NCBI RefSeq assembly: GCF_011064595.1
Contig: NZ_JAALJI010000011.1
Location: 62,001-126,000 of the forward strand
DNA length: 64,000 nt
Source of the DNA: Paludisphaera soli
GTDB taxonomy: Bacteria > Planctomycetota > Planctomycetia > Isosphaerales > Isosphaeraceae
Reading direction: 5' to 3'
Shown here: positions 1 through 64,000 of the stretch, piece by piece
Layout of the letters: each line of letters opens with the position of its first letter
Numbering within the stretch: the first letter of the stretch is position 1
Program-made: the position numbers and the translations under genes
Notes under the pieces: model-generated
Told to the model about the DNA's origin: nothing
Databases searched by the model: none
The model's input: only the letters and a program-made list of their open reading frames with translations

Positions 1-1
1 C

Positions 2-376
2 CGCGATCGGGGCCCGTCGGCCTCCCCGACCGCCAACGTTTTCTACGGCCTGGTGACCATCCGGAATACGACGCAGGCGAACGTCGCGTTCAGCATCTCG
101 GCCTCGACCTACCAGGGGGGCCGCTACTTCAATTTCACCCTGGGGCCGGGGCAGAGGCAGGTCTACTTCGCCTCCTATGACGCCAGGACGGGCACCGCCC
201 CGATTTTCAAGGTGAGCTTCGACACGGTCACTCGCCGGAACGTGATCATGCTTCCCGAGGTCAGGACCCAGTACGCCCCTGCGGATTGGGTGCCCACCGA
301 CCCGAACCTCGGCAGCCCCTACGCGATCGTCGCCGAGGGCGGCCGGCTGAACGTGATCCCCGTCCGCGGCCGCTGA
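2..376 (+). CDS. C-terminal part of a hypothetical protein (truncated by window edge)
   Basis: The reading frame is open from the first bases of the window to a TGA at 374-376, so this is the 3' end of a longer gene. A GTG at 53 could be an internal start, but upstream codons read smoothly (SASPTANVFYGL) and look coding. The visible piece is rich in Thr, Tyr and beta-strand-like patterns (FSISASTYQGG, FNFTLGPGQRQVYF) and ends in a Gly/Arg tail. It resembles the secreted all-beta hypothetical proteins common in Planctomycetota, but I recognise no domain. The next gene is on the opposite strand and converges with it 16 bp away. Function unknown. Confidence 0.55.
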   Translation, partial: RDRGPSASPTANVFYGLVTIRNTTQANVAFSISASTYQGGRYFNFTLGPGQRQVYFASYDARTGTAPIFKVSFDTVTRRNVIMLPEVRTQYAPADWVPTDPNLGSPYAIVAEGGRLNVIPVRGR

Positions 377-392
377 CCGAGGCCCCCGCGAG

Positions 393-809
393 TCAGGGGC
401 GCTCCGCCAGCAGCGCCCGGTACTTGGGATCCTCGTCGGCGAAGACGGCCTCGTCCTCGATGGCGTGGGCGAAGCCGAGGTGGACGGCGGCGAGGCCGAG
501 CTCGCCGAGTTCGAAGTGGCACTGGCCCAGGCGGAGGTGGAGGAAGGCGTTGTCGACGCCTCCGGGGAAGGTCAGCGCCCGCGCGAGGTCGTCGCGGCCG
601 GCGAGGTAGTGGCCCTGGAGGAACTTCGTGTAGCCGATGTTCCCCAGGATCCAGGCCGCCTCGTCCTGCTCGTGGGGAGGCTCGGGGAGGAGTTCCCAGG
701 CGGCCTCGTAGGCCTCCAGCGCCTTGACGAAGCTCCCCGCGTCGGCGAGGTCCACGCCCAGGTCGCACAGCTCCTCGATCTCGGCGGCGACGTCTCCGGG
801 CTCGTACAT
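393..809 (-). CDS. Tetratricopeptide-repeat protein, 138 aa
   Basis: A small soluble protein built of helical pairs typical of TPRs. Segments such as GSFVKALEAYEAAWELL, AAWILGNIGYTKFLQGHY and LHLRLGQCHFELGELGLA carry the TPR pattern of small residues at positions 8, 20 and 27. No signal peptide or membrane segment is visible. The ATG at 809 was chosen over the longer frame to 953 because the upstream 48 residues are Pro/Arg/Ala-rich and look non-coding, and the TPR-like fold starts soon after this Met. It lies about 50 bp downstream of rpe on the same strand, so the two may be co-transcribed. TPRs usually mediate protein-protein contacts; no partner is indicated here. Confidence 0.75.
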   Translation of the reverse strand: MYEPGDVAAEIEELCDLGVDLADAGSFVKALEAYEAAWELLPEPPHEQDEAAWILGNIGYTKFLQGHYLAGRDDLARALTFPGGVDNAFLHLRLGQCHFELGELGLAAVHLGFAHAIEDEAVFADEDPKYRALLAERP

Positions 810-858
810 GACTCGATCCTCGTCGGGTCGGGGTGAAGTGGCGTCTGCGGCCCTTACG

Positions 859-1542
859 TCAGAGGCCCAGCGAGCGGGCGAGGCGGTCCATGCCGGCCGC
901 CGGGCCGTCGGCCGCGCCGTAGATGGACGAACCGGCGACGAGCACGCGGGCACCGGCCTCGACGACCTGGGGGGCCGTCTCGGCGTCGATCCCGCCGTCG
1001 ACCTCCAGCTCGCAGTCGGGGCGGACCTCGTCGATCATCCGCCGGATCGCCCGGATCTTCTTCAGGGTCCCCGGCAGGAACGACTGGCCGCCGAAGCCGG
1101 GGTTCACGGTCATCGCCAGCACCAGGTCCAGGTCGGGGAGGATCTCCTCCAGCATCACCGCCGGGGTGGCCGGGTTGAGCGCCACGCCCGCCTTCAGGCC
1201 CAGCGCCTTGATGCGCTGGATCGTCCGGTTCAGGTGCGTCGCACCCTCGACGTGGACGATCAGGGTGTCCGCCCCGGCCTCGGCGAAGGCGTCGAGGAAG
1301 TCGTCGGGTGAGGCGATCATGAGGTGGGCCTCGATCGGCAGGGGCGTGGCCGGCCGCAGCCACTTCGCCAGCACCGGGCCGAACGTGATGTTGGGGACGA
1401 ACCGGCCGTCCATCACGTCGAAGTGGATCCGGTCGGCGCCGGCCGCCTCGACCTCGCGCACCTGCTCGGCCAGCCGGGAGAGGTCGGCCGAGAGGATCGA
1501 CGGGGCGATCTTGATCCGGTTGTCGTCGGGTCGGGGATGCAT
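859..1542 (-). CDS. rpe: Ribulose-phosphate 3-epimerase
   Basis: Interconverts D-ribulose 5-phosphate and D-xylulose 5-phosphate in the pentose phosphate pathway; cytoplasmic. The 227-aa length is normal for the family. Family landmarks in order are APSILSADLSRL near residue 13, the metal and catalytic region IHFDVMDGRFVPNITFG near residues 39-55, HLMI after it, VNPGFGGQSF in the second half, and ELEVDGGI with the second catalytic Asp. It forms a short same-strand series with the thioredoxin-TPR gene (65 bp upstream) and the TPR gene downstream. The start at 1542 gives the usual short N-terminus before the first beta strand. Identification is firm. Confidence 0.96.
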   Translation of the reverse strand: MHPRPDDNRIKIAPSILSADLSRLAEQVREVEAAGADRIHFDVMDGRFVPNITFGPVLAKWLRPATPLPIEAHLMIASPDDFLDAFAEAGADTLIVHVEGATHLNRTIQRIKALGLKAGVALNPATPAVMLEEILPDLDLVLAMTVNPGFGGQSFLPGTLKKIRAIRRMIDEVRPDCELEVDGGIDAETAPQVVEAGARVLVAGSSIYGAADGPAAGMDRLARSLGL

Positions 1543-1565
1543 CGGGAGAGGTCTCCGGGCGTTCG

Positions 1566-1600
1566 GTCGGATCGGATCGGATCGGATCGGATCGGATCGA
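1566..1600. repeat. GGATC-type pentanucleotide tandem repeat
   Basis: Five perfect copies of ATCGG (1571-1595) with one imperfect copy on each side, between the rpe start and the stop of the thioredoxin-TPR gene. A related four-copy run (GATCC) lies at 17603-17622. Too short and too regular for CRISPR; most simply a slippage-prone microsatellite in intergenic DNA. Confidence 0.85.
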
Positions 1601-1607
1601 GGTCGGG

Positions 1608-2507
1608 TCAGAGGGCGAACGACAGCCGGCGGCGGAATTCGGAGGTCAGCTCGGAATCCGGCGGGAGGAGCTGGAAGACGGCGATCATCAGCTTGCGGGC
1701 CTCCTCGCCGGTCCCCTTGCGGTCGGTCTCGACGAGGTCCAGGGCGATCGTCAGGGCTTCCTCGGACTGGCCGGCGGCGGCGAGGGACTCGGCCAGCCGG
1801 AGGCGGAGCGTCTTGTCCCCCGGCGCGGCGTCGGCCGCGGCGCGGGCGGTGGCGACGTCAGAGGCGCCCTCGGACTGGGCCTTCAGGACCAGCTCGGCCT
1901 TGAGCTTCTCCCCCTCGGGTTCCAGGAACCCCCGGCGCTCCAGCTCCAGGACGACGGCCTGGGCCTCGTCGATCCGGCCGGCGGCGAGCGCCAGCCTCCC
2001 CAGGCCGACGCGCGCCGCGCCGAGGTCGGGGTCGAGCGCCAGGGCCTCGGCGAACTTCGCCCCGGCGGCCTCGGGGTCGGAGGATTCCAGCGCGCGGGCC
2101 TCGCTCGCCAGGGTCTCGGCCTTCGAGGGGAGCAGGCGGTCGAGCCACTGGCGGAGGAACGACTCGGACTGGACGCCGGCGAACGAGTCGAGGATCTGGC
2201 CGTCGCGGATCCCGAACACGGTCGGGATCGACCGAACGCGGAGGTTGGCGGCGATTTCCGGCGAGCGGTCGGAATCGACCTTCACGAGCACGAACCGGCC
2301 GTCGTACTCCCGCGCCAGCTTCTCCAGCACGGGGCCGAGCATCTTGCAGGGGCCGCACCAGGTCGCCCAGACGTCGACGACCACGGGCGTGGCCCGCGAG
2401 CGTTCGACGACGTCGACGGCGAACGACTCGGTCGTCGCGTCGAGGATGTACGGGGAGTCGCCGGGGGACGACGGGGCGGCCGTTTCGGTCTCGGGGGTGT
2501 CGTTCAT
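1608..2507 (-). CDS. Thioredoxin-domain protein with TPR-like C-terminus (CnoX/YbbN-like)
   Basis: 299 aa. Residues about 20-125 form a thioredoxin fold with the redox motif WATWCGPCKML (Cys51 and Cys54) and the cis-Pro region IPTVFGIRDG. Residues about 130-290 are helical repeats (AGAKFAEALALDPDLGAARVGLGRLALAAG) like the C-terminal TPR domain of E. coli YbbN/CnoX, a chaperone-linked protein that protects clients from overoxidation. No signal peptide is seen, so a cytoplasmic location is likely. The CxxC pair is intact, so disulfide chemistry is possible, unlike the SxxC of E. coli CnoX. The long upstream region contains copy 1 of the 128-bp repeat, and a TAGGAT box on the minus strand at 2717-2722 could be its -10 element. 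Confidence 0.9.
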   Translation of the reverse strand: MNDTPETETAAPSSPGDSPYILDATTESFAVDVVERSRATPVVVDVWATWCGPCKMLGPVLEKLAREYDGRFVLVKVDSDRSPEIAANLRVRSIPTVFGIRDGQILDSFAGVQSESFLRQWLDRLLPSKAETLASEARALESSDPEAAGAKFAEALALDPDLGAARVGLGRLALAAGRIDEAQAVVLELERRGFLEPEGEKLKAELVLKAQSEGASDVATARAAADAAPGDKTLRLRLAESLAAAGQSEEALTIALDLVETDRKGTGEEARKLMIAVFQLLPPDSELTSEFRRRLSFAL

Positions 2508-2588
2508 GGTCGCGGTGCGATGGCTGGGGGTCGGGAGACGGGCCTTCTCCGGGATCGTCGCGGACGATCGTCCGCGATCTCCCCATCA

Positions 2589-2716
2589 TACGCCCGCCGA
2601 CGGGCCTCGGGAACCGCGCGGGCCTCCGTCCGCGCCGTCGGGCTTGCGGCGGCGGGTTCCCGAAGCCGATCGGCGGCCGGGGGATGCGCCGGCGGGCTTC
2701 GATGCGACGGTTCCCG
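2589..2716. repeat. 128-bp direct repeat, copy 1
   Basis: Matches 3388-3515 over 128 bp; by eye I see a single mismatch (GCCCGCCGAC here, GCCCGGCGAC there). The two copies bracket the DUF433/DUF5615 pair, 799 bp apart. Inside are short inverted arms, CGGGAACC near the left and GGTTCCCG in the middle and at the right end, so it can fold. No convincing reading frame. Copy 1 lies in the upstream region of the thioredoxin-TPR gene. Confidence 0.95.
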
Positions 2717-2754
2717 ATCCTACCGCTCGACCGCCGACGTCGCCCGCACCGGAC

Positions 2755-3108
2755 CTACCCGCGGACCACGAGCCCGCCCGGCCCGAGTTCGAGGAACGCG
2801 TGGATGCCGAACTCGCGGATGATGTCCGGGATCAGCGGCGCCATCAACGCCTCCAGGTCTCGATTGCCGACGTTGCCGGTCGAGATCAGCAGGAGCTTCG
2901 CCGGCCGCCCCTTGAGGAGGTGCGAATCCACGAAGTCGGCGTCCTTCGTGACCACCGCCCGACCTTCCCGGTCGGCGACTGCGATGACTTGCTCGTCGGT
3001 CGTCCGATTCGCATCCGGCAGGTCGAGCGTGTGGACCGCGTCGCCGCCGGCGGCGGTCAGCCATGCGGCCACGCGTCGTGGCAACTGGGCGTCCACGAGG
3101 AACGTCAA
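2755..3108 (-). CDS. DUF5615 PIN-like protein, putative toxin
   Basis: 117 aa. The start MTFLVDAQLPRRVAAWL, the middle AVVTKDADFVDSHLL and the tail TGNVGNRDLEAL match the DUF5615/COG4634 PIN-like family, whose conserved Asp residues resemble PIN nuclease sites. Such genes are predicted toxins paired with DUF433 antitoxins; nuclease activity is inferred, not seen. The start is a TTG whose bases overlap the TGA of the upstream DUF433 gene (TTGA at 3108-3105), implying translational coupling. The pair is enclosed by the two copies of the 128-bp repeat, which suggests it was acquired or duplicated as a unit. Confidence 0.85.
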   Translation of the reverse strand: MTFLVDAQLPRRVAAWLTAAGGDAVHTLDLPDANRTTDEQVIAVADREGRAVVTKDADFVDSHLLKGRPAKLLLISTGNVGNRDLEALMAPLIPDIIREFGIHAFLELGPGGLVVRG

Positions 3109-3338
3109 GGCCCGGTCGCCTGGAGCCGGCGGGTCCGGGCCAGCCGGGCGGCGTACTCCAGGACGGCCAGCAGGTCGTCCCGCTCGAGATCCTCGTAATC
3201 GGCGAGGATCTCATCCGGGGTCATGCCCGAGCCGAGCAGCTCCAGCAACGACTCGACCGGGTAGCGGAGGCCGCGCACGCACGGCTTGCCGTGGCAGACC
3301 GCCGGGTCGATCGTGATCCGAGAGAGTCGCGTGTCCAT
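3105..3338 (-). CDS. DUF433 protein, putative antitoxin
   Basis: About 77 aa. The pattern ITIDPAVCHGKPCVRGLRYPV, then LLELLGSGMTPDEILADYEDL and a helical tail, is the DUF433 (COG2442) signature, a small winged-helix-like protein predicted to be the antitoxin of DUF5615 PIN-like toxins. The ATG at 3338 (MDTRLSR) was chosen because family members begin just before the ITIDP strand; an ATG at 3350 would add MLSK, and neither has a clear ribosome-binding site. Its stop overlaps the TTG start of the DUF5615 gene. If typical, it would repress its own promoter, which would lie in or beside copy 2 of the 128-bp repeat. Confidence 0.85.
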   Translation of the reverse strand: MDTRLSRITIDPAVCHGKPCVRGLRYPVESLLELLGSGMTPDEILADYEDLERDDLLAVLEYAARLARTRRLQATGP

Positions 3339-3387
3339 CTTCGACAGCATACGGGAATCGGACGGACCGCGCCTACGTCGCCCGTCT

Positions 3388-3515
3388 TACGCCCGGCGAC
3401 GGGCCTCGGGAACCGCGCGGGCCTCCGTCCGCGCCGTCGGGCTTGCGGCGGCGGGTTCCCGAAGCCGATCGGCGGCCGGGGGATGCGCCGGCGGGCTTCG
3501 ATGCGACGGTTCCCG
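3388..3515. repeat. 128-bp direct repeat, copy 2
   Basis: Second copy of the repeat at 2589-2716, same orientation. It ends 16 bp before a TAGAAT box and 75 bp before the RsbU-like start codon. On the other side it lies just upstream of the DUF433 start. Homologous recombination between the copies would delete the toxin-antitoxin-like pair cleanly and leave one copy between the thioredoxin and phosphatase genes. Confidence 0.95.
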
Positions 3516-3531
3516 CGCTCGACGGGCCGGG

Positions 3532-3537
3532 TAGAAT
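3532..3537 (+). promoter_or_regulatory. Candidate -10 box (TAGAAT) for the RsbU-like gene
   Basis: TAGAAT sits 53 bp before the start codon at 3591, directly after copy 2 of the repeat. No good -35 hexamer is visible at 16-18 bp, so the call rests on the -10 match and position only. Confidence 0.35.
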
Positions 3538-3590
3538 GAAAGGTCGCTCACCGATCGACGCCGCCCGAACGCCCGAAACGAGAGTGCACC

Positions 3591-4934
3591 ATGGCATCCA
3601 TCGACAGTCCGACCGTCGCGACGGGAACGCTCCCGGCCCAGCCGCCGGAGCCCGCCTGGGGGGCCAGCGATTGGCCCGCCCGGCTGGCCGAGGTCGCCGA
3701 GCTGATGCGCGAGATGAGCACCCACGACGACCCGCAAGAGATGGTGCGCGCCTACGGCCGTCGGGTCCGCCAGATCATGCCCTCGGACCGCTGGATCTCG
3801 CTCAGCCGCCGCGGCCTGGAATACCCCAAGTACCGCATCACCCGGTCGAGCCTCTGGACCGACGAGATCAACCCCTGGAAGAACCCGGAGAAGCTCCCGG
3901 TCTTCGAGGGGGGCCTGCTCGCCGAGTTGATCTACGGCGACCAGCCCCGGCTCCTCGACGACATCGCCAAGCTCGTCGGCCCCGACGAGCCGGCCGCCGA
4001 GCACCTGGCCGGCCAGCGCTCGCTCATGGCCATCCCCCACTACGACCGGGGCGTCGGCCTGAACATGGTCGTCGCGCTCCGCGAGAAGCCCGGCGCGTGG
4101 GAGCCGGAGCAGTTCCCCGAGCGGTTCTGGATCAGCGGCCTGTTCGGCCGGGCCACCCAGAACCTCGTCCTGACCGACCAGCTCAAGCAGGCGTACGACG
4201 TGGTCGACCGCGAGCTTCGCGTCGTGGCCGACATCCAGCGCTCGCTTTTGCCCAAGACGCTGCCGCAGATCCCCGGCGTGGAGCTGGCGACGTACTACCG
4301 GACCTCGCAGTGGGCCGGCGGCGACTACTACGACTTCTTCCCGCTCCCCGGCGGCCGCTGGGGCTTCCTGATCGCCGACGTCAGCGGCCACGGCACCCCC
4401 GCCGCCGTGATGATGGCGATCCTCCACAGCCTGGCCCACGGCCACCCCGGCGACCCCGACCCGCCGTCGGCCCTGCTGAAGCACGTCAACGACCGCCTGG
4501 CGTCCACCTACACCACCACGAACGAGGTGTTCGTCACGGCCTTCTACGGCATCTACGACCCGTCGAACCGGAAGTTCACCTACGCCTGCGCCGGCCACAA
4601 CCCCCCGCGCATCAAGCGCTGCTCCGAGGGGGCGGTGATCTCGCTGGAGGACGTCGGCGGGCCCCCGCTGGGGCTGTTCCCGGACCTGGAGTTCGCCGAG
4701 TCGACCGTGACGCTCGTCCCCGGCGACTTCCTGGTCCTCTACACCGACGGCGTGACCGAGGCCATGAACGCCGCCGGCGGCCAGTTCACCCCCGAGCGGC
4801 TCGACGCCATCCTGTCGATGTGCAACCTCTCCGCCAAGCAGATGGTCGACGCCATTCTCGACGGCGTCGACGCCTTCACCGGCCCCCTCGACCCCCACGA
4901 CGACCAGACGCTGGTGGTGGCGAAGGTCTCGTGA
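3591..4934 (+). CDS. RsbU-type PP2C/SpoIIE serine phosphatase
   Basis: 447 aa. Residues about 25-190 look like a GAF-type sensory domain (MAIPHYDRGVGLNMVVALRE), then a linker helix (RVVADIQRSLLPKTLPQIPG) that normally opens RsbU-like PPM phosphatases, then the catalytic domain to the C-terminus. Metal-binding motifs are intact: AGGDYYDFF near 243, ADVSGHGTPAAV near 263 and LYTDGVTEAMN near 383. Such enzymes dephosphorylate anti-sigma-factor antagonists or similar partners in partner-switching signalling; no such partner gene is next to it, so its target is unknown. A degraded copy of its 3' end lies at 5679-5755, evidence of past duplication. Confidence 0.92.
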   Translation: MASIDSPTVATGTLPAQPPEPAWGASDWPARLAEVAELMREMSTHDDPQEMVRAYGRRVRQIMPSDRWISLSRRGLEYPKYRITRSSLWTDEINPWKNPEKLPVFEGGLLAELIYGDQPRLLDDIAKLVGPDEPAAEHLAGQRSLMAIPHYDRGVGLNMVVALREKPGAWEPEQFPERFWISGLFGRATQNLVLTDQLKQAYDVVDRELRVVADIQRSLLPKTLPQIPGVELATYYRTSQWAGGDYYDFFPLPGGRWGFLIADVSGHGTPAAVMMAILHSLAHGHPGDPDPPSALLKHVNDRLASTYTTTNEVFVTAFYGIYDPSNRKFTYACAGHNPPRIKRCSEGAVISLEDVGGPPLGLFPDLEFAESTVTLVPGDFLVLYTDGVTEAMNAAGGQFTPERLDAILSMCNLSAKQMVDAILDGVDAFTGPLDPHDDQTLVVAKVS

Positions 4935-4997
4935 CGTGGTAAGACGGAAGGCCCCGAACCCTCGACGACGCCGGAGGCTCCCATCACGACCATCAGC

Positions 4998-5246
4998 GTG
5001 ACCCTGTCCGACGAGCTGCGGGCCGTCGTCGAGAAGGAGGTCGCCGAGGGGGGCTACGAGTCCCCCGACGCCTACCTCCAGGCCCTCGTCCGCGAGGCCC
5101 AACGCCGACGCGCCCGACGCACCCTGGACGCGAAGCTCCGCGAGGCCCTGGAGAGCGGCCCGGCGACGCCGATGACGCGGGAGGATTGGGAATCCTTGCG
5201 TCAGGAAGCGCTCGACGGCCTGAAGGGCGAAGTCATCAGGCCATGA
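4998..5246 (+). CDS. ParD-like ribbon-helix-helix antitoxin
   Basis: 82 aa from the GTG at 4998. The N-terminus TISVTLSDELRAVVEKEV, then GYESPDAYLQALVREAQRR, is the ParD/CopG ribbon-helix-helix pattern: a DNA-binding strand, two helices, then a toxin-binding tail. The conserved strand begins before 4998: codons from 4983 read ATC ACG ACC ATC AGC GTG, and a GGAGG at 4973-4977 is spaced correctly for a start at 4983. That codon is ATC where relatives have ATG, so either a rare AUC start is used or expression is damaged. The toxin gene that should follow is reduced to a stub. A shortened protein from 4998 would lack the first residues of the DNA-contacting strand. Confidence 0.75.
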   Translation: MTLSDELRAVVEKEVAEGGYESPDAYLQALVREAQRRRARRTLDAKLREALESGPATPMTREDWESLRQEALDGLKGEVIRP

Positions 5247-5292
5247 GTCGCGTCGTTCGGCGACCCGCGGCGATTCGCGATCTGGTCGAGGC
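5243..5292 (+). pseudogene. Truncated ParE-like toxin (N-terminal stub)
   Basis: An ATG at 5243 overlaps the antitoxin stop (ATGA), the classic parD-parE junction. It encodes MSRVVRRPAAIRDLVEAY, which fits the first strand and helix start of ParE/RelE toxins. After about 16 codons the frame runs into the 3' end of the convergent gene ending at 5293 and loses resemblance. The core and C-terminal catalytic or gyrase-contact region is absent, so the toxin is dead. Too short for certainty, but position, overlap and sequence agree. Confidence 0.6.
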
Positions 5293-5562
5293 TTATCGAA
5301 GTTCTTCGCGACGTTCGGCGAGGCCGTACTTCTCGCGAAGCTCGTTCAAGGCCGTACGCGCGGGCTTGAGCCGGCCGGCTTCGATGTCGGCGAAGCCTTC
5401 CCGGATCGCATCGAGGGCTCCGCGACGGTCCTCGTCGCTCTCGTTCTCGATTCCCCAGCGTGCGAGGGCGTCGTCGAGGCTCAGCTCGTCCGACCCGTCG
5501 GAGAGTCGTTCCTCGATGAACCCCTTTAAGCCCTGCAGGTCGTTGACGCGATCGGTCGCCAT
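5293..5562 (-). CDS. Small antitoxin-like protein, 89 aa
   Basis: Begins MATDRVNDLQGLKGFIEERL and ends ADIEAGRLKPARTALNELREKYGL. The tail resembles C-termini of planctomycete antitoxin-like proteins in which an EAGR segment precedes a terminal helix; the family is not certain. The ATG at 5562 was chosen because GAGGAGG lies 7 nt upstream, while the 18 residues further up are not convincing. It converges on the ParE stub and has no toxin downstream, so it looks like an orphan. Charge is balanced, with no membrane segment. It could act as a decoy or regulator, but this is inference. Confidence 0.65.
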   Translation of the reverse strand: MATDRVNDLQGLKGFIEERLSDGSDELSLDDALARWGIENESDEDRRGALDAIREGFADIEAGRLKPARTALNELREKYGLAERREELR

Positions 5563-5610
5563 GGGGGACCTCCTCTCCGACATCGTTTCTACCCGCGGAC
5601 GGCCCGGAAG

Positions 5611-5659
5611 TCTCACCGCCGGCGCAGCTTCGCCGAGACCTGGGCGAGGTCGTCGCGGT
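5611..5659 (-). pseudogene. Relic of the flippase 3' end
   Basis: About 49 bp nearly identical to 6297-6345, the last codons and stop of the flippase gene. On the minus strand it reads RDDLAQVSAKLRRR then stop, against RDDLSQLSAKLRGR in the intact gene. Nothing further upstream of the tail is recognisable. Confidence 0.8.
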
Positions 5660-5678
5660 GGCCCGGGGCTTATCGCTG

Positions 5679-5755
5679 ACCTGGAGTTCGCCGGGTCGAG
5701 CGTGACCCTCGTTCCCGGCGATTTCCTGGTGGGTGGCGAAGGCTACGGGATGGCC
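5679..5755 (+). pseudogene. Relic of the RsbU-like gene 3' end
   Basis: Reads DLEFAGSSVTLVPGDFLV, matching DLEFAESTVTLVPGDFLV encoded around 4684-4737 in the intact phosphatase. It is then fused to a sequence like the last codons of that gene (GTGGCGAAGG). About 180 bp of the intervening phosphatase sequence is missing, apparently deleted at a repeated CTGGT. Confidence 0.8.
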
Positions 5756-5778
5756 CAGCCTTCCCCGACGCGGGACGC

Positions 5779-6261
5779 CTAATCGCTCAGGAGGACAAGG
5801 AGGGTCACGATGATGAAAGGAAACGACGCCAGCGCGAGAACCAAGCCGACGCCTGTTGAAACTGCTAAAGACGCGAGGACGCTCGCAACGATTCTCCAGT
5901 GGCTGCCGGACCTTTTCTGGATTCTCAACGAGGCCGCCGCGGCCCCCGATCCGGCGAGGATCGCAAGGAGCAGCGCGATGGCGGGGTCGCGGGAGGTTTC
6001 TTTCTTGCTCCGAAACTTCTCGGCCTCCCGCCCGGGGTCGAACGGCGTCCCTCGTTCCTTTTCAGAGGGCCCATCTTCCTCCTCCCGGGTCTCCGCTTCC
6101 GCGAGCGGCCTTTCCTGTTGCATCCCCCGGTACATCGCTTCGAGCCTGTGATTCTGTCCGTAACCCGCGGCGATGGGGATCAGCACCACGAACAAAGCCC
6201 ACAGGACGGCCGATAAGGGGATGGCCAGGTAGACGTTTGCAAGTGCGATGATTCGTTGCAA
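5779..6261 (-). CDS. Hypothetical membrane protein, 160 aa
   Basis: Three hydrophobic stretches are visible: residues about 5-33 (IPLSAVLWALFVVLIPIA), 93-111 (AIALLLAILAGSGAAAASL), and about 123-158, possibly two passes (VASVLASLAVSTGVGLVL, FPFIIVTLLVLL). Between the first two lies a highly charged loop rich in Glu and Lys. No known domain is recognised. The frame starts at a TTG (6261) with no clear ribosome-binding site; the frame continues upstream toward the flippase stop without a better start, so the N-terminus is uncertain. It sits between the duplication scar and the flippase and may be transcribed with the flippase. Third-position GC is lower than in its neighbours, which may indicate a recent or relaxed gene. 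Confidence 0.6.
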   Translation of the reverse strand: MQRIIALANVYLAIPLSAVLWALFVVLIPIAAGYGQNHRLEAMYRGMQQERPLAEAETREEEDGPSEKERGTPFDPGREAEKFRSKKETSRDPAIALLLAILAGSGAAAASLRIQKRSGSHWRIVASVLASLAVSTGVGLVLALASFPFIIVTLLVLLSD

Positions 6262-6298
6262 CGCATGCTCGGGGGCGTGGAGTCCAGGGTCGAAGATC

Positions 6299-7891
6299 TC
6301 ACCGCCCGCGCAGCTTCGCCGAGAGCTGGGACAGGTCGTCGCGGCCGGCGGTGGTGAGGACGTAGCCGACGATGTAGGCGGCGGCGCCGACGGCCAGGTG
6401 GAGGAGCAGGGGGGCGACGCGGGTGGCCAGGGAAGTCCCCGGGAAGGTGACGGGGAAGGCCAGGCTCAGCAGGCCGGTGGCGGCGAGGAGCGCGGCGCCG
6501 CCGGCGAGGGGCGGGCCCAGGGTGCGCCGGAAGAAGACCCGCATGTCGATCTCCAGGACCCGGGCGACGTAGAGGCCGGGCAGGATCAGGTTGGAGGCGA
6601 AGGTCGTCACCACCGTCCCCCAGATCACCCCCGCCACGCCGATCTGCTTCGTCAGGTAGTAGCTCACCGGCAGGTTCACCACCGCGCCGGCGAGGGCGGA
6701 CAGGGCGATGACCGGGATCTTGTTGAAGCCGATCGCCATCTGGACGGGGACCGACAGGATCAGGGGGATCGCGGCGGTGAGGAAGAGCCGCATCAACGGG
6801 GCGACCTCGGCTGCGGGCCGGCCCAGGCGATCGCCCACCCAGAGGGTCAGGAACGGCGAGGCGTACAGGAAGGCGAGCAGGCCGATGGGGAGGACGGCGG
6901 CGATGTGCATGCGGGTGCCGTCGTACTTCACGCGCTCCAGGCTGCGCTCGTCGCGGGCGGCGGCCAGGCTGGCGACGGCGGGCATCACCATGTAGGCCAG
7001 CATCCAGCCCGTCTGGCGGAGCTGCAGGAACGGCTTGCTCACCACGTCGTACACCGCGTTCGCCTGGCCCGGGTCCGGGACCACGAAGCCGAGGATCGTG
7101 GTGTCGATCTTGTCGGCCAGGATCACGCTGACCTGGATCAGAGCCATGTAGAAGCTCACCTGCCCGAGCGACTTGTAGTCCTCCCAGCGCGCCCCCCGGA
7201 AGCTCAGCGACTGGCCCAGCTCGCGGGTCATCACCCAGACGGCCGGCCCCAGCCCCAGGCCCACCTGGATCGCGGTCTGCATCACCACGACCCAGAAGAA
7301 CGGCACGCCGCTCTTGAGCCCGATCAAAAGCGCCAGGAACCGCAGGATCGTGATCGCGAACTCGATCCGGGGGAGGAACTCGTAGCGCCGGGCCGCCTGC
7401 AGGACGCTGGAGACCACCACCGAGAAGCCGTAGCAGGGGGCGGTGACGATCTGGACCCAGAGCAGCTTGACGATCAAGGGATACGAAGCGTGGCCGCGGT
7501 ATTCCGAGTACGGCAGCGCCAGGTAGGCGATCGCCAGGAGCGCGGCGACCTGCACCAGGGCGGTGGCCGTGTAGAAGGTCAGGCCGCAGGCGACGGTCCG
7601 CTCGACCCCCTCCCGATCCCCCTTGGTCCAGTACTGCGAGATCTGCCGCTGGAGGGCCGAGCTGACGCCGAACTCGAAGAGCATCTGGAGGAAGCCGAAG
7701 CCCCAGGCGAAGCTGTAGGCGCCGAGCTGGTCCTTGCCGGCCGACTCCAGGATGAGCCGGGTCGTCCAGAGCGAGAAGACGATCTGCAGCGGCACGCGGA
7801 ATGCCAGCCAGAGCGTGCCGCTGAGCAGGCGTCCGAGCACCGGCGGCAGCGCGCGCGGCGGGGGCGCGGGGATGGATGTTGCCGTACTCAC
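6299..7891 (-). CDS. Polysaccharide flippase (MOP/Wzx-like), about 530 aa
   Basis: A polytopic inner-membrane protein with 12-14 hydrophobic segments. The N-terminal LSGTLWLAFRVPLQIVFSLW, the region TTRLILESAGKDQLGAYSFA and later FYMALIQVSVILADKIDTTI fit the polysaccharide/oligosaccharide transporter branch of the MOP superfamily, which moves lipid-linked glycans across the inner membrane. The GTG at 7891 was chosen because an AAGGA lies just upstream and the sequence before it (PSRKDP) looks non-coding. No glycan genes adjoin it; the nearest surface-glycan genes are at 45-59 kb. A relic of its last 16 codons lies at 5611-5659. Confidence 0.9.
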   Translation of the reverse strand: MSTATSIPAPPPRALPPVLGRLLSGTLWLAFRVPLQIVFSLWTTRLILESAGKDQLGAYSFAWGFGFLQMLFEFGVSSALQRQISQYWTKGDREGVERTVACGLTFYTATALVQVAALLAIAYLALPYSEYRGHASYPLIVKLLWVQIVTAPCYGFSVVVSSVLQAARRYEFLPRIEFAITILRFLALLIGLKSGVPFFWVVVMQTAIQVGLGLGPAVWVMTRELGQSLSFRGARWEDYKSLGQVSFYMALIQVSVILADKIDTTILGFVVPDPGQANAVYDVVSKPFLQLRQTGWMLAYMVMPAVASLAAARDERSLERVKYDGTRMHIAAVLPIGLLAFLYASPFLTLWVGDRLGRPAAEVAPLMRLFLTAAIPLILSVPVQMAIGFNKIPVIALSALAGAVVNLPVSYYLTKQIGVAGVIWGTVVTTFASNLILPGLYVARVLEIDMRVFFRRTLGPPLAGGAALLAATGLLSLAFPVTFPGTSLATRVAPLLLHLAVGAAAYIVGYVLTTAGRDDLSQLSAKLRGR

Positions 7892-8106
7892 GGGGTCCTT
7901 CCTCGACGGCGGCGAAGACAATCCGGTGCGCTCCGCTAGATGTTGAGAAGGTCGCATCATATCGACGCACCCGCAAGCCAGGAACCCCAATTCCGCCGGC
8001 CCGGCCGCCGGGGACGACGGCGGGAATCTTGTGGTGCGAGGCCGGCCGAGGGCGCAGAATCGAGCCTTCCGAACCGATTCCGCACCTCTTGAGATGGAGC
8101 CCGGCC

Positions 8107-8793
8107 ATGATCCTTCGACGGCGTCCCGTCGCGCTCGCGTACGCCTGGCTCTGCGGGGCCCTGATCACGTCATCGGCGCTGGCCCAAGAGGTCCCGGAAA
8201 AGGACGCGGAGGGCCGATTCGACGAAATGCTCGCGGCGGCGAAGCGAGAACCCGGGAAGGCGGACTGGGTGGCGCTCCGGCACGCTTTCGCGGACACCGC
8301 GCGGTATCACCCCTACAACGGCGAGTGGAAGGAGGAACTCGCCAAGGTCCGGAAGGAACTCCGGGGCGACGACCCCAAGGCGGCCGAGGCGGCCCTCGAC
8401 GAGCTGCTCCAACGCGAGGGGTACATGCGGCTCGATGCCCATGGCCTGGCGGCCGTCCACTACTCGAGGACCGGTCGGCGCGATAAGGAGGAGTTCCACA
8501 ACAAATTCTCCGAGGGCATCGTGGATGCCCTCTTCGCCTCGGGGGACGGCAAGAGTTTCGAGAAGCCCATCGAGGTGCTCTTCATCGAGGAGGAGTACGC
8601 CTTCCTTCGGGCCCTGAAACTGGAGCCGGAGCGACAGAACCTGGTCGATCACGAGGGCCACAAGTTCGACGTGCTGGAGGTGGCGGCGGCGGCGGGCGGC
8701 GAGCCGTTGAAATTCTATTTCGACATCGATCGGCCCTGGAATTCGCTCCGCAAGGCCTTCCAGCGGATCAAGAAGCGGGAGATTGAGGAGTAG
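8107..8793 (+). CDS. Secreted DUF4919 protein
   Basis: 228 aa with a signal peptide (LAYAWLCGALITSSALA, cleavage near AQE). The rest matches the DUF4919 pattern known mostly from Bacteroidota: WVALRHAFADTARYHPYN, then EFHNKFSEGIVDALFASGDG, EVLFIEEEYAFLRALKLEP and KFYFDIDRPWNSLRKAF. The family has no established role; its members are periplasmic or secreted. The ATG at 8107 begins the signal peptide; upstream codons are not coding-like. It is transcribed alone, divergent from the flippase and convergent with the HtrA-like gene 24 bp away. Confidence 0.8.
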   Translation: MILRRRPVALAYAWLCGALITSSALAQEVPEKDAEGRFDEMLAAAKREPGKADWVALRHAFADTARYHPYNGEWKEELAKVRKELRGDDPKAAEAALDELLQREGYMRLDAHGLAAVHYSRTGRRDKEEFHNKFSEGIVDALFASGDGKSFEKPIEVLFIEEEYAFLRALKLEPERQNLVDHEGHKFDVLEVAAAAGGEPLKFYFDIDRPWNSLRKAFQRIKKREIEE

Positions 8794-8817
8794 CCCCCTC
8801 GGGTCGCCGTCCGGGGC

Positions 8818-10539
8818 TCAGGGCGCGTCGTGGTTCGGCTCGGACGGGACGGGGGCCGGCTCGGTGCGCTCCAGGCGTTCGAGGCGGCGTTCGAGCTGGT
8901 CGAGGCGCTCGACGACGGCGCGGGGGAGGGTGATCTGCAGCTCCTCGGCCCGGGGGGGCGGCACGGGCTCGCCCAGCGGCCTGGGCTGAGGCTGCGAGGG
9001 CACCGGCTCGGTCACGGCGGGCGCGAGGGGCGGGGCGGCGGGAGGCTGGGCCGGGACGACGGCGGAGGTGGGCACCACGACGGGGGTGGGCGTCGGCGCG
9101 GGGGCCGGCGGCGATCCCGAAGGGGGCCCGGAGGCCGCCGGGGCGGGGCGGGGGGCGTCGGGCCGCCGCGTGGTTTGGATCCAGACGCTGCGCTGGTGGC
9201 CGCCGGGGCGGTCTTCGTCCTCGTCGTCGTGGACGACTTCGAGGCGGACGTACTTCTCGGCCGGCGTTCGGTCGAGTCCTTCGGTCAGGTCGTGGGCCGA
9301 GCGGGTGGGCCGGCCGTCGAACGACACGATGCGGTCGCCGGCCTTGAGCCCTCCCCGGGCCGCGGGGGTGTCGGGCAGGACGTCGCGCAGGGCGGCACCC
9401 TCGGGCGAGCCGAGGTCGGCCGCGTCGGCCTCCAGGCGGACGCCCAGGTAGGCGCGGTCGACCCGCCCTTGCTTGCGGAGCTGCGAGGCGATCCAGAGCG
9501 CGTCCTCGGCGGGGACCGCGAAGCCCAGGTCGTCGCCCCGGCCCGACGCCGACCCGTCCGCGCGGTCCGACGACGGCGGGGCCAGGCCGCCGCGGATCAG
9601 GCCCAGCCACTGCCCCCGGTAGTTGACGACCGCCGCGCCGCTGTCGCCGGGGAAGAGGGGGGTCTGGACCTGGATCAGGCCGTTGAGCTGGAGATTTTGG
9701 AGCTTCAGCGACCGGTCCAGGCCGGAGATCTGCCCCCGGCTGACCGAGTGGCCCAGTCCGAACGGGTTGCCCACGACGAAGACCTGGCTCCCCAGGGCGG
9801 GGCCCTCGTCGGCGATTCGGATCGAGCGGAGGACGCCGGCGGGGATCTCCAGCAGGGTCAGCCCGGTGTCGGGGTCGTCGGCGATCCAGCGGGCGAGGTG
9901 GCGGCGGCCGAAGGCGTCGCGGGCGACGATCGGCGAGGGGCCGCCGCCGGGCTCGCCGGGGGGCGTCGGCGGGCGGTCGATCCGGACCGAGAGCACGTCG
10001 CCCCGGGGGCCGTCGATGACCACGCCCACGGCCGCGCGGCGGGCGTCGGCGGGGCCGTCGGCCGCGGTGTACTCCAGCGCCAGCACCGATTCCCGGGCCC
10101 GGCCCATGCCGGCGGCCATCCGCCGCTCCAGCCGTTCCATCGCCGCGAACAGGACCTCGTCGTCCTCCTCCTGTTCGCGCCGCTTGCGGGCTCCGGCGAG
10201 CGGCACGGCGCGGCCGGCGGAGAGCTCGGCCGAGGAGAGCGAGCGCGTCGACGAGGCGTCGCCCGCGCCTGCGGGGGGCCCTGACGACGCCTCGGCCGGT
10301 CCCCCTTCGGGCTTCGCCTCGATCGGCGGGCCGTCTCCCAGGACCCCGGACGATTCCAGCCAACGCGCGAACGCCCGGGACGCGCCCGGCTTCGCGGACG
10401 GGTCGGCGTCGGGGGCCGAGGGCCGGCCCAGCTCGGGCGCGGGGTGCGAGGAGACCGCCAGGAGCAGCGCCGCGAAGAACAGCCCGCTGGCGAACCAGAG
10501 GATCAGGCGGTTCCTGACCGACGCGTCCCGACGATCCAT
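8818..10539 (-). CDS. Membrane-anchored HtrA-like PDZ protein with degenerate protease domain
   Basis: 573 aa. An N-terminal membrane anchor (about 12-30, LILWFASGLFFAALLLAVS) is followed by a low-complexity linker, a trypsin-fold region (about 147-358), a PDZ domain (about 362-440) and a Pro-rich tail ending in a short coiled coil (VVERLDQLERRLERLER). The nucleophile Ser300 is kept in FPGDSGAAVV. The position where HtrA proteins carry the catalytic His (NHVV) reads SVRID, and the catalytic Asp region reads PDTGLTLLEI instead of PxSDIALI, so two of three triad residues appear missing. It lies 120 bp downstream of the anti-sigma gene in a sigma/anti-sigma cassette, the position DegS occupies functionally in the sigma-E pathway. 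Likely a sensor or scaffold rather than an active protease; this is inference. Confidence 0.85.
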   Translation of the reverse strand: MDRRDASVRNRLILWFASGLFFAALLLAVSSHPAPELGRPSAPDADPSAKPGASRAFARWLESSGVLGDGPPIEAKPEGGPAEASSGPPAGAGDASSTRSLSSAELSAGRAVPLAGARKRREQEEDDEVLFAAMERLERRMAAGMGRARESVLALEYTAADGPADARRAAVGVVIDGPRGDVLSVRIDRPPTPPGEPGGGPSPIVARDAFGRRHLARWIADDPDTGLTLLEIPAGVLRSIRIADEGPALGSQVFVVGNPFGLGHSVSRGQISGLDRSLKLQNLQLNGLIQVQTPLFPGDSGAAVVNYRGQWLGLIRGGLAPPSSDRADGSASGRGDDLGFAVPAEDALWIASQLRKQGRVDRAYLGVRLEADAADLGSPEGAALRDVLPDTPAARGGLKAGDRIVSFDGRPTRSAHDLTEGLDRTPAEKYVRLEVVHDDEDEDRPGGHQRSVWIQTTRRPDAPRPAPAASGPPSGSPPAPAPTPTPVVVPTSAVVPAQPPAAPPLAPAVTEPVPSQPQPRPLGEPVPPPRAEELQITLPRAVVERLDQLERRLERLERTEPAPVPSEPNHDAP

Positions 10540-10659
10540 TGGTTGAGCGGCCTCATGGTGGGGGGCGATGGCTCGGCGGACGAAAGCGGCCCGGCGAAGG
10601 CCGACGGTCCGAAGACCCGTCGTCGCCTACGCCGCCGTCGCCTCCCGCGGACCGAGTCC

Positions 10660-11523
10660 TCAGTACGCCGGCTTGCCGATCCGGGAGTCCGGGGGCATGG
10701 GGGTGCCGCGCTCCAGGTCGAAGCGGACGGCGGGGGAGGGCGTCGACGTCGACGCCGGCCCCGACGCCGGGGCGTCGGGCTGGATCGGCGGGTCGGTGTT
10801 GCGGGCCAGGCTCCGCTCGTCGACGGCGGCGAGGTCGACCGGCTCGGCGTCCTCGATCAGCACCGGCGAGTCGAGCGGGCCGGCGAACGCGGGGGCGACG
10901 ACGAGGGGGAGCTCCAGGACGGGGATCGAAACCGGGGCCGTCGCGGCGGCGATCCGGGCCTCGGCCTGGTTGCGGTGGCGGGCGGCCAGGGGGAGGCCGA
11001 CGGCCAGGGCCAGGATCGCGGCCGCGGCCAGCGCGGCGGCGACGGCGACGCGGTCGGCGTCGAACCAGGCGCGGAGCCGGGCCGGGGATTCCTCGCGGGC
11101 CGCGTCGCCGAGCCAGGCGAGCTGCAGCGGCAGTTCGTCGCGGACGCCGTTCAGCCGGGACGCCGCGCGCTCCAGCGGGCCCCTGGCCGAGACGCCGGAC
11201 CGGCGACGGCCGGGACGGCGGGCGCGGGCCGCGTCCTGGGCCTCGATCCGCGCCTGCAGCGCGGGCCAGAGCGACGGGGCGTGGGGCTCGACCGGGGACT
11301 CGGCGGCGGCCGCCGCCAGGACGCCGAGCGCCCGGGTCAGGCCGTCGCGGCGGCCGCGGCAGTCGGCGCAGGCCTCGAGGTGGGCCTCGACGGCGAGCCG
11401 TTCGTCGCGGGCCGGGCCCGACTCCGCGCCGGGCGCGGGGGCGTCGTCCGCTTCCGCTTCCGTGAGCAGCGGGAGGCGGTGGCGGACCCAGTCGCAGGCT
11501 GTCTCGTCCGGCGTTCTATTCAT
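10660..11523 (-). CDS. Zinc-finger anti-sigma factor, transmembrane
   Basis: 287 aa. A ZAS-type zinc motif (His48, Cys52, Cys55 in EAHLEACADCRG) is followed by a basic linker, one transmembrane segment (about 159-181, VAVAAALAAAAILALAVGL) and a Pro/Ser/Thr-rich outer domain. This is the layout of anti-sigma factors that hold an ECF sigma factor at the membrane until proteolysis or a conformational change frees it. It starts 9 bp after the sigma-factor stop, so the two are surely co-transcribed and probably coupled. The outer domain has no recognisable sensor. Downstream lies the HtrA-like PDZ protein, a plausible partner for the outer domain. Confidence 0.9.
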   Translation of the reverse strand: MNRTPDETACDWVRHRLPLLTEAEADDAPAPGAESGPARDERLAVEAHLEACADCRGRRDGLTRALGVLAAAAAESPVEPHAPSLWPALQARIEAQDAARARRPGRRRSGVSARGPLERAASRLNGVRDELPLQLAWLGDAAREESPARLRAWFDADRVAVAAALAAAAILALAVGLPLAARHRNQAEARIAAATAPVSIPVLELPLVVAPAFAGPLDSPVLIEDAEPVDLAAVDERSLARNTDPPIQPDAPASGPASTSTPSPAVRFDLERGTPMPPDSRIGKPAY

Positions 11524-11532
11524 GTTCGCTCG

Positions 11533-12309
11533 TCAGCCGTCCGTGGCTGCCTCCTGCGCCGCGTCCTGCCGGCGCTCCCAAATATGGCGGAATTTCTCGC
11601 GCGCCTTCGACAGGCGCCAACGAATCGTCGCCTCACGCCTCCCCACGATCGCGGCCACTTCCGACGAGGAGAACCCTTCCAGGTCCCGCAGCACCAGGAT
11701 CGTCCGGTACGAGACCGGCATCTGGGCCAGGATGAACTGGACCTCCTGGGCCAGCTCGGCCCGGACCCGGGGGTCGGGGTCGGGCAGCTCGAACGGGGCC
11801 CCGTCGTCGCCCGCGGCGCGGTCGATGGAGGTCGAGGGCGTCTCGCCTCGGCCGCGACGGAGCTGGTCGAGCCCGAGGTTCACCCCCACCCGGAACAGCC
11901 ACGGGCCGAACCGCCTCCCGGTGTCGAACCGGTCGAGGCGGCTGTAGACCCGCCAGAACGTCTCCTGCGCCAGGTCGCGGGCGAGTTCGGGGTCGCGCAC
12001 CAGGCGCGCCAGCACCCGGATCAGCTTCCGCTCGTACCGCCGCACCAGGACGCCGAAGGCCGCGTGATCGCCGCGTCGCGTCCGCTCGACCAGCCAGGCG
12101 TCGTTGAGGTTCCCCTCGTCGTCGACCGGGGTCGTCTCGGGCGAAGCGAAGTCTTCCAAGGGTTTCATTGGTTTCGACGGATCCCCCCCCTCGGCCGAGG
12201 ATTCGCCCCGCCCGGCGTCGGAATCGCCGGTCGCGGAGGTCGTCGACCCCGCCCCGAGATCGGGACCATCGGACGTTGGGGGGACGACGTTCTCGATCCG
12301 CTTCCGCAT
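11533..12309 (-). CDS. ECF sigma factor (RpoE-like)
   Basis: 258 aa. A flexible Ser/Pro/Asp-rich N-terminal extension of about 65 residues precedes region 2 (GDHAAFGVLVRRYERKLIRV, LAQETFWRVYSRLDRFD, FGPWLFRVGVNLGLDQLRR) and region 4 (QMPVSYRTILVLRDLEGFS, EVAAIVGRREATIRWRLSKA). It directs RNA polymerase to a small regulon, normally including its own operon. The ATG at 12309 has GGGGAG 8 nt upstream. First gene of the cassette sigma, anti-sigma, HtrA-like. The N-terminal extension is longer than usual and could be a start-site artefact, but the ribosome-binding site supports it. Confidence 0.93.
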   Translation of the reverse strand: MRKRIENVVPPTSDGPDLGAGSTTSATGDSDAGRGESSAEGGDPSKPMKPLEDFASPETTPVDDEGNLNDAWLVERTRRGDHAAFGVLVRRYERKLIRVLARLVRDPELARDLAQETFWRVYSRLDRFDTGRRFGPWLFRVGVNLGLDQLRRGRGETPSTSIDRAAGDDGAPFELPDPDPRVRAELAQEVQFILAQMPVSYRTILVLRDLEGFSSSEVAAIVGRREATIRWRLSKAREKFRHIWERRQDAAQEAATDG

Positions 12310-12658
12310 CGCGCCATCTCCCCACAGAGCATGCTACGGGCCGTATGGGGCCCGCGTTGGAAGATTCGCCGGCCGTTTTCCCGGCGGTCCCCGCCGTCCG
12401 GCCCTCGCGACCCCTGAATAATCGGCCCACACGGGGGCCTTTGTCAACTCCGGCCGCCGACGCCACGCCCCGTCGCGGCGCTTCGCACGGGTGGATTCAG
12501 CCAGATCGGGCGGCTTTCGCCGCCGTTCCCCCCCCCTCCCCGCTCGCGACTCGGCCCTTGATCCGGGGCGCGTCGAGGTCGTATTCTCCGGCTCGCCTCG
12601 GCCGGAACTCGGCCGGCCGGGCGACTTTCCAGGAGCCGGGATCCCGGGACGACCTCGA
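12310..12658. other. Divergent intergenic region
   Basis: 349 bp between the sigma-factor gene (minus) and the secreted hydrolase (plus). Promoters for both must lie here. A weak minus-strand -10-like TAGCAT is at 12336-12331, 22 bp before the sigma start; no convincing -35 was found. No gene, repeat or structured RNA was recognised. Confidence 0.5.
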
Positions 12659-13471
12659 ATGACCCTCCATGATTGCGGCGTCGCCCTGATGGTGCTATCG
12701 GTTTCCGGCCTGACGGCCGTCGCGGGCGAGCCGCTCGATGTGGCCTTCGTCTCGCGGCATGACGGCGGCGAGCAGCGCTACGTGGTCGTGACGCCCGACG
12801 GCTTCCAACCGGGGGCGCGGGCCTCGATCCTGATCGCGCTGCACGGCCACGGGTCGGACCGCTGGCAGTTCGTGCGGGACGCGCGCGACGAATGCCGGGC
12901 CGCCCGCGACGCCGCCGCGAGGCGGGGGATGATCTACATCTCGCCGGACTATCGCGCGAAGACCTCGTGGATGGGCCCGGCGGCCGAGGCCGACGTCGTA
13001 CAGATCGTCGAGGACCTGAAGCGGCGATTCCGGGTCGACAAGGTCGTGGTCTGCGGCGGGTCGATGGGGGGGACGGCGGCCCTGACCTTCGCCGCGCTGC
13101 ATCCCGACCTCGTCGACGGCGTCGTGGCGATGAACGGCACCGCGAACCTCGTGGAGTTCGCCGGCTTCCCGGACGCGATCGCGGTCTCGTTCGGCGGCTC
13201 GAAGCGCGACCGGCTCGACGAGTACCGCAAGCGGTCCGCCGAACTGGCCGCCGATCGCCTGACGATGCCGATCGCGCTGACGACCGGCGGCCGCGACGCG
13301 ATCGTCCCCGCCGACAGCGTCCTGCGCCTCGCCCGGAAGTTGCGGGAGAGCAACCCCGCGTCGCTATCGATCCACAGGCCCGAAGGGGGCCACGCGACCG
13401 ACTACGCCGACGCGACCGAGGCGTTCGAGTTCGTCCTGAGCCGGGTGCTCGACGCCGAGTACCGGCCGTAA
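12659..13471 (+). CDS. Secreted alpha/beta hydrolase (prolyl oligopeptidase/esterase-like)
   Basis: 270 aa. A signal peptide (VALMVLSVSGLTAVAG) leads into an alpha/beta hydrolase fold. The oxyanion-hole region LIALHGHGSDRWQF, nucleophile elbow VVCGGSMGGTAAL (Ser135), acid GGRDAIVP (Asp213) and base EGGHATDY (His245) are all present and correctly spaced. Close to the poly(3-hydroxybutyrate) depolymerase-like and S9 peptidase-like esterases frequent in planctomycetes; substrate unknown. The ATG at 12659 was chosen because it begins the signal peptide; upstream codons are Pro/Arg-rich noise. It is followed after 5 bp by the 10-bp duplicated flank of the MITE-like element. Confidence 0.85.
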   Translation: MTLHDCGVALMVLSVSGLTAVAGEPLDVAFVSRHDGGEQRYVVVTPDGFQPGARASILIALHGHGSDRWQFVRDARDECRAARDAAARRGMIYISPDYRAKTSWMGPAAEADVVQIVEDLKRRFRVDKVVVCGGSMGGTAALTFAALHPDLVDGVVAMNGTANLVEFAGFPDAIAVSFGGSKRDRLDEYRKRSAELAADRLTMPIALTTGGRDAIVPADSVLRLARKLRESNPASLSIHRPEGGHATDYADATEAFEFVLSRVLDAEYRP

Positions 13472-13486
13472 GGGGCCTCCCGAAGG

Positions 13487-13685
13487 AGACTCCTCACTCA
13501 TCTCCACCAGGATGCGAGAGAAGATCTTCGGGTGCCACAGGTTCGGAGAAACCGTGGACCGGCCGGGGATCTCGGCGAAGGCTCGGGAGCGGCCCGACGC
13601 CGATCCACGGGTTCGGAGAACCCGTGGCACCCGAGTTCGGCCTTCTCAAACGGTCCCTTTGTCGGTGGTGTTGAGTGAGGAGTAT
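13487..13685. mobile_element. MITE-like element (199 bp, TIRs plus 10-bp target duplication)
   Basis: The ends are inverted repeats: 13487-13508 and the complement of 13664-13685 agree at 19 of 22 positions, sharing ACTCCTCACTCA and CCACC. Both ends are flanked by the identical 10-mer CTCCCGAAGG (13477-13486 and 13686-13695), as expected of a target-site duplication. Inside are two hairpin units with the same GTTCGGAGAA core: the right one is a perfect stem CCACGGGTT/AACCCGTGG (13605-13627), and an outer pair TCGGGTGCCAC/GTGGCACCCGA joins both units. No coding capacity, so it would need a transposase in trans. It lies between convergent genes and could also act as a terminator. Confidence 0.75.
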
Positions 13686-13702
13686 CTCCCGAAGGTCTCG
13701 AT

Positions 13703-16700
13703 TCACCCCGCCGGCCAGCGGTAGCGGCTCGCGCCGTTGGGCTTGAGGCGCATCCAGCGGCCGTCGAAGGTGGGGGCGACGCGGGGGGTGGAGCCCCCCT
13801 CGGCGCGGAACTCGGCGGGCTTGCCGAAGCGGGCGGTGTCGAGCTGCAGGGAAAACGCCCGGTCGCGCGGGACGACGTGGGCGACCCATTCCGAGCCCAC
13901 CTTGCGGATCGAGACGCCGCCGTCGGTCCTCACCGGGCCGAAATCGACGATCTTGCCCCCCAGGTTCAGGTTGACACGATGGATCGCGGCGCGGTCGGCG
14001 GCGGGGGCCTTCTCGGGGATGAACCGGAGGGCCTTGCCGCCTTCGGAGACGCGGAGGACCCCCAGGAGGTTGCGGCCGGATGAGTCGGTGGGGCCTTCCA
14101 GGGCCACCCGACCCGCGCCGGGGACGTGGAAGCCGATCGTCCAGGCGTAGTCGCCGTCGGGGAGGTCGTCGGGGATGCGGATGGCGTGGGGGCCGTCGTC
14201 GACGGTCGTGCCGGGCTTCCACTGGGTCGTCGGCCTCGCCAGGCCGTGGTCCTGCTGGAAGAGGATCTCGGAGTCGTCGCCGCCCACCTTGCCGAAGTGG
14301 ACGAAGGCGTGGTAGTCCTCCTTCAAGGGCTCGCGGACCTTCCAGGTGTACGAGGCGGCGAAGGTCCGGGGCCCGGTCTGGCGGAAGGCGACGCCCGGCT
14401 GGACGCGGCGGACGCCCGAGACGTCCCAGTCGGCCGCCGATCGCGCGTTGGCGAAGAACGAGTCCGGCGTCTCCACGCAGTCGGTCACGATCCCGTTGCG
14501 GAGCGTCGTCCCGGCCGTCAGCCCCGGGGCGCGGGCGAACCAGCCGAAGCGGGGAAGCTCCACCCCGTCGACCTGGAGCGGCTCGGCCGACTGGTTCGCG
14601 AAGACGGTCAGGCCGCCGTCGTACCGCACGCGGACGCGATTCCAGGCGTCGGGCGTGGAGCCCCCCGCGCGAATCACGGCCGAGGCGTCCTCCCATCGAC
14701 CGTCTTGCTCGTACTGGATCTGGGTGACGGGGGCCGTCGCCGAGCGGCTCGTCACCGGCCGCGTCAGGTTGGATTCGAGCCAGGCCAGGGGGACCGACGC
14801 CCAGGCCTCGCCGCTGAGGAAGCCGGCGTGGCCGAAGGCGATCTCCTGCATCCGGTACTGGTCGAGCACGGCGATCGGCGGCAAGGCCCCGCGCGGCGCG
14901 CGGGCCCTGTCATACCAGCGATCGTAATAGCCCATGCCGTGGTTGAGCTGGAGCGGGTGGATCTTCAGGAGGTCGAAGTCGACGAACAGGGGGGCGTCGA
15001 GGCCCCCTTCGCCGGGCCACCCCGAGCCGAACTGGGCCTCGACGCCGTCGAGCAGGCCGCTCCAGTACCAGTGGTGGTTCCCCTCGCCGAAGACCGGCCC
15101 GCCGTGGGTCTCGCGGAGGAAGTTCCAGGTCTCGCGATGGGCCTGCCGCACCCGCCGGAACGTCCCCGCGCCGTCGAGCCCCGCCTGCTGGTCGACGTGG
15201 AACCACGGGGGGACCGACGAGTTCACGTCGAGGAAGCCGGCCTCCGTGTCGTACCGGCGGTGGATCTCGGGCGACTGGGTTTTCGCTAGGTCGAGCATCG
15301 CCGTGGGCTTGATCGCGAACGACTGGATCTTGTTGCCGGGGTGGAACCAGGCGTTCTGCCGCTTGCCTTCCGAGTCGACCGCGATGTGCGTCTCGTCGAA
15401 CCCCTCGAAGTTCGGGTAGTAGTCGACGTAGTTCTCGTGCAGCGCGATCAGGTAGCCCAGGCGTCGGCCCGTCGCCCTGAGGGCCCGCATGCCGGCCTCG
15501 CCCCCTTTGTCCTCGGCGGCCGGATAGTGGGCCGGCAGGCCGTTGTCGTAGCCGTCGCGCTGCCAGTCGTGGATGATGACCGCCAGGCGTTCCAGGCCGG
15601 CGTCGTGCAGGGCCTCCAGCTTCCTGGCGATGTCGGCGTAGCGGCCTCCCCAGACATCGAGCACGACTCGATCGGCCAGGTCCTTGATGTGGGGCGAGGG
15701 CGGGTTCGGGATGTTGGGCAGGACCTCGTCGACGTTCCAGGCGGCCGAGTAGAGGAACCGTTCGCTCGGCGCGATCCGGGAGCCGTCGGTGAGCGCCTGG
15801 TAGACGGCGCGGGCGGCGTCGTGTCGCGAGGCCGCGGAGGTCGTCCAATCGAGCTGGCTGGAGACGAACAGGTCCTCGGCCGGCAGGTAGGAGACCTTGT
15901 TGTCGTAGTACGGCGTCGGCACGTCGCGGCGGGAGGCGACGGGCCCCCAGGAGCCGGCGTCGATCTGCTCGGCGACGGGCCGGTCGAGGCTCACGTCGAG
16001 CGCCAGGCTCCGGCCGGCGAGGGAGGCCTTCACGCGGAGCGTGGCGGGCTCGCCGTCGACCTCGAACGTGCGGACGAGGGCGGGGCCGTCGGCCGACTCG
16101 TCCCACCGGGCGTCGAGCGGCCGCGCGGGGCCGGTCCAGACGATTCGCGCGGTGGTCGCGAGCGGGACGCGGGCGGCGGGCGAGCCCTTGCGGTCGGCCT
16201 CCAGGACGAGCCCCCCCAGGACGTCCGGATCGCTCGCGTTCGAGGCTTCGGCGCCGGCCTCGCGGGCGGTCGCCGGGAGCGTCCAGCGGTAGGCGAACGA
16301 GCCGTAGTCGTCGACGGAGCGGAGGACGAAGGCGTCGCCGTCGCGGCGGATCTCGACCTTCGCGGGCGAGGCGGCCGGCGGGGCCAGCCCCTTATCCGGC
16401 CTCGAAGCCAGGCTCCGGAAGGAGACCGGAGGCGGGGCGGGGTGCGAGGCCGGGGCCGGCCGGAAGCCGTCCAGGACGATCCGGCGGCAGCCCCAGAGGC
16501 CGAAGTCGAAGCTGGAATCCCCCTTGGGGCCGCAGTCGACCTCGAACCGGAGGACGACGACCCGTCCCGCCTCGGCCGTCAGGTCGAACGCGAAGGGCTT
16601 CCAGGCGGCGTCGGCGCGCAACTCGTCGAGCAGCGGCTCGCCGTCGGCGAGGACGCGGAACCGGACGCCGTCGGACTTGCCGACGCCGTCCTCGCGGAGG

Positions 16701-17047
16701 GCCGTGGCCCCTTCCAGCGCGATCCGCTTCGCCGCCGGCAGCGAGACGTGGAACTCCTGGAAGGCGGACCCGGTCCCGCCGCGCCAGGGGCAATGGTGGA
16801 GGATCGCCGGGCGACCGTTGCGGAGGCCGTCGGCCGTCAGGGCCACGCCCGTCCGGTCGTCGAACGCGCCGGTCCAGCCGACGGGGAATTCCTCCTCGGG
16901 CCGGCCTCGATAGGCGAAGCCGACCCGGTACAGGCCCACCTCGTCCAGGTTCCACGCCGGTGCGTCGGGCCGGACCACCAGGGGGTCGCCGGACGGCCCC
17001 CCCGCGCCGAAAACCGCCAGTCCCAGGATGAGAATCGAACCGCGCAT
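13703..17047 (-). CDS. Large secreted glycoside-hydrolase-like protein, 1,114 aa
   Basis: A signal peptide (MRGSILILGLAVFGAGG) opens the protein; the ATG at 17047 has GGGAGG 8 nt upstream. Residues roughly 25-200 look like a carbohydrate-binding-type beta domain. The middle resembles a TIM-barrel glycosidase: ERLAVIIHDWQRDGYDNGLP, GYLIALHENYVDYYPNFEG, TEAGFLDVNSSVPPWFHVD, GGPVFGEGNHHWYWSG. The C-terminal part again looks all-beta. The layout recalls DUF5696 and GH101-like proteins, and the Asp and Glu in LDVNSS and FGEGNHH could be catalytic, but the family is not certain. Probably cleaves a polysaccharide or glycoprotein outside the cytoplasm. Transcribed alone, convergent with the hydrolase across the MITE-like element. 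Confidence 0.75.
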   Translation of the reverse strand: MRGSILILGLAVFGAGGPSGDPLVVRPDAPAWNLDEVGLYRVGFAYRGRPEEEFPVGWTGAFDDRTGVALTADGLRNGRPAILHHCPWRGGTGSAFQEFHVSLPAAKRIALEGATALREDGVGKSDGVRFRVLADGEPLLDELRADAAWKPFAFDLTAEAGRVVVLRFEVDCGPKGDSSFDFGLWGCRRIVLDGFRPAPASHPAPPPVSFRSLASRPDKGLAPPAASPAKVEIRRDGDAFVLRSVDDYGSFAYRWTLPATAREAGAEASNASDPDVLGGLVLEADRKGSPAARVPLATTARIVWTGPARPLDARWDESADGPALVRTFEVDGEPATLRVKASLAGRSLALDVSLDRPVAEQIDAGSWGPVASRRDVPTPYYDNKVSYLPAEDLFVSSQLDWTTSAASRHDAARAVYQALTDGSRIAPSERFLYSAAWNVDEVLPNIPNPPSPHIKDLADRVVLDVWGGRYADIARKLEALHDAGLERLAVIIHDWQRDGYDNGLPAHYPAAEDKGGEAGMRALRATGRRLGYLIALHENYVDYYPNFEGFDETHIAVDSEGKRQNAWFHPGNKIQSFAIKPTAMLDLAKTQSPEIHRRYDTEAGFLDVNSSVPPWFHVDQQAGLDGAGTFRRVRQAHRETWNFLRETHGGPVFGEGNHHWYWSGLLDGVEAQFGSGWPGEGGLDAPLFVDFDLLKIHPLQLNHGMGYYDRWYDRARAPRGALPPIAVLDQYRMQEIAFGHAGFLSGEAWASVPLAWLESNLTRPVTSRSATAPVTQIQYEQDGRWEDASAVIRAGGSTPDAWNRVRVRYDGGLTVFANQSAEPLQVDGVELPRFGWFARAPGLTAGTTLRNGIVTDCVETPDSFFANARSAADWDVSGVRRVQPGVAFRQTGPRTFAASYTWKVREPLKEDYHAFVHFGKVGGDDSEILFQQDHGLARPTTQWKPGTTVDDGPHAIRIPDDLPDGDYAWTIGFHVPGAGRVALEGPTDSSGRNLLGVLRVSEGGKALRFIPEKAPAADRAAIHRVNLNLGGKIVDFGPVRTDGGVSIRKVGSEWVAHVVPRDRAFSLQLDTARFGKPAEFRAEGGSTPRVAPTFDGRWMRLKPNGASRYRWPAG

Positions 17048-17260
17048 CGCGTGCCTCCCCGGCGGGCTTTCGGCTCCGCGAGGAATCCCCCATCGCGGAC
17101 GTGCGGCCTCGCACCCTCGCGCGGAAGTCGACCCGCCTCCGAGCCCTTTTATAGGACATCCCGGGGGCCCGCGGAACCATCCTCCGTCGGCGACGGGCCA
17201 ACGCCCTGGATGGGGCGGCCGGGGGCCCCCGCCTCGCGAAAATTCGGGCTCCGGCCCGGT

Positions 17261-17290
17261 TTGGACCGGCGTTTGCAATTAAGGTTATCT
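17261..17290 (+). promoter_or_regulatory. Candidate promoter in the 17048-17656 intergenic region
   Basis: TTGGAC (17261-17266), an 18-bp spacer that is AT-rich for this genome, and TTATCT (17285-17290) point toward the small membrane peptide gene at 17657. The rest of the 609-bp gap between the glycosidase-like gene (minus) and that gene shows no reading frame I trust. It contains the GATCC run at 17603-17622, and I recognise no riboswitch in it. Confidence 0.4.
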
Positions 17291-17602
17291 TGAAAGCCCT
17301 CCGAGCCGTCGCGACGACGATCGGGAGGAGCCCTCCCGTCGTGCCGAGGGCGGTTCGCTGGTTTTCCCCCGTCGCGACGCGATGCCGGGGGGAGGTCGAG
17401 CCGTGCCGCGCACCGATCGCGGGGGCGTCCGACCGCCGCGATGCGGCTTGCCGGGCGTTCGGAATCCGGGTACATCACCGAAGAAAGGCCGGGAAGCCGC
17501 ATCGTCGCGACACTTTCATGAAGGAACGGTGTTGAGAACGTATCGGCCGCGAGAGGCGAAGATGCCCGGCGGCCGGGCCGGTCTCGGGAGAATTCCGGCC
17601 CT

Positions 17603-17622
17603 GATCCGATCCGATCCGATCT
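17603..17622. repeat. GATCC pentanucleotide run
   Basis: Three perfect GATCC units plus GATCT, the complement of the unit repeated at 1566-1600. It ends about 18 bp before the ribosome-binding site of the 68-aa gene, so length changes could alter that leader. Confidence 0.8.
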
Positions 17623-17656
17623 GGGGCGAGGCGAACCGAACAGGAGGAAAGCCAAC

Positions 17657-17863
17657 ATGCGTCAGCTCACCGACCTCGCCGTCTGGGCGGGCCTGATCCT
17701 TCTCACGATGGGCGTCGTCTACTACACGCCGAAGGTGGCCGAGTACATGGCGTCCGAACCCAAGCCGCCCATCGTCACGTCCCCCCGCTCGGGCGCGCCG
17801 GGGGCGCGGCACTTGATGCACCACCAGGCCCGGCACTTCGGCGAGGCCCGCCCGGTCCACTGA
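17657..17863 (+). CDS. Small single-pass membrane protein, 68 aa
   Basis: A strong ribosome-binding site (AGGAGG, 10 nt upstream) precedes MRQLTDLAVWAGLILLTMG. One transmembrane segment (about 8-25) is followed by YYTPKVAEYMASEPKPP and a His/Arg-rich tail (HLMHHQARHFGEARPVH) that could bind metal or simply be basic. No family recognised. Codon choice is typical of local genes, and it has its own candidate promoter and a downstream hairpin terminator, so it looks like an independent, expressed unit. It precedes the DUF1559 gene but is separated from it by the hairpin. Confidence 0.65.
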   Translation: MRQLTDLAVWAGLILLTMGVVYYTPKVAEYMASEPKPPIVTSPRSGAPGARHLMHHQARHFGEARPVH

Positions 17864-17880
17864 TCGATCGGGGGGCGAAG

Positions 17881-17904
17881 GATCCGGAGAAGATTCTCCG
17901 GATC
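17881..17904 (+). terminator. Perfect hairpin after the 68-aa gene
   Basis: GATCCGGAGAA and TTCTCCGGATC are perfect complements around a 2-nt centre, 18 bp after the stop codon, followed by the T-rich TTCATTCAGTTCT. This fits an intrinsic terminator; a dimeric-protein operator is the alternative. Confidence 0.55.
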
Positions 17905-17945
17905 TTCATTCAGTTCTCGCCGATTCGCCACGGCTTCCTGGTGAG

Positions 17946-17993
17946 ATGATGCTCGTGTCGCGGGATTTCGCCATCCACCCGTCCGAGCATCAT
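17946..17993 (+). promoter_or_regulatory. Leader hairpin directly upstream of the DUF1559 start
   Basis: ATGATGCTCG (17946-17955) and CGAGCATCAT (17984-17993) are perfect 10-bp complementary arms around a 28-nt loop, ending 4 nt before the ATG at 17998. No Shine-Dalgarno sequence lies between the hairpin and the ATG, so in RNA the stem would cover the ribosome landing site. Confidence 0.5.
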
Positions 17994-17997
17994 TCCC

Positions 17998-19137
17998 ATG
18001 AGCGTCCGTCGAGCCCGAGTCCACCGTCCCGCGTTCACCCTGATCGAGCTGCTGGTGGTGATCGCGATCATCGCCGTCCTCATCGCCCTGCTGCTGCCGG
18101 CCGTCCAGAGCGCCCGCGAGGCCGCCCGCCGGATCCAGTGCACGAACAACATGAAGCAGCTAGGGCTGGCGTTCCACAACTATGAGAGCAGCGTGGGGGC
18201 CTTCCCGCCGACCACGATCCTGACCCCAGCGCCCACCGGCGGGCCCGGTTCCTGGCAGTTCGAGTCGTCCTGGAGCGCGTTCGCCCGCTCGACGTCGTAC
18301 CTGGAGCAGGGCGCCTTCGCCAACTCGATCAACTTCAGCCTGACCTACAGCCACAAGGCGAACACGACCGTCTCCAACCTGCCGCTGGCGACGCTCTACT
18401 GCCCCAGCGACCCGGGCTCGCACATCGACGACGGCTCGCTCGGCGGCACCTTCTACGCGACGACCAGCTACGGCGTCTGCTCCGGCGACTGGTACGTCTT
18501 CTCGGTGAACTGGGGCTCCACCAACACCCTCGGCCCCAAGAACGGGTCGCTGTTCGGCCCCAACACGGCCCGCAAGATCGCCGAGGTCACCGACGGCCTG
18601 AGCAACACCATGATGGCCTCCGAGGGGCTCATCGGCCACGGCCAGATGCGCAGCTGCATCCCCTCGCCGACCGCCCCCTCGACCTCGGGGATCGGGGCCT
18701 GGACCCCCACCAACATCCCCGCCCCCGGCCCGGCCTCGGTGCAGGCGCTGACCGAGCTGGTCGCGTCGTGCGGCGCGGCGACGGGCAAGGTGAAGGCGGG
18801 GGGCCCGATCGGCCACACCCGCTGGTGCAACGGCGGCGTCTACTACTCGGGCTTCACCACGGCGATGACCCCGAATCCAGGCTTCCGGGCGGTCAGCCGC
18901 GCCGACGGCTTCTCGAACGCGGGCAAGAACGTCTCGATGGACTGGGACTCGACCGACGAGAACGACGGCGGGCCGACCTACATGTCGCTGGCCGCCACCA
19001 GCCGCCACTCCGGCGGGGTCAACGCCCTGATGGCCGACGGCTCGGTCCGGTTCGTCAAGGACTCGGTCGCGGCGACCGCCTGGCGGGCCCTCGGCACCGT
19101 CGCCGCCGGCGAAGTCGTCTCGTCCGACTCCTACTGA
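17998..19137 (+). CDS. DUF1559 pseudopilin-like protein
   Basis: 379 aa. A type IV prepilin-style N-terminus (basic head, then [20 protein letters not shown]) leads through [21 protein letters not shown] into a large beta-rich DUF1559 (SBP_bac_10-like) domain. The C-terminus carries the family's [12 protein letters not shown] box and ends GEVVSSDSY. The head would be cleaved by a prepilin peptidase and methylated before assembly or membrane anchoring. DUF1559 proteins are hugely expanded in Planctomycetota and their role is unsettled. The start lacks a Shine-Dalgarno sequence and sits behind a perfect hairpin. Followed by a small lipoprotein, the same arrangement as at 38-39 kb. Confidence 0.95.
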
Positions 19138-19156
19138 CCCGAGCGAGGCCCCTGCC

Positions 19157-19558
19157 ATGAGTCTTCGCTCTCGCTCCGCCGCGGCCGCACTCCTCGCCCT
19201 CGGGTTGGCGGCGGCCCTCCTCGCCCCGGGCTGCGGCTCCTCGTCGGCCCAGCCGCCGGCGGGGTCGATCGTCCCGGTCAAGGGCGTCGTCACCTACAAG
19301 GGGAAGCCGCTCGCCCGGGGGACCATCGTCTTCGAGCCCGACTCCGGGCGTGAGGCCCAGGGCGAGATCAAGGCCGACGGCTCCTTCGTCCTGACCACGT
19401 TCCTCCCTGACGACGGCGCCACGCCCGGCGTGCACCGGGTCGCCGTCGCCGGCCTGCCCAAGAACGTCCTCCCCCTGAAGTTCCAGAACGTGGGCTCGTC
19501 CGGCGTCGAGGTGGAAGTCGCCGCCGGCAAGAGCGAATACGCGATCGTACTTAAGTGA
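19157..19558 (+). CDS. Small secreted lipoprotein with transthyretin/CarboxypepD-like beta domain
   Basis: 133 aa. The N-terminus (AAALLALGLAAALLAPGCGSS) is a lipoprotein signal with a weak lipobox and Cys26 as the modified residue. The mature part reads VKGVVTYKGKPLARGTIVFEP, then GEIKADGSFVLTTFLP, the pattern of carboxypeptidase-regulatory-like beta sandwiches that in planctomycetes follow DUF1559 genes. It starts 19 bp after the DUF1559 stop and so is almost certainly co-transcribed with it. Probably a partner anchored to the outer face of a membrane; exact role unknown. Confidence 0.88.
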   Translation: MSLRSRSAAAALLALGLAAALLAPGCGSSSAQPPAGSIVPVKGVVTYKGKPLARGTIVFEPDSGREAQGEIKADGSFVLTTFLPDDGATPGVHRVAVAGLPKNVLPLKFQNVGSSGVEVEVAAGKSEYAIVLK

Positions 19559-19568
19559 CCCGAAGTTC

Positions 19569-19599
19569 GGCCGGTCGTCGCCCCCCGCGACGGCCGGCC
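19569..19599 (+). terminator. Hairpin after the DUF1559/lipoprotein pair
   Basis: Arms 19569-19580 and 19588-19599 pair over 12 bp with one G-U, around a 7-nt loop, 11 bp after the lipoprotein stop. The tail CTCGCTTTCCCC is only weakly T-rich. Confidence 0.5.
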
Positions 19600-19740
19600 C
19601 CTCGCTTTCCCCCGCCGTCACGGACTTTGGGGGTCCCTCCTGACGGCTTTCCCCCCGGCGGGGAATGCTCGTCTCCGTCCACGCCCCTACGATCCGCGAC
19701 GGTCGGTCCTGTTTTCGAACCTCGCCAGGGAAGCCCCCCG

Positions 19741-20838
19741 ATGACCCGCCCCCGTTCCACGCGCCGCCTGATTCTGACCCTGGCCCTCGCGATGCCGGCC
19801 GTCGCCTTCGCCGACGATTTCACGGCCACGCCGGTCGTCGCGCCGGCGGAGTTCCTGGAGCCCGCCGAGGGGTCCTCGGGCTCGCTCCAGGTCGACCGGA
19901 CGATCGAGGCCTCGGCCCTGGAGCCGATCGGCGACGGCCGGTACGTCCTGGTCGCGCACGACAAGAAGGTCCCCTTGCGCCTCGTCGAGGCGGCGACCGG
20001 CCGCCAGGCGGGCGCGCTGACGAGCCCCCGGTTCCCGGCCGAGACCCCCAAGTCGTCCAAGTGGGAGGCGATGGCCGCGGACTCCGACGGCGCCTTCTAC
20101 GTCGTCGGCTCGCATTCGGGCAAGACCGAGGACGAGCGGCTCCAGCACCGCAGCCTGATCCGCTTCCGCCTGGAAACCGGGGTCGACGCCGCCGCGTCCA
20201 CGGTGGACGACGCCTCCTTCGCCTCCTGGCGGCTCGACGACGGGATCGTCGCCGCGCTCCGGGGCCTGGGCCTCCCGGAGGCGGCCGTGCAGAAGCGCAA
20301 GGTGGAGGGGCTGACGATCCGCGAGGGGGCCTCGGCGACCCCCGGCCGCCGCGAGCTGGTGGTCGGCCTCCGCGAGCCGGACGACCTCGTCCGCGCCTTC
20401 GTCGTGGACGTGACCGACGCCCCGGCCGACGGCTCGTCGCTGACGCTTGCGCCTCTGTTCGCCTTCGAGCCGGGCGAACGCGAGGGGGTCCGCCGCCAGC
20501 TCACGTCGCTGGAGTATGTGCCGGCGTGGCGGGGCTTCGCGATCGTCACGGCGACCGAGGACGACGCGAACGGCTTCCACGGCAACACGCTCTGGTTCGC
20601 CTCCGACGAGCGGATCGCCCGCGCCGGGGGCTCGACGATCGAGCCGGAGCTGGCCTGGGAGTTCGAGCCTGCGATGAAGGCCGAGGGGCTCTGCATCCTC
20701 CCCGGCCCCGCCTCGGCCGCGCCCGGCTCGGTGCGGTTCGCGATCGCGTTCGACAACGACGCCCACGTCACCGCCGCGCCCGGCCGCCTGGGGATCTTCG
20801 ACCTCGTCCGCCGCGCGTCGGATTCGTCGGCGGAGTGA
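19741..20838 (+). CDS. Secreted beta-propeller-like protein (DUF3616-like)
   Basis: 365 aa with a signal peptide (LILTLALAMPAVAFA, cleavage before DDF). The mature protein shows repeated strand-turn units such as EPIGDGRYVLVAHDKKVPL, WEAMAADSDGAFYVVGSHSG and EGLTIREGASATPGRRELVVGLR, and ends with AEGLCILPG and RFAIAFDNDAHV. The EGLT and EG(L/I) motifs with a nearby Asp are typical of DUF3616 and esterase-like phytase propellers, but the match is by pattern only. No catalytic set recognised. Transcribed alone downstream of the DUF1559 pair and convergent with the membrane hydrolase. Confidence 0.7.
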   Translation: MTRPRSTRRLILTLALAMPAVAFADDFTATPVVAPAEFLEPAEGSSGSLQVDRTIEASALEPIGDGRYVLVAHDKKVPLRLVEAATGRQAGALTSPRFPAETPKSSKWEAMAADSDGAFYVVGSHSGKTEDERLQHRSLIRFRLETGVDAAASTVDDASFASWRLDDGIVAALRGLGLPEAAVQKRKVEGLTIREGASATPGRRELVVGLREPDDLVRAFVVDVTDAPADGSSLTLAPLFAFEPGEREGVRRQLTSLEYVPAWRGFAIVTATEDDANGFHGNTLWFASDERIARAGGSTIEPELAWEFEPAMKAEGLCILPGPASAAPGSVRFAIAFDNDAHVTAAPGRLGIFDLVRRASDSSAE

Positions 20839-20840
20839 GG

Positions 20841-20860
20841 CCGAGCCGGGCTTCGGCCGA
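20841..20860. terminator. Short hairpin between convergent genes
   Basis: GGCCGA and TCGGCC arms around an 8-nt loop fill the 22-bp gap between the stops at 20838 and 20861. It could terminate both transcripts, though no T-tract follows. Confidence 0.35.
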
Positions 20861-22117
20861 TCAGGTCGGCGAGCCCGAACGCGCGTCGGCCGTGGCGGCG
20901 ACGAACCGGGCCACGGCCTGGGCGAACGCGGCGTGGTGCTCGAAGTGCCCGGCGTGCTTCGCCGGCGCGAGCTGGAGCAGGGTTCCCCGGGGGATGCCCT
21001 CGGCCATCACGACGCTCGCCGAGGGCGGGGTCGTCGAGTCGAGGTCGCCGTCGACCACCAGGGCCGGCACGGGGATCCTGGGGAGGGTCGCCGTCGCGTC
21101 GTAGCGGAGCATCCCGAACATCCCCCGCGCCAGCACGGAGGGGGTCGCCTTCAGGATGTAGCGGGCCATGAAGTCGAGCTGCCCGCGCGTCTCCCCGCCC
21201 GAGAACGAGTCCTTGTCGGTCGAACGGTGCGCCGATCCGTTCAGGTAGCTCATGACGTTCAGCGCCCGGACCAGCGGCGACAGGGCGATCGTCAGGTGCA
21301 GGAGCGGCTCGATGAGCGGCTTCTGGACGGCCGCGTAGAAGGCGGCGCCGGAGGTCGTCTCCACCGGGTTCTTGTAGGTCGTGTGGGCCAGCACCAGGCC
21401 CGAGACCCGGGTGCCGAGCGCCTCGGGGAAGAGGCGGCAGTAGGTGAGCATGATCATGCCGCCGATGCTGTGGCCGACCAGCGTCACGGGGCCGGCCCCG
21501 AGGTCGACGACCGCGTCGAGGTCGCGGGCCATCTTCTCCAGGCTGTAGTCGCGGTCGGCCGGCTGCGACGAGCGGCCGAGGCCCGGGAGGTCCCAGAGGA
21601 TCAGCCGGTGGCGGTCGCCCAGGTGCTTCTTCACGTAGAGCCACTCGTCCGAATCGACGCCCCAGCCGTGGGTCAGCACGAGCGTCGGCCCGTCCTCGGG
21701 GCCGTACCGCTCGACGTGCAGGTCGGTCCCGTCGGGCCGTCGCAGGCGCTCCGTCCGCCCCCTGAGGTCGTCCGCCAGGCCGGCGTCCCCCGCCTTGCGC
21801 ACGAGCGGGAAGCCGAACGACCCGCCCAGCGACAGGACGACGAGCGCCAGGCCCCCCAGCAAGGCCGCCGTCACCCGGTCGGCGCCGAGCGGCCGCCACT
21901 CGCGACGGACGACGACCGGGGGCTCGGCCTCGGCCTTCCCGTCGCGATCGCGATCACGATCGCGAGCCGGATCGGCGTCGGCGGCCACCGTCGTCCGGAC
22001 CTCGATCTCGCGGTGGTCGTACCAGTACTTGAGCAGGTAAAGGCCGCCGCCCAGGAGGGCGAGGGCGAGCAGGCCCCGGAGCCAGAGGCCCAGGATCTGG
22101 AACGGCATGAACGGCAT
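20861..22117 (-). CDS. Membrane-anchored alpha/beta hydrolase, 418 aa
   Basis: Two N-terminal hydrophobic segments (about 10-30 and 84-105) flank a charged stretch with an Arg-Asp repeat (residues 52-59). The catalytic domain follows: LVLTHGWGVDSDEWLY, LILWDLPGLGRSSQP, nucleophile elbow VTLVGHSIGGMIML (Ser217), DGDLDSTTPP and the His in AKHAGHFEHH. This is the epoxide-hydrolase/haloperoxidase-like fold; substrate unknown. The ATG at 22117 has GAGGA upstream. The second segment places the catalytic domain after an even number of passes, so its side of the membrane is unclear. It may follow the phosphate transporter gene in one transcript (169-bp gap). Confidence 0.85.
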   Translation of the reverse strand: MPFMPFQILGLWLRGLLALALLGGGLYLLKYWYDHREIEVRTTVAADADPARDRDRDRDGKAEAEPPVVVRREWRPLGADRVTAALLGGLALVVLSLGGSFGFPLVRKAGDAGLADDLRGRTERLRRPDGTDLHVERYGPEDGPTLVLTHGWGVDSDEWLYVKKHLGDRHRLILWDLPGLGRSSQPADRDYSLEKMARDLDAVVDLGAGPVTLVGHSIGGMIMLTYCRLFPEALGTRVSGLVLAHTTYKNPVETTSGAAFYAAVQKPLIEPLLHLTIALSPLVRALNVMSYLNGSAHRSTDKDSFSGGETRGQLDFMARYILKATPSVLARGMFGMLRYDATATLPRIPVPALVVDGDLDSTTPPSASVVMAEGIPRGTLLQLAPAKHAGHFEHHAAFAQAVARFVAATADARSGSPT

Positions 22118-22286
22118 GGCGCGAGTCCTCCCCGGCGCGTCGGGCGCCGATCCGCGAGGCGCGAGGCCGCCCGCTCGGATTGCGTCGGGACACGGCGTCG
22201 GCCCCGGCGGCCCTTGGAGGGGCCGCCGGCACCGGAACCTACGTCGCAACTGTCGAGCCAATCCCGAAGGAGGGGCCCGCCTCGGC

Positions 22287-23690
22287 TCAGCGGAGGGCGA
22301 GCCGGCCGCAGATGAAGATGCCGGCGGAGGCCAGCATGGAGCAGGGGAAGGTGAGCAGCCAGGCCAGGGCGATGTTGCGGGCGGTGGCGAGCTGGACGCC
22401 CGAGTCGTTGGCCCACATGGTCCCGGCCACGCCCGAGGAGAGGACCTGCGTGGTGCTGACCGGCAGCCCGACGACGTCGGCCACGCCGATCGTCGCCATC
22501 GCCACGACTTCGGCGCTCGCCCCCTGGGCGTAGGTCAGGTGGGTCTTGCCGATTTTCTCGGCGACGGTGTGGACGATCCGCTTGTAGCCGAAAGTCGTCC
22601 CCACCCCCAGGCAGAGGGCCACGCCCACGATCACCCAGCCGGGGACGTACTCGATCGCCGTGCGGAGCCGCCGCCGGGGGGCGTCGATCGCCGCCAGCCG
22701 GGCCTCGGCGATCACGTCCCGGTCGCGCTCGAGCGCCCGGTCGACCTGGTAGATGGCGTTGCGCAGGGCGATGCGCTCCTCGTGGGGGACCTCGCGGAGC
22801 GACGCGCGCCCGTCCAGGCGGCCGAGGATCTCGTCGATCCGCTCGATCTCGACGCGGTGGAGCGGCGAGGGGTCGGCGGAGAGGGCCGCGCGCAGGTCGG
22901 TCGCGGCCGCGCGGGCCCGCGTCGCGCCGTCGTCGCCGTCGAGGTTGAGCGCGAACCCGGTGGGGAGCAGGCCGATGAGGACGAGCATGATCAGCCCCAT
23001 CCCCTTCTGGCCGTCGTTCGACCCGTGGGCCATGCTCACGCCCCCGCAGGTCGCCAGCAGCGTCGCGCGCACCCAGCGCGGCGGGCGTGCGGACGGGTCT
23101 TCCGGCGGCGGGACGTACAGCTCCGGGTCGGGGATGTGCCGCTTGGCCGCCAGCAGGAGCGCGGCCGCCGCCAGGAAGCCGATCGCCGGCGAGATCAAGA
23201 GCGCCAGGCCGACCTCGCCGGCCTTGCCCCAGTTGACCCCCGCGCCCAGCCCTCGGCCGCTCATCAGGCCGTTTGCCAGGCCCACGCCCAGGATGGCGCC
23301 GATGAGCGTGTGCGAGCTGGAGACCGGGATCCCGAACCACCAGGTCAGGAGGTTCCAGGAGATCCCGGCGATCAGGAGCGCCAGGACCATGACCACGGCC
23401 GACCGGCTGGCGGCGTCGATCAGCAGGTCGACCGGCAGGAGGTGGACGATGCTGAACGCGATCGTCGTCCCCCCCAGCAGCACGCCGAGGAAGTTGCAGA
23501 ACCCCGAGAACAGCACGGCGGGAGTCGCCTTCAGGGTCCTCGTGTAGATGACGGTGGTCACGGCGTTCGCCGTGTCGTGGAAGCCGTTGACCACCTCGAA
23601 GCCGAAGGCGATCGCCAGGGCGAAGCCGAGGACCGCGGCGGACTGGGCGTCAAGGCGTCCGAAAGCGTCGAGAAAGTCGGTCATCGTCAC
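22287..23690 (-). CDS. pit: PiT-family inorganic phosphate transporter
   Basis: 467 aa, inner-membrane. Both PiT signature repeats are present: FEVVNGFHDTANAVTTVI near the N-terminus and GGVSMAHGSNDGQKGMGLI in the middle, with GIPVSSSHTLIGAILGVG and the matching C-terminal PVSTTQVLSSGVAGTMWA. A hydrophilic helical insert of about 110 residues (LDGDDGATRARAAATDL onward) lies between the halves, as in larger PiT members. It imports phosphate, or metal-phosphate, using the proton or sodium gradient. The GTG at 23690 overlaps the stop of the LRR gene; an ATG two codons later is equally possible. No PhoU-like partner adjoins. Confidence 0.93.
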   Translation of the reverse strand: MTMTDFLDAFGRLDAQSAAVLGFALAIAFGFEVVNGFHDTANAVTTVIYTRTLKATPAVLFSGFCNFLGVLLGGTTIAFSIVHLLPVDLLIDAASRSAVVMVLALLIAGISWNLLTWWFGIPVSSSHTLIGAILGVGLANGLMSGRGLGAGVNWGKAGEVGLALLISPAIGFLAAAALLLAAKRHIPDPELYVPPPEDPSARPPRWVRATLLATCGGVSMAHGSNDGQKGMGLIMLVLIGLLPTGFALNLDGDDGATRARAAATDLRAALSADPSPLHRVEIERIDEILGRLDGRASLREVPHEERIALRNAIYQVDRALERDRDVIAEARLAAIDAPRRRLRTAIEYVPGWVIVGVALCLGVGTTFGYKRIVHTVAEKIGKTHLTYAQGASAEVVAMATIGVADVVGLPVSTTQVLSSGVAGTMWANDSGVQLATARNIALAWLLTFPCSMLASAGIFICGRLALR

Positions 23691-24532
23691 CCTTCAACGC
23701 GGACTCCGGCCGCCTTGAGGGCCTCCAGTTGGGGGGCGCGGGCCTCGTCCGGCAGCGGGTTGCCGTCGACGTAGAGCCGCAGGTAGGGGGCGAACAGCTT
23801 GGCGCCGGCGGCGTCGGCCTTCGCCGCGTCGATCAGGGGCGTCAGGTCCTTGATCTGGTTGCGCTCGATCATCAGGAGCTTTAAATCCGGCTGCTTCGCC
23901 AGCGGGGCGACGTTCTCGATCTGGTTGTCCCGCAGGTCCAGCGTCGACAGCTTCGTCAACTTCTCCAGCGCGCCCACGTCTTTCAGCTTGTTCCCGCCCA
24001 GCGACAGCGAGGCCAGCTTGGTCAGGGTCGCCAGCGGGTTCACGTCCTCGATCCGGTTCCCGCCCAGATAGAGGGCGCTCAGCTCGGTCAGGCCGGCCAG
24101 GGGGGCCGCGTCGACCACCTGGTTCTTCGACAATTCAAGATACTGCAAACCCTTGAGTTCGGCCAGCGGGGCGACGTCGGCCACCTGGTTCTCGGCCAGG
24201 TCCAGCGACTGCAGGTTCTTCAGGTCCTTCAAAGGCTTGAGGTCGACGACCTGGTTCTTCGACAGCCGGATGAGCGCCAGGTTCTTGCACTTCTCCAGCC
24301 CGGTCAGGTCCTTGATCCCCTTGCCGACCGCCTCCAGGATGTAGACGTTCTGGAGCTTCTCATCGGTCAATTCGACGTTCGGCTCGTGCTTCAGCACCGC
24401 CCGCACGGCCGTTTCCAGGTTCGGGTCCGGGAAAGGCCCGTCGGCCCTCGCCCCCCGCGCCGTCGCCGTCGCCAGCGCCGCCAGCCCGATCGCGATCATC
24501 ACGCCGCGTCGCACGTTCTTCCTCGTCGCCAT
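23687..24532 (-). CDS. Secreted leucine-rich-repeat protein (internalin-like repeats)
   Basis: 281 aa. A signal peptide (VMIAIGLAALATATARGARA) precedes about eight 22-residue LRRs of the SDS22/internalin type, such as LKDLKNLQSLDLAENQVADV and LTELSALYLGGNRIEDV. The N-terminal cap DPNLETAVRAVLKHEP is common in bacterial LRR proteins. Such solenoids bind proteins or glycans at the cell surface. The gene overlaps the phosphate transporter start, so the two are co-transcribed, an unusual pairing whose logic is unclear. Its upstream region contains the 28-bp element shared with the acyltransferase gene at 24759-26099. Confidence 0.9.
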   Translation of the reverse strand: MATRKNVRRGVMIAIGLAALATATARGARADGPFPDPNLETAVRAVLKHEPNVELTDEKLQNVYILEAVGKGIKDLTGLEKCKNLALIRLSKNQVVDLKPLKDLKNLQSLDLAENQVADVAPLAELKGLQYLELSKNQVVDAAPLAGLTELSALYLGGNRIEDVNPLATLTKLASLSLGGNKLKDVGALEKLTKLSTLDLRDNQIENVAPLAKQPDLKLLMIERNQIKDLTPLIDAAKADAAGAKLFAPYLRLYVDGNPLPDEARAPQLEALKAAGVRVEG

Positions 24533-24588
24533 CGTCGCTCTTCCTCCGCCGGATCGGTTTCCCGGAAGAATCGTCCGGAACCTCCACG

Positions 24589-24616
24589 TCTCGCACGAAC
24601 AACCGCGAGGATACGC
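24589..24616 (-). promoter_or_regulatory. Shared 28-bp promoter-like element, copy 1
   Basis: On the minus strand it reads GCGTATCCTCGCGGTTGTTC and continues to GTGCGAGA. It is identical over 28 bp to 26204-26177, with looser similarity (TCTGT[C/T]GC) about 17 bp before TATCCT. TATCCT could be a -10 box, putting transcription start about 65 bp before the LRR start codon. Confidence 0.6.
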
Positions 24617-24758
24617 CAACGACGCGGCCCGCGACAGATGGTGGTCGACATCGCCCGCCCGAGCCCGGGAAGGGCCGCGCCCCGATGGACGGCCCCGTCC
24701 GGCGGTCGGGATCGCCGACCGCCCCGCGAGCCGACCGGGTGGGGGCGTCCGCGAGAAG

Positions 24759-26099
24759 CTACATCGCCCCCCCGCGACAGACGCCCCTCAGCGCGTCGAC
24801 GAAGCAGCCGGCGAACCGACCGGCCGCCTCGTCCGAGAAGAGGGCCCGACGGTAGCGGAGGACCAGGTGGAGGTGGTTCCGCCAGCCGGCCGCACCCAGG
24901 GAGAGCCCCATCGCCATCGGGGCCGGGGGGGAGAACCAGACGGCCTCCACCTCGCCCGCCTCGCGCCCGAAGTCCGGCGGCCCGTCGATCCGCCCCAGGT
25001 TCGACAGGGTGGCCGCCATCGAGGTCCCCCTGACGCCCCGGACGCCCAGCAGGGCGAGGCTCAACAGCTGCAACCACGGGGGCGGATTGAGCGCCGAGGC
25101 GAATGCGGCCCTCGACTTGACCCACCGCGTCTGGCGGACCATCGCGGGGAGCAGCAACCCCACGGCCGAGCGTTGAACCGGCGTGCTCTCGATCAGCGCG
25201 GTCGTGATGAGATTCGCCGCCACCTCGTGACGCCAGTCGGGGGGGCGAAGGTTCACGGGCATCATCACCGCGAGTTTGCGGCAGGGATTCCCGTGCTCGG
25301 CGTTCCAGGAGTCGATCGTCAAATGGAGGCTGGCGAGCAGCCTGTCGTTGAGGGTCGAGGGAGGCCCGACATGCGGCGCGTCGCGCGGGCGGAGGAAATC
25401 GGAGGGCAGGGCGAGGTGCACGAACCCATATCCGGGATCTTCGCGTTCCCGGTCGGGGGCGATGAGCGAACGCTTGCCGGTCGGGAGGTCGACGATCAGC
25501 GAGGGCGCCCCGGTCGGGACGTCGACTCGTCCCGCCCCGGGCGGCCCGGACGGTCGCGGCCCCCCGAAATGCGCCCCGAGGTCCCGCATCGCCAGGGGAT
25601 CGACGGCGGGGACCGGATCGGGCCGACCCCGGTAGGCGCGGGCGACCGAGTGCAGGAAGCGCAGGGAGCCCACGCCGTCCATGATGGCGTGATGGACGTT
25701 CAGCAGGAGCGAGTCGCCGTCCCGGCGTCGGGCGAGGAGCAGGCGAAGGCCCGGGGCGGTCTGCAAGCCGATCGGCCGGCTGTAAAACTCCGCCCTGGCG
25801 GCCGAAAGCTCGGCGTCCGATCCGAGGTCCTGCGAACGGACGACTTCGGCGGCGCGGCGGCCCTCGATCCGCCATCGAGGAGGGCGCAGGAGCACGCGCC
25901 CGGCCGCCCGGCTGGCCTGGGCCATCGGGTGGACGGCGACCGCGGTCGCGACCGCCGATCGCAGCTTCCCCTCGTCGATCGTCCCCGACAGCCGGAGTTC
26001 GACCTGGATGGAGGCTGGCTCGTCGGGCCGGTCGATGAGATGGAGCAACTCCTCGGTCAGCACATAGGGGATGAGGTCGCCGGCCGATCCTTGCCGCAA
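24759..26099 (-). CDS. WS/DGAT-like O-acyltransferase (HHxxxDG family)
   Basis: 446 aa. The catalytic motif NVHHAIMDGVGS (His136, His137, Asp141, Gly142) marks the condensation/WS-DGAT/alcohol-acetyltransferase superfamily. Later segments AVMMPVNLRP and AATLSNLGRIDGPPDF fit the DFGWG-like second half of acyltransferases rather than a peptide-synthetase condensation domain. It may move an acyl group from CoA to an alcohol or sugar; the substrate is not evident. The TTG at 26099 was chosen because GGAGGAG lies 7 nt upstream; earlier residues contain the 28-bp repeat and are not coding. The flanking direct copies of that element suggest the gene arrived with, or by duplication of, the promoter segment. 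Confidence 0.8.
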   Translation of the reverse strand: MRQGSAGDLIPYVLTEELLHLIDRPDEPASIQVELRLSGTIDEGKLRSAVATAVAVHPMAQASRAAGRVLLRPPRWRIEGRRAAEVVRSQDLGSDAELSAARAEFYSRPIGLQTAPGLRLLLARRRDGDSLLLNVHHAIMDGVGSLRFLHSVARAYRGRPDPVPAVDPLAMRDLGAHFGGPRPSGPPGAGRVDVPTGAPSLIVDLPTGKRSLIAPDREREDPGYGFVHLALPSDFLRPRDAPHVGPPSTLNDRLLASLHLTIDSWNAEHGNPCRKLAVMMPVNLRPPDWRHEVAANLITTALIESTPVQRSAVGLLLPAMVRQTRWVKSRAAFASALNPPPWLQLLSLALLGVRGVRGTSMAATLSNLGRIDGPPDFGREAGEVEAVWFSPPAPMAMGLSLGAAGWRNHLHLVLRYRRALFSDEAAGRFAGCFVDALRGVCRGGAM

Positions 26100-26176
26100 G
26101 GGGGTCTCCTCCCGAGGCCGTATCGCGGGCCCTGGATCGGACGTCCTTGAACCGTCGTCACGACCGCCTCGCCCAC

Positions 26177-26204
26177 TCTCGCACGAACAACCGCGAGGAT
26201 ACGC
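26177..26204 (-). promoter_or_regulatory. Shared 28-bp promoter-like element, copy 2
   Basis: Identical to 24589-24616 and in the same orientation, 78 bp upstream of the acyltransferase TTG. The remainder of the 376-bp gap up to 26475 holds short hairpins (CCGGCGAAGCCGG at 26236; TCCCGC/GCGGGA at 26264-26277) but no gene. Confidence 0.6.
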
Positions 26205-26402
26205 GACCGCACGCGCCTGCAACAGACGTTGCGCATCCGGCGAAGCCGGAAACCCGCCGCCGATCCCGCAAGCGGGAGCCTGGTCGGGTGGGCCTTGCCT
26301 ACCACGTCCGGATCGAAGAAAGGAGCGGTGTCCACGCTATCTAGACTGCAGCATGACTGCGAGGATTCATCGTCGGCTCGGGCCCCCGAAGGCTCGCGGC
26401 GG

Positions 26403-26432
26403 TTGACGCACGGGGGCCGGGGGGGCTAGAAC
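26403..26432 (+). promoter_or_regulatory. Candidate sigma-70-type promoter for the PVC haem/HEAT gene
   Basis: TTGACG (26403-26408), an 18-bp spacer and TAGAAC (26427-26432) lie 44 bp before the start codon at 26476. The -35 match is good and the -10 moderate. Confidence 0.5.
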
Positions 26433-26475
26433 AGATAAGCTGACTCTTGAACAATCCCCCGGGAAGCTCCTCCTC

Positions 26476-29400
26476 ATGATGCGCATGCGATGGCTGCACG
26501 GCGTGGTCGGTCTGGTCGGTTGGGGGTTGCTCGCGGCCTCGATCGGGGCGAATGCGGGCGAGGGGGAGGGGGGCGGGCCCTCGGCGGGGAGGAAGCTCGT
26601 CGTGCCCGAAGGGTTCACGATCGAGAGGGTGGCCGGGGCCCCGATGGTGGACCGGCCGATCACGGCGGCCTTCGACGAGCAAGGGCGGCTCTACGTCGCC
26701 GACTCGTCGGGCTCGAACGAGAAGGTCGAGATCCAGCTCGAGAAGAAACCCCACCGGATCGTCCGGCTGGAGGACAAGGACGGCGACGGCGTGTACGACG
26801 CCCAGACCGTCTTCGCCGAGGGGATGATGTTCCCCGAGGGGACCATGTGGCTGGACGGCTCGCTCTACGTCGCGGCCCCGCCCAGCATCTGGAAGCTCAC
26901 CGACACGGACGGCGACGGCGTGGCCGACGAGCGCGTGGAGTGGTTCCAGGGCAAGACCCTCACCGGCTGCGCCAACGACCTGCACGGCCCCTATCCCGGG
27001 CTCGACGGCCGGGTCTACTGGACCAAGGGGGCGTTCGCCGAGCAGACCTACGGCCGCCCCGGCAAGGAGCCGTTCGTCACCAGCGCCTCGCACATCTTCC
27101 GGTCGCGGCCCGACGGCTCGGAGATCGAGCCGGTCTTGACCGGCGGCATGGACAACCCGGTCGACGTGGCGTTCCTCGCCTCGGGCGAGCGGATCCTGAC
27201 CTCGACGTTCATCCAGCAGCCCGGCGGGGGCCTCCGCGACGGCCTCATCCACGCCGTCTACGGCGGGATCTGGGGCAAGGTCAACCGCGTCCTCGACGCC
27301 CCGGCGCACCAGTGGACCGGCCCCGGCGTGATGCCGGCGCTCCTGCACATGGGCCCCGCCGCCCCCTCGGGCCTGACCTGCGTCGAATCCGCCGCGATCG
27401 AGGACGGCCGCCGAGACGTGCTGTTCGCCTGCTACTTCAACCTGCACAAGGTCGGCCGGCACGTCCTGGAGCCCTCGGGGGCGTCCTTCGCGACGAAGGA
27501 CGAGGATTTCGTCACCAGCCCCGACCTGGACTTCCACCCCACCGACGTGATCGAGGACGCCGACGGCAGCCTGCTCGTGATCGACACCGGCGGCTGGTAC
27601 AAGCTCTGCTGCCCCACGTCGCAGCTCTCCAAGCCCGACGAGCTGGGGGGGGTCTATCGGGTCCGCCGCAAGGACGCCGCCAGGGTCGCCGACCCCTACG
27701 GCCTCCTGGTCGAGTGGGCGAAGCTGAGCCCGCACGACCATACCGCGCTCCTGGCCGACCCGCGCCCGGCCGTGCGGCGTCGGGCCGTCGCCGCGCTGGG
27801 CAAGCTCGGGGCCGAAGCCGCGCCGGCGCTGGTCGACGCCGTGCGGCACGACCGCTCGGCCGTCGGCCGCCGCAACGCGGTCTGGGCCTCGGCCCGGATC
27901 GACGCCCCCGAGGCCCGCGCCGTGGCCCGCGCCGCGCTGGCGGACGGCGACGAGACGGTGCGCCAGGCCGCGCTCAACGTCGTCAGCCTGACCCGCGACC
28001 CCGAGGCGACGCCGCTGCTGGTCGCGCTGCTGGAAGGCCCGTCGACGCTCAACCGCCGCGTCGCCGCCGAGGCCCTGGGCCGGATCGGCGACCGGTCCGC
28101 GATCGCCCCGATCGTCCGGGCGCTCGACGACGCCGCGGCCGACGACCGCTTCCTCCACCACTCGCTAACCTACGCCCTGATCCAGATCGACGACCCGAAG
28201 GCCACGTCCGGGGCCCTCGACTCCGCCAACCCTCGTGTCCGCCGCGCCGCCTTGATGGCGCTCGACCAGATGGAGGGGGGCGGGCTGGACCCTCGTCGGA
28301 CCGCCGCGCTCCTGGCCGACGCCGACCCCGGCGTGAAGGAGGCTGCCGCCTGGATCATCGGCCGGCGTCCCGAGTGGGGCCAGGCCCTCGCCGGGTTCTT
28401 CGGCGAACGGTTGAAGCGGGACGACCTGGGCCCCGACGACCGCAAGGCGCTGGAGGGCCAGCTCGCGAGCAACGCGGCCTCGCCCGCCGTGCGCGACCTG
28501 CTGGCCGCGACGCTGGCCGGGCCCGCCCCCGAGGCGGCCCGCCGCAGCGCGCTCAAGGCCCTGGCCCAGGTGCGGCTCAAGGAGATCCCCGACGCCTGGA
28601 TCGCCGGCCTGGCCGCGACGCTGGTCGGCCCCGACGCCGACCTGGCCCGCCAGGCCGTCTCGACGGCCCGCGCCCTGGCCCCGGCCCCCGAGAAGGGGAA
28701 GCCCCTGACCGCGCCCCTGCTGGCCCTCGCCGGCCTGGAGGACTTCCCGGCCGACGGCCGCCTCGAAGCCCTGGCGGCCGTCCCCGGCGGCCTGGTCCGG
28801 GTCGCCCCCGAGACCTTCGCCTTCCTGCTCGAACAGCTCGACCCCGACGGCTCGGTCGCCGCGCGCGGCCTGGCCGCCGACGTCCTGGCCCGCGCCGGTC
28901 TCTCGGCCGACCAGCTCGCCGCCCTGATCGAGGCCCTGGGCACCGCCGGCCCGCTGGAGGTCGACCGGCTGCTGACCGCGTTCGACGCCCAGGCCGACGA
29001 CGCGCTCGGCGTCCGGCTGGTCGCGGCGTTGGCCGGCTCGTCGGCCCTGTCGAGCCTGCGGATCGACGCGCTGAAGGCCCACCTGGCGAAGTTCGGGCCC
29101 GAGACCCATAAGGCCGCCGAGGCCCTGTACGCCCGGCTCAACGCCGACGCCGCCGCGCAGCAGGCGCGGCTCGACGACCTGCTCGGCAAGATGGCCGGCG
29201 GCGACGTCCGTCGCGGCCAGCTCGTCTTCCAGGGCGACAAGGCCGCCTGCACCACCTGCCACGCCATCGGCTACCGCGGCGGCGACGTCGGCCCCGACCT
29301 CACGAAGATCGGCGGCGTCCGCACCGAGCGCGACCTCCTGGAGGCCATCCTCTACCCCAGCGCCAGCCTCGTCCGCAGCTACGAGCCGATCGTCCTGGCC

Positions 29401-29616
29401 ACCGCCGACGGCCGCGTCCTCAGCGGCCTCCTCAAGGGCGAGACCGCCGACGAATACCTCCTCGTCACCGGCGCCAACCAGGCCGAGCGTATCCCCCGCT
29501 CCGACGTCGAGGAGATCCGCCCCGGCACCGTCTCCATCATGCCCGCCGGCCTCGACCAGCAACTCTCCCCCCAGGACCTCGCCGACCTCGTCGCGTTCCT
29601 GAAGGCGTGCAAGTGA
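26476..29616 (+). CDS. PVC-type dehydrogenase/HEAT-repeat/haem-binding protein
   Basis: 1,046 aa with a signal peptide (GVVGLVGWGLLAASIGANAG). Residues about 35-410 form a beta-propeller of the putative membrane-bound dehydrogenase type, with Asp-rich blades (DKDGDGVYDAQTVFAEGMMF, DTDGDGVADERVEWFQGKT). Residues about 420-900 are HEAT-like helical repeats. The C-terminal module has the c-type haem site CTTCH (Cys925, Cys928, His929), then GYRGGDVGPDLTKIGG and YEPIVLATADGRVLSGLLKG. This triple layout is a hallmark of Planctomycetota and Verrucomicrobiota, thought to oxidise sugars or other substrates in the periplasm; the substrate is unknown. Downstream lies an exported FAD oxidoreductase on the same strand. 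Confidence 0.95.
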   Translation: MMRMRWLHGVVGLVGWGLLAASIGANAGEGEGGGPSAGRKLVVPEGFTIERVAGAPMVDRPITAAFDEQGRLYVADSSGSNEKVEIQLEKKPHRIVRLEDKDGDGVYDAQTVFAEGMMFPEGTMWLDGSLYVAAPPSIWKLTDTDGDGVADERVEWFQGKTLTGCANDLHGPYPGLDGRVYWTKGAFAEQTYGRPGKEPFVTSASHIFRSRPDGSEIEPVLTGGMDNPVDVAFLASGERILTSTFIQQPGGGLRDGLIHAVYGGIWGKVNRVLDAPAHQWTGPGVMPALLHMGPAAPSGLTCVESAAIEDGRRDVLFACYFNLHKVGRHVLEPSGASFATKDEDFVTSPDLDFHPTDVIEDADGSLLVIDTGGWYKLCCPTSQLSKPDELGGVYRVRRKDAARVADPYGLLVEWAKLSPHDHTALLADPRPAVRRRAVAALGKLGAEAAPALVDAVRHDRSAVGRRNAVWASARIDAPEARAVARAALADGDETVRQAALNVVSLTRDPEATPLLVALLEGPSTLNRRVAAEALGRIGDRSAIAPIVRALDDAAADDRFLHHSLTYALIQIDDPKATSGALDSANPRVRRAALMALDQMEGGGLDPRRTAALLADADPGVKEAAAWIIGRRPEWGQALAGFFGERLKRDDLGPDDRKALEGQLASNAASPAVRDLLAATLAGPAPEAARRSALKALAQVRLKEIPDAWIAGLAATLVGPDADLARQAVSTARALAPAPEKGKPLTAPLLALAGLEDFPADGRLEALAAVPGGLVRVAPETFAFLLEQLDPDGSVAARGLAADVLARAGLSADQLAALIEALGTAGPLEVDRLLTAFDAQADDALGVRLVAALAGSSALSSLRIDALKAHLAKFGPETHKAAEALYARLNADAAAQQARLDDLLGKMAGGDVRRGQLVFQGDKAACTTCHAIGYRGGDVGPDLTKIGGVRTERDLLEAILYPSASLVRSYEPIVLATADGRVLSGLLKGETADEYLLVTGANQAERIPRSDVEEIRPGTVSIMPAGLDQQLSPQDLADLVAFLKACK

Positions 29617-29765
29617 GGCGAGCAGGCGTTCGCGGAGCGAGACGGCGGAATGTGAATTGATCTTCATGCGGCGGCCGGGGCCCGCACTTGATCTCCGGGC
29701 CCTGGCGGCTAGTCTGAGGGGGAGGCGTCGGCGGGATCGGTCGCGAGCGGAAGGGGGGCGGAGCG

Positions 29766-31766
29766 ATGGAAGATCGGCGGGGCGGTCGGTTGGGGCGTCG
29801 GGAGTTCCTGGCGTCGGCGGCGGGCGCCTCGGCGTATTCGCTGTTCGTCTTCGCGGACGGGGGCGAGGCCCGGGGCGGGGCCGTCGATCGGACGCCGGAC
29901 GCGATCCGGGGGTCGTTCGAGACGATCGCGCCGGTCGACCCGGAGGCCGCCAGGAGGCGGTTCGAGGGCGAGCCGAACATGACGCTCGTCGACCTGTCGT
30001 GCGACCTGCTGGTCGCGGGCGGCGGGCCGGCCGGGGTCTGCGCGGCGCTCGCGGCGGCGCGGAACGGGGCGAAGGTCGTGCTGGTGCAGGACCGCTCGCG
30101 GCTCGGCGGCAACTCGTCGAGCGAGGTCAAGATGCACGTCGTCGGCGCCAACATGCACCGGGGCCGCCCCGGCTGGCGCGAGGGCGGGATCATCGAGGAA
30201 CTCCGCCTCGACGACGCCGCCAACAACCCCCAGCGCTCCTGGGAGCTGTGGGACCTGCTCCTCTACGACAAGCTGATCTCCGAGCCCAACGTCACCCTGA
30301 TCCTCGACACCTCCGTCTGCGCCGCCGACGTGAAGGACGGCCGCATCGAGCGCGTGCTGGCCCGCTGCGACAAGTCGGAGCATCTTTATCGCATCACCTG
30401 CCGATACGCGGCCGACTGCACGGGCGACTCCCGCCTGGCGCTGGAGGCCGGCGCGACGATCCGCTGGGGCCACGAGGGCCGCGACGAGTTCAAGGAGTCG
30501 CTCGCCCCGCCCGAGCCGACCCGCGAGACCCTCGGCTCCAGCGTCCTGTTCACCGCCCGCGACTACGGCAAGCCGATGCCGTACAAGGCGCCCGCCTGGG
30601 CCCGGAAGATCGGCCCGGAGCAGCTCAAGCACCGTGGGATCGGCAAGAAGGCGTGGGAGTACGGCTACTGGTGGATCGAGTGGGGCGGCGGCCGCGACAC
30701 CGTGCGCGACAACGAACGCATCCGCTTCGAACTCCTCTCGATCGTCACCGGCGTCTGGGACCACATCAAGAACTCCGGCGCGTACCCCGAGTCGGCGAGC
30801 TGGGCGATGGACTGGGTCGGCATGATGCCCGGCAAGCGCGAGAGCCGCCGCATCGAGGGCGAATACATGCTCAGCCAGAACGACCTGATGGGCTTCAACC
30901 CGGAGTTCGACGACGGCGTGGCGATGGGGGGCTGGGGCCTGGACGAGCACCCCGCGAGCGGCTTCGACGACCCCGAGGTCCCGCCGTTCCTGAGCATCAA
31001 GCTGGCCGAGGTCTATAACATCCCGCTGCGCTCGCTCACCAGCAAGGACCTCAAAAACCTGTTCATGGCCGGCCGCAACGCCGGCTGCAGCCACGTCGCG
31101 TTCACCTCCACCCGCGTCATGGCCACCTGCGCCGTGATGGGCCAGGCCGCCGGCGCGGCCGCCGCCGTCTGCTCGCGATACGACCTGACCCCGCGCGAAC
31201 TCTACCGCGACAAACCGCGCCTCCGCGAGCTTCAGCAGACCCTCCTCCGCGACGATCAGTCCATCAAGAATCTCAAGAACGTCGACCCGAACGATCTGGC
31301 GAGGGAGGCGAAGGTCGCGGCCTCGGCGTGCGTCGAGGGGGCGAAGCCCGAGAGCGTGATCGACGGCTTCGTCCGCGACATGGAAGGCCAGGCCGAGCAC
31401 CGCTGGATGGCCCCGATGTCCCCCGACGGCGCCTGGCTGGAGCTGGCCTGGGACGGGCCGAGGACGATCCGGCACGTCCAGCTCACCTTCGATTCGGGCT
31501 TCCACCGCGAGCTGACCCTGACCTCGTCCGACACGCACAACGCCCGCATCATCCGCGCCCCCCAGCCCGAGACGGTCCGCGACTACCGCGTCGTCGTCGA
31601 GACGCCGAAGGGCGAGCGCGTGGAGATCGCCCGCGTCGAGGGCAACCACCAGCGCCTCCGCCGCCACGACTTCCCCCCCGTCGAGGCCGCCCGGCTCCGC
31701 ATCGAGGTCCTCGCCACCAACGGCTCCGACACCGCCCGCCTCTACGAGGTCCGCGCCTACGCCTGA
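29766..31766 (+). CDS. Tat-exported FAD-dependent oxidoreductase with C-terminal beta domain
   Basis: 666 aa. A twin-arginine signal (GRREFLASAAGASAYSLFVF) exports the folded, cofactor-loaded enzyme. The Rossmann motif VAGGGPAGVCAALAAARNG (Gly85, Gly87, Gly90) and RLGGNSSSEVKMH binding region match the FAD-dependent oxidoreductase family PF12831. The FAD-closing motif LFMAGRNAGCSHVAFTSTRV is near residue 430. The last 150 residues look like a discoidin-type beta domain (GAWLELAWDGPRTIRHVQLT). Substrate unknown, possibly a sugar or polyol. It follows the haem/HEAT protein by 149 bp; electron transfer between them is plausible but unproven. Confidence 0.9.
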   Translation: MEDRRGGRLGRREFLASAAGASAYSLFVFADGGEARGGAVDRTPDAIRGSFETIAPVDPEAARRRFEGEPNMTLVDLSCDLLVAGGGPAGVCAALAAARNGAKVVLVQDRSRLGGNSSSEVKMHVVGANMHRGRPGWREGGIIEELRLDDAANNPQRSWELWDLLLYDKLISEPNVTLILDTSVCAADVKDGRIERVLARCDKSEHLYRITCRYAADCTGDSRLALEAGATIRWGHEGRDEFKESLAPPEPTRETLGSSVLFTARDYGKPMPYKAPAWARKIGPEQLKHRGIGKKAWEYGYWWIEWGGGRDTVRDNERIRFELLSIVTGVWDHIKNSGAYPESASWAMDWVGMMPGKRESRRIEGEYMLSQNDLMGFNPEFDDGVAMGGWGLDEHPASGFDDPEVPPFLSIKLAEVYNIPLRSLTSKDLKNLFMAGRNAGCSHVAFTSTRVMATCAVMGQAAGAAAAVCSRYDLTPRELYRDKPRLRELQQTLLRDDQSIKNLKNVDPNDLAREAKVAASACVEGAKPESVIDGFVRDMEGQAEHRWMAPMSPDGAWLELAWDGPRTIRHVQLTFDSGFHRELTLTSSDTHNARIIRAPQPETVRDYRVVVETPKGERVEIARVEGNHQRLRRHDFPPVEAARLRIEVLATNGSDTARLYEVRAYA

Positions 31767-31782
31767 GCCCGGCCGCGCCGCG

Positions 31783-33831
31783 TCAGCCCCCGGCCGGCCT
31801 GCGGGCCGGGGGCTCGATGTGGCTGCTGATCAAGTAGCAGAGCGCCGCGACCGAGTTCAACCGCTCTTCGGCCGCCTCGATCCGGATCGCCCGATCGAAG
31901 GCCCCCCGGGCGTCGCCACGGTGGAACTGCCACGTCAGCGCGTCGGGGAGCACGTCGGAGCGGAATGGTCGCCGCCACCCCGCCTCCGGGATCTGCTCCA
32001 CCGCCCGGAAGGCGCCCGCGACGTCGCCCAACTTCGAGCGGAGCCGGACGACCGCGATGGCGGCGGCGGCGTGGCGGCCGGTCTCCAGGGCGCGGCGCGA
32101 TGGGGGCCTCGAGTCCCAGGGGGACTCCCTCCGGTTCGGTAGATAAGGCCGGATCGAAAGGTCCTGGGGGCGGTGCTCCAGGACGTCTTCGGCCTCGCGC
32201 AAGGCGATCCTCAGGGCCTCCTCGGACCCGGCGGCGGCGCCGGCCCGCCGGCGGGAATCGGCGATCCGCTCAAGCGCCTCGATGGAGGGGGAACCGTGGT
32301 CCGGCGCCAGCGCGAGCCGGGTCGCGTCGTCGGGGTCGCCGGCCGCCAGCCTGACCTTCGCGGCCTCGGCCAGGACCCGGGATCTCGCGGACGGTTCGTC
32401 GATCCGCCTGAGGTCCGCGAGCATCCCGTCCACATCCCCCATCCTGGCCCGGGCGGACGCGACGAGGCCGATGGCATCGTCCCTCGGATGATCGGGCCAC
32501 TGGATGGCCAATCCGACGCGCCGCACTTCTCGCGGGAGCGACTCGGCGAAGGCCAGCGCGGCGGCGAGTTCGGCGTCGGCCGCCGCGCGGTCTCCCGCCC
32601 TCCGCGCCGCCTGGGCCCGCTCGGTCAAGATGGTCAGGCGAGCGTGCGCTTCTCGGCCGTCGCCGTCCCGCGCAGGGAACGCGTCGTAGGACGCCCGCGA
32701 GCCCTCCAGGTCGCCGAGCCGCGCCTGGGCCTCGGCGACGGCCGCCAGCCCCCCGAACTTCGACCTCTCGTCGGGGAATGCCTTCGCGATCTCGGACGCG
32801 AGCCGGAGGGCGGATAGGGCGTCCTCGCGCCGCAGGGGCGGATAGTTCCACGGCTCCGAGATGAAAGGGTATCCCCCGGCACGCAGGCTGATCAACAGGA
32901 CCAGGTCGTGGAACAAGGAATGCCGACGGATCGCCTCGACATCCGTGACGAGGAGGCGGAACGCCGTCGCGAAGTCGTCGACGGTCGCGAACATCTTCGG
33001 GAGGCGGTTCATCCCGTCCGACCGGGCGTTCCCCTCCTCGGGGAGCGCGCGGATGACTCCCTCCGTCTCGCGGAGAAGGACGCGGGCGGCCTCCTCGTCG
33101 CCCAGCGTCCTCAGGGCGGAAATCATGTCGGCGCGGCCTTCGAGCCGACGGTTCACGTCCGCCTGCTCCTCGATGCGCCGACGGGCGATGTCGAGCGTGG
33201 CGCGGGCGGCCGCCGCGTCGCCGAACCGGACCTGCTGGGAGGCGACGAGGAGGGCGGTCCGGTAACCGGCGTCGAGCACGACGGCCTCCTTCGCCCGGGC
33301 CAGCACGCGGAGGGCCGCCTCGGGGTCGCCGGCCTCGCCGAGCCGTTGGGCGAGCAAGACGCCGATGTCGACCACCTCGGACGGCTTGCAGGGCTTCGGC
33401 GTCGCGTCGGGGGACTTTCCGTCGGTCGCCATCGGGACGATCTGCCCGAAGTCCCGCTCAGCCTCGCCGGGATCTTGCCGGGGTGCGAGGCCGGACGCCC
33501 AAGCGCGGACGCGTCTGATCCGGATTCGCGAGGGCGACATCCCGGCCGCCTCGCGCGAGGAACGGGCTCCCTCGACGTCTCCCACGCGTTCCTGCGCATC
33601 GCCCAGCGACGCGAGGGCCTCGGCTCGCGAGGCGGCGAGCGACTCGTCCTCGACGGCGAGGACCGCCTCGGCGGCCTCGCGCAGCAGGGGCCGGAGGGCC
33701 TCGTCGTCCGGCCAGGCGGCCCGCGGCGGCTCGGGGCCGTACGCCGCGACCAATCTCCCGGTCGCCAGGCTCCCTCCCGCCGTCAGGGCGAGGCACAGCA
33801 CGAGTCCGCGAAAGGTCGGGGGACGCATCAT
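31783..33831 (-). CDS. Secreted helical-repeat (TPR-like) protein, 682 aa
   Basis: A signal peptide (FRGLVLCLALTAGGSLATG) is followed by about 640 residues of Ala/Arg/Glu-rich helix pairs resembling degenerate TPRs: VLAVEDESLAASRAEALASL, ALRVLARAKEAVVLDAGYR, AAVAEAQARLGDLEGSRASY. No enzyme motif seen. The ATG at 33831 is the first of a doublet. Probably a periplasmic or secreted scaffold. The gene converges on the FAD oxidoreductase, and an 11-bp-arm hairpin lies in its last codons. Confidence 0.8.
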   Translation of the reverse strand: MMRPPTFRGLVLCLALTAGGSLATGRLVAAYGPEPPRAAWPDDEALRPLLREAAEAVLAVEDESLAASRAEALASLGDAQERVGDVEGARSSREAAGMSPSRIRIRRVRAWASGLAPRQDPGEAERDFGQIVPMATDGKSPDATPKPCKPSEVVDIGVLLAQRLGEAGDPEAALRVLARAKEAVVLDAGYRTALLVASQQVRFGDAAAARATLDIARRRIEEQADVNRRLEGRADMISALRTLGDEEAARVLLRETEGVIRALPEEGNARSDGMNRLPKMFATVDDFATAFRLLVTDVEAIRRHSLFHDLVLLISLRAGGYPFISEPWNYPPLRREDALSALRLASEIAKAFPDERSKFGGLAAVAEAQARLGDLEGSRASYDAFPARDGDGREAHARLTILTERAQAARRAGDRAAADAELAAALAFAESLPREVRRVGLAIQWPDHPRDDAIGLVASARARMGDVDGMLADLRRIDEPSARSRVLAEAAKVRLAAGDPDDATRLALAPDHGSPSIEALERIADSRRRAGAAAGSEEALRIALREAEDVLEHRPQDLSIRPYLPNRRESPWDSRPPSRRALETGRHAAAAIAVVRLRSKLGDVAGAFRAVEQIPEAGWRRPFRSDVLPDALTWQFHRGDARGAFDRAIRIEAAEERLNSVAALCYLISSHIEPPARRPAGG
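31785..31814. terminator. Strong hairpin at the convergent 3' ends
   Basis: AGCCCCCGGCC (31785-31795) and GGCCGGGGGCT (31804-31814) pair perfectly around an 8-nt loop. It sits within the last codons of the repeat-protein gene and 18 bp past the FAD oxidoreductase stop. Likely a bidirectional terminator, without a T-tract. Confidence 0.5.
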
Positions 33832-33903
33832 GGCTTCCTCTCCATCGTCCGATCGACATTCGGGTTTCGACCGGCCCCGTTGTACCACGACGGCCCCGAT
33901 CGG

Positions 33904-34191
33904 TCAGGGTCGAGTCGGGCCGGCGAGGGGCGGCTTGCGGTCGACGATCGACGGACAGAGCGGGGCCATCTCGCGGTTGAGGGCGATGAACTCGCGCCAG
34001 GGCTCCGGGACGTCATCCTCGTAAAAGATCGCGTCGACCGGGCATTCGGGGCGGCAGGCGTCGCAGTCGAGGCATTCATCGGGGTGGATGAACAGCATCC
34101 GCTCCCCTTCGTAGAAGCAATCGGCGGGGCAGACGACGACGCAGTCGGTGTACTTGCAGTCGAAGCACGGCTCGGTCACGACGTAGGCCAC
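33904..34191 (-). CDS. fdxA: 7Fe ferredoxin (FdxA type)
   Basis: 95 aa from the GTG at 34191. The opening VVTEPCFDCKYTDCVVVCP and the second set ECLDCDACRPECPVDAIFYE supply the Cys residues for one 3Fe-4S and one 4Fe-4S cluster, and YEGERMLFIHPDECLDCDA closely follows the FdxA pattern. A soluble low-potential electron carrier. The start was chosen because relatives begin MTYVVT or MAYVVT; a GGGAG precedes it. The C-terminal extension (REFIALNREMAPLCPSI) is also typical. It stands alone, 155 bp from the divergent sigma/kinase pair, so its redox partner is not indicated. Confidence 0.93.
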   Translation of the reverse strand: MAYVVTEPCFDCKYTDCVVVCPADCFYEGERMLFIHPDECLDCDACRPECPVDAIFYEDDVPEPWREFIALNREMAPLCPSIVDRKPPLAGPTRP

Positions 34192-34287
34192 GGCTCGCTC
34201 CCGGGGAAAAGGTGAGGCGGGAGGAGACGTCCCTCCCGAGGGTGATTCCCTTCGCGAGCCCGGGGCGGCCACGGGTCGTCGGAATTT

Positions 34288-34296
34288 TGCTAGGAT
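34288..34296 (+). promoter_or_regulatory. Candidate extended -10 element for the sigma/kinase pair
   Basis: TTGCTAGGAT contains TGC followed by TAGGAT (34291-34296), an extended -10 pattern 50 bp before the sigma-factor start. No clear -35, as expected for an extended -10 promoter. Confidence 0.4.
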
Positions 34297-34346
34297 GGTC
34301 GGGCCGCGACGGGTGACGCCGCGATCCGAGTGGGAGGGCCGACCTC

Positions 34347-34946
34347 ATGGAGACGGACGGGGCCGCGAGGGGCTGGACGTCGCTCGACATGCTGGAGCGG
34401 TTCCGCGTCGGCGACGAGCGGGCCGCCGACGCGCTCTTCGCCCGCTACTTCGAGCGGCTCGCGGCGCTGGCGCGGTCGCGGCTGTCGGCCCGGCTGGCGC
34501 GGCGGACCGATCCCGAGGACGTCGCCCTCTCGGCCTATCGCAGCTTCTTCGAAGGGGCGCGCGAGGGCCGGTTCGTGCTGGGCCGGGGCGGCGACCTCTG
34601 GCGACTGCTCGCGACCATCGCCCGCCGCAAGATTCTCAAGCAGGCTCGGCGTGATCGCGCAGCCCGGCGCTCGATCGACCTGGAGACGCCGCTCGACCCC
34701 CACGCCGAGGCCGCGATCGCCGACGGGCGTGGCGACCCCACGCCCGAGGAAGCCGCGGCGCTGGCCGACGAGCTGGAAAGGGTCTTCGCGCTCCTGGACC
34801 CGTTCGGCCGTCGCGTGCTGGAGCTTCGCCTGCAGGGGTTGACGATCGAGGAGATCGCCGAGGCGGCGGGCCGCTCGGAACGGACCGTGCGGCGGTCGCT
34901 GGCCCAGGTCCGCGAGCTGCTTGCGGGACGGCTCGGCGATGACTGA
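34347..34946 (+). CDS. ECF sigma factor of the planctomycete kinase-linked type
   Basis: 199 aa. Region 2 spans MLERFRVGDERAADALFARY and RTDPEDVALSAYRSFFEGAR; region 4 spans LLDPFGRRVLELRLQGLTIE and IAEAAGRSERTVRRSLAQVR. The ALSAYRSFF and GDLWRLLATIARRKILKQ segments match the ECF groups found in Planctomycetota next to Ser/Thr kinases, where phosphorylation is thought to replace an anti-sigma factor. No anti-sigma gene is nearby. The 3' end overlaps the kinase start by 8 bp, giving tight translational coupling. Confidence 0.92.
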   Translation: METDGAARGWTSLDMLERFRVGDERAADALFARYFERLAALARSRLSARLARRTDPEDVALSAYRSFFEGAREGRFVLGRGGDLWRLLATIARRKILKQARRDRAARRSIDLETPLDPHAEAAIADGRGDPTPEEAAALADELERVFALLDPFGRRVLELRLQGLTIEEIAEAAGRSERTVRRSLAQVRELLAGRLGDD

Positions 34947-36198
34947 CGCGGATTTCGAGTCGCGAGTGCTCCGCTTCGAACAGGACGCACGGGGACTCGG
35001 CCCGCGACGGATCGAGGATTACCTCGGCCCCCCGTTCACGCCGGGAGCCCCCGGGCGGGGCCGCCTGCTCGTCGAGCTGATCTGCATCGACCTGGAGTTC
35101 CGCTGGCGCGACGCCGACGCCTCCGGGCGGCCGACCTGGGATGCATACCTGGAAAGGTTCCCGGAGCTGGCCGGGCTCGATGGAGCGGCGCTCGAACTCA
35201 TCGCCGAGGAGTACCGCGCGCGGCGGCGTTGGGGCGATCGGCCGTCGCCCGAGGCGTTCGCGGCGCGCTTCGGCGAGCGGTCCGGGGCGGTCCGGGCGGC
35301 GCTGGTTCGGGTCGATGCCGAGCTGGAGGTGGAATCGACCGGGCCCGTCCGCCCATCCCCCCAGCCGGACGAGCCCGTCGATTTCCGGCCGACGCTCTCG
35401 CATCGCGACCTCCGCCTGCTGCGGCTGATCGGCGCGGGGAGGATGGGGAAGGTCTACGAGGCCCGCCGGCTCGCCGGGGACGGCCGCGTCGCCGTGAAGT
35501 TCCTGCGGAAGTCGCTGCTCCGACGTCCCGAGGTGGTCCGGCGGTTCCTCGGCGAGGCCCGCACGGTGGCGGGGCTCGCGCATCCGAACATCGTCGGCAT
35601 GAAAGGGCTCGGCAGGACCGAGGGGGGCTCCTGGTTCTTCGTCATGGACCTCGTCGCCGGGCTCGACCTGGCTCGGCGGGCCGGCGGGCGGGGCGTGACG
35701 GAAGCCGAGGCGATCCGCTGGGGGATCGACGTGTGCGACGCCCTCGGACACGCGCACGGGCGCGGGATCGTCCACTGCGACCTCAAACCGGCCAACGTCC
35801 TGGTCGACCCGAGCGGGAGGGCCCTGGTGACGGACTTCGGCCTCGCGCGGTCGCTCGCAGGCGAGACCCCGGGGGCGGCGCGCGTCGAGGGGACGGCCGG
35901 CTTCATGGCCCCCGAGCAGGCGTGCGCCTCCTGGGGCCGCATCGACCCGCGGACGGACGTCTACGGCCTCGGCGCGGTCCTCTTCGCGCTCCTGGCCGGA
36001 CGGCCGCCGTTCGTCGGGGCGAGCGTCGCCGAGGTGCTGGACCAGGTCGTCGCGCCGACGCCCGTCGCTCCCCTCGATCGGTTCCGCCCCGGCCTCTCCG
36101 CGCCCCTCGCCGAGATCTGCCTGCTGTGCCTGGCCAAGCCCCCGGCGGCCCGCTATGCATCGGCCCGCGACGTTCGCGAGGCCCTGGCGGCCCTGTAG
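34939..36198 (+). CDS. Ser/Thr protein kinase (non-RD, Hanks type)
   Basis: 419 aa. An N-terminal helical region (1-155), the usual leader of planctomycete sigma-linked kinases, precedes the catalytic domain. It has the Gly loop LIGAGRMGKVYEA (about 164-175), VAVKFLRK with the ATP-binding Lys, catalytic loop GIVHCDLKPANVLV (His279, Cys280, Asp281), VTDFGLARS (Asp299) and GFMAPEQ. The HRD Arg is Cys, making this a non-RD kinase, usually not controlled by activation-loop phosphorylation. No transmembrane segment or outer sensor follows, so it is cytoplasmic. It overlaps the sigma-factor gene and probably regulates that factor; this is inference from the pairing. Confidence 0.92.
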   Translation: MTDADFESRVLRFEQDARGLGPRRIEDYLGPPFTPGAPGRGRLLVELICIDLEFRWRDADASGRPTWDAYLERFPELAGLDGAALELIAEEYRARRRWGDRPSPEAFAARFGERSGAVRAALVRVDAELEVESTGPVRPSPQPDEPVDFRPTLSHRDLRLLRLIGAGRMGKVYEARRLAGDGRVAVKFLRKSLLRRPEVVRRFLGEARTVAGLAHPNIVGMKGLGRTEGGSWFFVMDLVAGLDLARRAGGRGVTEAEAIRWGIDVCDALGHAHGRGIVHCDLKPANVLVDPSGRALVTDFGLARSLAGETPGAARVEGTAGFMAPEQACASWGRIDPRTDVYGLGAVLFALLAGRPPFVGASVAEVLDQVVAPTPVAPLDRFRPGLSAPLAEICLLCLAKPPAARYASARDVREALAAL

Positions 36199-36387
36199 CT
36201 GGGTCGATGCAAGGGGGCGCCCCCGACACCCTCCTCCGAATGGCCGGTCGCCTCGAATCCGCCGCCGCGCCCGATCGGGGCCTCCTGGTTGTATCATGGA
36301 CCGTCGCGGGCCAGGTCAATGGGCCCGCGACGCGTCGCCGGCGATCGGCGAAGTCGCCGGCCGGTCGGGTCGGCTAGAGGATGGCTC

Positions 36388-37833
36388 ATGCTCGCGACAC
36401 GCTCCCTCGCAGCCGCCCTATTGTTGATGACGACCGCGGCCTCGCTCCGCGCGGCCGACGGCCCGTTCGCCGTGCGGGGGGCGTACCTCACGTTCATGCG
36501 GATGCCGACGTACGACCTGGCCGACTGGCGGCGGATCGTGGACGGCGTGCGCGACGACGGCGGGAATACGATCTTGCTCTGGGTCGGGGGCGGGTTCCGG
36601 TCGCAGAAACACCCGATCACCTGGCGATACAACCAGGAGCACGAGAACGTCCGCGAGGATTTCGTCCGCGACCTGATCGCCCACGCGCACGAGAGGGGCG
36701 TGCGGGTCCTGCTGGGGTTCACGCCGTTCGGGTACGACGGGGTGAATCAGTACGCGATCGAGCACCCGGAGCTGAAGGCGGTGGGCGCGGACGGCAAGCC
36801 GGTGGCGGCGTTCGGGATCGGCTGCTGGGGGTGGAACCTCTGCCCGTCGAAGCCCGAGTCGCAACGCTTCATGCTGGACTACGCCCGCGAGATGGCCTTC
36901 GACTTCTACCCGGAGGCCGACGGCCTGCTGATCGAGTCGTCCGACTACGCCGCGTGCCATTGCGCGGATTGCGGCGACCGCTACTTCGATCACGAGTTCG
37001 CGTTCGTGAAGGCGATCTCCGAGGAGGTCTGGGCGCGCAAGCCGAAGGCCGACGTGATCGTCTATCCCCACTACTTCTCCGGGGCCGAGGTGCCCGGCCT
37101 GGGCGTCAAGGGGGCGACCTTCCCGTTCGACCCGCGCTGGTCCTTGATGTTCACGCCGCACAGCGCGCCTCCCGAGCCTTCGCTCATCGAGAAGGCGCGG
37201 ACGAGCCTCTGGTGGGACGACTCCCCCGCGCTGCGGGGCCCGCGCGAGGTCCGGGCCGGCGCCCGACGCGCCCGCGACCTCGGCATGGACGGCTACGTCC
37301 CCTCGCGCGAGGCGTTCACGTTCGTCGCCGACGCGGCCGAGGAGGGGCAGGAGTGGCTCCGGGGCAAACGCCAGGTCCCCCTCGGCTTCGGCTGGCTCGC
37401 TCCCGGCGATCCCCCTTACGACGAACTCCCGGCGCGGGTGAACCGCGTCGCCTACCGCGAGTTCGCCCGCGACCCCGACCTGGATTTCGAGGCCTACCGG
37501 ACGATCCTCGGCCGCGAGGCGTTCGGCCCGGAATCCACGCCGCAGGACGTCGACGACCTGCTGGAACTCCAGGCTTTCCTCAACGCCGAGCGGACCTGGT
37601 GCCAGCCCGCGCCGCTCGCCTGCCCGGACCGCGTCCGCGCCACGGCCGGTCGCGGGGAACTCACGCCGGCCAGGCGCGCCGAGTATCGGGCCGCCCTGGA
37701 CCGAGTCGCCGCATTGGAGTCGCGGCATCGTGGGGAGCGGGTCGACGGCCGTCGCGAAATCGCCCGGATCGCCCGATGGATCCTCGACCGCTGGGGCGAA
37801 GGTGAGCGGAAGCTGCTGGAATCGGCGCGCTGA
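36388..37833 (+). CDS. Secreted TIM-barrel-like hypothetical protein, 481 aa
   Basis: A signal peptide (LAAALLLMTTAASLRA) precedes strand-helix units with the look of a glycosidase-type barrel: GAYLTFMRMPTYDLADWRR, GGNTILLWVGGGFRSQKHP, RGVRVLLGFTPFGYDGVNQY, PEADGLLIESSDYAACHC. The last contains a possible Glu catalytic residue and a CHCADC cysteine cluster. A helical C-terminal part follows. Similar to planctomycete proteins of unknown function with a GH20/GH-like N-half; substrate unknown. The ATG at 36388 has GAGGA upstream. A TATCAT box at 36292-36297 may be its -10. It stands alone between the kinase and the DUF1559 cluster. Confidence 0.65.
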   Translation: MLATRSLAAALLLMTTAASLRAADGPFAVRGAYLTFMRMPTYDLADWRRIVDGVRDDGGNTILLWVGGGFRSQKHPITWRYNQEHENVREDFVRDLIAHAHERGVRVLLGFTPFGYDGVNQYAIEHPELKAVGADGKPVAAFGIGCWGWNLCPSKPESQRFMLDYAREMAFDFYPEADGLLIESSDYAACHCADCGDRYFDHEFAFVKAISEEVWARKPKADVIVYPHYFSGAEVPGLGVKGATFPFDPRWSLMFTPHSAPPEPSLIEKARTSLWWDDSPALRGPREVRAGARRARDLGMDGYVPSREAFTFVADAAEEGQEWLRGKRQVPLGFGWLAPGDPPYDELPARVNRVAYREFARDPDLDFEAYRTILGREAFGPESTPQDVDDLLELQAFLNAERTWCQPAPLACPDRVRATAGRGELTPARRAEYRAALDRVAALESRHRGERVDGRREIARIARWILDRWGEGERKLLESAR

Positions 37834-37890
37834 ACCGGCCTCACGCGGATTGGCGGCGTATCCTCAAATAAACGGCGTCCTCGCGCGTTG

Positions 37891-37919
37891 TTGACAAGGG
37901 GTTAAACCTTTGTCAGACT
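37891..37919 (+). promoter_or_regulatory. Promoter with overlapping palindromic operator upstream of DUF1559
   Basis: A consensus -35 TTGACA (37891-37896), a 17-bp AT-rich spacer and CAGACT (37914-37919). A 24-bp near-palindrome, TGACAA...TTGTCA (37892-37915, 20 of 24 positions symmetric), overlaps the -35 and spacer, where a repressor would block polymerase. It lies 176 bp before the start at 38095. Confidence 0.55.
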
Positions 37920-38094
37920 TCGGAGGTTCATCAATCCCCTTAAGGTTGTTTGATACCCTGCGAGCATACGCCCGCTCCCCGGTCGCCCCGGTCGGGCGGC
38001 TCGTTTCCCACCCCATCCCAAGACGGTTCGACTGGGCGGCTCGGCCGGATGAAGGCCGGGGCGGGCCCGGTCGAATCGTAGGAGTCGACTCGCA

Positions 38095-39045
38095 ATGGCG
38101 CGCAAGCCTCGCACCGCGTTCACCCTGATCGAGCTGCTGGTGGTGATCGCGATCATCGCCGTGCTCATCGCGCTTTTGCTCCCGGCCGTGCAGGCCGCGC
38201 GGGAGGCGGCCCGCCGGATGCAGTGCACGAACAACCTGAAGCAGCTCGGCCTGGCGCTGCACAATTACCACGACACCCACAACCAGTTCCCGATGGGCGC
38301 GCAGGGGCGGAACCCGGTGACGGGGCTCTACGACCTGGTGCCGACGAACCGCCAGCCGTTCGTGGTGGCGCTCCTGCCGTTCCTGGAGCAGGGGAACTTG
38401 TACGCCGCTTATAACGCGTCGCTCCCCTTCAACCATGACGCGAACATGACGACCCGGCTGGTGCCGATCGCGTCCTACCAGTGCCCGTCCGACCAGACGC
38501 AGATCTTCTACCAGACGATCGCCGGCGTGCTGACCCGGTTCGAGGCGAAGGGGAACTACGGGCTCAACTGGGGGACCAGCACCTACTGGGACCAGGGGGG
38601 CGGCAACGGTCGGCAGATGGCGCCGTTCTACATCCGCTACGGGGCGCCGATCGCGGCGGTGACCGACGGGACTTCGAACACGCTGGCGATGGTGGAGATG
38701 CTCCAGGCGCCCTCGCCCGCCGGGCCGTCGCAGGTCATCGACCGCCGCGCCCGGCTCTGGAACGACGACAGCGCGGGCTACACGATCATGACCCGGTTCG
38801 GCCCGAACAGCCGCCTGCCGGACTACAGCACCTGCTACAACGACCCCGCCAAGGGGCTGCCCTGCATCAACGACACGGCCTCGAACTCGTTCTACATGGG
38901 CGCGCGGAGCCGCCACCCCGGCGGCGTGGTGGGGCTGCTCTGCGACGGCTCGGTGCGGTTCTTCAAGGACTCGATCAGCATCCCCACCTGGATGGCCCTG
39001 AGCACCAGCAACAACGGCGAGGTGATCTCCAGTGACTCCTACTGA
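38095..39045 (+). CDS. DUF1559 pseudopilin-like protein
   Basis: 316 aa. Prepilin-type start ([19 protein letters not shown]) and [20 protein letters not shown], then the DUF1559 domain with [20 protein letters not shown], the [20 protein letters not shown] box and the ending [15 protein letters not shown] lies 10 nt upstream of the ATG. It is a paralogue of the protein at 17998-19137 and is likewise followed by a small lipoprotein, here overlapping by 14 bp. Its upstream region is AT-rich and carries an operator-like palindrome, unlike the hairpin leader of the other copy. Confidence 0.95.
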
Positions 39046-39499
39046 GCGGCCGTCGCGCCGGGTGGCGATCCTCGCCGTCCTGGCCGCTGCCTGCTGGGGC
39101 TGCGGCGGCGGGGGCGACGGCTTCGAACACTACGCGGTGAACGGGACGATCCGTCACGACGGCGACCCCCTGAAGTCGGGGACGATCACGTTCGTCCCCG
39201 GCGGCCCCGGCGCGGCGGGCACGGCCGAGATCGTCGACGGCGCGTTCGCGATCGACGCCGCCGACGGCCTGAGCCCCGGCGAGTACCGGGTGGAAATCTA
39301 CAGCATCCAGCCGACCGGCCGGAAGATCGAGAACGCCGACGACCCGGGCGCCAAGGTCGACGAGACCGTCAACCGCGTCGACCGGAGCTTCAACGTCGAC
39401 TCGACGCTGAAGGTCACGGTGCCGCCGGGCGGCTTCCCGGGGCCGCTGGCGTTCGACGTCACCTCGCCCAATCCCGCCGCGAAGAAGAAGCGGCGCTGA
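39032..39499 (+). CDS. Small lipoprotein with beta-sandwich domain
   Basis: 155 aa from a GTG at 39032 that overlaps the DUF1559 3' end, so translation is coupled. The N-terminus [20 protein letters not shown] is a lipoprotein signal, with Cys21 or Cys24 as the lipid site. The body reads [20 protein letters not shown], then [20 protein letters not shown] and [12 protein letters not shown], the same domain style as the lipoprotein at 19157-19558. The tail ends KKKRR. Likely the partner of the DUF1559 protein, with which it recurs in planctomycetes. Confidence 0.88.
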
Positions 39500-39517
39500 G
39501 GTCCCGGAGTCGTCATC

Positions 39518-40903
39518 GTGCGCCATTCGCGATCGCTCGTCCGCACCGCCGTCACCTGGCTGGCCGCCCTCGCCGCGATCGTCGTCGGCCCCTCCCGAGG
39601 CGTCGCGGACGAGCCCCGTCCCAACGTGGTGCTCATCATGGCCGACGACCTCGGCTACGGGGCGCTGGGGTGCTACGGCCAGGAGAAGGTCAAGACGCCC
39701 CGGCTCGACCGGATGGCCGCCGAGGGCCTGCGGTTCACCCAGGCCTACGCCGGCAGCAGCCAGTGCGCGCCGTCGCGGGCCTCGCTGCTGCTCGGCGTGC
39801 ATACCGGGCGGACCCCCGTGCGGAGCAACGCCGACCCCGGCCTGCGGGCCGTCGATCAGGGGCGGACGATCGCCTCGGTCCTGCAAAAGGCCGGGTACGC
39901 CACCGGCGGGTTCGGCAAGTGGGGGCTGGGCGACGTCGGGTCGCCGGGGGCGCCCTGGCTCCAGGGGTTCGACCTCTTCTTCGGGTTCCTGGACCAGACG
40001 CACGCCCACTTCCACTACACCGATCACCTGTTCCGCAACGATCGCCGGGTCGAGCTGCCGGAGAACCGCGACGGCCGCCGGGTCCGGTACGCCCCCGACC
40101 GGGTCGTCGACGAGGCGCTCGGGTTCATCCGGGCCAACCGCGACCGCCCGTTCTTCGCGTACCTCGCCGTGACGCCGCCCCACGCCGAGATCGACGCCCC
40201 CGAGGATTCCATCGCCCCCTATCGCGGCGCGTTCCCCGAGACCCCTTTCCCGGGCGGCCATTACGCCGCCCAGCCGACCCCGCGCGCGGCGTACGCCGGC
40301 ATGGTCGGCCGGCTCGACGGCGACGTCGGCCGCGTGCTCGACCTGCTCCAAGAGCTGGGGCTGGACGAACGGACCCTGGTGATCTTCACCAGCGACAACG
40401 GCCCGATCACGGCCGGCGGTGCCGACCCCGCGTTCTTCCGCAACGCCGGCCCGCTGCGGGGGCTGAAGTTCACCTTCTACGAGGGCGGCGTCCGCGTCCC
40501 CCTGATCGTCCGCCAGCCCGGCCGCGTCCCGGCGGGCCGGACCACCGACGTCGTCTGGTCGCTCGCCGACTTCTACCCCACGGCCGTCCAACTCGCCGGC
40601 GCGGCGACCCCCGAAGGGGTGGAGTTGCAAGGCCGGTCGGCCCTGCCGACGTTCCGCGGCGAGGCCCAGCCGCCCCGCGAGGAGCCCCTCTACTGGGAGG
40701 CGCCCGTCCGCACCCCTCGCCCGGGGCTCACGCAGGCGGGGCGGATCGGCCGCTACAAGGGGATCATCCCCGCCCCGGGCGAGACGCTGGAGATCTACGA
40801 CCTGGAGGCCGACGTCGCCGAGTCCCGCGACCTGGCCGCCGACCGCCCCGACCTGGCCGCCTCGTTCCGCGAGCTGTTCGCGAGCGAGCACCGCGAGCCC
40901 TGA
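39518..40903 (+). CDS. Sulfatase (arylsulfatase family, secreted)
   Basis: 461 aa from a GTG at 39518, 18 bp after the lipoprotein stop. A signal peptide (TAVTWLAALAAIVVGPSRGVA) precedes the sulfatase domain. Metal ligands lie in VVLIMADDLGYGALGC, and the formylglycine site is SSQCAPSRASLLLG (Cys83 in CxPSR). Later landmarks are GFGKWGLGD and VIFTSDNGPITAG. The Cys must be converted to formylglycine by a maturase encoded elsewhere. It hydrolyses sulfate esters, probably on polysaccharides. Its position behind DUF1559 and a lipoprotein suggests a three-gene transcript. Confidence 0.93.
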   Translation: MRHSRSLVRTAVTWLAALAAIVVGPSRGVADEPRPNVVLIMADDLGYGALGCYGQEKVKTPRLDRMAAEGLRFTQAYAGSSQCAPSRASLLLGVHTGRTPVRSNADPGLRAVDQGRTIASVLQKAGYATGGFGKWGLGDVGSPGAPWLQGFDLFFGFLDQTHAHFHYTDHLFRNDRRVELPENRDGRRVRYAPDRVVDEALGFIRANRDRPFFAYLAVTPPHAEIDAPEDSIAPYRGAFPETPFPGGHYAAQPTPRAAYAGMVGRLDGDVGRVLDLLQELGLDERTLVIFTSDNGPITAGGADPAFFRNAGPLRGLKFTFYEGGVRVPLIVRQPGRVPAGRTTDVVWSLADFYPTAVQLAGAATPEGVELQGRSALPTFRGEAQPPREEPLYWEAPVRTPRPGLTQAGRIGRYKGIIPAPGETLEIYDLEADVAESRDLAADRPDLAASFRELFASEHREP

Positions 40904-40919
40904 CGCCCGCGGCCCGGCG

Positions 40920-42413
40920 TCAGTCGCGGGCCCTGCGGTTCCCGCCGGCGACGGCCGCGTTCATGTGCTGCCGCCAGGCCTGGAACAGCGGGATCATGGC
41001 GGCGGCGGTCGGGCGGGGCGGGACGTTCGTGGAGTCGAAGTGCGAGTAGATCGGCGCGGCGAGTGCCGGGTCGTAGTCGGGGTTGGGCGTGTTGGGCTGG
41101 GCGTCGATCGAGGATCGCCAGGCGGCGAGCCGGTCCCGCATGGCGGCCGCGCGGTCGGGCTGGGCCGGGGCGAGGTCGGTCCGTTCGCCGGGGTCGGCGG
41201 CCAGGTCGAAGAGTTCGAGGCGGCCGTCCTCGTAGTGCTCGATCAGCTTCCAGTCCCCCTCGCGGAGCGAGCCCGCCGGGCGGCTCCCCTGGTTCGTGTA
41301 GTGGGGGAAGTGGAACGGGAAGGCGCGCGGAGGGAGGGGGGGGCCGCCGCGCAGCCTGGGGGCGAGGCTCGCGCCGTCGAGGCCCGGCTCGGCCGGCGCG
41401 GGGGCGCCGCAGAGTTCCAGCAGGGTCGGCGTGAAGTCCATGTTCACGGTCGGCTCGTCGATCACCGCCGCCGGGATCCGGTCGGGCCAGGCGACGATCA
41501 GGGGGACGCGCAGGCCCCCTTCATAGAGGTAGCCCTTGCCGGCGCGGAACGGGCTGTTGTGGGTGGGGACGTCCCCCCCCTCCAAAACGTGCAGGCCGCC
41601 GTTGTCGGACGTGAAGACGACGATCGTCTTCCGCGCCAGGCCCTCGCGCTCGATCGCGTCGAGGAGCAGGCCGACGGTGTCGTCCAGGGTCTCGATCATC
41701 GCCGCGTAGGTCGGGTTGAAAGCGTCTTCGTGCTTGGCGATCAGTTCGGGCTTGGCGGCCAGGCGGATGTGCGGTGTGTGGTGGGCGACGTACAGGAAGA
41801 ACGGGGCATCCTTCTTCCGTTGCAGGAAATCGATCGCCTTCCGGGTGATCGCGTACTCGTTCTTGCCCCCCTCGGTCGCCGAGGGCTCGGAGTCGGTCGG
41901 CGGCAGGAACGCCTCGTCGAAGCCCTGGTCGGTCGGCGCGGATTGGGTTCCCGGGCCCCCCGCCAGGTGCCACTTGCCGAAGATCCCGGTGGCGTAGCCG
42001 AGGGCCTTGAACCGCTCGGCCAGGGTGGTCTCGGACTCGGGCAGGAACCTGTCGATCTTCGGGTGCAGGAGCTTCTGCGAGGGGGCGTCGGCGCGGCCGG
42101 GGAGATACGTCGTCAGGTGCAGCCGGGCCGCCGACTTGCCCGTCATCAGGGCCGCGCGCGAGGCCGAGCAGATCGAGAGCCCGCAGTACGCCGACGTGAA
42201 CCGGGCCCCCCGCGCCGCCAGCCGATCCAGGTTGGGCGTCGCGTGGTCCGCCCGGCCGTAGCAGTGCAGGTCGTCGATGCCCAGGTCGTCGGCCAGGATG
42301 AAGACGACGTTGGGAAGGTCGTCGGCGGCCTCGACTCGCGACGGGGCCGGGCCGAACAGGGCGACGACGGCGAGGGCGACGAACGGGCGGAGCGAGCTTC
42401 GCGGCGGCGTCAT
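40920..42413 (-). CDS. Sulfatase with CxAxR formylglycine site (secreted)
   Basis: 497 aa. Signal peptide (PFVALAVVALFGPAPSRVEA), metal site VVFILADDLGIDDLHCYG, formylglycine motif LSICSASRAALMTG (Cys82 in CSASR, Ala instead of the commoner Pro), GIFGKWHLAGGPG, VVFTSDNGGLHVLEGGDVP and FDLAADPGERTDLA. The CxAxR variant is accepted by anaerobic-type maturases, so the enzyme is probably active. The ATG at 42413 has GGAGG upstream. Convergent with the first sulfatase, 16 bp apart; the two differ enough not to be a recent duplication. Confidence 0.92.
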   Translation of the reverse strand: MTPPRSSLRPFVALAVVALFGPAPSRVEAADDLPNVVFILADDLGIDDLHCYGRADHATPNLDRLAARGARFTSAYCGLSICSASRAALMTGKSAARLHLTTYLPGRADAPSQKLLHPKIDRFLPESETTLAERFKALGYATGIFGKWHLAGGPGTQSAPTDQGFDEAFLPPTDSEPSATEGGKNEYAITRKAIDFLQRKKDAPFFLYVAHHTPHIRLAAKPELIAKHEDAFNPTYAAMIETLDDTVGLLLDAIEREGLARKTIVVFTSDNGGLHVLEGGDVPTHNSPFRAGKGYLYEGGLRVPLIVAWPDRIPAAVIDEPTVNMDFTPTLLELCGAPAPAEPGLDGASLAPRLRGGPPLPPRAFPFHFPHYTNQGSRPAGSLREGDWKLIEHYEDGRLELFDLAADPGERTDLAPAQPDRAAAMRDRLAAWRSSIDAQPNTPNPDYDPALAAPIYSHFDSTNVPPRPTAAAMIPLFQAWRQHMNAAVAGGNRRARD

Positions 42414-42527
42414 GGGCGTCCTCCGGGGCGTTGCGGGCGACCAGGGAGAGGGCGAGGGCCGCGACATTCTACCAGACCCCGCCGTCGAAGCACCGTCGCC
42501 CTCCCGCCCCGGTCGGTCGCGGCGGGT

Positions 42528-43634
42528 TCACGGCCGAGGCGCGGCTTTTCGCAGGTCGTCGTAGCTCATGCCCGAGAAAAAGCTCTGGACCCAGGCGCTC
42601 GCCGCGGCGGGGGCGTTGGTGACGGCCGCCACGAATCCCCCCGGCGGATTGACCTCGTCGCGGAGCTGCACGAGCTGGCGATAGAGCACGCCATAGACGT
42701 CCCGCTGGCGGGGCGTCGAGGCCACGCCGAAGCGCAGGTTGAATGCGTTCATGAACCGCAGCAGGTCGCCGAGGGTGGCGTCCGGACGCTTGCCGACGCC
42801 TTCCACGAAGGACTGGATGTCGGGGGCCTTGAGCATCACGACCAGGCCGTGCAAGGCCTTCAGGTAGCGGTCCGCCTGCTTGAGTTCGATGCTGTTCGGG
42901 GGCAAGGTCGCCACGGCCGTGTCCTCGGCGTGGTAGATGGCCCGCAGCAACTCGCGGACGGTCGCGGCGTCGGGCGCGTCGTCCTTCTCGATCTGGGCGA
43001 GGAGCTTCTCGTCGAGGGCCCGGATGGCCTCGAAGTCGGCGGCGAATTCGGGCTTGAGCAGGGGGGCGGGGCGGGCGCCCGTGGCGAACTGGTGGAGGCC
43101 CAGCGTGATCGCGGCCGCGTTGTATCGGAACGGGATGTCGCGGATCACGTCGGCGCCGATCCGGACCTGCGCCGCCTTCAGGCTCCGGGCGTAGACCCGG
43201 GGGTCGTTGATCTCGTCGAGCGCGACGTTCAGGGCGTCCCCCTGGGTGACGTCGCGCGGCTCGGGGTTGTTCCGCAGCCGGTCGCGGATCTGGTCGAGCT
43301 GCAGGTTGGTGTTCTCGCGCTGCTGCGTCATGCGTTGCATGCGGGCCTGGTTCGCGGCCCTCTGCGACTGGAAGACGTATTCGTTCCAGCGCATGACCGT
43401 GTCGGGGTTGATCGAATCCGCGATGGCGGTCTGCTTGTTGTAGAAGCCCGCCCCCTGGGCGAAGGCCCCCAGGCCCATCGCCTGATCGCCCGCCACGGTG
43501 GAGCCGCCCCCCCAGCCGCCCCAGCCCCAGTCGCCGAACCCGCCGGGGAAGCCCCACTGCGCGCGGGCCGAGTCGCCTTGCATCGCCCACAGGGCGCAGC
43601 ACAGGCCGATCGTCAATCCGGGTCGCTTTCGCAT
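42528..43634 (-). CDS. Secreted hypothetical protein with coiled-coil segment, 368 aa
   Basis: A signal peptide (LTIGLCCALWAMQGDSARA) is followed by a Gly/Trp-rich stretch (GFPGGFGDWGWGGWGGG), then a helical region typical of coiled coils (YVFQSQRAANQARMQRMTQQ). The remainder is mostly helical, with a conserved-looking core DVIRDIPFRYNAAAITLGLH. I recognise it as a hypothetical-protein type of Isosphaeraceae but know no function. The Gly/Trp tract suggests surface exposure. It reads toward the second sulfatase, 114 bp downstream, and could share its transcript. Confidence 0.75.
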   Translation of the reverse strand: MRKRPGLTIGLCCALWAMQGDSARAQWGFPGGFGDWGWGGWGGGSTVAGDQAMGLGAFAQGAGFYNKQTAIADSINPDTVMRWNEYVFQSQRAANQARMQRMTQQRENTNLQLDQIRDRLRNNPEPRDVTQGDALNVALDEINDPRVYARSLKAAQVRIGADVIRDIPFRYNAAAITLGLHQFATGARPAPLLKPEFAADFEAIRALDEKLLAQIEKDDAPDAATVRELLRAIYHAEDTAVATLPPNSIELKQADRYLKALHGLVVMLKAPDIQSFVEGVGKRPDATLGDLLRFMNAFNLRFGVASTPRQRDVYGVLYRQLVQLRDEVNPPGGFVAAVTNAPAAASAWVQSFFSGMSYDDLRKAAPRP

Positions 43635-44041
43635 CGTCGTCTCCGGGCGTCACGGTGATCGAAACGGGCTTGGTCGTGGTCCACGTCGGTCGTGCGGGGC
43701 CGATCCCGTCGCGCCGACGGGATCGAGGCGTGCGGGTGGCTTCGATCGGTCGCGCATCGGGTCGACCATTGAAGGCGGCTGCGCCGGGCATCGCCGCTCG
43801 GGCGCGCGGGTGTTCCCGAGACTCGGGCTGGATCGGCGGCCGCGCCGAAGGATCGGGCTCGGCCGCCGCCGGCTTCTTCGCCGGCGAGCAGGACGAGGGG
43901 GAGCGTGATCGGGGCCGAGATCGGTCCCGGATGGTCGAGACGAAGGCGGCTCATGCCGGACGTGACGCATCGTAGGCCGCGCGCCCGGACGAAGCAAGTC
44001 GCACGCGTCGCCCCGTCGCGGATTCGCCGGGGCGGGCCGGT
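43635..44041. other. Intergenic region, no feature recognised
   Basis: 407 bp between two minus-strand genes. Open frames exist on both strands but are Arg/Pro-rich with no motif or ribosome-binding site. It presumably carries the promoter for the hypothetical secreted protein. Confidence 0.5.
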
Positions 44042-44461
44042 TCAGCCCCGGGCGACGGCGATCTCGATGTCGCGCCAGAGGACGGTGGAGACGTCGACGG
44101 GGCCGGTCGCGACGACGATCGCAAGGCCTTCGCCGAGGGGTAGGCCGTGGGCGAGGGCGATCGCCGCGCCGGCGACGGCCGGCGACCGGCTCATGCCGGC
44201 CCCGCAGCAGACGAGGGTCGGGACGCCTGCCCGCAGCAGTGCGGCGACGGTCTCGACGGCCGCGCGCAGCAGCCACGGCGGATTGCCCTCGCCGTCGACG
44301 AGAGGGAAACGGCAGGAGACCAGGCGCCTCGCGACCGGCGACGGCGGCTCGTCCAGGGCCAGGTCGACGACCGCCTCGACGCCGGCCTCGGCCAACCCGC
44401 GCGGGTCGCGCAGGACCGCGACCTGGCCCAGCCAGAGGGGATGTCCGGCGATGCGCCTCAT
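44042..44461 (-). CDS. Dual-specificity-like protein phosphatase, 139 aa
   Basis: The P-loop LVCCGAGMSRSPAV contains the Cx5R catalytic motif (Cys86 to Arg92) followed by Ser-Pro. The upstream LWLGQVAVLRDP and VEAVVDLALDEPP with VSCRFPLVDGEGN fit the compact fold of DSP-type phosphatases, including the general-acid Asp region. It dephosphorylates Tyr, Ser/Thr or a small substrate; which one cannot be told. The ATG at 44461 gives the usual family start before the first strand. Transcribed alone, divergent from the amidase-like gene. Confidence 0.82.
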   Translation of the reverse strand: MRRIAGHPLWLGQVAVLRDPRGLAEAGVEAVVDLALDEPPSPVARRLVSCRFPLVDGEGNPPWLLRAAVETVAALLRAGVPTLVCCGAGMSRSPAVAGAAIALAHGLPLGEGLAIVVATGPVDVSTVLWRDIEIAVARG

Positions 44462-44631
44462 GGCGACGGCTCCCGGGCGGCGATTTTCCACCGCCCCAGG
44501 ATAAGGCCTTGCCGGCCGCCGCGACATGGTGTCTCGTGGCGGGGACGGCGCCCGCGACGGCTCTCCCCCGCCGGGTATTCCTGGACCGCCGCTACCGGAC
44601 CCGGCGGCATCAATTGGAGAGGTCGATCGAG

Positions 44632-45060
44632 ATGGACGATGCGCCCTGGATGAAGATCGCGAAGGCGGAGATCGGGCAGGCGGAGTTGAAGGGGGAGGCG
44701 GAGAACAACCCGAGGATCCTGGAGTACCTCGCCACGACGGGGAAGTTCAAGGCCGACGAGACCCCCTGGTGCTCGGCCTTCGCCAATTGGGCCATGGTCA
44801 AGGCGGGGAAGAAGGGGACGAACTCCGCCCTGGCGCGGTCGTGGCTCAAGTGGGGCGAGGCGATCGAGGAGCCCCGGTACGGCTGCCTCGTCGTCTTCAA
44901 GCGCGGCAACAGCGCGTGGCAGGGGCACGTCGGGTTCTTCGTGAGAATGGAGGGGGACAAGGTCGTGGTGCTGGGGGGGAACCAGGCGAACACGGTCTCG
45001 ATCGCGCCGAGGTCGAAGGCCGACCTGCTGGGCTACCGCTGGCCGGGCCCGAAGGACTGA
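44632..45060 (+). CDS. TIGR02594-family CHAP-like amidase
   Basis: 142 aa. The pattern WMKIAKAEIGQAELKGEAEN, then TPWCSAFANWAMVKAG (Cys47), GHVGFFVRME (His99) and VVVLGGNQANTVS (Asn117), matches TIGR02594 proteins, a branch of the NlpC/P60-CHAP Cys-His-Asn hydrolases. They are thought to cut peptidoglycan peptides or amides and often occur in phage or contractile systems. No signal peptide and no phage genes are visible here, so export or role is unclear. GAGAGG precedes the ATG. Confidence 0.85.
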   Translation: MDDAPWMKIAKAEIGQAELKGEAENNPRILEYLATTGKFKADETPWCSAFANWAMVKAGKKGTNSALARSWLKWGEAIEEPRYGCLVVFKRGNSAWQGHVGFFVRMEGDKVVVLGGNQANTVSIAPRSKADLLGYRWPGPKD

Positions 45061-45084
45061 CGGCGACTCCGCGCGGCCGGCCGA

Positions 45085-46374
45085 CTAGCGGCGGGCGGCC
45101 GCGTGGCGGGCGATGACCTCGCCGTAGAAGTCCAGGGTCTCGGCGACGATCCGGTCGGGGTCGTAGCGGCTCGCGCAGTCTTCGGCGGCGCGGGCGCCGA
45201 GGGCGGCGGCGGCCTCGGGGTCGTCGAGCAGCCGGAGGATGGCCCGGGCGAGCGCGTCGGCGTCGCCGGGCGGGACGGCCAGGGCGTTCCGTCCGTCGTC
45301 GAGGATCTCTCCCAGGCCGCCGGCGTCCGACGAGACGACCGGGCAGCCGAGGATCATCGCCTCGCGCAGCGTGTTGCCGAAGGTCTCGTAGCGCGAAGGG
45401 ACGATGGTGGTCAGGGCGCGCCGCCGCTGGGCGTCGAGCACGGCGGGCGGGACGCGGCCGAGCCACTCGATGCGGCCGTCGTCGAGCGCGCCGGGGAGGC
45501 GTTCGTCGACGAACGGGCGGAGCCTCCGGACCCCGCCGGCCGTCTCGACCCCCCGGTCGGCCCCGGCGAAGGTCAGCCGCGCCTGGGGTCGCCGATCGAG
45601 GACGCGGCGGAAGGCCTCGACGACCAGGTCGCCCCCCTTGTGGAGGTCGAACCGGCCGACGAAGAGGATGCGGTCGCGGTCGCAGCCCGCCAGGCTCCAT
45701 CGGTCGGACTCCGGCGGGGCCTCCATCGGGATCGGGATCGCGCGGGCGTCGGCCAGGGCGAGGCCGTAGCGGTCGCGCGTGCGGTCGAGCACGTCGCGGC
45801 TGGGGGAGGAGACGCCGGCCGCCGCCGCGATCGCCCGCCCCTCGCGACGGATCCGACGGACGTCGTCGGGGCTCGCGGAGGGGCCGAACGTGCCGTTGAG
45901 GAACCAGGGGCCGTGGAGCCGGACGACGACCGGGACGTCGCAGCGGCCGATCACCTCGGACGCCCAGCCGAACGACTCCTCCATCTGGAAGAGCTGGAGC
46001 CCATGCTCGCGGCGGAGCCGGTCGACGATCCGGGCCAGGCCCCGGCCGATCTGGCGCCGGCGGGCGGCGTCGTCCCAGGCGCGCACCCGCCTCTGCGCCC
46101 ACCGCAGGCCGCGGCGGGCGAGGGACGCGGAGGGCCCGTCCATCGGCGGGAGCCGATGGACCCCTTCCACGTCGGCGACCGGGCCTTCCGCATACCATCC
46201 CGCGGCGACGAGGTGGACGTCGACCCCACGCTCGCGGAGCGAGCGCCGGAGGTTGCGGGTGTAGCTGACGATGCCGTTCGAGATCCCCTCGGGAGGCCAG
46301 CCCGGCACGAGGAAGCCGACGGCCCGGACGTCGGTCTGGTGGTGGGGGGATTCGGGGCTGGGGCGGCTCGCCAT
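45085..46374 (-). CDS. Glycosyltransferase (GT4-like, GT-B fold)
   Basis: 429 aa. The N-terminal acceptor domain starts AVGFLVPGWPPEGISNGIVS, with the Gly-rich loop region and the GT4-type VVVRLHGPWFLNG. The C-terminal donor domain has RILFVGRFDLHKGGDLVVEA, ALTTIVPSRYETFGNTLREA with the EX7E-like Glu pair, and CPVVSSDAGGLGEILDDGRN. It transfers a sugar from a nucleotide donor to a glycan or lipid. The ATG at 46374 has GGGAGA upstream. Divergent from the FkbM methyltransferase across a 374-bp promoter region; together they begin the surface-glycan stretch. Confidence 0.9.
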   Translation of the reverse strand: MASRPSPESPHHQTDVRAVGFLVPGWPPEGISNGIVSYTRNLRRSLRERGVDVHLVAAGWYAEGPVADVEGVHRLPPMDGPSASLARRGLRWAQRRVRAWDDAARRRQIGRGLARIVDRLRREHGLQLFQMEESFGWASEVIGRCDVPVVVRLHGPWFLNGTFGPSASPDDVRRIRREGRAIAAAAGVSSPSRDVLDRTRDRYGLALADARAIPIPMEAPPESDRWSLAGCDRDRILFVGRFDLHKGGDLVVEAFRRVLDRRPQARLTFAGADRGVETAGGVRRLRPFVDERLPGALDDGRIEWLGRVPPAVLDAQRRRALTTIVPSRYETFGNTLREAMILGCPVVSSDAGGLGEILDDGRNALAVPPGDADALARAILRLLDDPEAAAALGARAAEDCASRYDPDRIVAETLDFYGEVIARHAAARR

Positions 46375-46589
46375 GGACGTCTCCCGAGGCCCGCCGGCGC
46401 GATCCGGGTGGGGACGGGACGGGCCGTCGCCTCGACTCCGAAGTCCGGCCCGTCCGCTCGACGAGCCCTCCAGCGGGCGGGATCCCCATGCTATCGCCCG
46501 GGGTCGGGGCCGACAATCGCGGACGCCGGAAAAGCCGACGGCTCGCGCCGGCCGCCCCGACGGGATGCTCCGCCGCGCCGCTTCCCGCG

Positions 46590-46619
46590 TTGCACGCGGC
46601 CGGTCCGGCCCGGTAGACT
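46590..46619 (+). promoter_or_regulatory. Candidate sigma-70-type promoter for the FkbM gene
   Basis: TTGCAC (46590-46595), an 18-bp spacer and TAGACT (46614-46619), 129 bp before the start at 46749. The remainder of the 46375-46748 gap shows no gene. Confidence 0.5.
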
Positions 46620-46748
46620 TGCGGGGCTCGCCGGGAGTCGGGCCCGAGCCCGCTCGATCCGCGGTTCGGGGGAGGCGCCTCCCTGACGATCGATCGCAGC
46701 GGCGAATCCGCCGCGCCCCCCCCACCGAAGACCTCTGGAGCACGAGAC

Positions 46749-47780
46749 ATGGCCGACGCTGCGAAGACACCGCCGGGGATCAAGGCGCTGGCGTTCGCGA
46801 TGCGACGCTTCCCGCTGGACGTCCGGAAGACCTGGTGGTGGTGGGAGCAGCTCTATCGCAAGATCGGCGGCGGCGGATTCGACGACGACCCGGCGCTCGA
46901 CGCCAGGTGGCCGGCGGGGCTCCAGGCCCCGATCACCACGCGGCCGTTCGGCTACAAGGTCAGGCTCGACCTGACGTGCTGGCCCGAACGCCGCACGTTC
47001 TTCAGCGGGTCGTACTATCAGACGATCCTCGAACGCCTGTACCGCCAGGTCCTGCGCCCCGGTGACCAGTACCTCGACATCGGCGCGAACATCGGGATGA
47101 CGGCCCTGATGGCCGCCTCGCTGATCGGCGAGAAGGGCAAGGGGTTCGCGTTCGAGCCCAACCCGGAGACGCACGAACGGCTCCGGATCAACTTCGAGCT
47201 CAACCCGTACCGGTGCCTGGAGCTGGTCCCCTTCGCGGTCGCCGACCGCGAGTCGGAGGCCGTGCTGCGGCTGCCGGCCGTCGGGAACACCGGGATCGGC
47301 TCGCTCGCGGGGCCCCAGGAGGAGGGGGGGCGGTCGTTCGTGGTCCGCACGGTCCCGGGCCAGCGCTACCTGGACCGCCTGGACCCGGCGAAGCCGACGT
47401 TCATCAAGATCGACGTGGAGGGCTTCGAGGTCAAGGTCCTGGGCGGGATCGAGTCCGCGCTGGACTGGCCGGAGGTCGCCCTGGTGGTCGAGGTGAACGA
47501 CGAGATGCTCGAGCGCGCCGGGGACTCCATCGCCGCCATGGAGCGGATCGTGAAGGCCCACGGCTTCCAGGTCTACGGAATGGAGCTGGATCGGGGGCGT
47601 TTCTCCAGGACCCTGAGGCTCGTCGGCCCGGTCGAGCTGCCCGTGGCGGTCGAGCGCAACTGGCGCGACGTCCTCCTGGTGAAGCCGGGCTCCACCTTCC
47701 TCCGCGACCGAGCGGCGCCCCTGATCCAACCGGCGGCCGGCCGGGCGGACGCGGGCGCGCACGCGGGCCGGACGGCCTGA
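46749..47780 (+). CDS. FkbM-family methyltransferase
   Basis: 343 aa. SAM-binding motif I is QYLDIGANIGMTALMAASLI, with FAFEPNPETHERLRINFELN for the second strand and PTFIKIDVEGFEVKVLGGIE for the FkbM core. Such enzymes O-methylate sugars or other hydroxyls and are frequent in glycan loci. The N-terminal 80 residues (FAMRRFPLDVRKTWWWWEQL) are not part of the fold and may bind a partner or membrane. It is followed on the same strand, after 134 bp, by the cyclic glucan synthetase. Methylation of that glucan is an attractive guess without direct evidence. Confidence 0.9.
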   Translation: MADAAKTPPGIKALAFAMRRFPLDVRKTWWWWEQLYRKIGGGGFDDDPALDARWPAGLQAPITTRPFGYKVRLDLTCWPERRTFFSGSYYQTILERLYRQVLRPGDQYLDIGANIGMTALMAASLIGEKGKGFAFEPNPETHERLRINFELNPYRCLELVPFAVADRESEAVLRLPAVGNTGIGSLAGPQEEGGRSFVVRTVPGQRYLDRLDPAKPTFIKIDVEGFEVKVLGGIESALDWPEVALVVEVNDEMLERAGDSIAAMERIVKAHGFQVYGMELDRGRFSRTLRLVGPVELPVAVERNWRDVLLVKPGSTFLRDRAAPLIQPAAGRADAGAHAGRTA

Positions 47781-47914
47781 ACCCGACCTCGCCGCCGCGG
47801 GCTCGCGCCCCCTCGGCCGTCGATTCTGGTAAGATCGGGAGGGCGGCCGCTAGCGGCCGGGGCCGGCGCGAGGCCGGCCCGGCGGGCGCCTCCTCTCGGG
47901 ATGAGATCGACGGC

Positions 47915-50900
47915 ATGAGCGCATCGTACATGGGGGCGCCCGCGTCCGCGACGGACGACGGGGAGGGGGCGTGGATCGCGGCGCTGGACCCCCGCCGGCT
48001 GGGGCCCATCCGCGGCGAGCTGCTGGGCGGCGAACGCCTGGACCGGCTCGCCCGGGCGCTCGCCCAGGCCGCCCCGCCGACCCGGCGACGCGCCGGCAGC
48101 CCGCTCCTGCGGCGGTTCGCCGACAACGGCAAGGTCCTGGAGAAGGTCCACGCCCGGATCGTCTCCGGCGACGAGCACGCGCGCGGGATCGACGTGGAGT
48201 GGCTGCTGGACAACTTCCACATCGTCGACGAGGTGCTGAAGGAAGTCCGCCGCGACATGCCCCACGGCTACGACGCCGTCCTCCCCAAGCTGGCCGACAC
48301 CCCCCTGAAGGGCTACCCCCGCGCCTACGCGATCGCCGTCGCCCTGGCGGCTCACACCGACAGCGAGTTCGACGAGGCGCGGATCGACCGGTTCCTGGTC
48401 GCCTTCCAGGCGAAGGCCGGGCTGACGATCGGCGAGATCTGGGCGCTGCCGACGATGTTCCGCCTGGTCCTGCTGGAGAACCTCCGGCGGCTGGCCGAGG
48501 AGATGGTCTGGTCGTGGGAGGAGCGGCGGCGGGCCGACGCCTGGCTCGCCGCGCCCGAGGACGCCCGGCCCGACCTGGGGGAGCCGTCGTGGCCGTTCGT
48601 CGCCCGGCTCATGCAGGCGTCCCGGCCCTCGACGTCGTCGGCCCCCTCGCCGAAGGCCGTGCGCGAACGGCTGGAGGCGCGCGGGGTGGACGTGGACGCG
48701 GTCGTCGAGCGGGAGAACCACCGCCAGGCGTCCAGCCAGATCACGGTCGGCAACTGCGTGGTCGGCCTGCGGCTGCTCGCGGCCGTCGACTGGAACGCCT
48801 TCTTCGAGCAGCACAGCCAGGTCCAGGCGATCCTCCTGCAGGACCCCTCGGGCGCCTACGGCCAGCAGGACTTCCCCAGCTGCGACCGCTGCCGGAAGGT
48901 GGTCGAGCAGGTGGCGCGGGGGGCGAAGGCCGACGAACTGGCCGTCGCCCGCCGGGCCGTCGAGCTGGCCGCCGCCGCCGACCCGGCCGACGCCCGCCGC
49001 CGGCACGTCGGCTACTGGCTCCTCGACGACGGCCTGCCGACCCTCCGCGCCGGCTTCCCCTACCGCGGGCCCGTGGGCGAGCGGGTGGTGGAGGCGATGC
49101 GCGCCCGCCCGAGCGTCGCGTACTTCGGCCTGATCGTCGCCGTCTGGTTCGTCGTGGCGTCCGCGTGCGTCTGGGGCCTCGGCTTCGGCGTCGGCTCGCT
49201 CCTCGACGCCCGGCTGCTCGGCGTGCTGGCGCTCCTGGCGCTCCCCGTCGGCGAGGTCGCCGTCGGCTTCATCAACCACGCCTTGACGATCTTCCTGCCC
49301 CCCAAGGTGCTCTCCAAGCTGGAGTTCAAGAAGGGGATCCCGGACGAGCACCGCACGTTCGTCGTCATCCCGACGATGCTCGTCCGCGCGCACCACGCCG
49401 AGGGCCTGCTGGAGCGGCTGGAGATCCATTACCTCTCCAATCCCGACCCGAACCTCCGGTTCGCGCTCTTGACCGACTTCGCCGACGCCCCGAGCGAGCG
49501 CATGCCCGACGACCAGGCGCTGATCGACGACGCCCTGGCCCGCGTCCGGGCCCTCAACGCGCGGTACGCCTCGGCGACGGGGGGCGAGGACCTGTTCTTC
49601 CTGTTCCACCGGCGCCGGCTCTGGAACCCGTCGCAGGGCGCCTGGATGGGCTGGGAGCGCAAGCGCGGGAAGCTCTCGGAGTTCAACCGGATGCTGTCCG
49701 GCGGCCCGAAGGGGAGCTACGAGGTCTTCAGCGCGGACCCGGCCTCGCTCCCCCGCTTCCGGTTCGTGATCACGCTGGACTCCGACACCCAGATGCCCCG
49801 CGACACGGCCGGGAGGCTCGTGGGGGCGATCGCGCACCCGCTGAACCGGCCCCGGTTCGATCCCGAGACGGGCCGCGTGCTGGAGGGCTACGGCGTGCTC
49901 CAGCCCCGGGTGAACTTCCACCTGACGGCGGCCACGCACTCGTACTTCGCCCGGCTGCTGGCGTCGGGGGGCGGGATCGACCCGTACTCCACGGCCGCGT
50001 CGGACTCGTACATGGACCTGTACGGCATCGGCAGCTTCACGGGCAAGGGGGTGTACGAGCTCGACGTCTTCGAGCGCGCCACCGGCGACGTCTTCCCCGA
50101 GAACCGGATCCTCAGCCACGACCTGATCGAGGGCAACTTCGCCCGCTGCGGCCTGCTGAGCGACACCGAGGTCTTCGACGACTTCCCGGCGCGATACCAC
50201 GCCTACGCCCGCCGCGAGCACCGCTGGATCCGCGGCGACTGGCAGCTCCTGCCGTGGCTGGGCCCGAAGGTCCCGCTCCCCCACGGCGGGGCCCGGCCCA
50301 ACCCGCTGCCGATCCTCGAGCGCTGGAAGCTGCTGGACAACCTGCGGCGCAGCCTGACGGCCCCGGCGCTCGTGCTGATGCTGGCGCTGGGCTGGACGGT
50401 CATGCCGGGCTCGCCCTGGGTCTGGTCGGCCGTGGCGCTCCTGGTGCTGGCGCAGCCGGTGCTCAAGTGGCTGACGGCGTCGACGGTCGGCGTGCTGCGG
50501 TCGTGGTCGATCGGGCCGTTCCGGGGCTGGAAGGAGAACCTGACGTCGATGGGGGGCCAGGCGCTGCTGTCGCTGGCGTTCCTGCCCGACCAGGCGCGGT
50601 CGGCGATCGACGCGATCGTGCGGACGCTGTACCGCCAGTTCGTCAGCCGCGAGCGGATGCTGGAGTGGGAGACCGCCGCGTCGACCGAGCAGCGGCTGGG
50701 AGGGGGCCTGCGCGACTTCGCTCGCTCGATGTGGCAGGCTTCGGCGGTCGCGCTCTTGATCCTGGCCGCGGTCGCCTGGCTGCGGCCTTCGTCGCTCTGG
50801 GTCGCTTCGCCGTTCCTGCTGGCATGGCTGCTCTCGCCGCTGGTCGCCTACCTGATCAGCCGCCCGCTGCCGTCGACCGAGATCCCGCTGGGCGCGGCCG

Positions 50901-53900
50901 AGCGTCGGGCGCTGCGGCGGCTGGCGCGGAAGACCTGGCGGTATTTCGAGACGTTCGTCGGCGACGAGGACCACTGGCTGCCGCCGGACAACTTCCAGGA
51001 GGTCCCGGACGGCCGGATCGCGCACCGGACGTCGCCCACGAACAAGGGGCTGCTGCTGCTGTCCACCCTCTCGGCGCACGACCTGGGCTTCCTGTCGCTG
51101 GGGACGATGGTCGACCGCCTGGAGCGGACCTTCGACACACTCGACCGCCTGGAGCGGCACTGGGGGCACTTCTACAACTGGTACCACACGCGCACGCTGG
51201 AGCCGCTGCCGCCGCTGTACATCTCGACCGTCGACAGCGGCAACTTCCTGGGCGCCCTGGTGGCGCTCCGGCAAGGCCTGATCGAGAAGGCGGGCGAGGT
51301 CGTCGTCGGCCCGGCCGCGGCCGAGGGGCTGGACGACGCCCTGAACCTGGCGCTGGAGTCGAGCGGGGCGGACGGCTCGACGCTGAAGGCGCTGCTCGCC
51401 GCGCCGCCGGCCGACCTGGCGGGCTGGGCGTCGTGGCTGGCGCGCGTCGAGGAGGAGGCGGAGCGGCTGGAGGCGGCGATCGCCGCCGGGCCCGGCCGCC
51501 GCGACGGCGACCCCGCCGCCGCGAGGGCGTGGGCCGGCAAGCTGGTGGAGCAGGCCCGCGACCACCGCCGCAACCTGGAGGCCCTGACGGCCGGGATCGG
51601 CGTCGAGGCCGTCGAATCGGTCCCGACGCTCCGCGCCCTGGCGGCGACCAGCCCGGCCGCCGCCGCGCTGGCGGGCCGGCTCGCGGCCCTGGCCGACCGC
51701 GCCGACGCCCTCGGCCGGGAGATGGACTTCCGCCCGCTCTACAAGAAGGAGAAGCACCTCTACGCGATCGGCTGCGACCTCTCGCAGGGGCGGCTCGACG
51801 GCGCCTGCTACGACCTGCTGGCCTCCGAATCGTGCCTGACGAGCTACCTGGCGATCGCCCGGGGGGAGGCCCCGCGCAAGCACTGGTTCCAGCTCGGCCG
51901 CCTGTTCGTCCGCGCCGCCGGCCGGATCGGCCTGATCTCGTGGGGCGGGACGATGTTCGAGTACCTCATGCCCCGACTCCTGCTCAAGAGCCTGGCCGGC
52001 ACCGTGCTGGCCGAGGCCGGCCGGACCGCCGTGGCGCGGCACATGGAATACGGCCGCCAGCTCGGCCTGCCGTGGGGGATCTCGGAATCGGCCTTCTCGG
52101 CCCAGTACGCCGACGGCGACTACCGCTACCAGGCGTTCGGCGCCCCCGGCCTCGGGCTCAAGCAGGGGCTCGACCAGGACCTCGTCGTCGCCCCCTACGC
52201 CACCGCCATGGCGACCATGGTCGCGCCCGTCGAGGCCGTCGCCAACCTGGAGCGGCTGACCGCCGAGGGCGCCGAGGGCGCCTACGGCTACTACGAGGCC
52301 GTCGACTACACGCCGAGCCGGCTCGCCCCCGGCCAGCGCTCGAACGTCGTCCGGTCGTACATGAGCCACCACCAGGGGATGAGCCTGGTCGCCGCGACCA
52401 ACGTCCTCCTGGGCGACCCGATGCCCCGGCGGTTCCACGCCGAGCCCATGGTCCGCGCCGCCGAGCTGCTCCTGCAGGAGCGCGTGCCCCGCGACACCCC
52501 GCTGGTCGACCTGGACGCCGAGGCCGAGGAGGCCGCCCAGGCCGAGGCGAAGGCCCCGGGATCGTCCGAGCCGCCGGCCGAACGCCCCGCCGCGCCGAGC
52601 TTCCTCAGCCGTCGGCTCACCACCCCCGCCACGGTCGCCCCGCGCACGCACCTGCTCTCCAACGCCCAGTACCACGTCATGATCACCAACGCCGGCGCCG
52701 GGGCCAGCTCCTGCCGCGGCGTGGCCGTGACCCGATGGCGGGAGGACCCGGCGCGGGAGGCCTACGGCCAGTTCCTCTACATCCGCGACGTCGCCAGCGG
52801 CGTCGTCTGGTCGGCCGGGTTCCAGCCGGTCTGCCGGCCGGCCGACGAGGACGAGATCGTCTTCGCGGCCGACAAGGCGAGCTTCCGACGCCGCGACGGC
52901 GCGATCGAGAGCCTGCTGGAAGTCACCGTGTCCCCCGAGCAGTTCGCCGAGGTCCGCCGCCTCACCCTGTTCAACCACGGGCCGAAGCCCCGCGAGCTGG
53001 ACGTCACCAGCTACGCCGAGGTCGTCCTGGCCCCGCACGACGCCGACCTGGCCCACCCGGCCTTCCACAAGCTGTTCCTGGAGACCGAGTGGCTCCCCGG
53101 CTCGTCGGCCCTGCTGGCCCGCCGCCGGCCCAGGTCCCCCCAGGAGAAGCCCCCCTGGGCCGTCCACGTCCTGGCGGTCGACGGCTCGTCGGCGGGCTGC
53201 ACGCTCGTCGGCGAGGCCGCGTTCGAGACCGACCGGGCGCGGTTCCTGGGCCGGGGGCGGACCGTCGCCGACCCGGCGGCCCTCGACCCCGGCGAGACCC
53301 TCTCGGGGACGGCCGGTCCGGTCCTCGACCCGATCTTCAGCCTCCGCCGCCGCTTGATCCTGGCGCCGGGGGGGACGGCCGTCCTGGCGTTCACTACGGC
53401 CGTGGCCGAGAACCGCCGAGGGGCCCTCGCGCTGGCCGACCACTACCACGGCCCGAGCGCCCCGGCCCGCGCCTTCGAGCTGGCCTGGGCCCACCGCCAG
53501 GCCGAGCACGGCCAGCGCGGCTGGTCGGCCGAGGAGGCCCATCTGTTCCAGCGGCTGGCGGCCAACCTGATCTTCGCAGGCCCGGCCCTCCGCGCCCGCC
53601 CGGCGGCCGCCGAGCCGGCCGAGCCCGCGTCGCGGGTCGCCGCCCGTTTCGGGATCCACCTGCACCTGCCGGTCCTGCTGGCGAGGCTGTCCGGCACGCC
53701 CGAGCTGACGCTGGCCCGGCAGCTGATGTCGGCCCAGGCGTACCTCCGCTCGCAGGGGCTGGAGATCGACCTCGTCCTGATCGACGACGCCCCCGCGCCC
53801 GGCCTGGCCGAGCCGCTCGACGCGCTCGCCCGCGAGGTCGGCGCCGACGACCGGATCAACCAGCCGGGGGGCGTCCACGTCGTGATCGGCGCGGCGCTCG

Positions 53901-56557
53901 ACCCCCCGGCCCGCGCGGTGCTGTACGCGGCGGCCCGCGTCGCGCTCGACGCGTCCGAAGGGCCGCTGGCGACCCAGCTCGAATCGGTCGACTGGTCGCC
54001 GCCGCTCCCCGAGCCGCTCACCGCGTCGCCCCCGGAAGTCCCGCACCGCGACGAGCCGGTCGCCCTCCCCGGCGACCTCGCGTTCGCCAACGGCCTGGGG
54101 GGCTTCACGGCCGACGGCCGCGAGTACGCCGTCCTGATCGACACCCCCGGACGCGCCGAGGCCGACGCCGCCCCGGCCTCGCCCTCGCGCCGGCCCCTCC
54201 CCAGGCCGACGCTGCCGCCGCTCCCCTGGAGCAACGTCGTCGCCAACCCGGCGATCGGCCTGCTCGTCACCGAGAGCGGGGCGCAAACCACCTGGGCGGG
54301 CAACAGCCAGACCAACCGCCTGACCGCCTGGAGCAACGACCCGGTCTCCGACCCCCCCGCCGAGGTCGTCTACCTCCGCGACGAGGAGGACGGCCAGGTC
54401 TGGTGCCCCACGCCCCTGCCGATCCCCTCGGCCGGGCCGGTCCTCGTCCGCCACGGCCAGGGGTCCACGAGCTTCGAGCGCAACAGCCACGGGATCGAGC
54501 ACCGGCTCACGGTCTACGTCGACCCCGAGCGGCCGGTCAAGTACGCCCGGCTCCGCGTGACCAACCCCGGCGACTCCCGCCGCCGGCTCTCGGCCACCTA
54601 CTACGCCGAGTGGGTGCTGGGGACGACCCGCGACCGCTCGGCCATGCACGTCGTCTCGGCGATCGACCCCGAGACCGGCGCGCTGACGGCCCGCAACCCC
54701 TTCCGCGAGGAGTTCGGCGGCGGCGTCGCCTTCCTCGACGTCGACCGCCGCCCCCGCACCGTCACCGCCGATCGGGGCGAGTTCCTCGGCCGGCACGGCT
54801 CGGTCGCCAATCCCTCGGCGCTCGGCCAGGTGGAGCTGTCCAACCGCGTCGGCCCCGGGCTCGACCCCTGCGGCGCCGTGCAGACCCAGTTCGAGCTGGG
54901 CCCCGGCGAGTCCCAGGAGATCGTCTTCCTGCTGGGCTGGGCCGACGCCCCCGGCCGGGTCCGCGAGCTGATCGCCCACGTCCGCGACCTCGGCGCCGCC
55001 GCCGCGCTCGACGAGGCGAAGGCGCGCTGGGACCGCATCCTCGACGCCGTCCGGGTCCGCACCCCCGAGCCGACGTTCGACCTCCTGCTCAACCGATGGC
55101 TGCTCCATCAGGCGACGAGCTGCCGGCTCTGGGGCCGCACCGCCTACTACCAGTCGGGCGGGGCCTTCGGCTTCCGCGACCAGCTCCAGGACGTGCTGGC
55201 GCTCCTGCACGCCGCGCCCGGCCTGGCGCGCGACCAGATCCTGCTCCACGCCTCGCGGCAGTTCGTCGAGGGGGACGTCCAGCACTGGTGGCATCCCCCC
55301 GAGGGCCGAGGCGTCCGCACCCGTTGCTCCGACGACTTCGCCTGGCTGCCGTTCGTCGCCTCGCGCTACGTCGAGGCGACCGGCGACCGCGCGATCCTGG
55401 ACGTCGAGGCCCCGTTCCTCGAAGCCCCCGCGCTCGCGACGGGCCAGGACGACGACTACCGCCTGCCGGAGACCTCCGCCGAGTCCGCCTCGCTCTACGA
55501 GCACTGCGCCCGGGCGCTCGACCGCTCGGACGCCGCGGGCCCGCACGGGCTGCCGCTGATCGGCGGCGGCGACTGGAACGACGGCCTGAGCCGCGTCGGC
55601 GTCGAGGGGGAAGGGGAGAGCGTCTGGCTCGCCTGGTTCCTGATCGTCGCCCTCCGCCGCTTCGCGCCGATCGCCGAGGCGCGCGGCGACGCCGGACGCG
55701 CCTCGCGCTGGCTCGCCCGCGCCGACGCCCTGGCCGGGGCCGCCGAGGCCCACGCCTGGGACGGCTCCTGGTATCGCCGCGCCTTCTTCGACGACGGCTC
55801 GACGCTGGGCTCGGCCGCGAACGACGAGTGCCGGATCGACTCGATCGCCCAGTCGTGGTCGGTCTTCGCCGGGGCCGACCCCCACCGCTCGGCCCGGGCC
55901 GTCGACGCCGTCGAGGCCCATCTGGTCCGCGAGGCCGACCGGGTGATCCTCCTGCTCGACCCGCCGTTCGACCGCTCCGCCCCCAGCCCCGGCTACATCC
56001 AGGGCTATCTCCCCGGCGTCCGCGAGAACGGGGCCCAGTACACCCACGCCGCCGCCTGGTTCGTCCAGGCCCTCGCGGCGCTGGGACGCGGAAATTCCGC
56101 CCTCCAGGCGTTCCAGCTCCTCAATCCGATCAACCACGCACTTTGTAAGGACGACGTCGGGCGTTACAAAGGCGAGCCCTACGCCCTGGCCGGCGACGTC
56201 TTCAGCCGGCCCCCGCACGCCGGCCGCGCCGGCTGGACCTGGTACACCGGCGCGGCCGGCTGGCTCTATCAGGCCGGGCTGGAATCGATCCTGGGAGTCC
56301 GTCGGGTCGGCGATCGGCTGACGATCGACCCACGCATCCCCGCCTCGTGGGACCATTTCCAGGTCGACTACCGCTTCGGCGGGTCGGTCTACGAGATCCA
56401 CGTCCGCAACCCGGAGGGCTGCGAGTCCGGGACCGTACGGGTCGTCGTCGACGGCGAGCCCCAGCCCGCGCCGGAGGTCCTCCTGGCGGACGACGGGCGT
56501 CGGCGGCATGTCGAAGTCGTCATGTCTCCACCCGGGGCAGCCGCGTCGGGTGCATGA
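47915..56557 (+). CDS. ndvB: Cyclic beta-1,2-glucan synthetase (NdvB/ChvB/Cgs type), 2,880 aa
   Basis: Builds, cyclises and trims beta-1,2-glucan from UDP-glucose at the inner membrane. The length equals that of rhizobial NdvB/Cgs (about 2,850). N-terminal soluble part; membrane segments near residues 405-460, 815-850 and 945-985; the GT84 transferase domain between them with metal-binding TLDSDTQMPRD (Asp622, Asp624), SDSYMDLYGIGSFTGKGVYE and HRWIRGDWQ near 768. A glycoamylase-like segment (about 1050-1500) has YNWYHTRTLEPLPPLYISTV, YEAVDYTPSRL and RSYMSHHQGMSLVA. The C-terminal GH94 phosphorylase domain carries GGGDWNDGLSRVG near 2550, which trims chain length. The ATG at 47915 lacks a strong ribosome-binding site; TAAGAT at 47830-47835 may be a -10. 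An intact single protein in a planctomycete is notable. Confidence 0.93.
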   Translation: MSASYMGAPASATDDGEGAWIAALDPRRLGPIRGELLGGERLDRLARALAQAAPPTRRRAGSPLLRRFADNGKVLEKVHARIVSGDEHARGIDVEWLLDNFHIVDEVLKEVRRDMPHGYDAVLPKLADTPLKGYPRAYAIAVALAAHTDSEFDEARIDRFLVAFQAKAGLTIGEIWALPTMFRLVLLENLRRLAEEMVWSWEERRRADAWLAAPEDARPDLGEPSWPFVARLMQASRPSTSSAPSPKAVRERLEARGVDVDAVVERENHRQASSQITVGNCVVGLRLLAAVDWNAFFEQHSQVQAILLQDPSGAYGQQDFPSCDRCRKVVEQVARGAKADELAVARRAVELAAAADPADARRRHVGYWLLDDGLPTLRAGFPYRGPVGERVVEAMRARPSVAYFGLIVAVWFVVASACVWGLGFGVGSLLDARLLGVLALLALPVGEVAVGFINHALTIFLPPKVLSKLEFKKGIPDEHRTFVVIPTMLVRAHHAEGLLERLEIHYLSNPDPNLRFALLTDFADAPSERMPDDQALIDDALARVRALNARYASATGGEDLFFLFHRRRLWNPSQGAWMGWERKRGKLSEFNRMLSGGPKGSYEVFSADPASLPRFRFVITLDSDTQMPRDTAGRLVGAIAHPLNRPRFDPETGRVLEGYGVLQPRVNFHLTAATHSYFARLLASGGGIDPYSTAASDSYMDLYGIGSFTGKGVYELDVFERATGDVFPENRILSHDLIEGNFARCGLLSDTEVFDDFPARYHAYARREHRWIRGDWQLLPWLGPKVPLPHGGARPNPLPILERWKLLDNLRRSLTAPALVLMLALGWTVMPGSPWVWSAVALLVLAQPVLKWLTASTVGVLRSWSIGPFRGWKENLTSMGGQALLSLAFLPDQARSAIDAIVRTLYRQFVSRERMLEWETAASTEQRLGGGLRDFARSMWQASAVALLILAAVAWLRPSSLWVASPFLLAWLLSPLVAYLISRPLPSTEIPLGAAERRALRRLARKTWRYFETFVGDEDHWLPPDNFQEVPDGRIAHRTSPTNKGLLLLSTLSAHDLGFLSLGTMVDRLERTFDTLDRLERHWGHFYNWYHTRTLEPLPPLYISTVDSGNFLGALVALRQGLIEKAGEVVVGPAAAEGLDDALNLALESSGADGSTLKALLAAPPADLAGWASWLARVEEEAERLEAAIAAGPGRRDGDPAAARAWAGKLVEQARDHRRNLEALTAGIGVEAVESVPTLRALAATSPAAAALAGRLAALADRADALGREMDFRPLYKKEKHLYAIGCDLSQGRLDGACYDLLASESCLTSYLAIARGEAPRKHWFQLGRLFVRAAGRIGLISWGGTMFEYLMPRLLLKSLAGTVLAEAGRTAVARHMEYGRQLGLPWGISESAFSAQYADGDYRYQAFGAPGLGLKQGLDQDLVVAPYATAMATMVAPVEAVANLERLTAEGAEGAYGYYEAVDYTPSRLAPGQRSNVVRSYMSHHQGMSLVAATNVLLGDPMPRRFHAEPMVRAAELLLQERVPRDTPLVDLDAEAEEAAQAEAKAPGSSEPPAERPAAPSFLSRRLTTPATVAPRTHLLSNAQYHVMITNAGAGASSCRGVAVTRWREDPAREAYGQFLYIRDVASGVVWSAGFQPVCRPADEDEIVFAADKASFRRRDGAIESLLEVTVSPEQFAEVRRLTLFNHGPKPRELDVTSYAEVVLAPHDADLAHPAFHKLFLETEWLPGSSALLARRRPRSPQEKPPWAVHVLAVDGSSAGCTLVGEAAFETDRARFLGRGRTVADPAALDPGETLSGTAGPVLDPIFSLRRRLILAPGGTAVLAFTTAVAENRRGALALADHYHGPSAPARAFELAWAHRQAEHGQRGWSAEEAHLFQRLAANLIFAGPALRARPAAAEPAEPASRVAARFGIHLHLPVLLARLSGTPELTLARQLMSAQAYLRSQGLEIDLVLIDDAPAPGLAEPLDALAREVGADDRINQPGGVHVVIGAALDPPARAVLYAAARVALDASEGPLATQLESVDWSPPLPEPLTASPPEVPHRDEPVALPGDLAFANGLGGFTADGREYAVLIDTPGRAEADAAPASPSRRPLPRPTLPPLPWSNVVANPAIGLLVTESGAQTTWAGNSQTNRLTAWSNDPVSDPPAEVVYLRDEEDGQVWCPTPLPIPSAGPVLVRHGQGSTSFERNSHGIEHRLTVYVDPERPVKYARLRVTNPGDSRRRLSATYYAEWVLGTTRDRSAMHVVSAIDPETGALTARNPFREEFGGGVAFLDVDRRPRTVTADRGEFLGRHGSVANPSALGQVELSNRVGPGLDPCGAVQTQFELGPGESQEIVFLLGWADAPGRVRELIAHVRDLGAAAALDEAKARWDRILDAVRVRTPEPTFDLLLNRWLLHQATSCRLWGRTAYYQSGGAFGFRDQLQDVLALLHAAPGLARDQILLHASRQFVEGDVQHWWHPPEGRGVRTRCSDDFAWLPFVASRYVEATGDRAILDVEAPFLEAPALATGQDDDYRLPETSAESASLYEHCARALDRSDAAGPHGLPLIGGGDWNDGLSRVGVEGEGESVWLAWFLIVALRRFAPIAEARGDAGRASRWLARADALAGAAEAHAWDGSWYRRAFFDDGSTLGSAANDECRIDSIAQSWSVFAGADPHRSARAVDAVEAHLVREADRVILLLDPPFDRSAPSPGYIQGYLPGVRENGAQYTHAAAWFVQALAALGRGNSALQAFQLLNPINHALCKDDVGRYKGEPYALAGDVFSRPPHAGRAGWTWYTGAAGWLYQAGLESILGVRRVGDRLTIDPRIPASWDHFQVDYRFGGSVYEIHVRNPEGCESGTVRVVVDGEPQPAPEVLLADDGRRRHVEVVMSPPGAAASGA

Positions 56558-56884
56558 TTAAGGGGCACTCAGCCCGGAAATCCTTCAGGCTTTCGCCCCC
56601 CTCCGGGCCGTCCCGGCGCGGCGCGCACGCCGACGGCCCGCGTCCCGCCCCCTCTCGCGAAGGGGAGGGCGACCGGGCCGGGGACCTATCGGGTCCGCGG
56701 GCCGAAGGGGCCCGCGGCGGCGTGTTCGAGAACTTGCCGCGACGCTCGGGAGGTCGCGAGGGGCCGGCGTCGGGCCGCGAGGGGGAGGATCGCGGCGAAG
56801 CCGGAAGAAGAGGGGACGAGTGAAGATGCCGTGACGCTTTGGTCAGGGCGATATGAACATGAAGCCCGTCGGCCTCGGATCATC
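56558..56884. other. Intergenic region with a GC hairpin
   Basis: 327 bp after the glucan synthetase. A perfect hairpin CCGCGGGCC/GGCCCGCGG (56695-56703 and 56709-56717, loop GAAGG) may terminate the long transcript. A weaker CCCCT/AGGGG pair lies near 56650. No gene is supported. Confidence 0.5.
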
Positions 56885-57124
56885 TCAACGCGACCGCAGC
56901 ATGGCCCGCATCTGCAGGCGGCTGGCGGGCAGCGAGGCTTCCTTCAGGAGTCGGGTGAGCTTGGATTCGACGACGCAGGCGGGCCGCAGGCCCGAGCGTT
57001 CGTCCACGACGAGGGCCTCTTCCCGCGGGGCGGGCGAGCGGCGGTCGGCGGCGGACTGGGGCCGGGCGGGCGTCACTTCGGTGGCGGTCATCACGAAACT
57101 CAAGGAATCCTCTCTCGATATCAT
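56885..57124 (-). CDS. Small hypothetical protein, 79 aa
   Basis: The ATG at 57124 has GGAGG 10 nt upstream. From residue 12 (MTATEVTPARPQSAADRRSP) onward codons end almost always in G or C, as in neighbouring genes, which supports real coding. The second half (ACVVESKLTRLLKEASLPAS, LQMRAMLRSR) looks helical and basic. No membrane segment or known motif. It lies on the opposite strand in the gap between the glucan synthetase and the ABC exporter, so it is transcribed separately. Unknown function. Confidence 0.55.
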   Translation of the reverse strand: MISREDSLSFVMTATEVTPARPQSAADRRSPAPREEALVVDERSGLRPACVVESKLTRLLKEASLPASRLQMRAMLRSR

Positions 57125-57537
57125 GGAAGGGGCACCTCCTGCAAAACGGGCTTCGAGCCGCTCCTGTCCGATGGCACTGCAAAGGGCGCGCCGAAGACGA
57201 ATCCTCAGGACGGCCGACGAGGCGAAGTGGGGGAGGCGGGCCGGTGGATCGCGGTGGAACAGGAGTTAAACACGATCCCGAGCTTCCCTTGGGCCTGCGA
57301 GCGTCCGGGGTTGGATTTGTCGTCCCGTTCGCTCACCAGACTAGTACGCATTTCTTCCGGGGCCCGTGGGACGATCCGCGCGAATTTCCAGAGAAATCGG
57401 ATCCGGGCCGAAAATCGTCGATCCGCCGGGTCCGCCTCGCACGATCGCCCGCGGGATCCGTACGATGATCCGAGGGGGGACGCGGCGGCGTCCCCGAGGC
57501 CGGGACCGGACGCGGACGAGCGAGGGATGGGGGAGCG
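57125..57537. other. Divergent intergenic region
   Basis: 413 bp between the 79-aa gene (minus) and the ABC exporter (plus). It contains a stretch of lower GC around 57260-57360 where promoters may lie, but I cannot assign hexamers with confidence. No gene or repeat recognised. Confidence 0.45.
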
Positions 57538-59445
57538 ATGGCGCGAGAGAGCGTGGGAAAGCGGCTGCGCGAGGTCGGACGCGAGCTTTCGCGGATCCGA
57601 CGCCGCGGCCGGCAGGTCTGGCGGCTGGTCCCCTGGCGGCATCGGCTCTCGCTGGGGGCGGCCCTGGTCGTCATGGCGCTCGCCAGCGCCGGCGGCACGG
57701 CCAGCGCCATCTTCCTGGGCAAGCTCGTCAACGCCATCGGCCCGGCCGCCGACGGACAGAAGCCGCCCCTCGACGTCATCGCCCGCACGGCCGGGCTCTA
57801 CCTGGCGATGATCGGGGTCGGCTACCTCGTCCGCGAGACCATGAACGTCCTGCGGCGGTTCCTCGTCGAGCGGGCCTGCACCCGGATCGACAAGGACATG
57901 AGCATTCGGCTGGTGGGCCACCTGATGCGGGTGGACCTGGCCTCGCTGGCCCAGGACCAGGTCGGCGCCCTCTACGGCCGCGTCACCCGCAGCGCGGACG
58001 GCTTCGTCCGGTTCATCCGCATCAGCTTCCTGGACTTCATCCCGGCGCTCTTCATCGGCGGGTTCGCGATCTTCTACGCGGTGACGCAGCAGCCGTGGGT
58101 CGCCCTGGCGATGCTCGGCGTCGTCCCCATCTCGCTCGGCCTGACGGTGGCCCAGATCGTCACCCAGAAGGGGGTCCGGCTGGACCTGCTGCGCACCCGC
58201 GAGCGCATGGACGGCACCGTGGTCGAGCAGCTCAGCGGCATCGACTACGTCCGCGCCTCGAACACCCACCGCCGCGAGGTCCGCCGCGTCGCCAAGGCCG
58301 CCGAGCGCAAGCGCTCGATGGAGCTGAAGCACCACTTCCAGATGTCCCTCTTCGGCTGCGGCAAGGCGCTCAACGAGGGCTTCTTCCACCTGGTCGTCCT
58401 GGCCCTGGCCGTCGCCTTCTACATGAACGGGCGCATCAACCTGGGCGACATCTTCACCTTCTCGATCCTCTACCTGAACGTGATGGCGCCGCTCAACGAG
58501 GTCCACCGCTTCATCGACGAGGCCCACGAGAGCAGCCTGCGGGTGGGCGACCTGATCAACCTCCTGCGCGAGCCGATCGACCCCTCGTTCAAGCCGGTCG
58601 ACCCCCGCACGCCGGTCCTGACGACCGGCCAGCCGCTGTTCGTGGCCGAGGACGTGGGAGTACGCTATCCCCGGACCGTCGAGAACGGCCGCCAGGCGCT
58701 CGAGGGGCTGTCGCTGGTCATCCGCCACGGCGAGACGATCGGCATGGCCGGCCGCTCGGGGTGCGGCAAGACGACCTGGCTCCGCGTGCTCATGCGGCTG
58801 GTCCACCCCACCTCGGGCAAGGTCTGGTTCGGCGGCGTCCCGCTGGAGTCGGTCTCGCGCGAGTCGATCGGCGACCTCGTGGGCTACGTCGGCCAGAACC
58901 CGTTCGTCTTCTCCGGGACCGTGGCCGAGAACATCGCTTACGGCTGCCGCGACGTCACCGCCGAGGGGGTCCGCAAGGCCGCCGAGGCCGCCTGCATCCA
59001 CGACGAGATCATGATGATGCCCGGCGGCTATCGCGCGCGCGTCGCCGAGCGCGGCCAGAACCTCTCCGGCGGCCAGCGCCAGCGGATCGCCCTGGCGCGG
59101 ATCTTCCTCAAGAATCCGCCGATCCTGATCCTCGACGAGGGGACCTCGGCCCTGGACAACATCAGCGAGCGGAAGGTCCAGCAGGCCGTCGACGCCGCCC
59201 GCGCCGACCGCACGGTGATCCTGGTCGCCCACCGCCTGACGACCCTGATCGACACCGACCGGATCCTCGTCTTCGAGGACGGCAAGGTCGTCGAGAGCGG
59301 CCCCTACGGCCGCCTTGTCCGGGCCGACGGCCACTTCGCCGACCTCGTCCGCTCGGCCGAGCAGGGCCGCCTCGACCGCTCGCCCGACGACCGGGACGAC
59401 GCCGTCCGGGCCGTCGAAGGGGGGGACGCCGGGGAGATGGCGTGA
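57538..59445 (+). CDS. ABC half-exporter (fused membrane and ATPase domains), possible glucan exporter
   Basis: 635 aa. Six hydrophobic segments in residues about 35-330 (LSLGAALVVMALASAGGTAS, LYLAMIGVGYLVR, FIPALFIGGFAIFYAV, WVALAMLGVVPISLGL, FFHLVVLALAVAFYMNG) form a type-IV exporter membrane domain. The nucleotide-binding domain has Walker A GRSGCGKTT (405-413), NLSGGQRQR (508-516) and Walker B ILILDEGTSALD, with the His switch VAHRLTT. It works as a dimer. This is the family of MsbA and NdvA/ChvA; because it is the next same-strand gene after the cyclic glucan synthetase (980 bp away), glucan export is a reasonable guess. A lipid or peptide substrate is possible. GGGGGAG precedes the ATG. 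Confidence 0.88.
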   Translation: MARESVGKRLREVGRELSRIRRRGRQVWRLVPWRHRLSLGAALVVMALASAGGTASAIFLGKLVNAIGPAADGQKPPLDVIARTAGLYLAMIGVGYLVRETMNVLRRFLVERACTRIDKDMSIRLVGHLMRVDLASLAQDQVGALYGRVTRSADGFVRFIRISFLDFIPALFIGGFAIFYAVTQQPWVALAMLGVVPISLGLTVAQIVTQKGVRLDLLRTRERMDGTVVEQLSGIDYVRASNTHRREVRRVAKAAERKRSMELKHHFQMSLFGCGKALNEGFFHLVVLALAVAFYMNGRINLGDIFTFSILYLNVMAPLNEVHRFIDEAHESSLRVGDLINLLREPIDPSFKPVDPRTPVLTTGQPLFVAEDVGVRYPRTVENGRQALEGLSLVIRHGETIGMAGRSGCGKTTWLRVLMRLVHPTSGKVWFGGVPLESVSRESIGDLVGYVGQNPFVFSGTVAENIAYGCRDVTAEGVRKAAEAACIHDEIMMMPGGYRARVAERGQNLSGGQRQRIALARIFLKNPPILILDEGTSALDNISERKVQQAVDAARADRTVILVAHRLTTLIDTDRILVFEDGKVVESGPYGRLVRADGHFADLVRSAEQGRLDRSPDDRDDAVRAVEGGDAGEMA

Positions 59446-59460
59446 CCCCCGCCCCCTCCC

Positions 59461-59479
59461 GGCGGGCGAGGCGCCCGCC
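59461..59479. terminator. GC hairpin between convergent genes
   Basis: GGCGGGCG and CGCCCGCC arms around a 3-nt loop lie 15 bp after the ABC exporter stop and before the convergent GH172-type gene stop at 59539. No T-tract follows. Confidence 0.4.
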
Positions 59480-59538
59480 CCACGAGCCGGGTCTTGGGGC
59501 CTACGCCTCACGGGGCGCCGGCGTCTCGACGACCTTCC

Positions 59539-61629
59539 CTAGCGCCGGGGTGCCGTCCGGCCGCCGAAGTCGCCGGCGGGGGCGGGCGCCAGCTTGAGCC
59601 AGTCGACGCCGACGAGATAGCTGACGCTCTCGGCGTTCCTGCCGGCTGTGGTGAGGCTCAGGACGTGGGGGCCGGCGTCCAGGTCGACCACGCCCAGCGG
59701 GACCTCGCCCGAGTGGACGACGTTCGGCGCGTACAGGTCGATGGGCTTGCCCAGCGGCGCGCCGTCGAGGGCGAGCTGCACGACGCCGTAGTCGGCGGCC
59801 TTCGTGAACGCGGCCCAGAGCGCGTAGGGGCCGGCCTTCTCGACCGGAAGCTCCAGGTCCAGCCGGGCGCCGGGCTCGCGGACGATCCAGAAGAGTTGGC
59901 TGGAGCCCGACCAGGCGTCGCCGAACGGGGTCATGTCCTGGCTGGCGAATTCGCCCGCCGTCTTGTCCCGGAGCCGCAGGGACTCGGCCTCGATCGCGCC
60001 CGGCTCGCGCTTGATCGGCGGCCGGGGATGGACGATGCGCGTGGACAGGTCCGGGACGCCCGAAGGTTCGACCTTCGCGCCGGGGGCGGCGTAAGCGTAG
60101 GCGATCGTCGCGTACTGGACCTTCACGGCCTCCCAGTGCCAGAGTTCCAGGTCGAACGTCAGCGAGCGGTCGAACGGGATGTTGTCGAGGACGTGCACTC
60201 GCAGGTTGCTGGTGTTCCCCTTGTTGCCGGGGCCGTCGCAGCGGGTCTGGGCGTGGAAGGGGTTCATGTAAGGATGCGGGTCGCACCAGGCGTAGCCGAA
60301 GTAATCCTCGGTGCCGGTGCCGAAGGTGCTGGGGAAGGCCTCGCCGTCGACGTAGGCCTTCTCGTCCCCCTCGCCCCACCAGGCCGGGGTCGGGTTGTGG
60401 ACGTTGCCGAGCAGGCCGACGAACCGCCCGGCCCCGCCCGAGACGCGGAGCGCCGGCCAGTCGAGCGTGCCGTCCGCCTTCACGGTCGGGACGTCGTCGC
60501 GCTGCCGCCAGCGGGCGTGGAACGTGAGCTTGTCGGCCGCCGAGGGGTCGTCTCGCCAGTTGTAGCGGACGACCAGGTCCGCCGCATGTCCGGACTGGTT
60601 CGCGACGGCGATCCGGGCCTTCCGCTTGTAGGGCATCTCCCATCGCGAGGCCATCGCCCCGTCCTCGCGGACCTCCTGGACCAGGGTGCGGAACGGGTTC
60701 AGGCCGGGCCCCGAGCCGAAGAAGTCGCCCAGCGGGACGGCGACCTGGGGCTCGGCCGCGTCGTCGAACGTGATCGTCAGCAGGGTGCGGGCGAGCACCT
60801 CGGCCAGGGCCTCGTCGTCCAGCTCGACCTTCCGGGCCTGGATCGCCAAAGCCGTCAGCACGCCCGGCTTGCCGGGGTCGTGGGCGAATTCTTGCGAGCG
60901 GCCGGGCTCCAGCCGGAACGGCCGGGACGCCGCGAGCGCCGCATCGAGCGGGGCCAGGGGCGATTCCAGGAGCGACCGCCGGGCCCGGGCGATCGCCCCG
61001 CCCGCCCGCTCCAGGACGCGGGGCGAATAACTCTCGACGGCCGTCCCCGGGGCGAACGTCGTGACGTTCACCTGGTAATACTGGTCCCCCTGCGTCGTCG
61101 TGATCTTGATCGACCTGGCGAACGGGAAGGGGAAGTAGAGGTTCCGCCCGCGCGAGGCGTCGTGGCCGAAGGGGGCGGAGAAGGGCTCGACCCGGCCGTC
61201 GGTGATCGCGGCGAAGTCGGCCGCCAGGGCCGGCTCGGCCGCGCCGTCGACGTAGATGCGCAGCTCGCCGGCCGGGTTGGCGCTCCAGATCCGCGAGACG
61301 TAGCCGGGCCCCTCCGCGTCGGCCAGGACCCACTCCCGCGCGTCGCCTTCGCCCTCGACGCGGAGGTAGTGACCCCGGTCGCCGTTGGCGAACGGCTCGA
61401 CGAGCTTGCCGTCCACGAGGCGGCTCGCGCGGTCGTAGCTGGAGGACTGGAGCGACCGCTCGCCCGGCAGCGGCACCTCAGCCAGCCACGAGGGGTCGAC
61501 CATCCGCCGCAGCAGCGACTCAACCGTCATCGGCCCCGGCGGCGCGTCGGCCCGCACTTCCCGCGAGGTCGGGGCCAGGGAGGCGGTCAGGAACGCCAGC
61601 GCCAGCAGGGCGCGTCGGGGCGTGGGCAT
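59539..61629 (-). CDS. DUF2961/GH172-type secreted glycoside hydrolase
   Basis: 696 aa. A signal peptide (ALLALAFLTASLAPTSREVRA) is followed by the DUF2961 jelly-roll region: SLQSSSYDRASRLVDGKLVE, WVLADAEGPGYVSRIWSANP, GRNLYFPFPFARSIKITTTQ, and later FPSTFGTGTEDYFGYAWCDP with acidic residues likely in the active site. DUF2961 founded family GH172, which includes difructose-anhydride synthases and alpha-D-arabinofuranosidases or fructofuranosidases; the substrate here is not defined. A C-terminal beta domain (YALWAAFTKAADYGVVQLAL) resembles a carbohydrate-binding module. The ATG at 61629 begins the signal peptide. Confidence 0.88.
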   Translation of the reverse strand: MPTPRRALLALAFLTASLAPTSREVRADAPPGPMTVESLLRRMVDPSWLAEVPLPGERSLQSSSYDRASRLVDGKLVEPFANGDRGHYLRVEGEGDAREWVLADAEGPGYVSRIWSANPAGELRIYVDGAAEPALAADFAAITDGRVEPFSAPFGHDASRGRNLYFPFPFARSIKITTTQGDQYYQVNVTTFAPGTAVESYSPRVLERAGGAIARARRSLLESPLAPLDAALAASRPFRLEPGRSQEFAHDPGKPGVLTALAIQARKVELDDEALAEVLARTLLTITFDDAAEPQVAVPLGDFFGSGPGLNPFRTLVQEVREDGAMASRWEMPYKRKARIAVANQSGHAADLVVRYNWRDDPSAADKLTFHARWRQRDDVPTVKADGTLDWPALRVSGGAGRFVGLLGNVHNPTPAWWGEGDEKAYVDGEAFPSTFGTGTEDYFGYAWCDPHPYMNPFHAQTRCDGPGNKGNTSNLRVHVLDNIPFDRSLTFDLELWHWEAVKVQYATIAYAYAAPGAKVEPSGVPDLSTRIVHPRPPIKREPGAIEAESLRLRDKTAGEFASQDMTPFGDAWSGSSQLFWIVREPGARLDLELPVEKAGPYALWAAFTKAADYGVVQLALDGAPLGKPIDLYAPNVVHSGEVPLGVVDLDAGPHVLSLTTAGRNAESVSYLVGVDWLKLAPAPAGDFGGRTAPRR

Positions 61630-61742
61630 GAGAGGGGCCCTCTTCCGCGGGATCAACCGGCAGGCGGGGCGGGCGGGGCGACGGGCTCCGTCCGTCGATC
61701 CTCAATCGGACCAGACCGCGGGGACCCCCGCAAGGCCTCGGC

Positions 61743-61760
61743 GGCATCCCGCATGCGGGA
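61743..61760. promoter_or_regulatory. 18-bp perfect palindrome in divergent promoter region
   Basis: CATCCCGCATGCGGGATG is a perfect 18-bp palindrome in the 302-bp gap between the GH172-type gene (minus) and the lactonase gene (plus), 114 bp from the first start and 172 bp from the second. It has the form of a site for a dimeric regulator. A related TCCCGC/GCGGGA motif lies in the divergent region at 26264-26277. The rest of the gap holds no gene. Confidence 0.5.
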
Positions 61761-61931
61761 TGAGAGGTGTCACGGGAACCGCACGTTTCGAACACGGGCC
61801 CGCCGCCCCGCCACGAGTCGAAGGCCGGGGGCAGGGATCGGGCCCGACCCTTGGCTCGCCTCGGGGGCTGTGATACGGTCGAGGGGCTTTCTGAGGACAT
61901 CCGTTTCGAGGCCGGGCGAGGGGAGCGTGCG

Positions 61932-63134
61932 ATGACGATGGGGACCGGATCGACGTCGCGGCGCGCGTTCGCGACCGCGTGGGCCTCCCTGCTGGCGGGA
62001 GCGATGTTCATGACGACGACCGAGGCCCGCGCCGCGGAGAAGTCCTGGGTGTTCGTCGGCACCTACACCAACTCGAAGTCCTCGCCCAGCGAGGGGATCT
62101 ATCGGCTGGAGTTCGACCCGGCCGACGGCTCGCTGACGCCGAAGGGGGTCGCGGCCGAGTCCGCCGACCCGTCGTTCCTGGCGGTCCACCCGAGCGGCAA
62201 GTTCCTCTACGCGGTGAACGAGCTGGGCGAGTTCGAGGGCGAGAAGGCCGGCGGCGTGAGCGCCTTCGCCCTGGACGCGGCGACCGGCGCGCTGAAGCCG
62301 CTGAACCGGCAGTCGTCCCGGGGGGCGCATCCGTGCCACCTGGCGATCGACCCGTCGGGTAAGGTCGCGCTGGCCGCCAACTACTCGGGCGGGAGCGTGG
62401 TTTGCCTGCCGATCGACCCGGACGGCTCGCTGCGGCCGGCCTCGTCGTTCATCCAGCATCAGGGCAAGAGCGTCGACCCCGACCGCCAGACCGCGCCCCA
62501 CGCCCATTCGGCGAACCTCGACCCGACGGGCAAGCTCGCCCTGGTGGCCGACCTGGGGCTCGACAAGGTTTTGATCTACGACCTGGACGCCCCCGCCGGC
62601 AAGCTCACGCCCCACGACCCGGCCTTCGCCCCGGTCGCGGCCGGCTCCGGGCCCCGGCACCTGGCCTGGCACCCCTCGGGCCGCTTCGCCTACGTCATCA
62701 CCGAGATGGGGAACACGGTCGCCGCGTTCGCCTACGACCAGGAGAAGGGCGCGCTCAAGGAGATCCAGTCGATCCCCACGCTCCCCGACGACTTCCGGGG
62801 CAAGAGCTTCTGCGCCGAGGTCGTCGCACACCCGTCGGGCAAGTTCCTCTACGGCTCGAACCGGGGCCACGACAGCCTGGCGATCTACAAGGTCGACCCC
62901 GCGACGAGGAAGCTGGCCGCGGCCGGCTGGCAGCCCGTCGGCGGCAAGAACCCGCGCAACTTCGCGATCGACCCCACCGGCGGGTTCCTGCTGGCCGCGA
63001 GCATGGATTCCGACCGGATCGTCGTCTTCCGCATCGACCCGGAGACCGGCGGGCTGACGGCCGTGGGCGAGCCGGTCTCGCTCCCGAAGCCCGTCTGCAT
63101 CCGGTTCGTGACGCAGCCCTCCTCGGCGAAGTGA
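61932..63134 (+). CDS. Lactonase-family beta-propeller (6-phosphogluconolactonase-like), exported
   Basis: 400 aa. The N-terminus (SRRAFATAWASLLAGAMFMT) is a Tat-like or Sec signal ending near ARAAEKS. The body is a seven-bladed propeller with repeats such as PSFLAVHPSGKFLYAVNELG, HPCHLAIDPSGKVALAANYS, GPRHLAWHPSGRFAYVITEM and NPRNFAIDPTGGFLLAASMD, the YbhE/Pgl lactonase pattern. Cytoplasmic members hydrolyse 6-phosphogluconolactone; an exported version more likely acts on another lactone, so the gene symbol pgl is not assigned. GGGGAG precedes the ATG. Divergent from the GH172-type gene, which could feed it sugar-derived lactones. Confidence 0.88.
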   Translation: MTMGTGSTSRRAFATAWASLLAGAMFMTTTEARAAEKSWVFVGTYTNSKSSPSEGIYRLEFDPADGSLTPKGVAAESADPSFLAVHPSGKFLYAVNELGEFEGEKAGGVSAFALDAATGALKPLNRQSSRGAHPCHLAIDPSGKVALAANYSGGSVVCLPIDPDGSLRPASSFIQHQGKSVDPDRQTAPHAHSANLDPTGKLALVADLGLDKVLIYDLDAPAGKLTPHDPAFAPVAAGSGPRHLAWHPSGRFAYVITEMGNTVAAFAYDQEKGALKEIQSIPTLPDDFRGKSFCAEVVAHPSGKFLYGSNRGHDSLAIYKVDPATRKLAAAGWQPVGGKNPRNFAIDPTGGFLLAASMDSDRIVVFRIDPETGGLTAVGEPVSLPKPVCIRFVTQPSSAK

Positions 63135-63152
63135 AGTGAGCCCGCCCCCCGC

Positions 63153-63983
63153 ATGAGCGTCCCCCTCGGCGACGAAGCGACGTGGTCCGAAGCGTCCGGC
63201 CCGGGCCGCCCGCGGCAGGCCAGGCTCGCTTCGCTCCTGTACGCGCCGGCCGAGGCCCGCGATCGTTCGCGGCGGATCTACGCGGCGGTGCTGGATGAGT
63301 CGCCGAGGATCCGCGAGGGGAACTTCGAGACGATCGGGGCGGACGACCTGGAGCGGCTGTTCCACCTCTACGACGCGGCCTTCTTCCGGGGGTCGTTGTC
63401 GGAGATGCTGCAGGAGGACCGGGCCTATCCGATGGCCTTCCGGCTCTCGCGGCGGCTGACCCGCGCCGCCGGCCAGACGATCCGCCTGGTGCGCCGGGTC
63501 CGTCGCGGCCCGACGGTGGTCGAGCAGGCCGAGTACGAGATCTCGGTCTCCACGACCTTGCTGTTCAACACGTTCCACGAGGTCGACCGCGAGGTGGTCG
63601 TCGGCGGCCTGGCCTGCGCCGACCGGCTGGAGGCGCTCCAGCGGATCTTCGAGCACGAGCTGCTGCACCTGGCCGAGTTCCTGGGCTGGGGCCGGTCGAG
63701 CTGCTCGGCCGAGAACTTCCACGCCCTCTCGCGGCGGATCTTCGCCCACGAGGGGGTCCGGCACGACCTGGTGACGCCCCGCGAGCAGGCCGCGGCGGCC
63801 TTCGGCGTCCGCGTGGGGGACGCCGTGGAGTTCGACATGGAGGGCGCCCGCCTGCTCGGACGCGTCAACCGCATCACCCGCCGGGCCACCGTGCTGGTGG
63901 AGGACCCCGCCGGCGTCCTCTTCACCGACGGCCGCCGCTACCAGACCTTCTACGTCCCCCTGTCGCTCCTGCGGCGGGTCTGA
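63153..63983 (+). CDS. SprT-like zinc metalloprotease-domain protein
   Basis: 276 aa. The HExxH motif IFEHELLHLAEFLGWG (His168, Glu169, His172) and the preceding DDLERLFHLYDAAFFRG match the SprT-like fold. The spacing and FLGWGRSSCSAENFHALSRR supply a possible third ligand. The C-terminal 65 residues (FGVRVGDAVEFDMEGARLLG, VNRITRRATVLVEDPAG) form a small beta domain like an SH3 or KOW module, which could bind nucleic acid. SprT-like proteins include DNA-protein-crosslink proteases, but bacterial roles are mostly unknown. It starts 18 bp after the lactonase stop and may be co-transcribed. Confidence 0.8.
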   Translation: MSVPLGDEATWSEASGPGRPRQARLASLLYAPAEARDRSRRIYAAVLDESPRIREGNFETIGADDLERLFHLYDAAFFRGSLSEMLQEDRAYPMAFRLSRRLTRAAGQTIRLVRRVRRGPTVVEQAEYEISVSTTLLFNTFHEVDREVVVGGLACADRLEALQRIFEHELLHLAEFLGWGRSSCSAENFHALSRRIFAHEGVRHDLVTPREQAAAAFGVRVGDAVEFDMEGARLLGRVNRITRRATVLVEDPAGVLFTDGRRYQTFYVPLSLLRRV

Positions 63984-64000
63984 GCGACGCCCGGGCGTTT

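Follow-up and report, generated by a model that had tools for sequence, protein, structure and literature searches.

MITEs that carry an internal REP are already known. QMITE2 of Coxiella burnetii, which measures 150-190 bp, has an internal REP, TIRs that are 23-29 bp long and direct repeats whose length varies between 7 and 11 bp, and its short copies resemble bare REPs (PMC5896051). REP palindromes in inverted order have been defined as REPINs (PMC3116915), and RAYTs (TnpAREP, class 2) are defined by an HUH and a Y---NP motif (PMC6006769). REPINs are thought to depend on a cognate RAYT. Here we analysed a stretch of 64,000 nucleotides of planctomycete DNA (the window) and describe an element in which a REPIN is very probably nested in a MITE of an ISL3-type insertion sequence (IS), forming a composite, non-autonomous unit that would in principle be open to two unrelated transposition systems and in which the REPIN would ride as cargo of a DDE-type MITE.

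The element occupies the gap between two convergent ORFs, one of 326 aa with its stop at 13471 and one of 1191 aa with its stop at 13703, and GTTCGGAGAA is confined to the element within the window. ORFs that cross it use frames or strands other than those of both flanking genes, and on inspection we agree with an earlier note on this DNA that it encodes nothing. A search of the element against Rfam gave no match. Its predicted fold is strong, at -122.7 kcal/mol compared with -89.2 +/- 5.5 in shuffled sequences (z = -6.1). The element is not the only copy: about 40 relatives with significant similarity are present in the genome to which the window belongs (G000; 7.97 Mb, a draft assembly in 197 contigs), a number that rules out chance, and in aligned full copies the sequence starts with GA[C/G]ACTCCTCACTCAAC and finishes with its inverse.

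The earlier note had delimited a 199-bp element at 13487-13685, flanked by a 10-bp target duplication, and the 10-mer CTCCCGAAGG is indeed present at both 13477-13486 and 13686-13695. We compared the flanks of 46 two-ended copies from G000, three sister species (G003, G004 and G005) and genus g13, and used mispaired flanks, the left one of a given copy set against the right one of another, as the control. Flank agreement averaged 5.9 out of 8 positions, compared with 2.3 out of 8 in the mispaired controls; at least 6 of the 8 positions matched in 32 of the 46 copies but in only 2.6% of controls, and the 8-bp duplication was perfect in 10 copies. When different duplication lengths were assumed, the matching fraction was 0.36 for 7 bp, 0.74 for 8 bp and 0.40 for 9 bp. 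With the borders fixed by copy comparison, this peak at 8 bp identifies TCCCGAAG, the inner part of the 10-mer, as the target duplication of the window copy; the outermost letters of the 10-mer correspond to the terminal G or C of the element and to a flank base that matches by chance. The element itself is thus real, but its borders had to be redrawn to the termini GAGACTCC...GGAGTATC at 13486 and 13686 (Table 1).

Table 1. Coordinates of the composite element and its parts in the window
Feature	Position	Strand	Basis
Left target-site duplication, TCCCGAAG	13478..13485		sequence and 46-copy flank comparison
Complete composite element (201 bp), REPIN within an ISL3-type MITE shell	13486..13686		about 40 related copies in G000
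Left TIR, family consensus GACACTCCTCACTCAACTCCACC	13486..13508	+	inverted-pair detection; same TIR type on autonomous ISs
Left inner shell arm, TIR to REPIN	13509..13529		conserved among shell copies of G000 and G004
REPIN, two inverted REPs with 47-bp spacer, 103 bp	13530..13632		also found shell-free and beside the RAYT gene
REP 1, head GGGTG and hairpin CCACAGGTTC-GGA-GAAACCGTGG	13530..13557	+	hairpin detection, REP unit comparison
REP 2, inverted, head GGGTG (CACCC on +) and hairpin CCACGGGTTC-TCC-GAACCCGTGG	13605..13632	-	hairpin detection, REP unit comparison
Right inner shell arm	13633..13663		conserved among shell copies of G000 and G004
Right TIR, inverted	13664..13686	-	inverted-pair detection
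Right target-site duplication, TCCCGAAG	13687..13694		sequence and 46-copy flank comparison

A clean orthologous site that lacks the element and has the duplicated sequence once was not found. One candidate, the flank of L094 (a copy in G004), shows synteny to window positions 47824-49301 on one side only and hence does not represent such a site. Flank comparison between the two genomes also showed that the two flanks of one G000 copy (L014) adjoin two different copies in G004 (L097 and L089 were compared), and that one of these two has, on its other side, a flank matching a further G000 copy, L007. This exchange of flanks indicates that recombination between copies of the element has rearranged the genome. 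We also noted a second dispersed repeat, GCGCCGAACGAAGCCAATTTCCGG..., of about 115 bp and with a hairpin of its own, at 85 places in G000 (for example L068:231-249, L066:286-304 and L007 around 1387 and 1707), which often occurs in direct pairs and often directly beside element copies (L005, L007, L010, L019, L020, L023 and L028).

The terminal inverted repeats recognised earlier are confirmed as an imperfect pair of 23 nt that is 87% complementary. Around the REPIN, these TIRs and the inner arms form an outer shell that is short, non-coding and dispersed in many copies, and the 8-bp duplication across the 46 two-ended copies makes 'MITE' a fitting term for it. We searched 45 genomes of the family for the TIR, and one match in G005 lay at the edge of a contig, next to the terminal part of a protein. 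Using this protein fragment as the query, we arrived at a nearly complete IS at G005:C20, which has the TIR GAGACTCCTCACTTAAATCCACC and encodes a 440-aa protein whose stop codon falls within the other TIR; the contig breaks off at this point. In Pfam, the protein matches DDE_Tnp_ISL3 with 49.5 bits (curated cut-off 23), while its best NCBIfam match, ISL3, reaches 58 bits and stays below the cut-off of 180, and we therefore refer to it as ISL3-type and not as a firm member of ISL3. Homologs of the protein were found in 17 of the 45 genomes and extend to other genera, and the homologous ISs of G037, G038 and G040 carry TIRs of the same type and perfect 8-bp duplications (CGGATTTC, GCAATTTC, AAAAAATG, ACAAATTC and AAAAAGAC). 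The earlier note expected a transposase elsewhere in the genome to have moved the element and proposed a search for an IS with matching ends. Such an IS exists in sister genomes but was not found in the host genome itself: G000 gave no match to the ISL3-type transposase, although an IS present in several copies might escape notice in so fragmented a draft (197 contigs), and in G004 the IS protein is reduced to a 31-aa remnant. The MITE and the IS have the TIR alone in common. Judged by sequence comparison, the ISs of relatives, which have the same type of TIR and 8-bp duplications, identify the shell as an ISL3-type MITE, and the IS to which it would belong was not found in the present assembly.

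Inside the shell, two hairpins at 13535-13557 and 13605-13627, noted before as related, are 91% alike and represent two inverted REP palindromes separated by a spacer, that is, a REPIN. The exact palindrome occurs 43 times in G000. In a comparison of 106 REP units from G000 and G004, each position of the GGGTG head was kept in 92-104 units and the stems were nearly invariant, whereas the 3-nt loop was hypervariable (GGA in 25, TCC in 22, CGC in 14 and CCC in 12 units). The first and third base of the loop, which corresponds to 13545-13547 and 13615-13617 in the window, are almost never complementary. A GTAG (or GT[AG]G) tag was not found 5' of the hairpin; its place is taken by the GGGTG head, which we infer acts as the guide.

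A RAYT gene is present in the same genome at G000:C154:170682-171260. It encodes a Y1 transposase of 194 aa that matches NCBIfam REP_Tyr_transpos with 97.6 bits (cut-off 80), has E. coli TnpArep (4er8) as the nearest solved chain (E 1.6e-5) and contains the motifs EHVH and YIHLNP, consistent with the RAYT definition given above. The gene is bordered on both sides by palindromes of the same REP type as those of the window element, and these REPs lack any shell arms. Two further RAYT genes in G000, at L031:1438-2028 and L253 (C1:210209, C143:26449), do not have these palindromes alongside. Within the genus, five of six genomes contain a RAYT match, and G004 is the only one without.

The distribution of shell arms differs between G000 and G004. 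Using a profile of the inner arms, we found that two-REP cores with no, one or two shell arms number 10, 12 and 15 in G000, compared with 0, 2 and 16 in G004 (Fisher p = 0.021 for cores without arms and 0.0011 for cores with fewer than two arms, values that are optimistic because the copies are related). A count of 14 shell-free cores in G000, obtained from the TIR alone, was discarded as an overestimate, since decayed copies still retain inner arms. Shell-free REPINs could still partly be shell copies whose arms have decayed. However, L011, a bare core, shares 96% core identity with the window copy and shows no trace of arms, which argues against simple decay.

Shells of the same kind enclose other contents in related genomes. 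The exact G000 palindrome is absent from G003, where we found five TIR matches of the same kind. These shells contain REPs or REPINs, some of them decayed, whose hairpin is CATGGCCACGC-TTG-CGTGGCCATG, and their REP, given as GGGTGCCATGGCCACGC-TTG-CGTGGCCATG, is the same as that beside the RAYT of G003, which is 54% identical to the G000 RAYT and is flanked by REPINs of this sequence. The REPIN position within the shell differs between G003 and G000, which favours separate entry, with rearrangement as a possible alternative. One G003 shell (L239, on G003:C30) is 383 bp long, and its REPIN is accompanied by a repeat of the GGCCACGGATGGACACTGATGAACAC type that occurs in direct and inverted form. 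In G005, the shells (L241, L240, L237 and L133) hold a different REP-like inverted pair, GGTGGCCCGGCCGGGC, a 12-mer that we did not find near either RAYT locus of that genome, so that the match between shell REP and RAYT is shown for two species only. L133 is apparently interrupted by a further insertion. In genus g13, the shells (L128 and L127) carry a third kind of content, the inverted repeat CCCGAAGCGCCAGCGAGGG.

These observations led us to weigh the nested arrangement against simpler ones. The nested arrangement is supported by the copy number, the TIRs with 8-bp duplications, the IS of relatives that has the same ends, the RAYT flanked by the same REPs, the shell-free REPINs and the G003 shells with the REP of their own RAYT. 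If the element were a plain MITE of an ISL3-type IS, the hairpins would be its own filling and the bare cores truncated MITEs. Consistent with this, many copies are one-armed or have decayed arms, bare and shelled cores are intermingled in the core tree (which has too few columns for good resolution), and Coxiella REPs have been interpreted as truncated QMITE2 (PMC5896051). We nevertheless consider this improbable, since the RAYT gene is bordered by the same palindromes without shell arms, L011 is nearly identical to the window copy yet armless, and the G003 shell encloses another REP that again belongs to the local RAYT. The original description as a MITE-like element accordingly holds for the outer shell, with its TIRs, clean duplication and multiple copies, but not for the inner hairpins, which form a REPIN with a RAYT of its own.

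The opposite simplification, a single RAYT-driven element in which the REPIN has long arms and the TIRs are a mere wider hairpin, could draw on the RAYT and REPs in the genome and on some RAYT-type genes elsewhere that have long flanking TIRs (PMC3733652). It appears very unlikely, however, given that the TIRs equal those of DDE ISs, that the shell surrounds other contents in another genus and that the RAYT copies have no arms. Single-strand Y1 transposition (IS200/IS605) is not known to make 8-bp target duplications, so that the 46-copy test contradicts a purely RAYT-driven origin. We give as little credence to an intrinsic bidirectional terminator retained between the convergent genes. The strong fold and the position between convergent stops would suit such a role, which had been suggested before, but neither strand contains a stem followed by a T run, and the element belongs to a dispersed multi-copy family with target duplications. 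A secondary effect of the element on transcript ends is possible.

For the nested element, we propose that an ISL3-type transposase acting in trans would have moved the whole 201-bp unit to 13486 by double-strand cut-and-paste, and that this insertion would have generated the 8-bp duplication, of which the pattern is observed and the catalysis presumed. The insertion was probably made while an active ISL3-type element was present or passing through. Separately, the RAYT would spread the bare 103-bp REPIN, with the folded single strand as its likely substrate, as suggested by PMC8266576 and by the REPs that flank the RAYT gene. It is also conceivable, though we regard this as rather doubtful, that the shell serves as a standing REPIN vehicle and docking site, which the current REPIN of a lineage enters and which the ISL3-type transposase then spreads, such that REPINs persist and multiply even without a RAYT, as in G004. 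If this were true, REPIN populations would not depend on their own RAYT alone. The REPIN as cargo of a MITE, the G003 shells with a REPIN fitted to the RAYT of that species, and G004, with its REPINs almost all in shells and no detectable RAYT, together provide a natural test of whether REPINs need the RAYT to persist. More generally, the element illustrates a way in which short repeats may be carried along through bacterial genomes, and it serves as a warning that short palindromes recorded as REPs may owe their spread to an unrelated transposase.

A search of titles and abstracts for ISL3 and MITE returned nothing relevant, and no true match to a nested MITE/REPIN was found among open-licence papers. 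With ISL3 family ISs and their MITEs, the system described here shares the DDE_Tnp_ISL3 domain, TIRs of about 23 bp and the 8-bp target duplication; it differs in that the IS represents a divergent planctomycete branch and that the MITE has only its TIRs from the IS and carries a REPIN. In TIRtrons, or TIR-flanked RAYTs (PMC3733652), RAYT-like genes likewise share a genome with TIR repeats, but the TIRs here belong to a DDE insertion sequence and not to the RAYT. The inverted REP pair with a spacer, its dispersal and the REP-flanked RAYT are shared with the REPIN/RAYT systems of Bertels and Rainey 2011 (PMC3116915), from which our system is set apart by the head GGGTG in place of GTAG and by the enclosure of about half of the REPINs in a DDE-type MITE shell. 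The closest likeness is to QMITE2, which also is a MITE enclosing a REP and is strikingly similar in size and duplications. There, the REP is GTAG-tagged and no RAYT is named in the text searched of PMC5896051, whereas the element described here carries a double REP matched to an identified RAYT of its genome, an IS with the same ends has been identified as its ISL3-type partner, and the same shell recurs in a sister species around another REP. Relative to the open-licence papers searched, this partner, this pairing and this swap of REPs between sister species within the same shell are what is new here.
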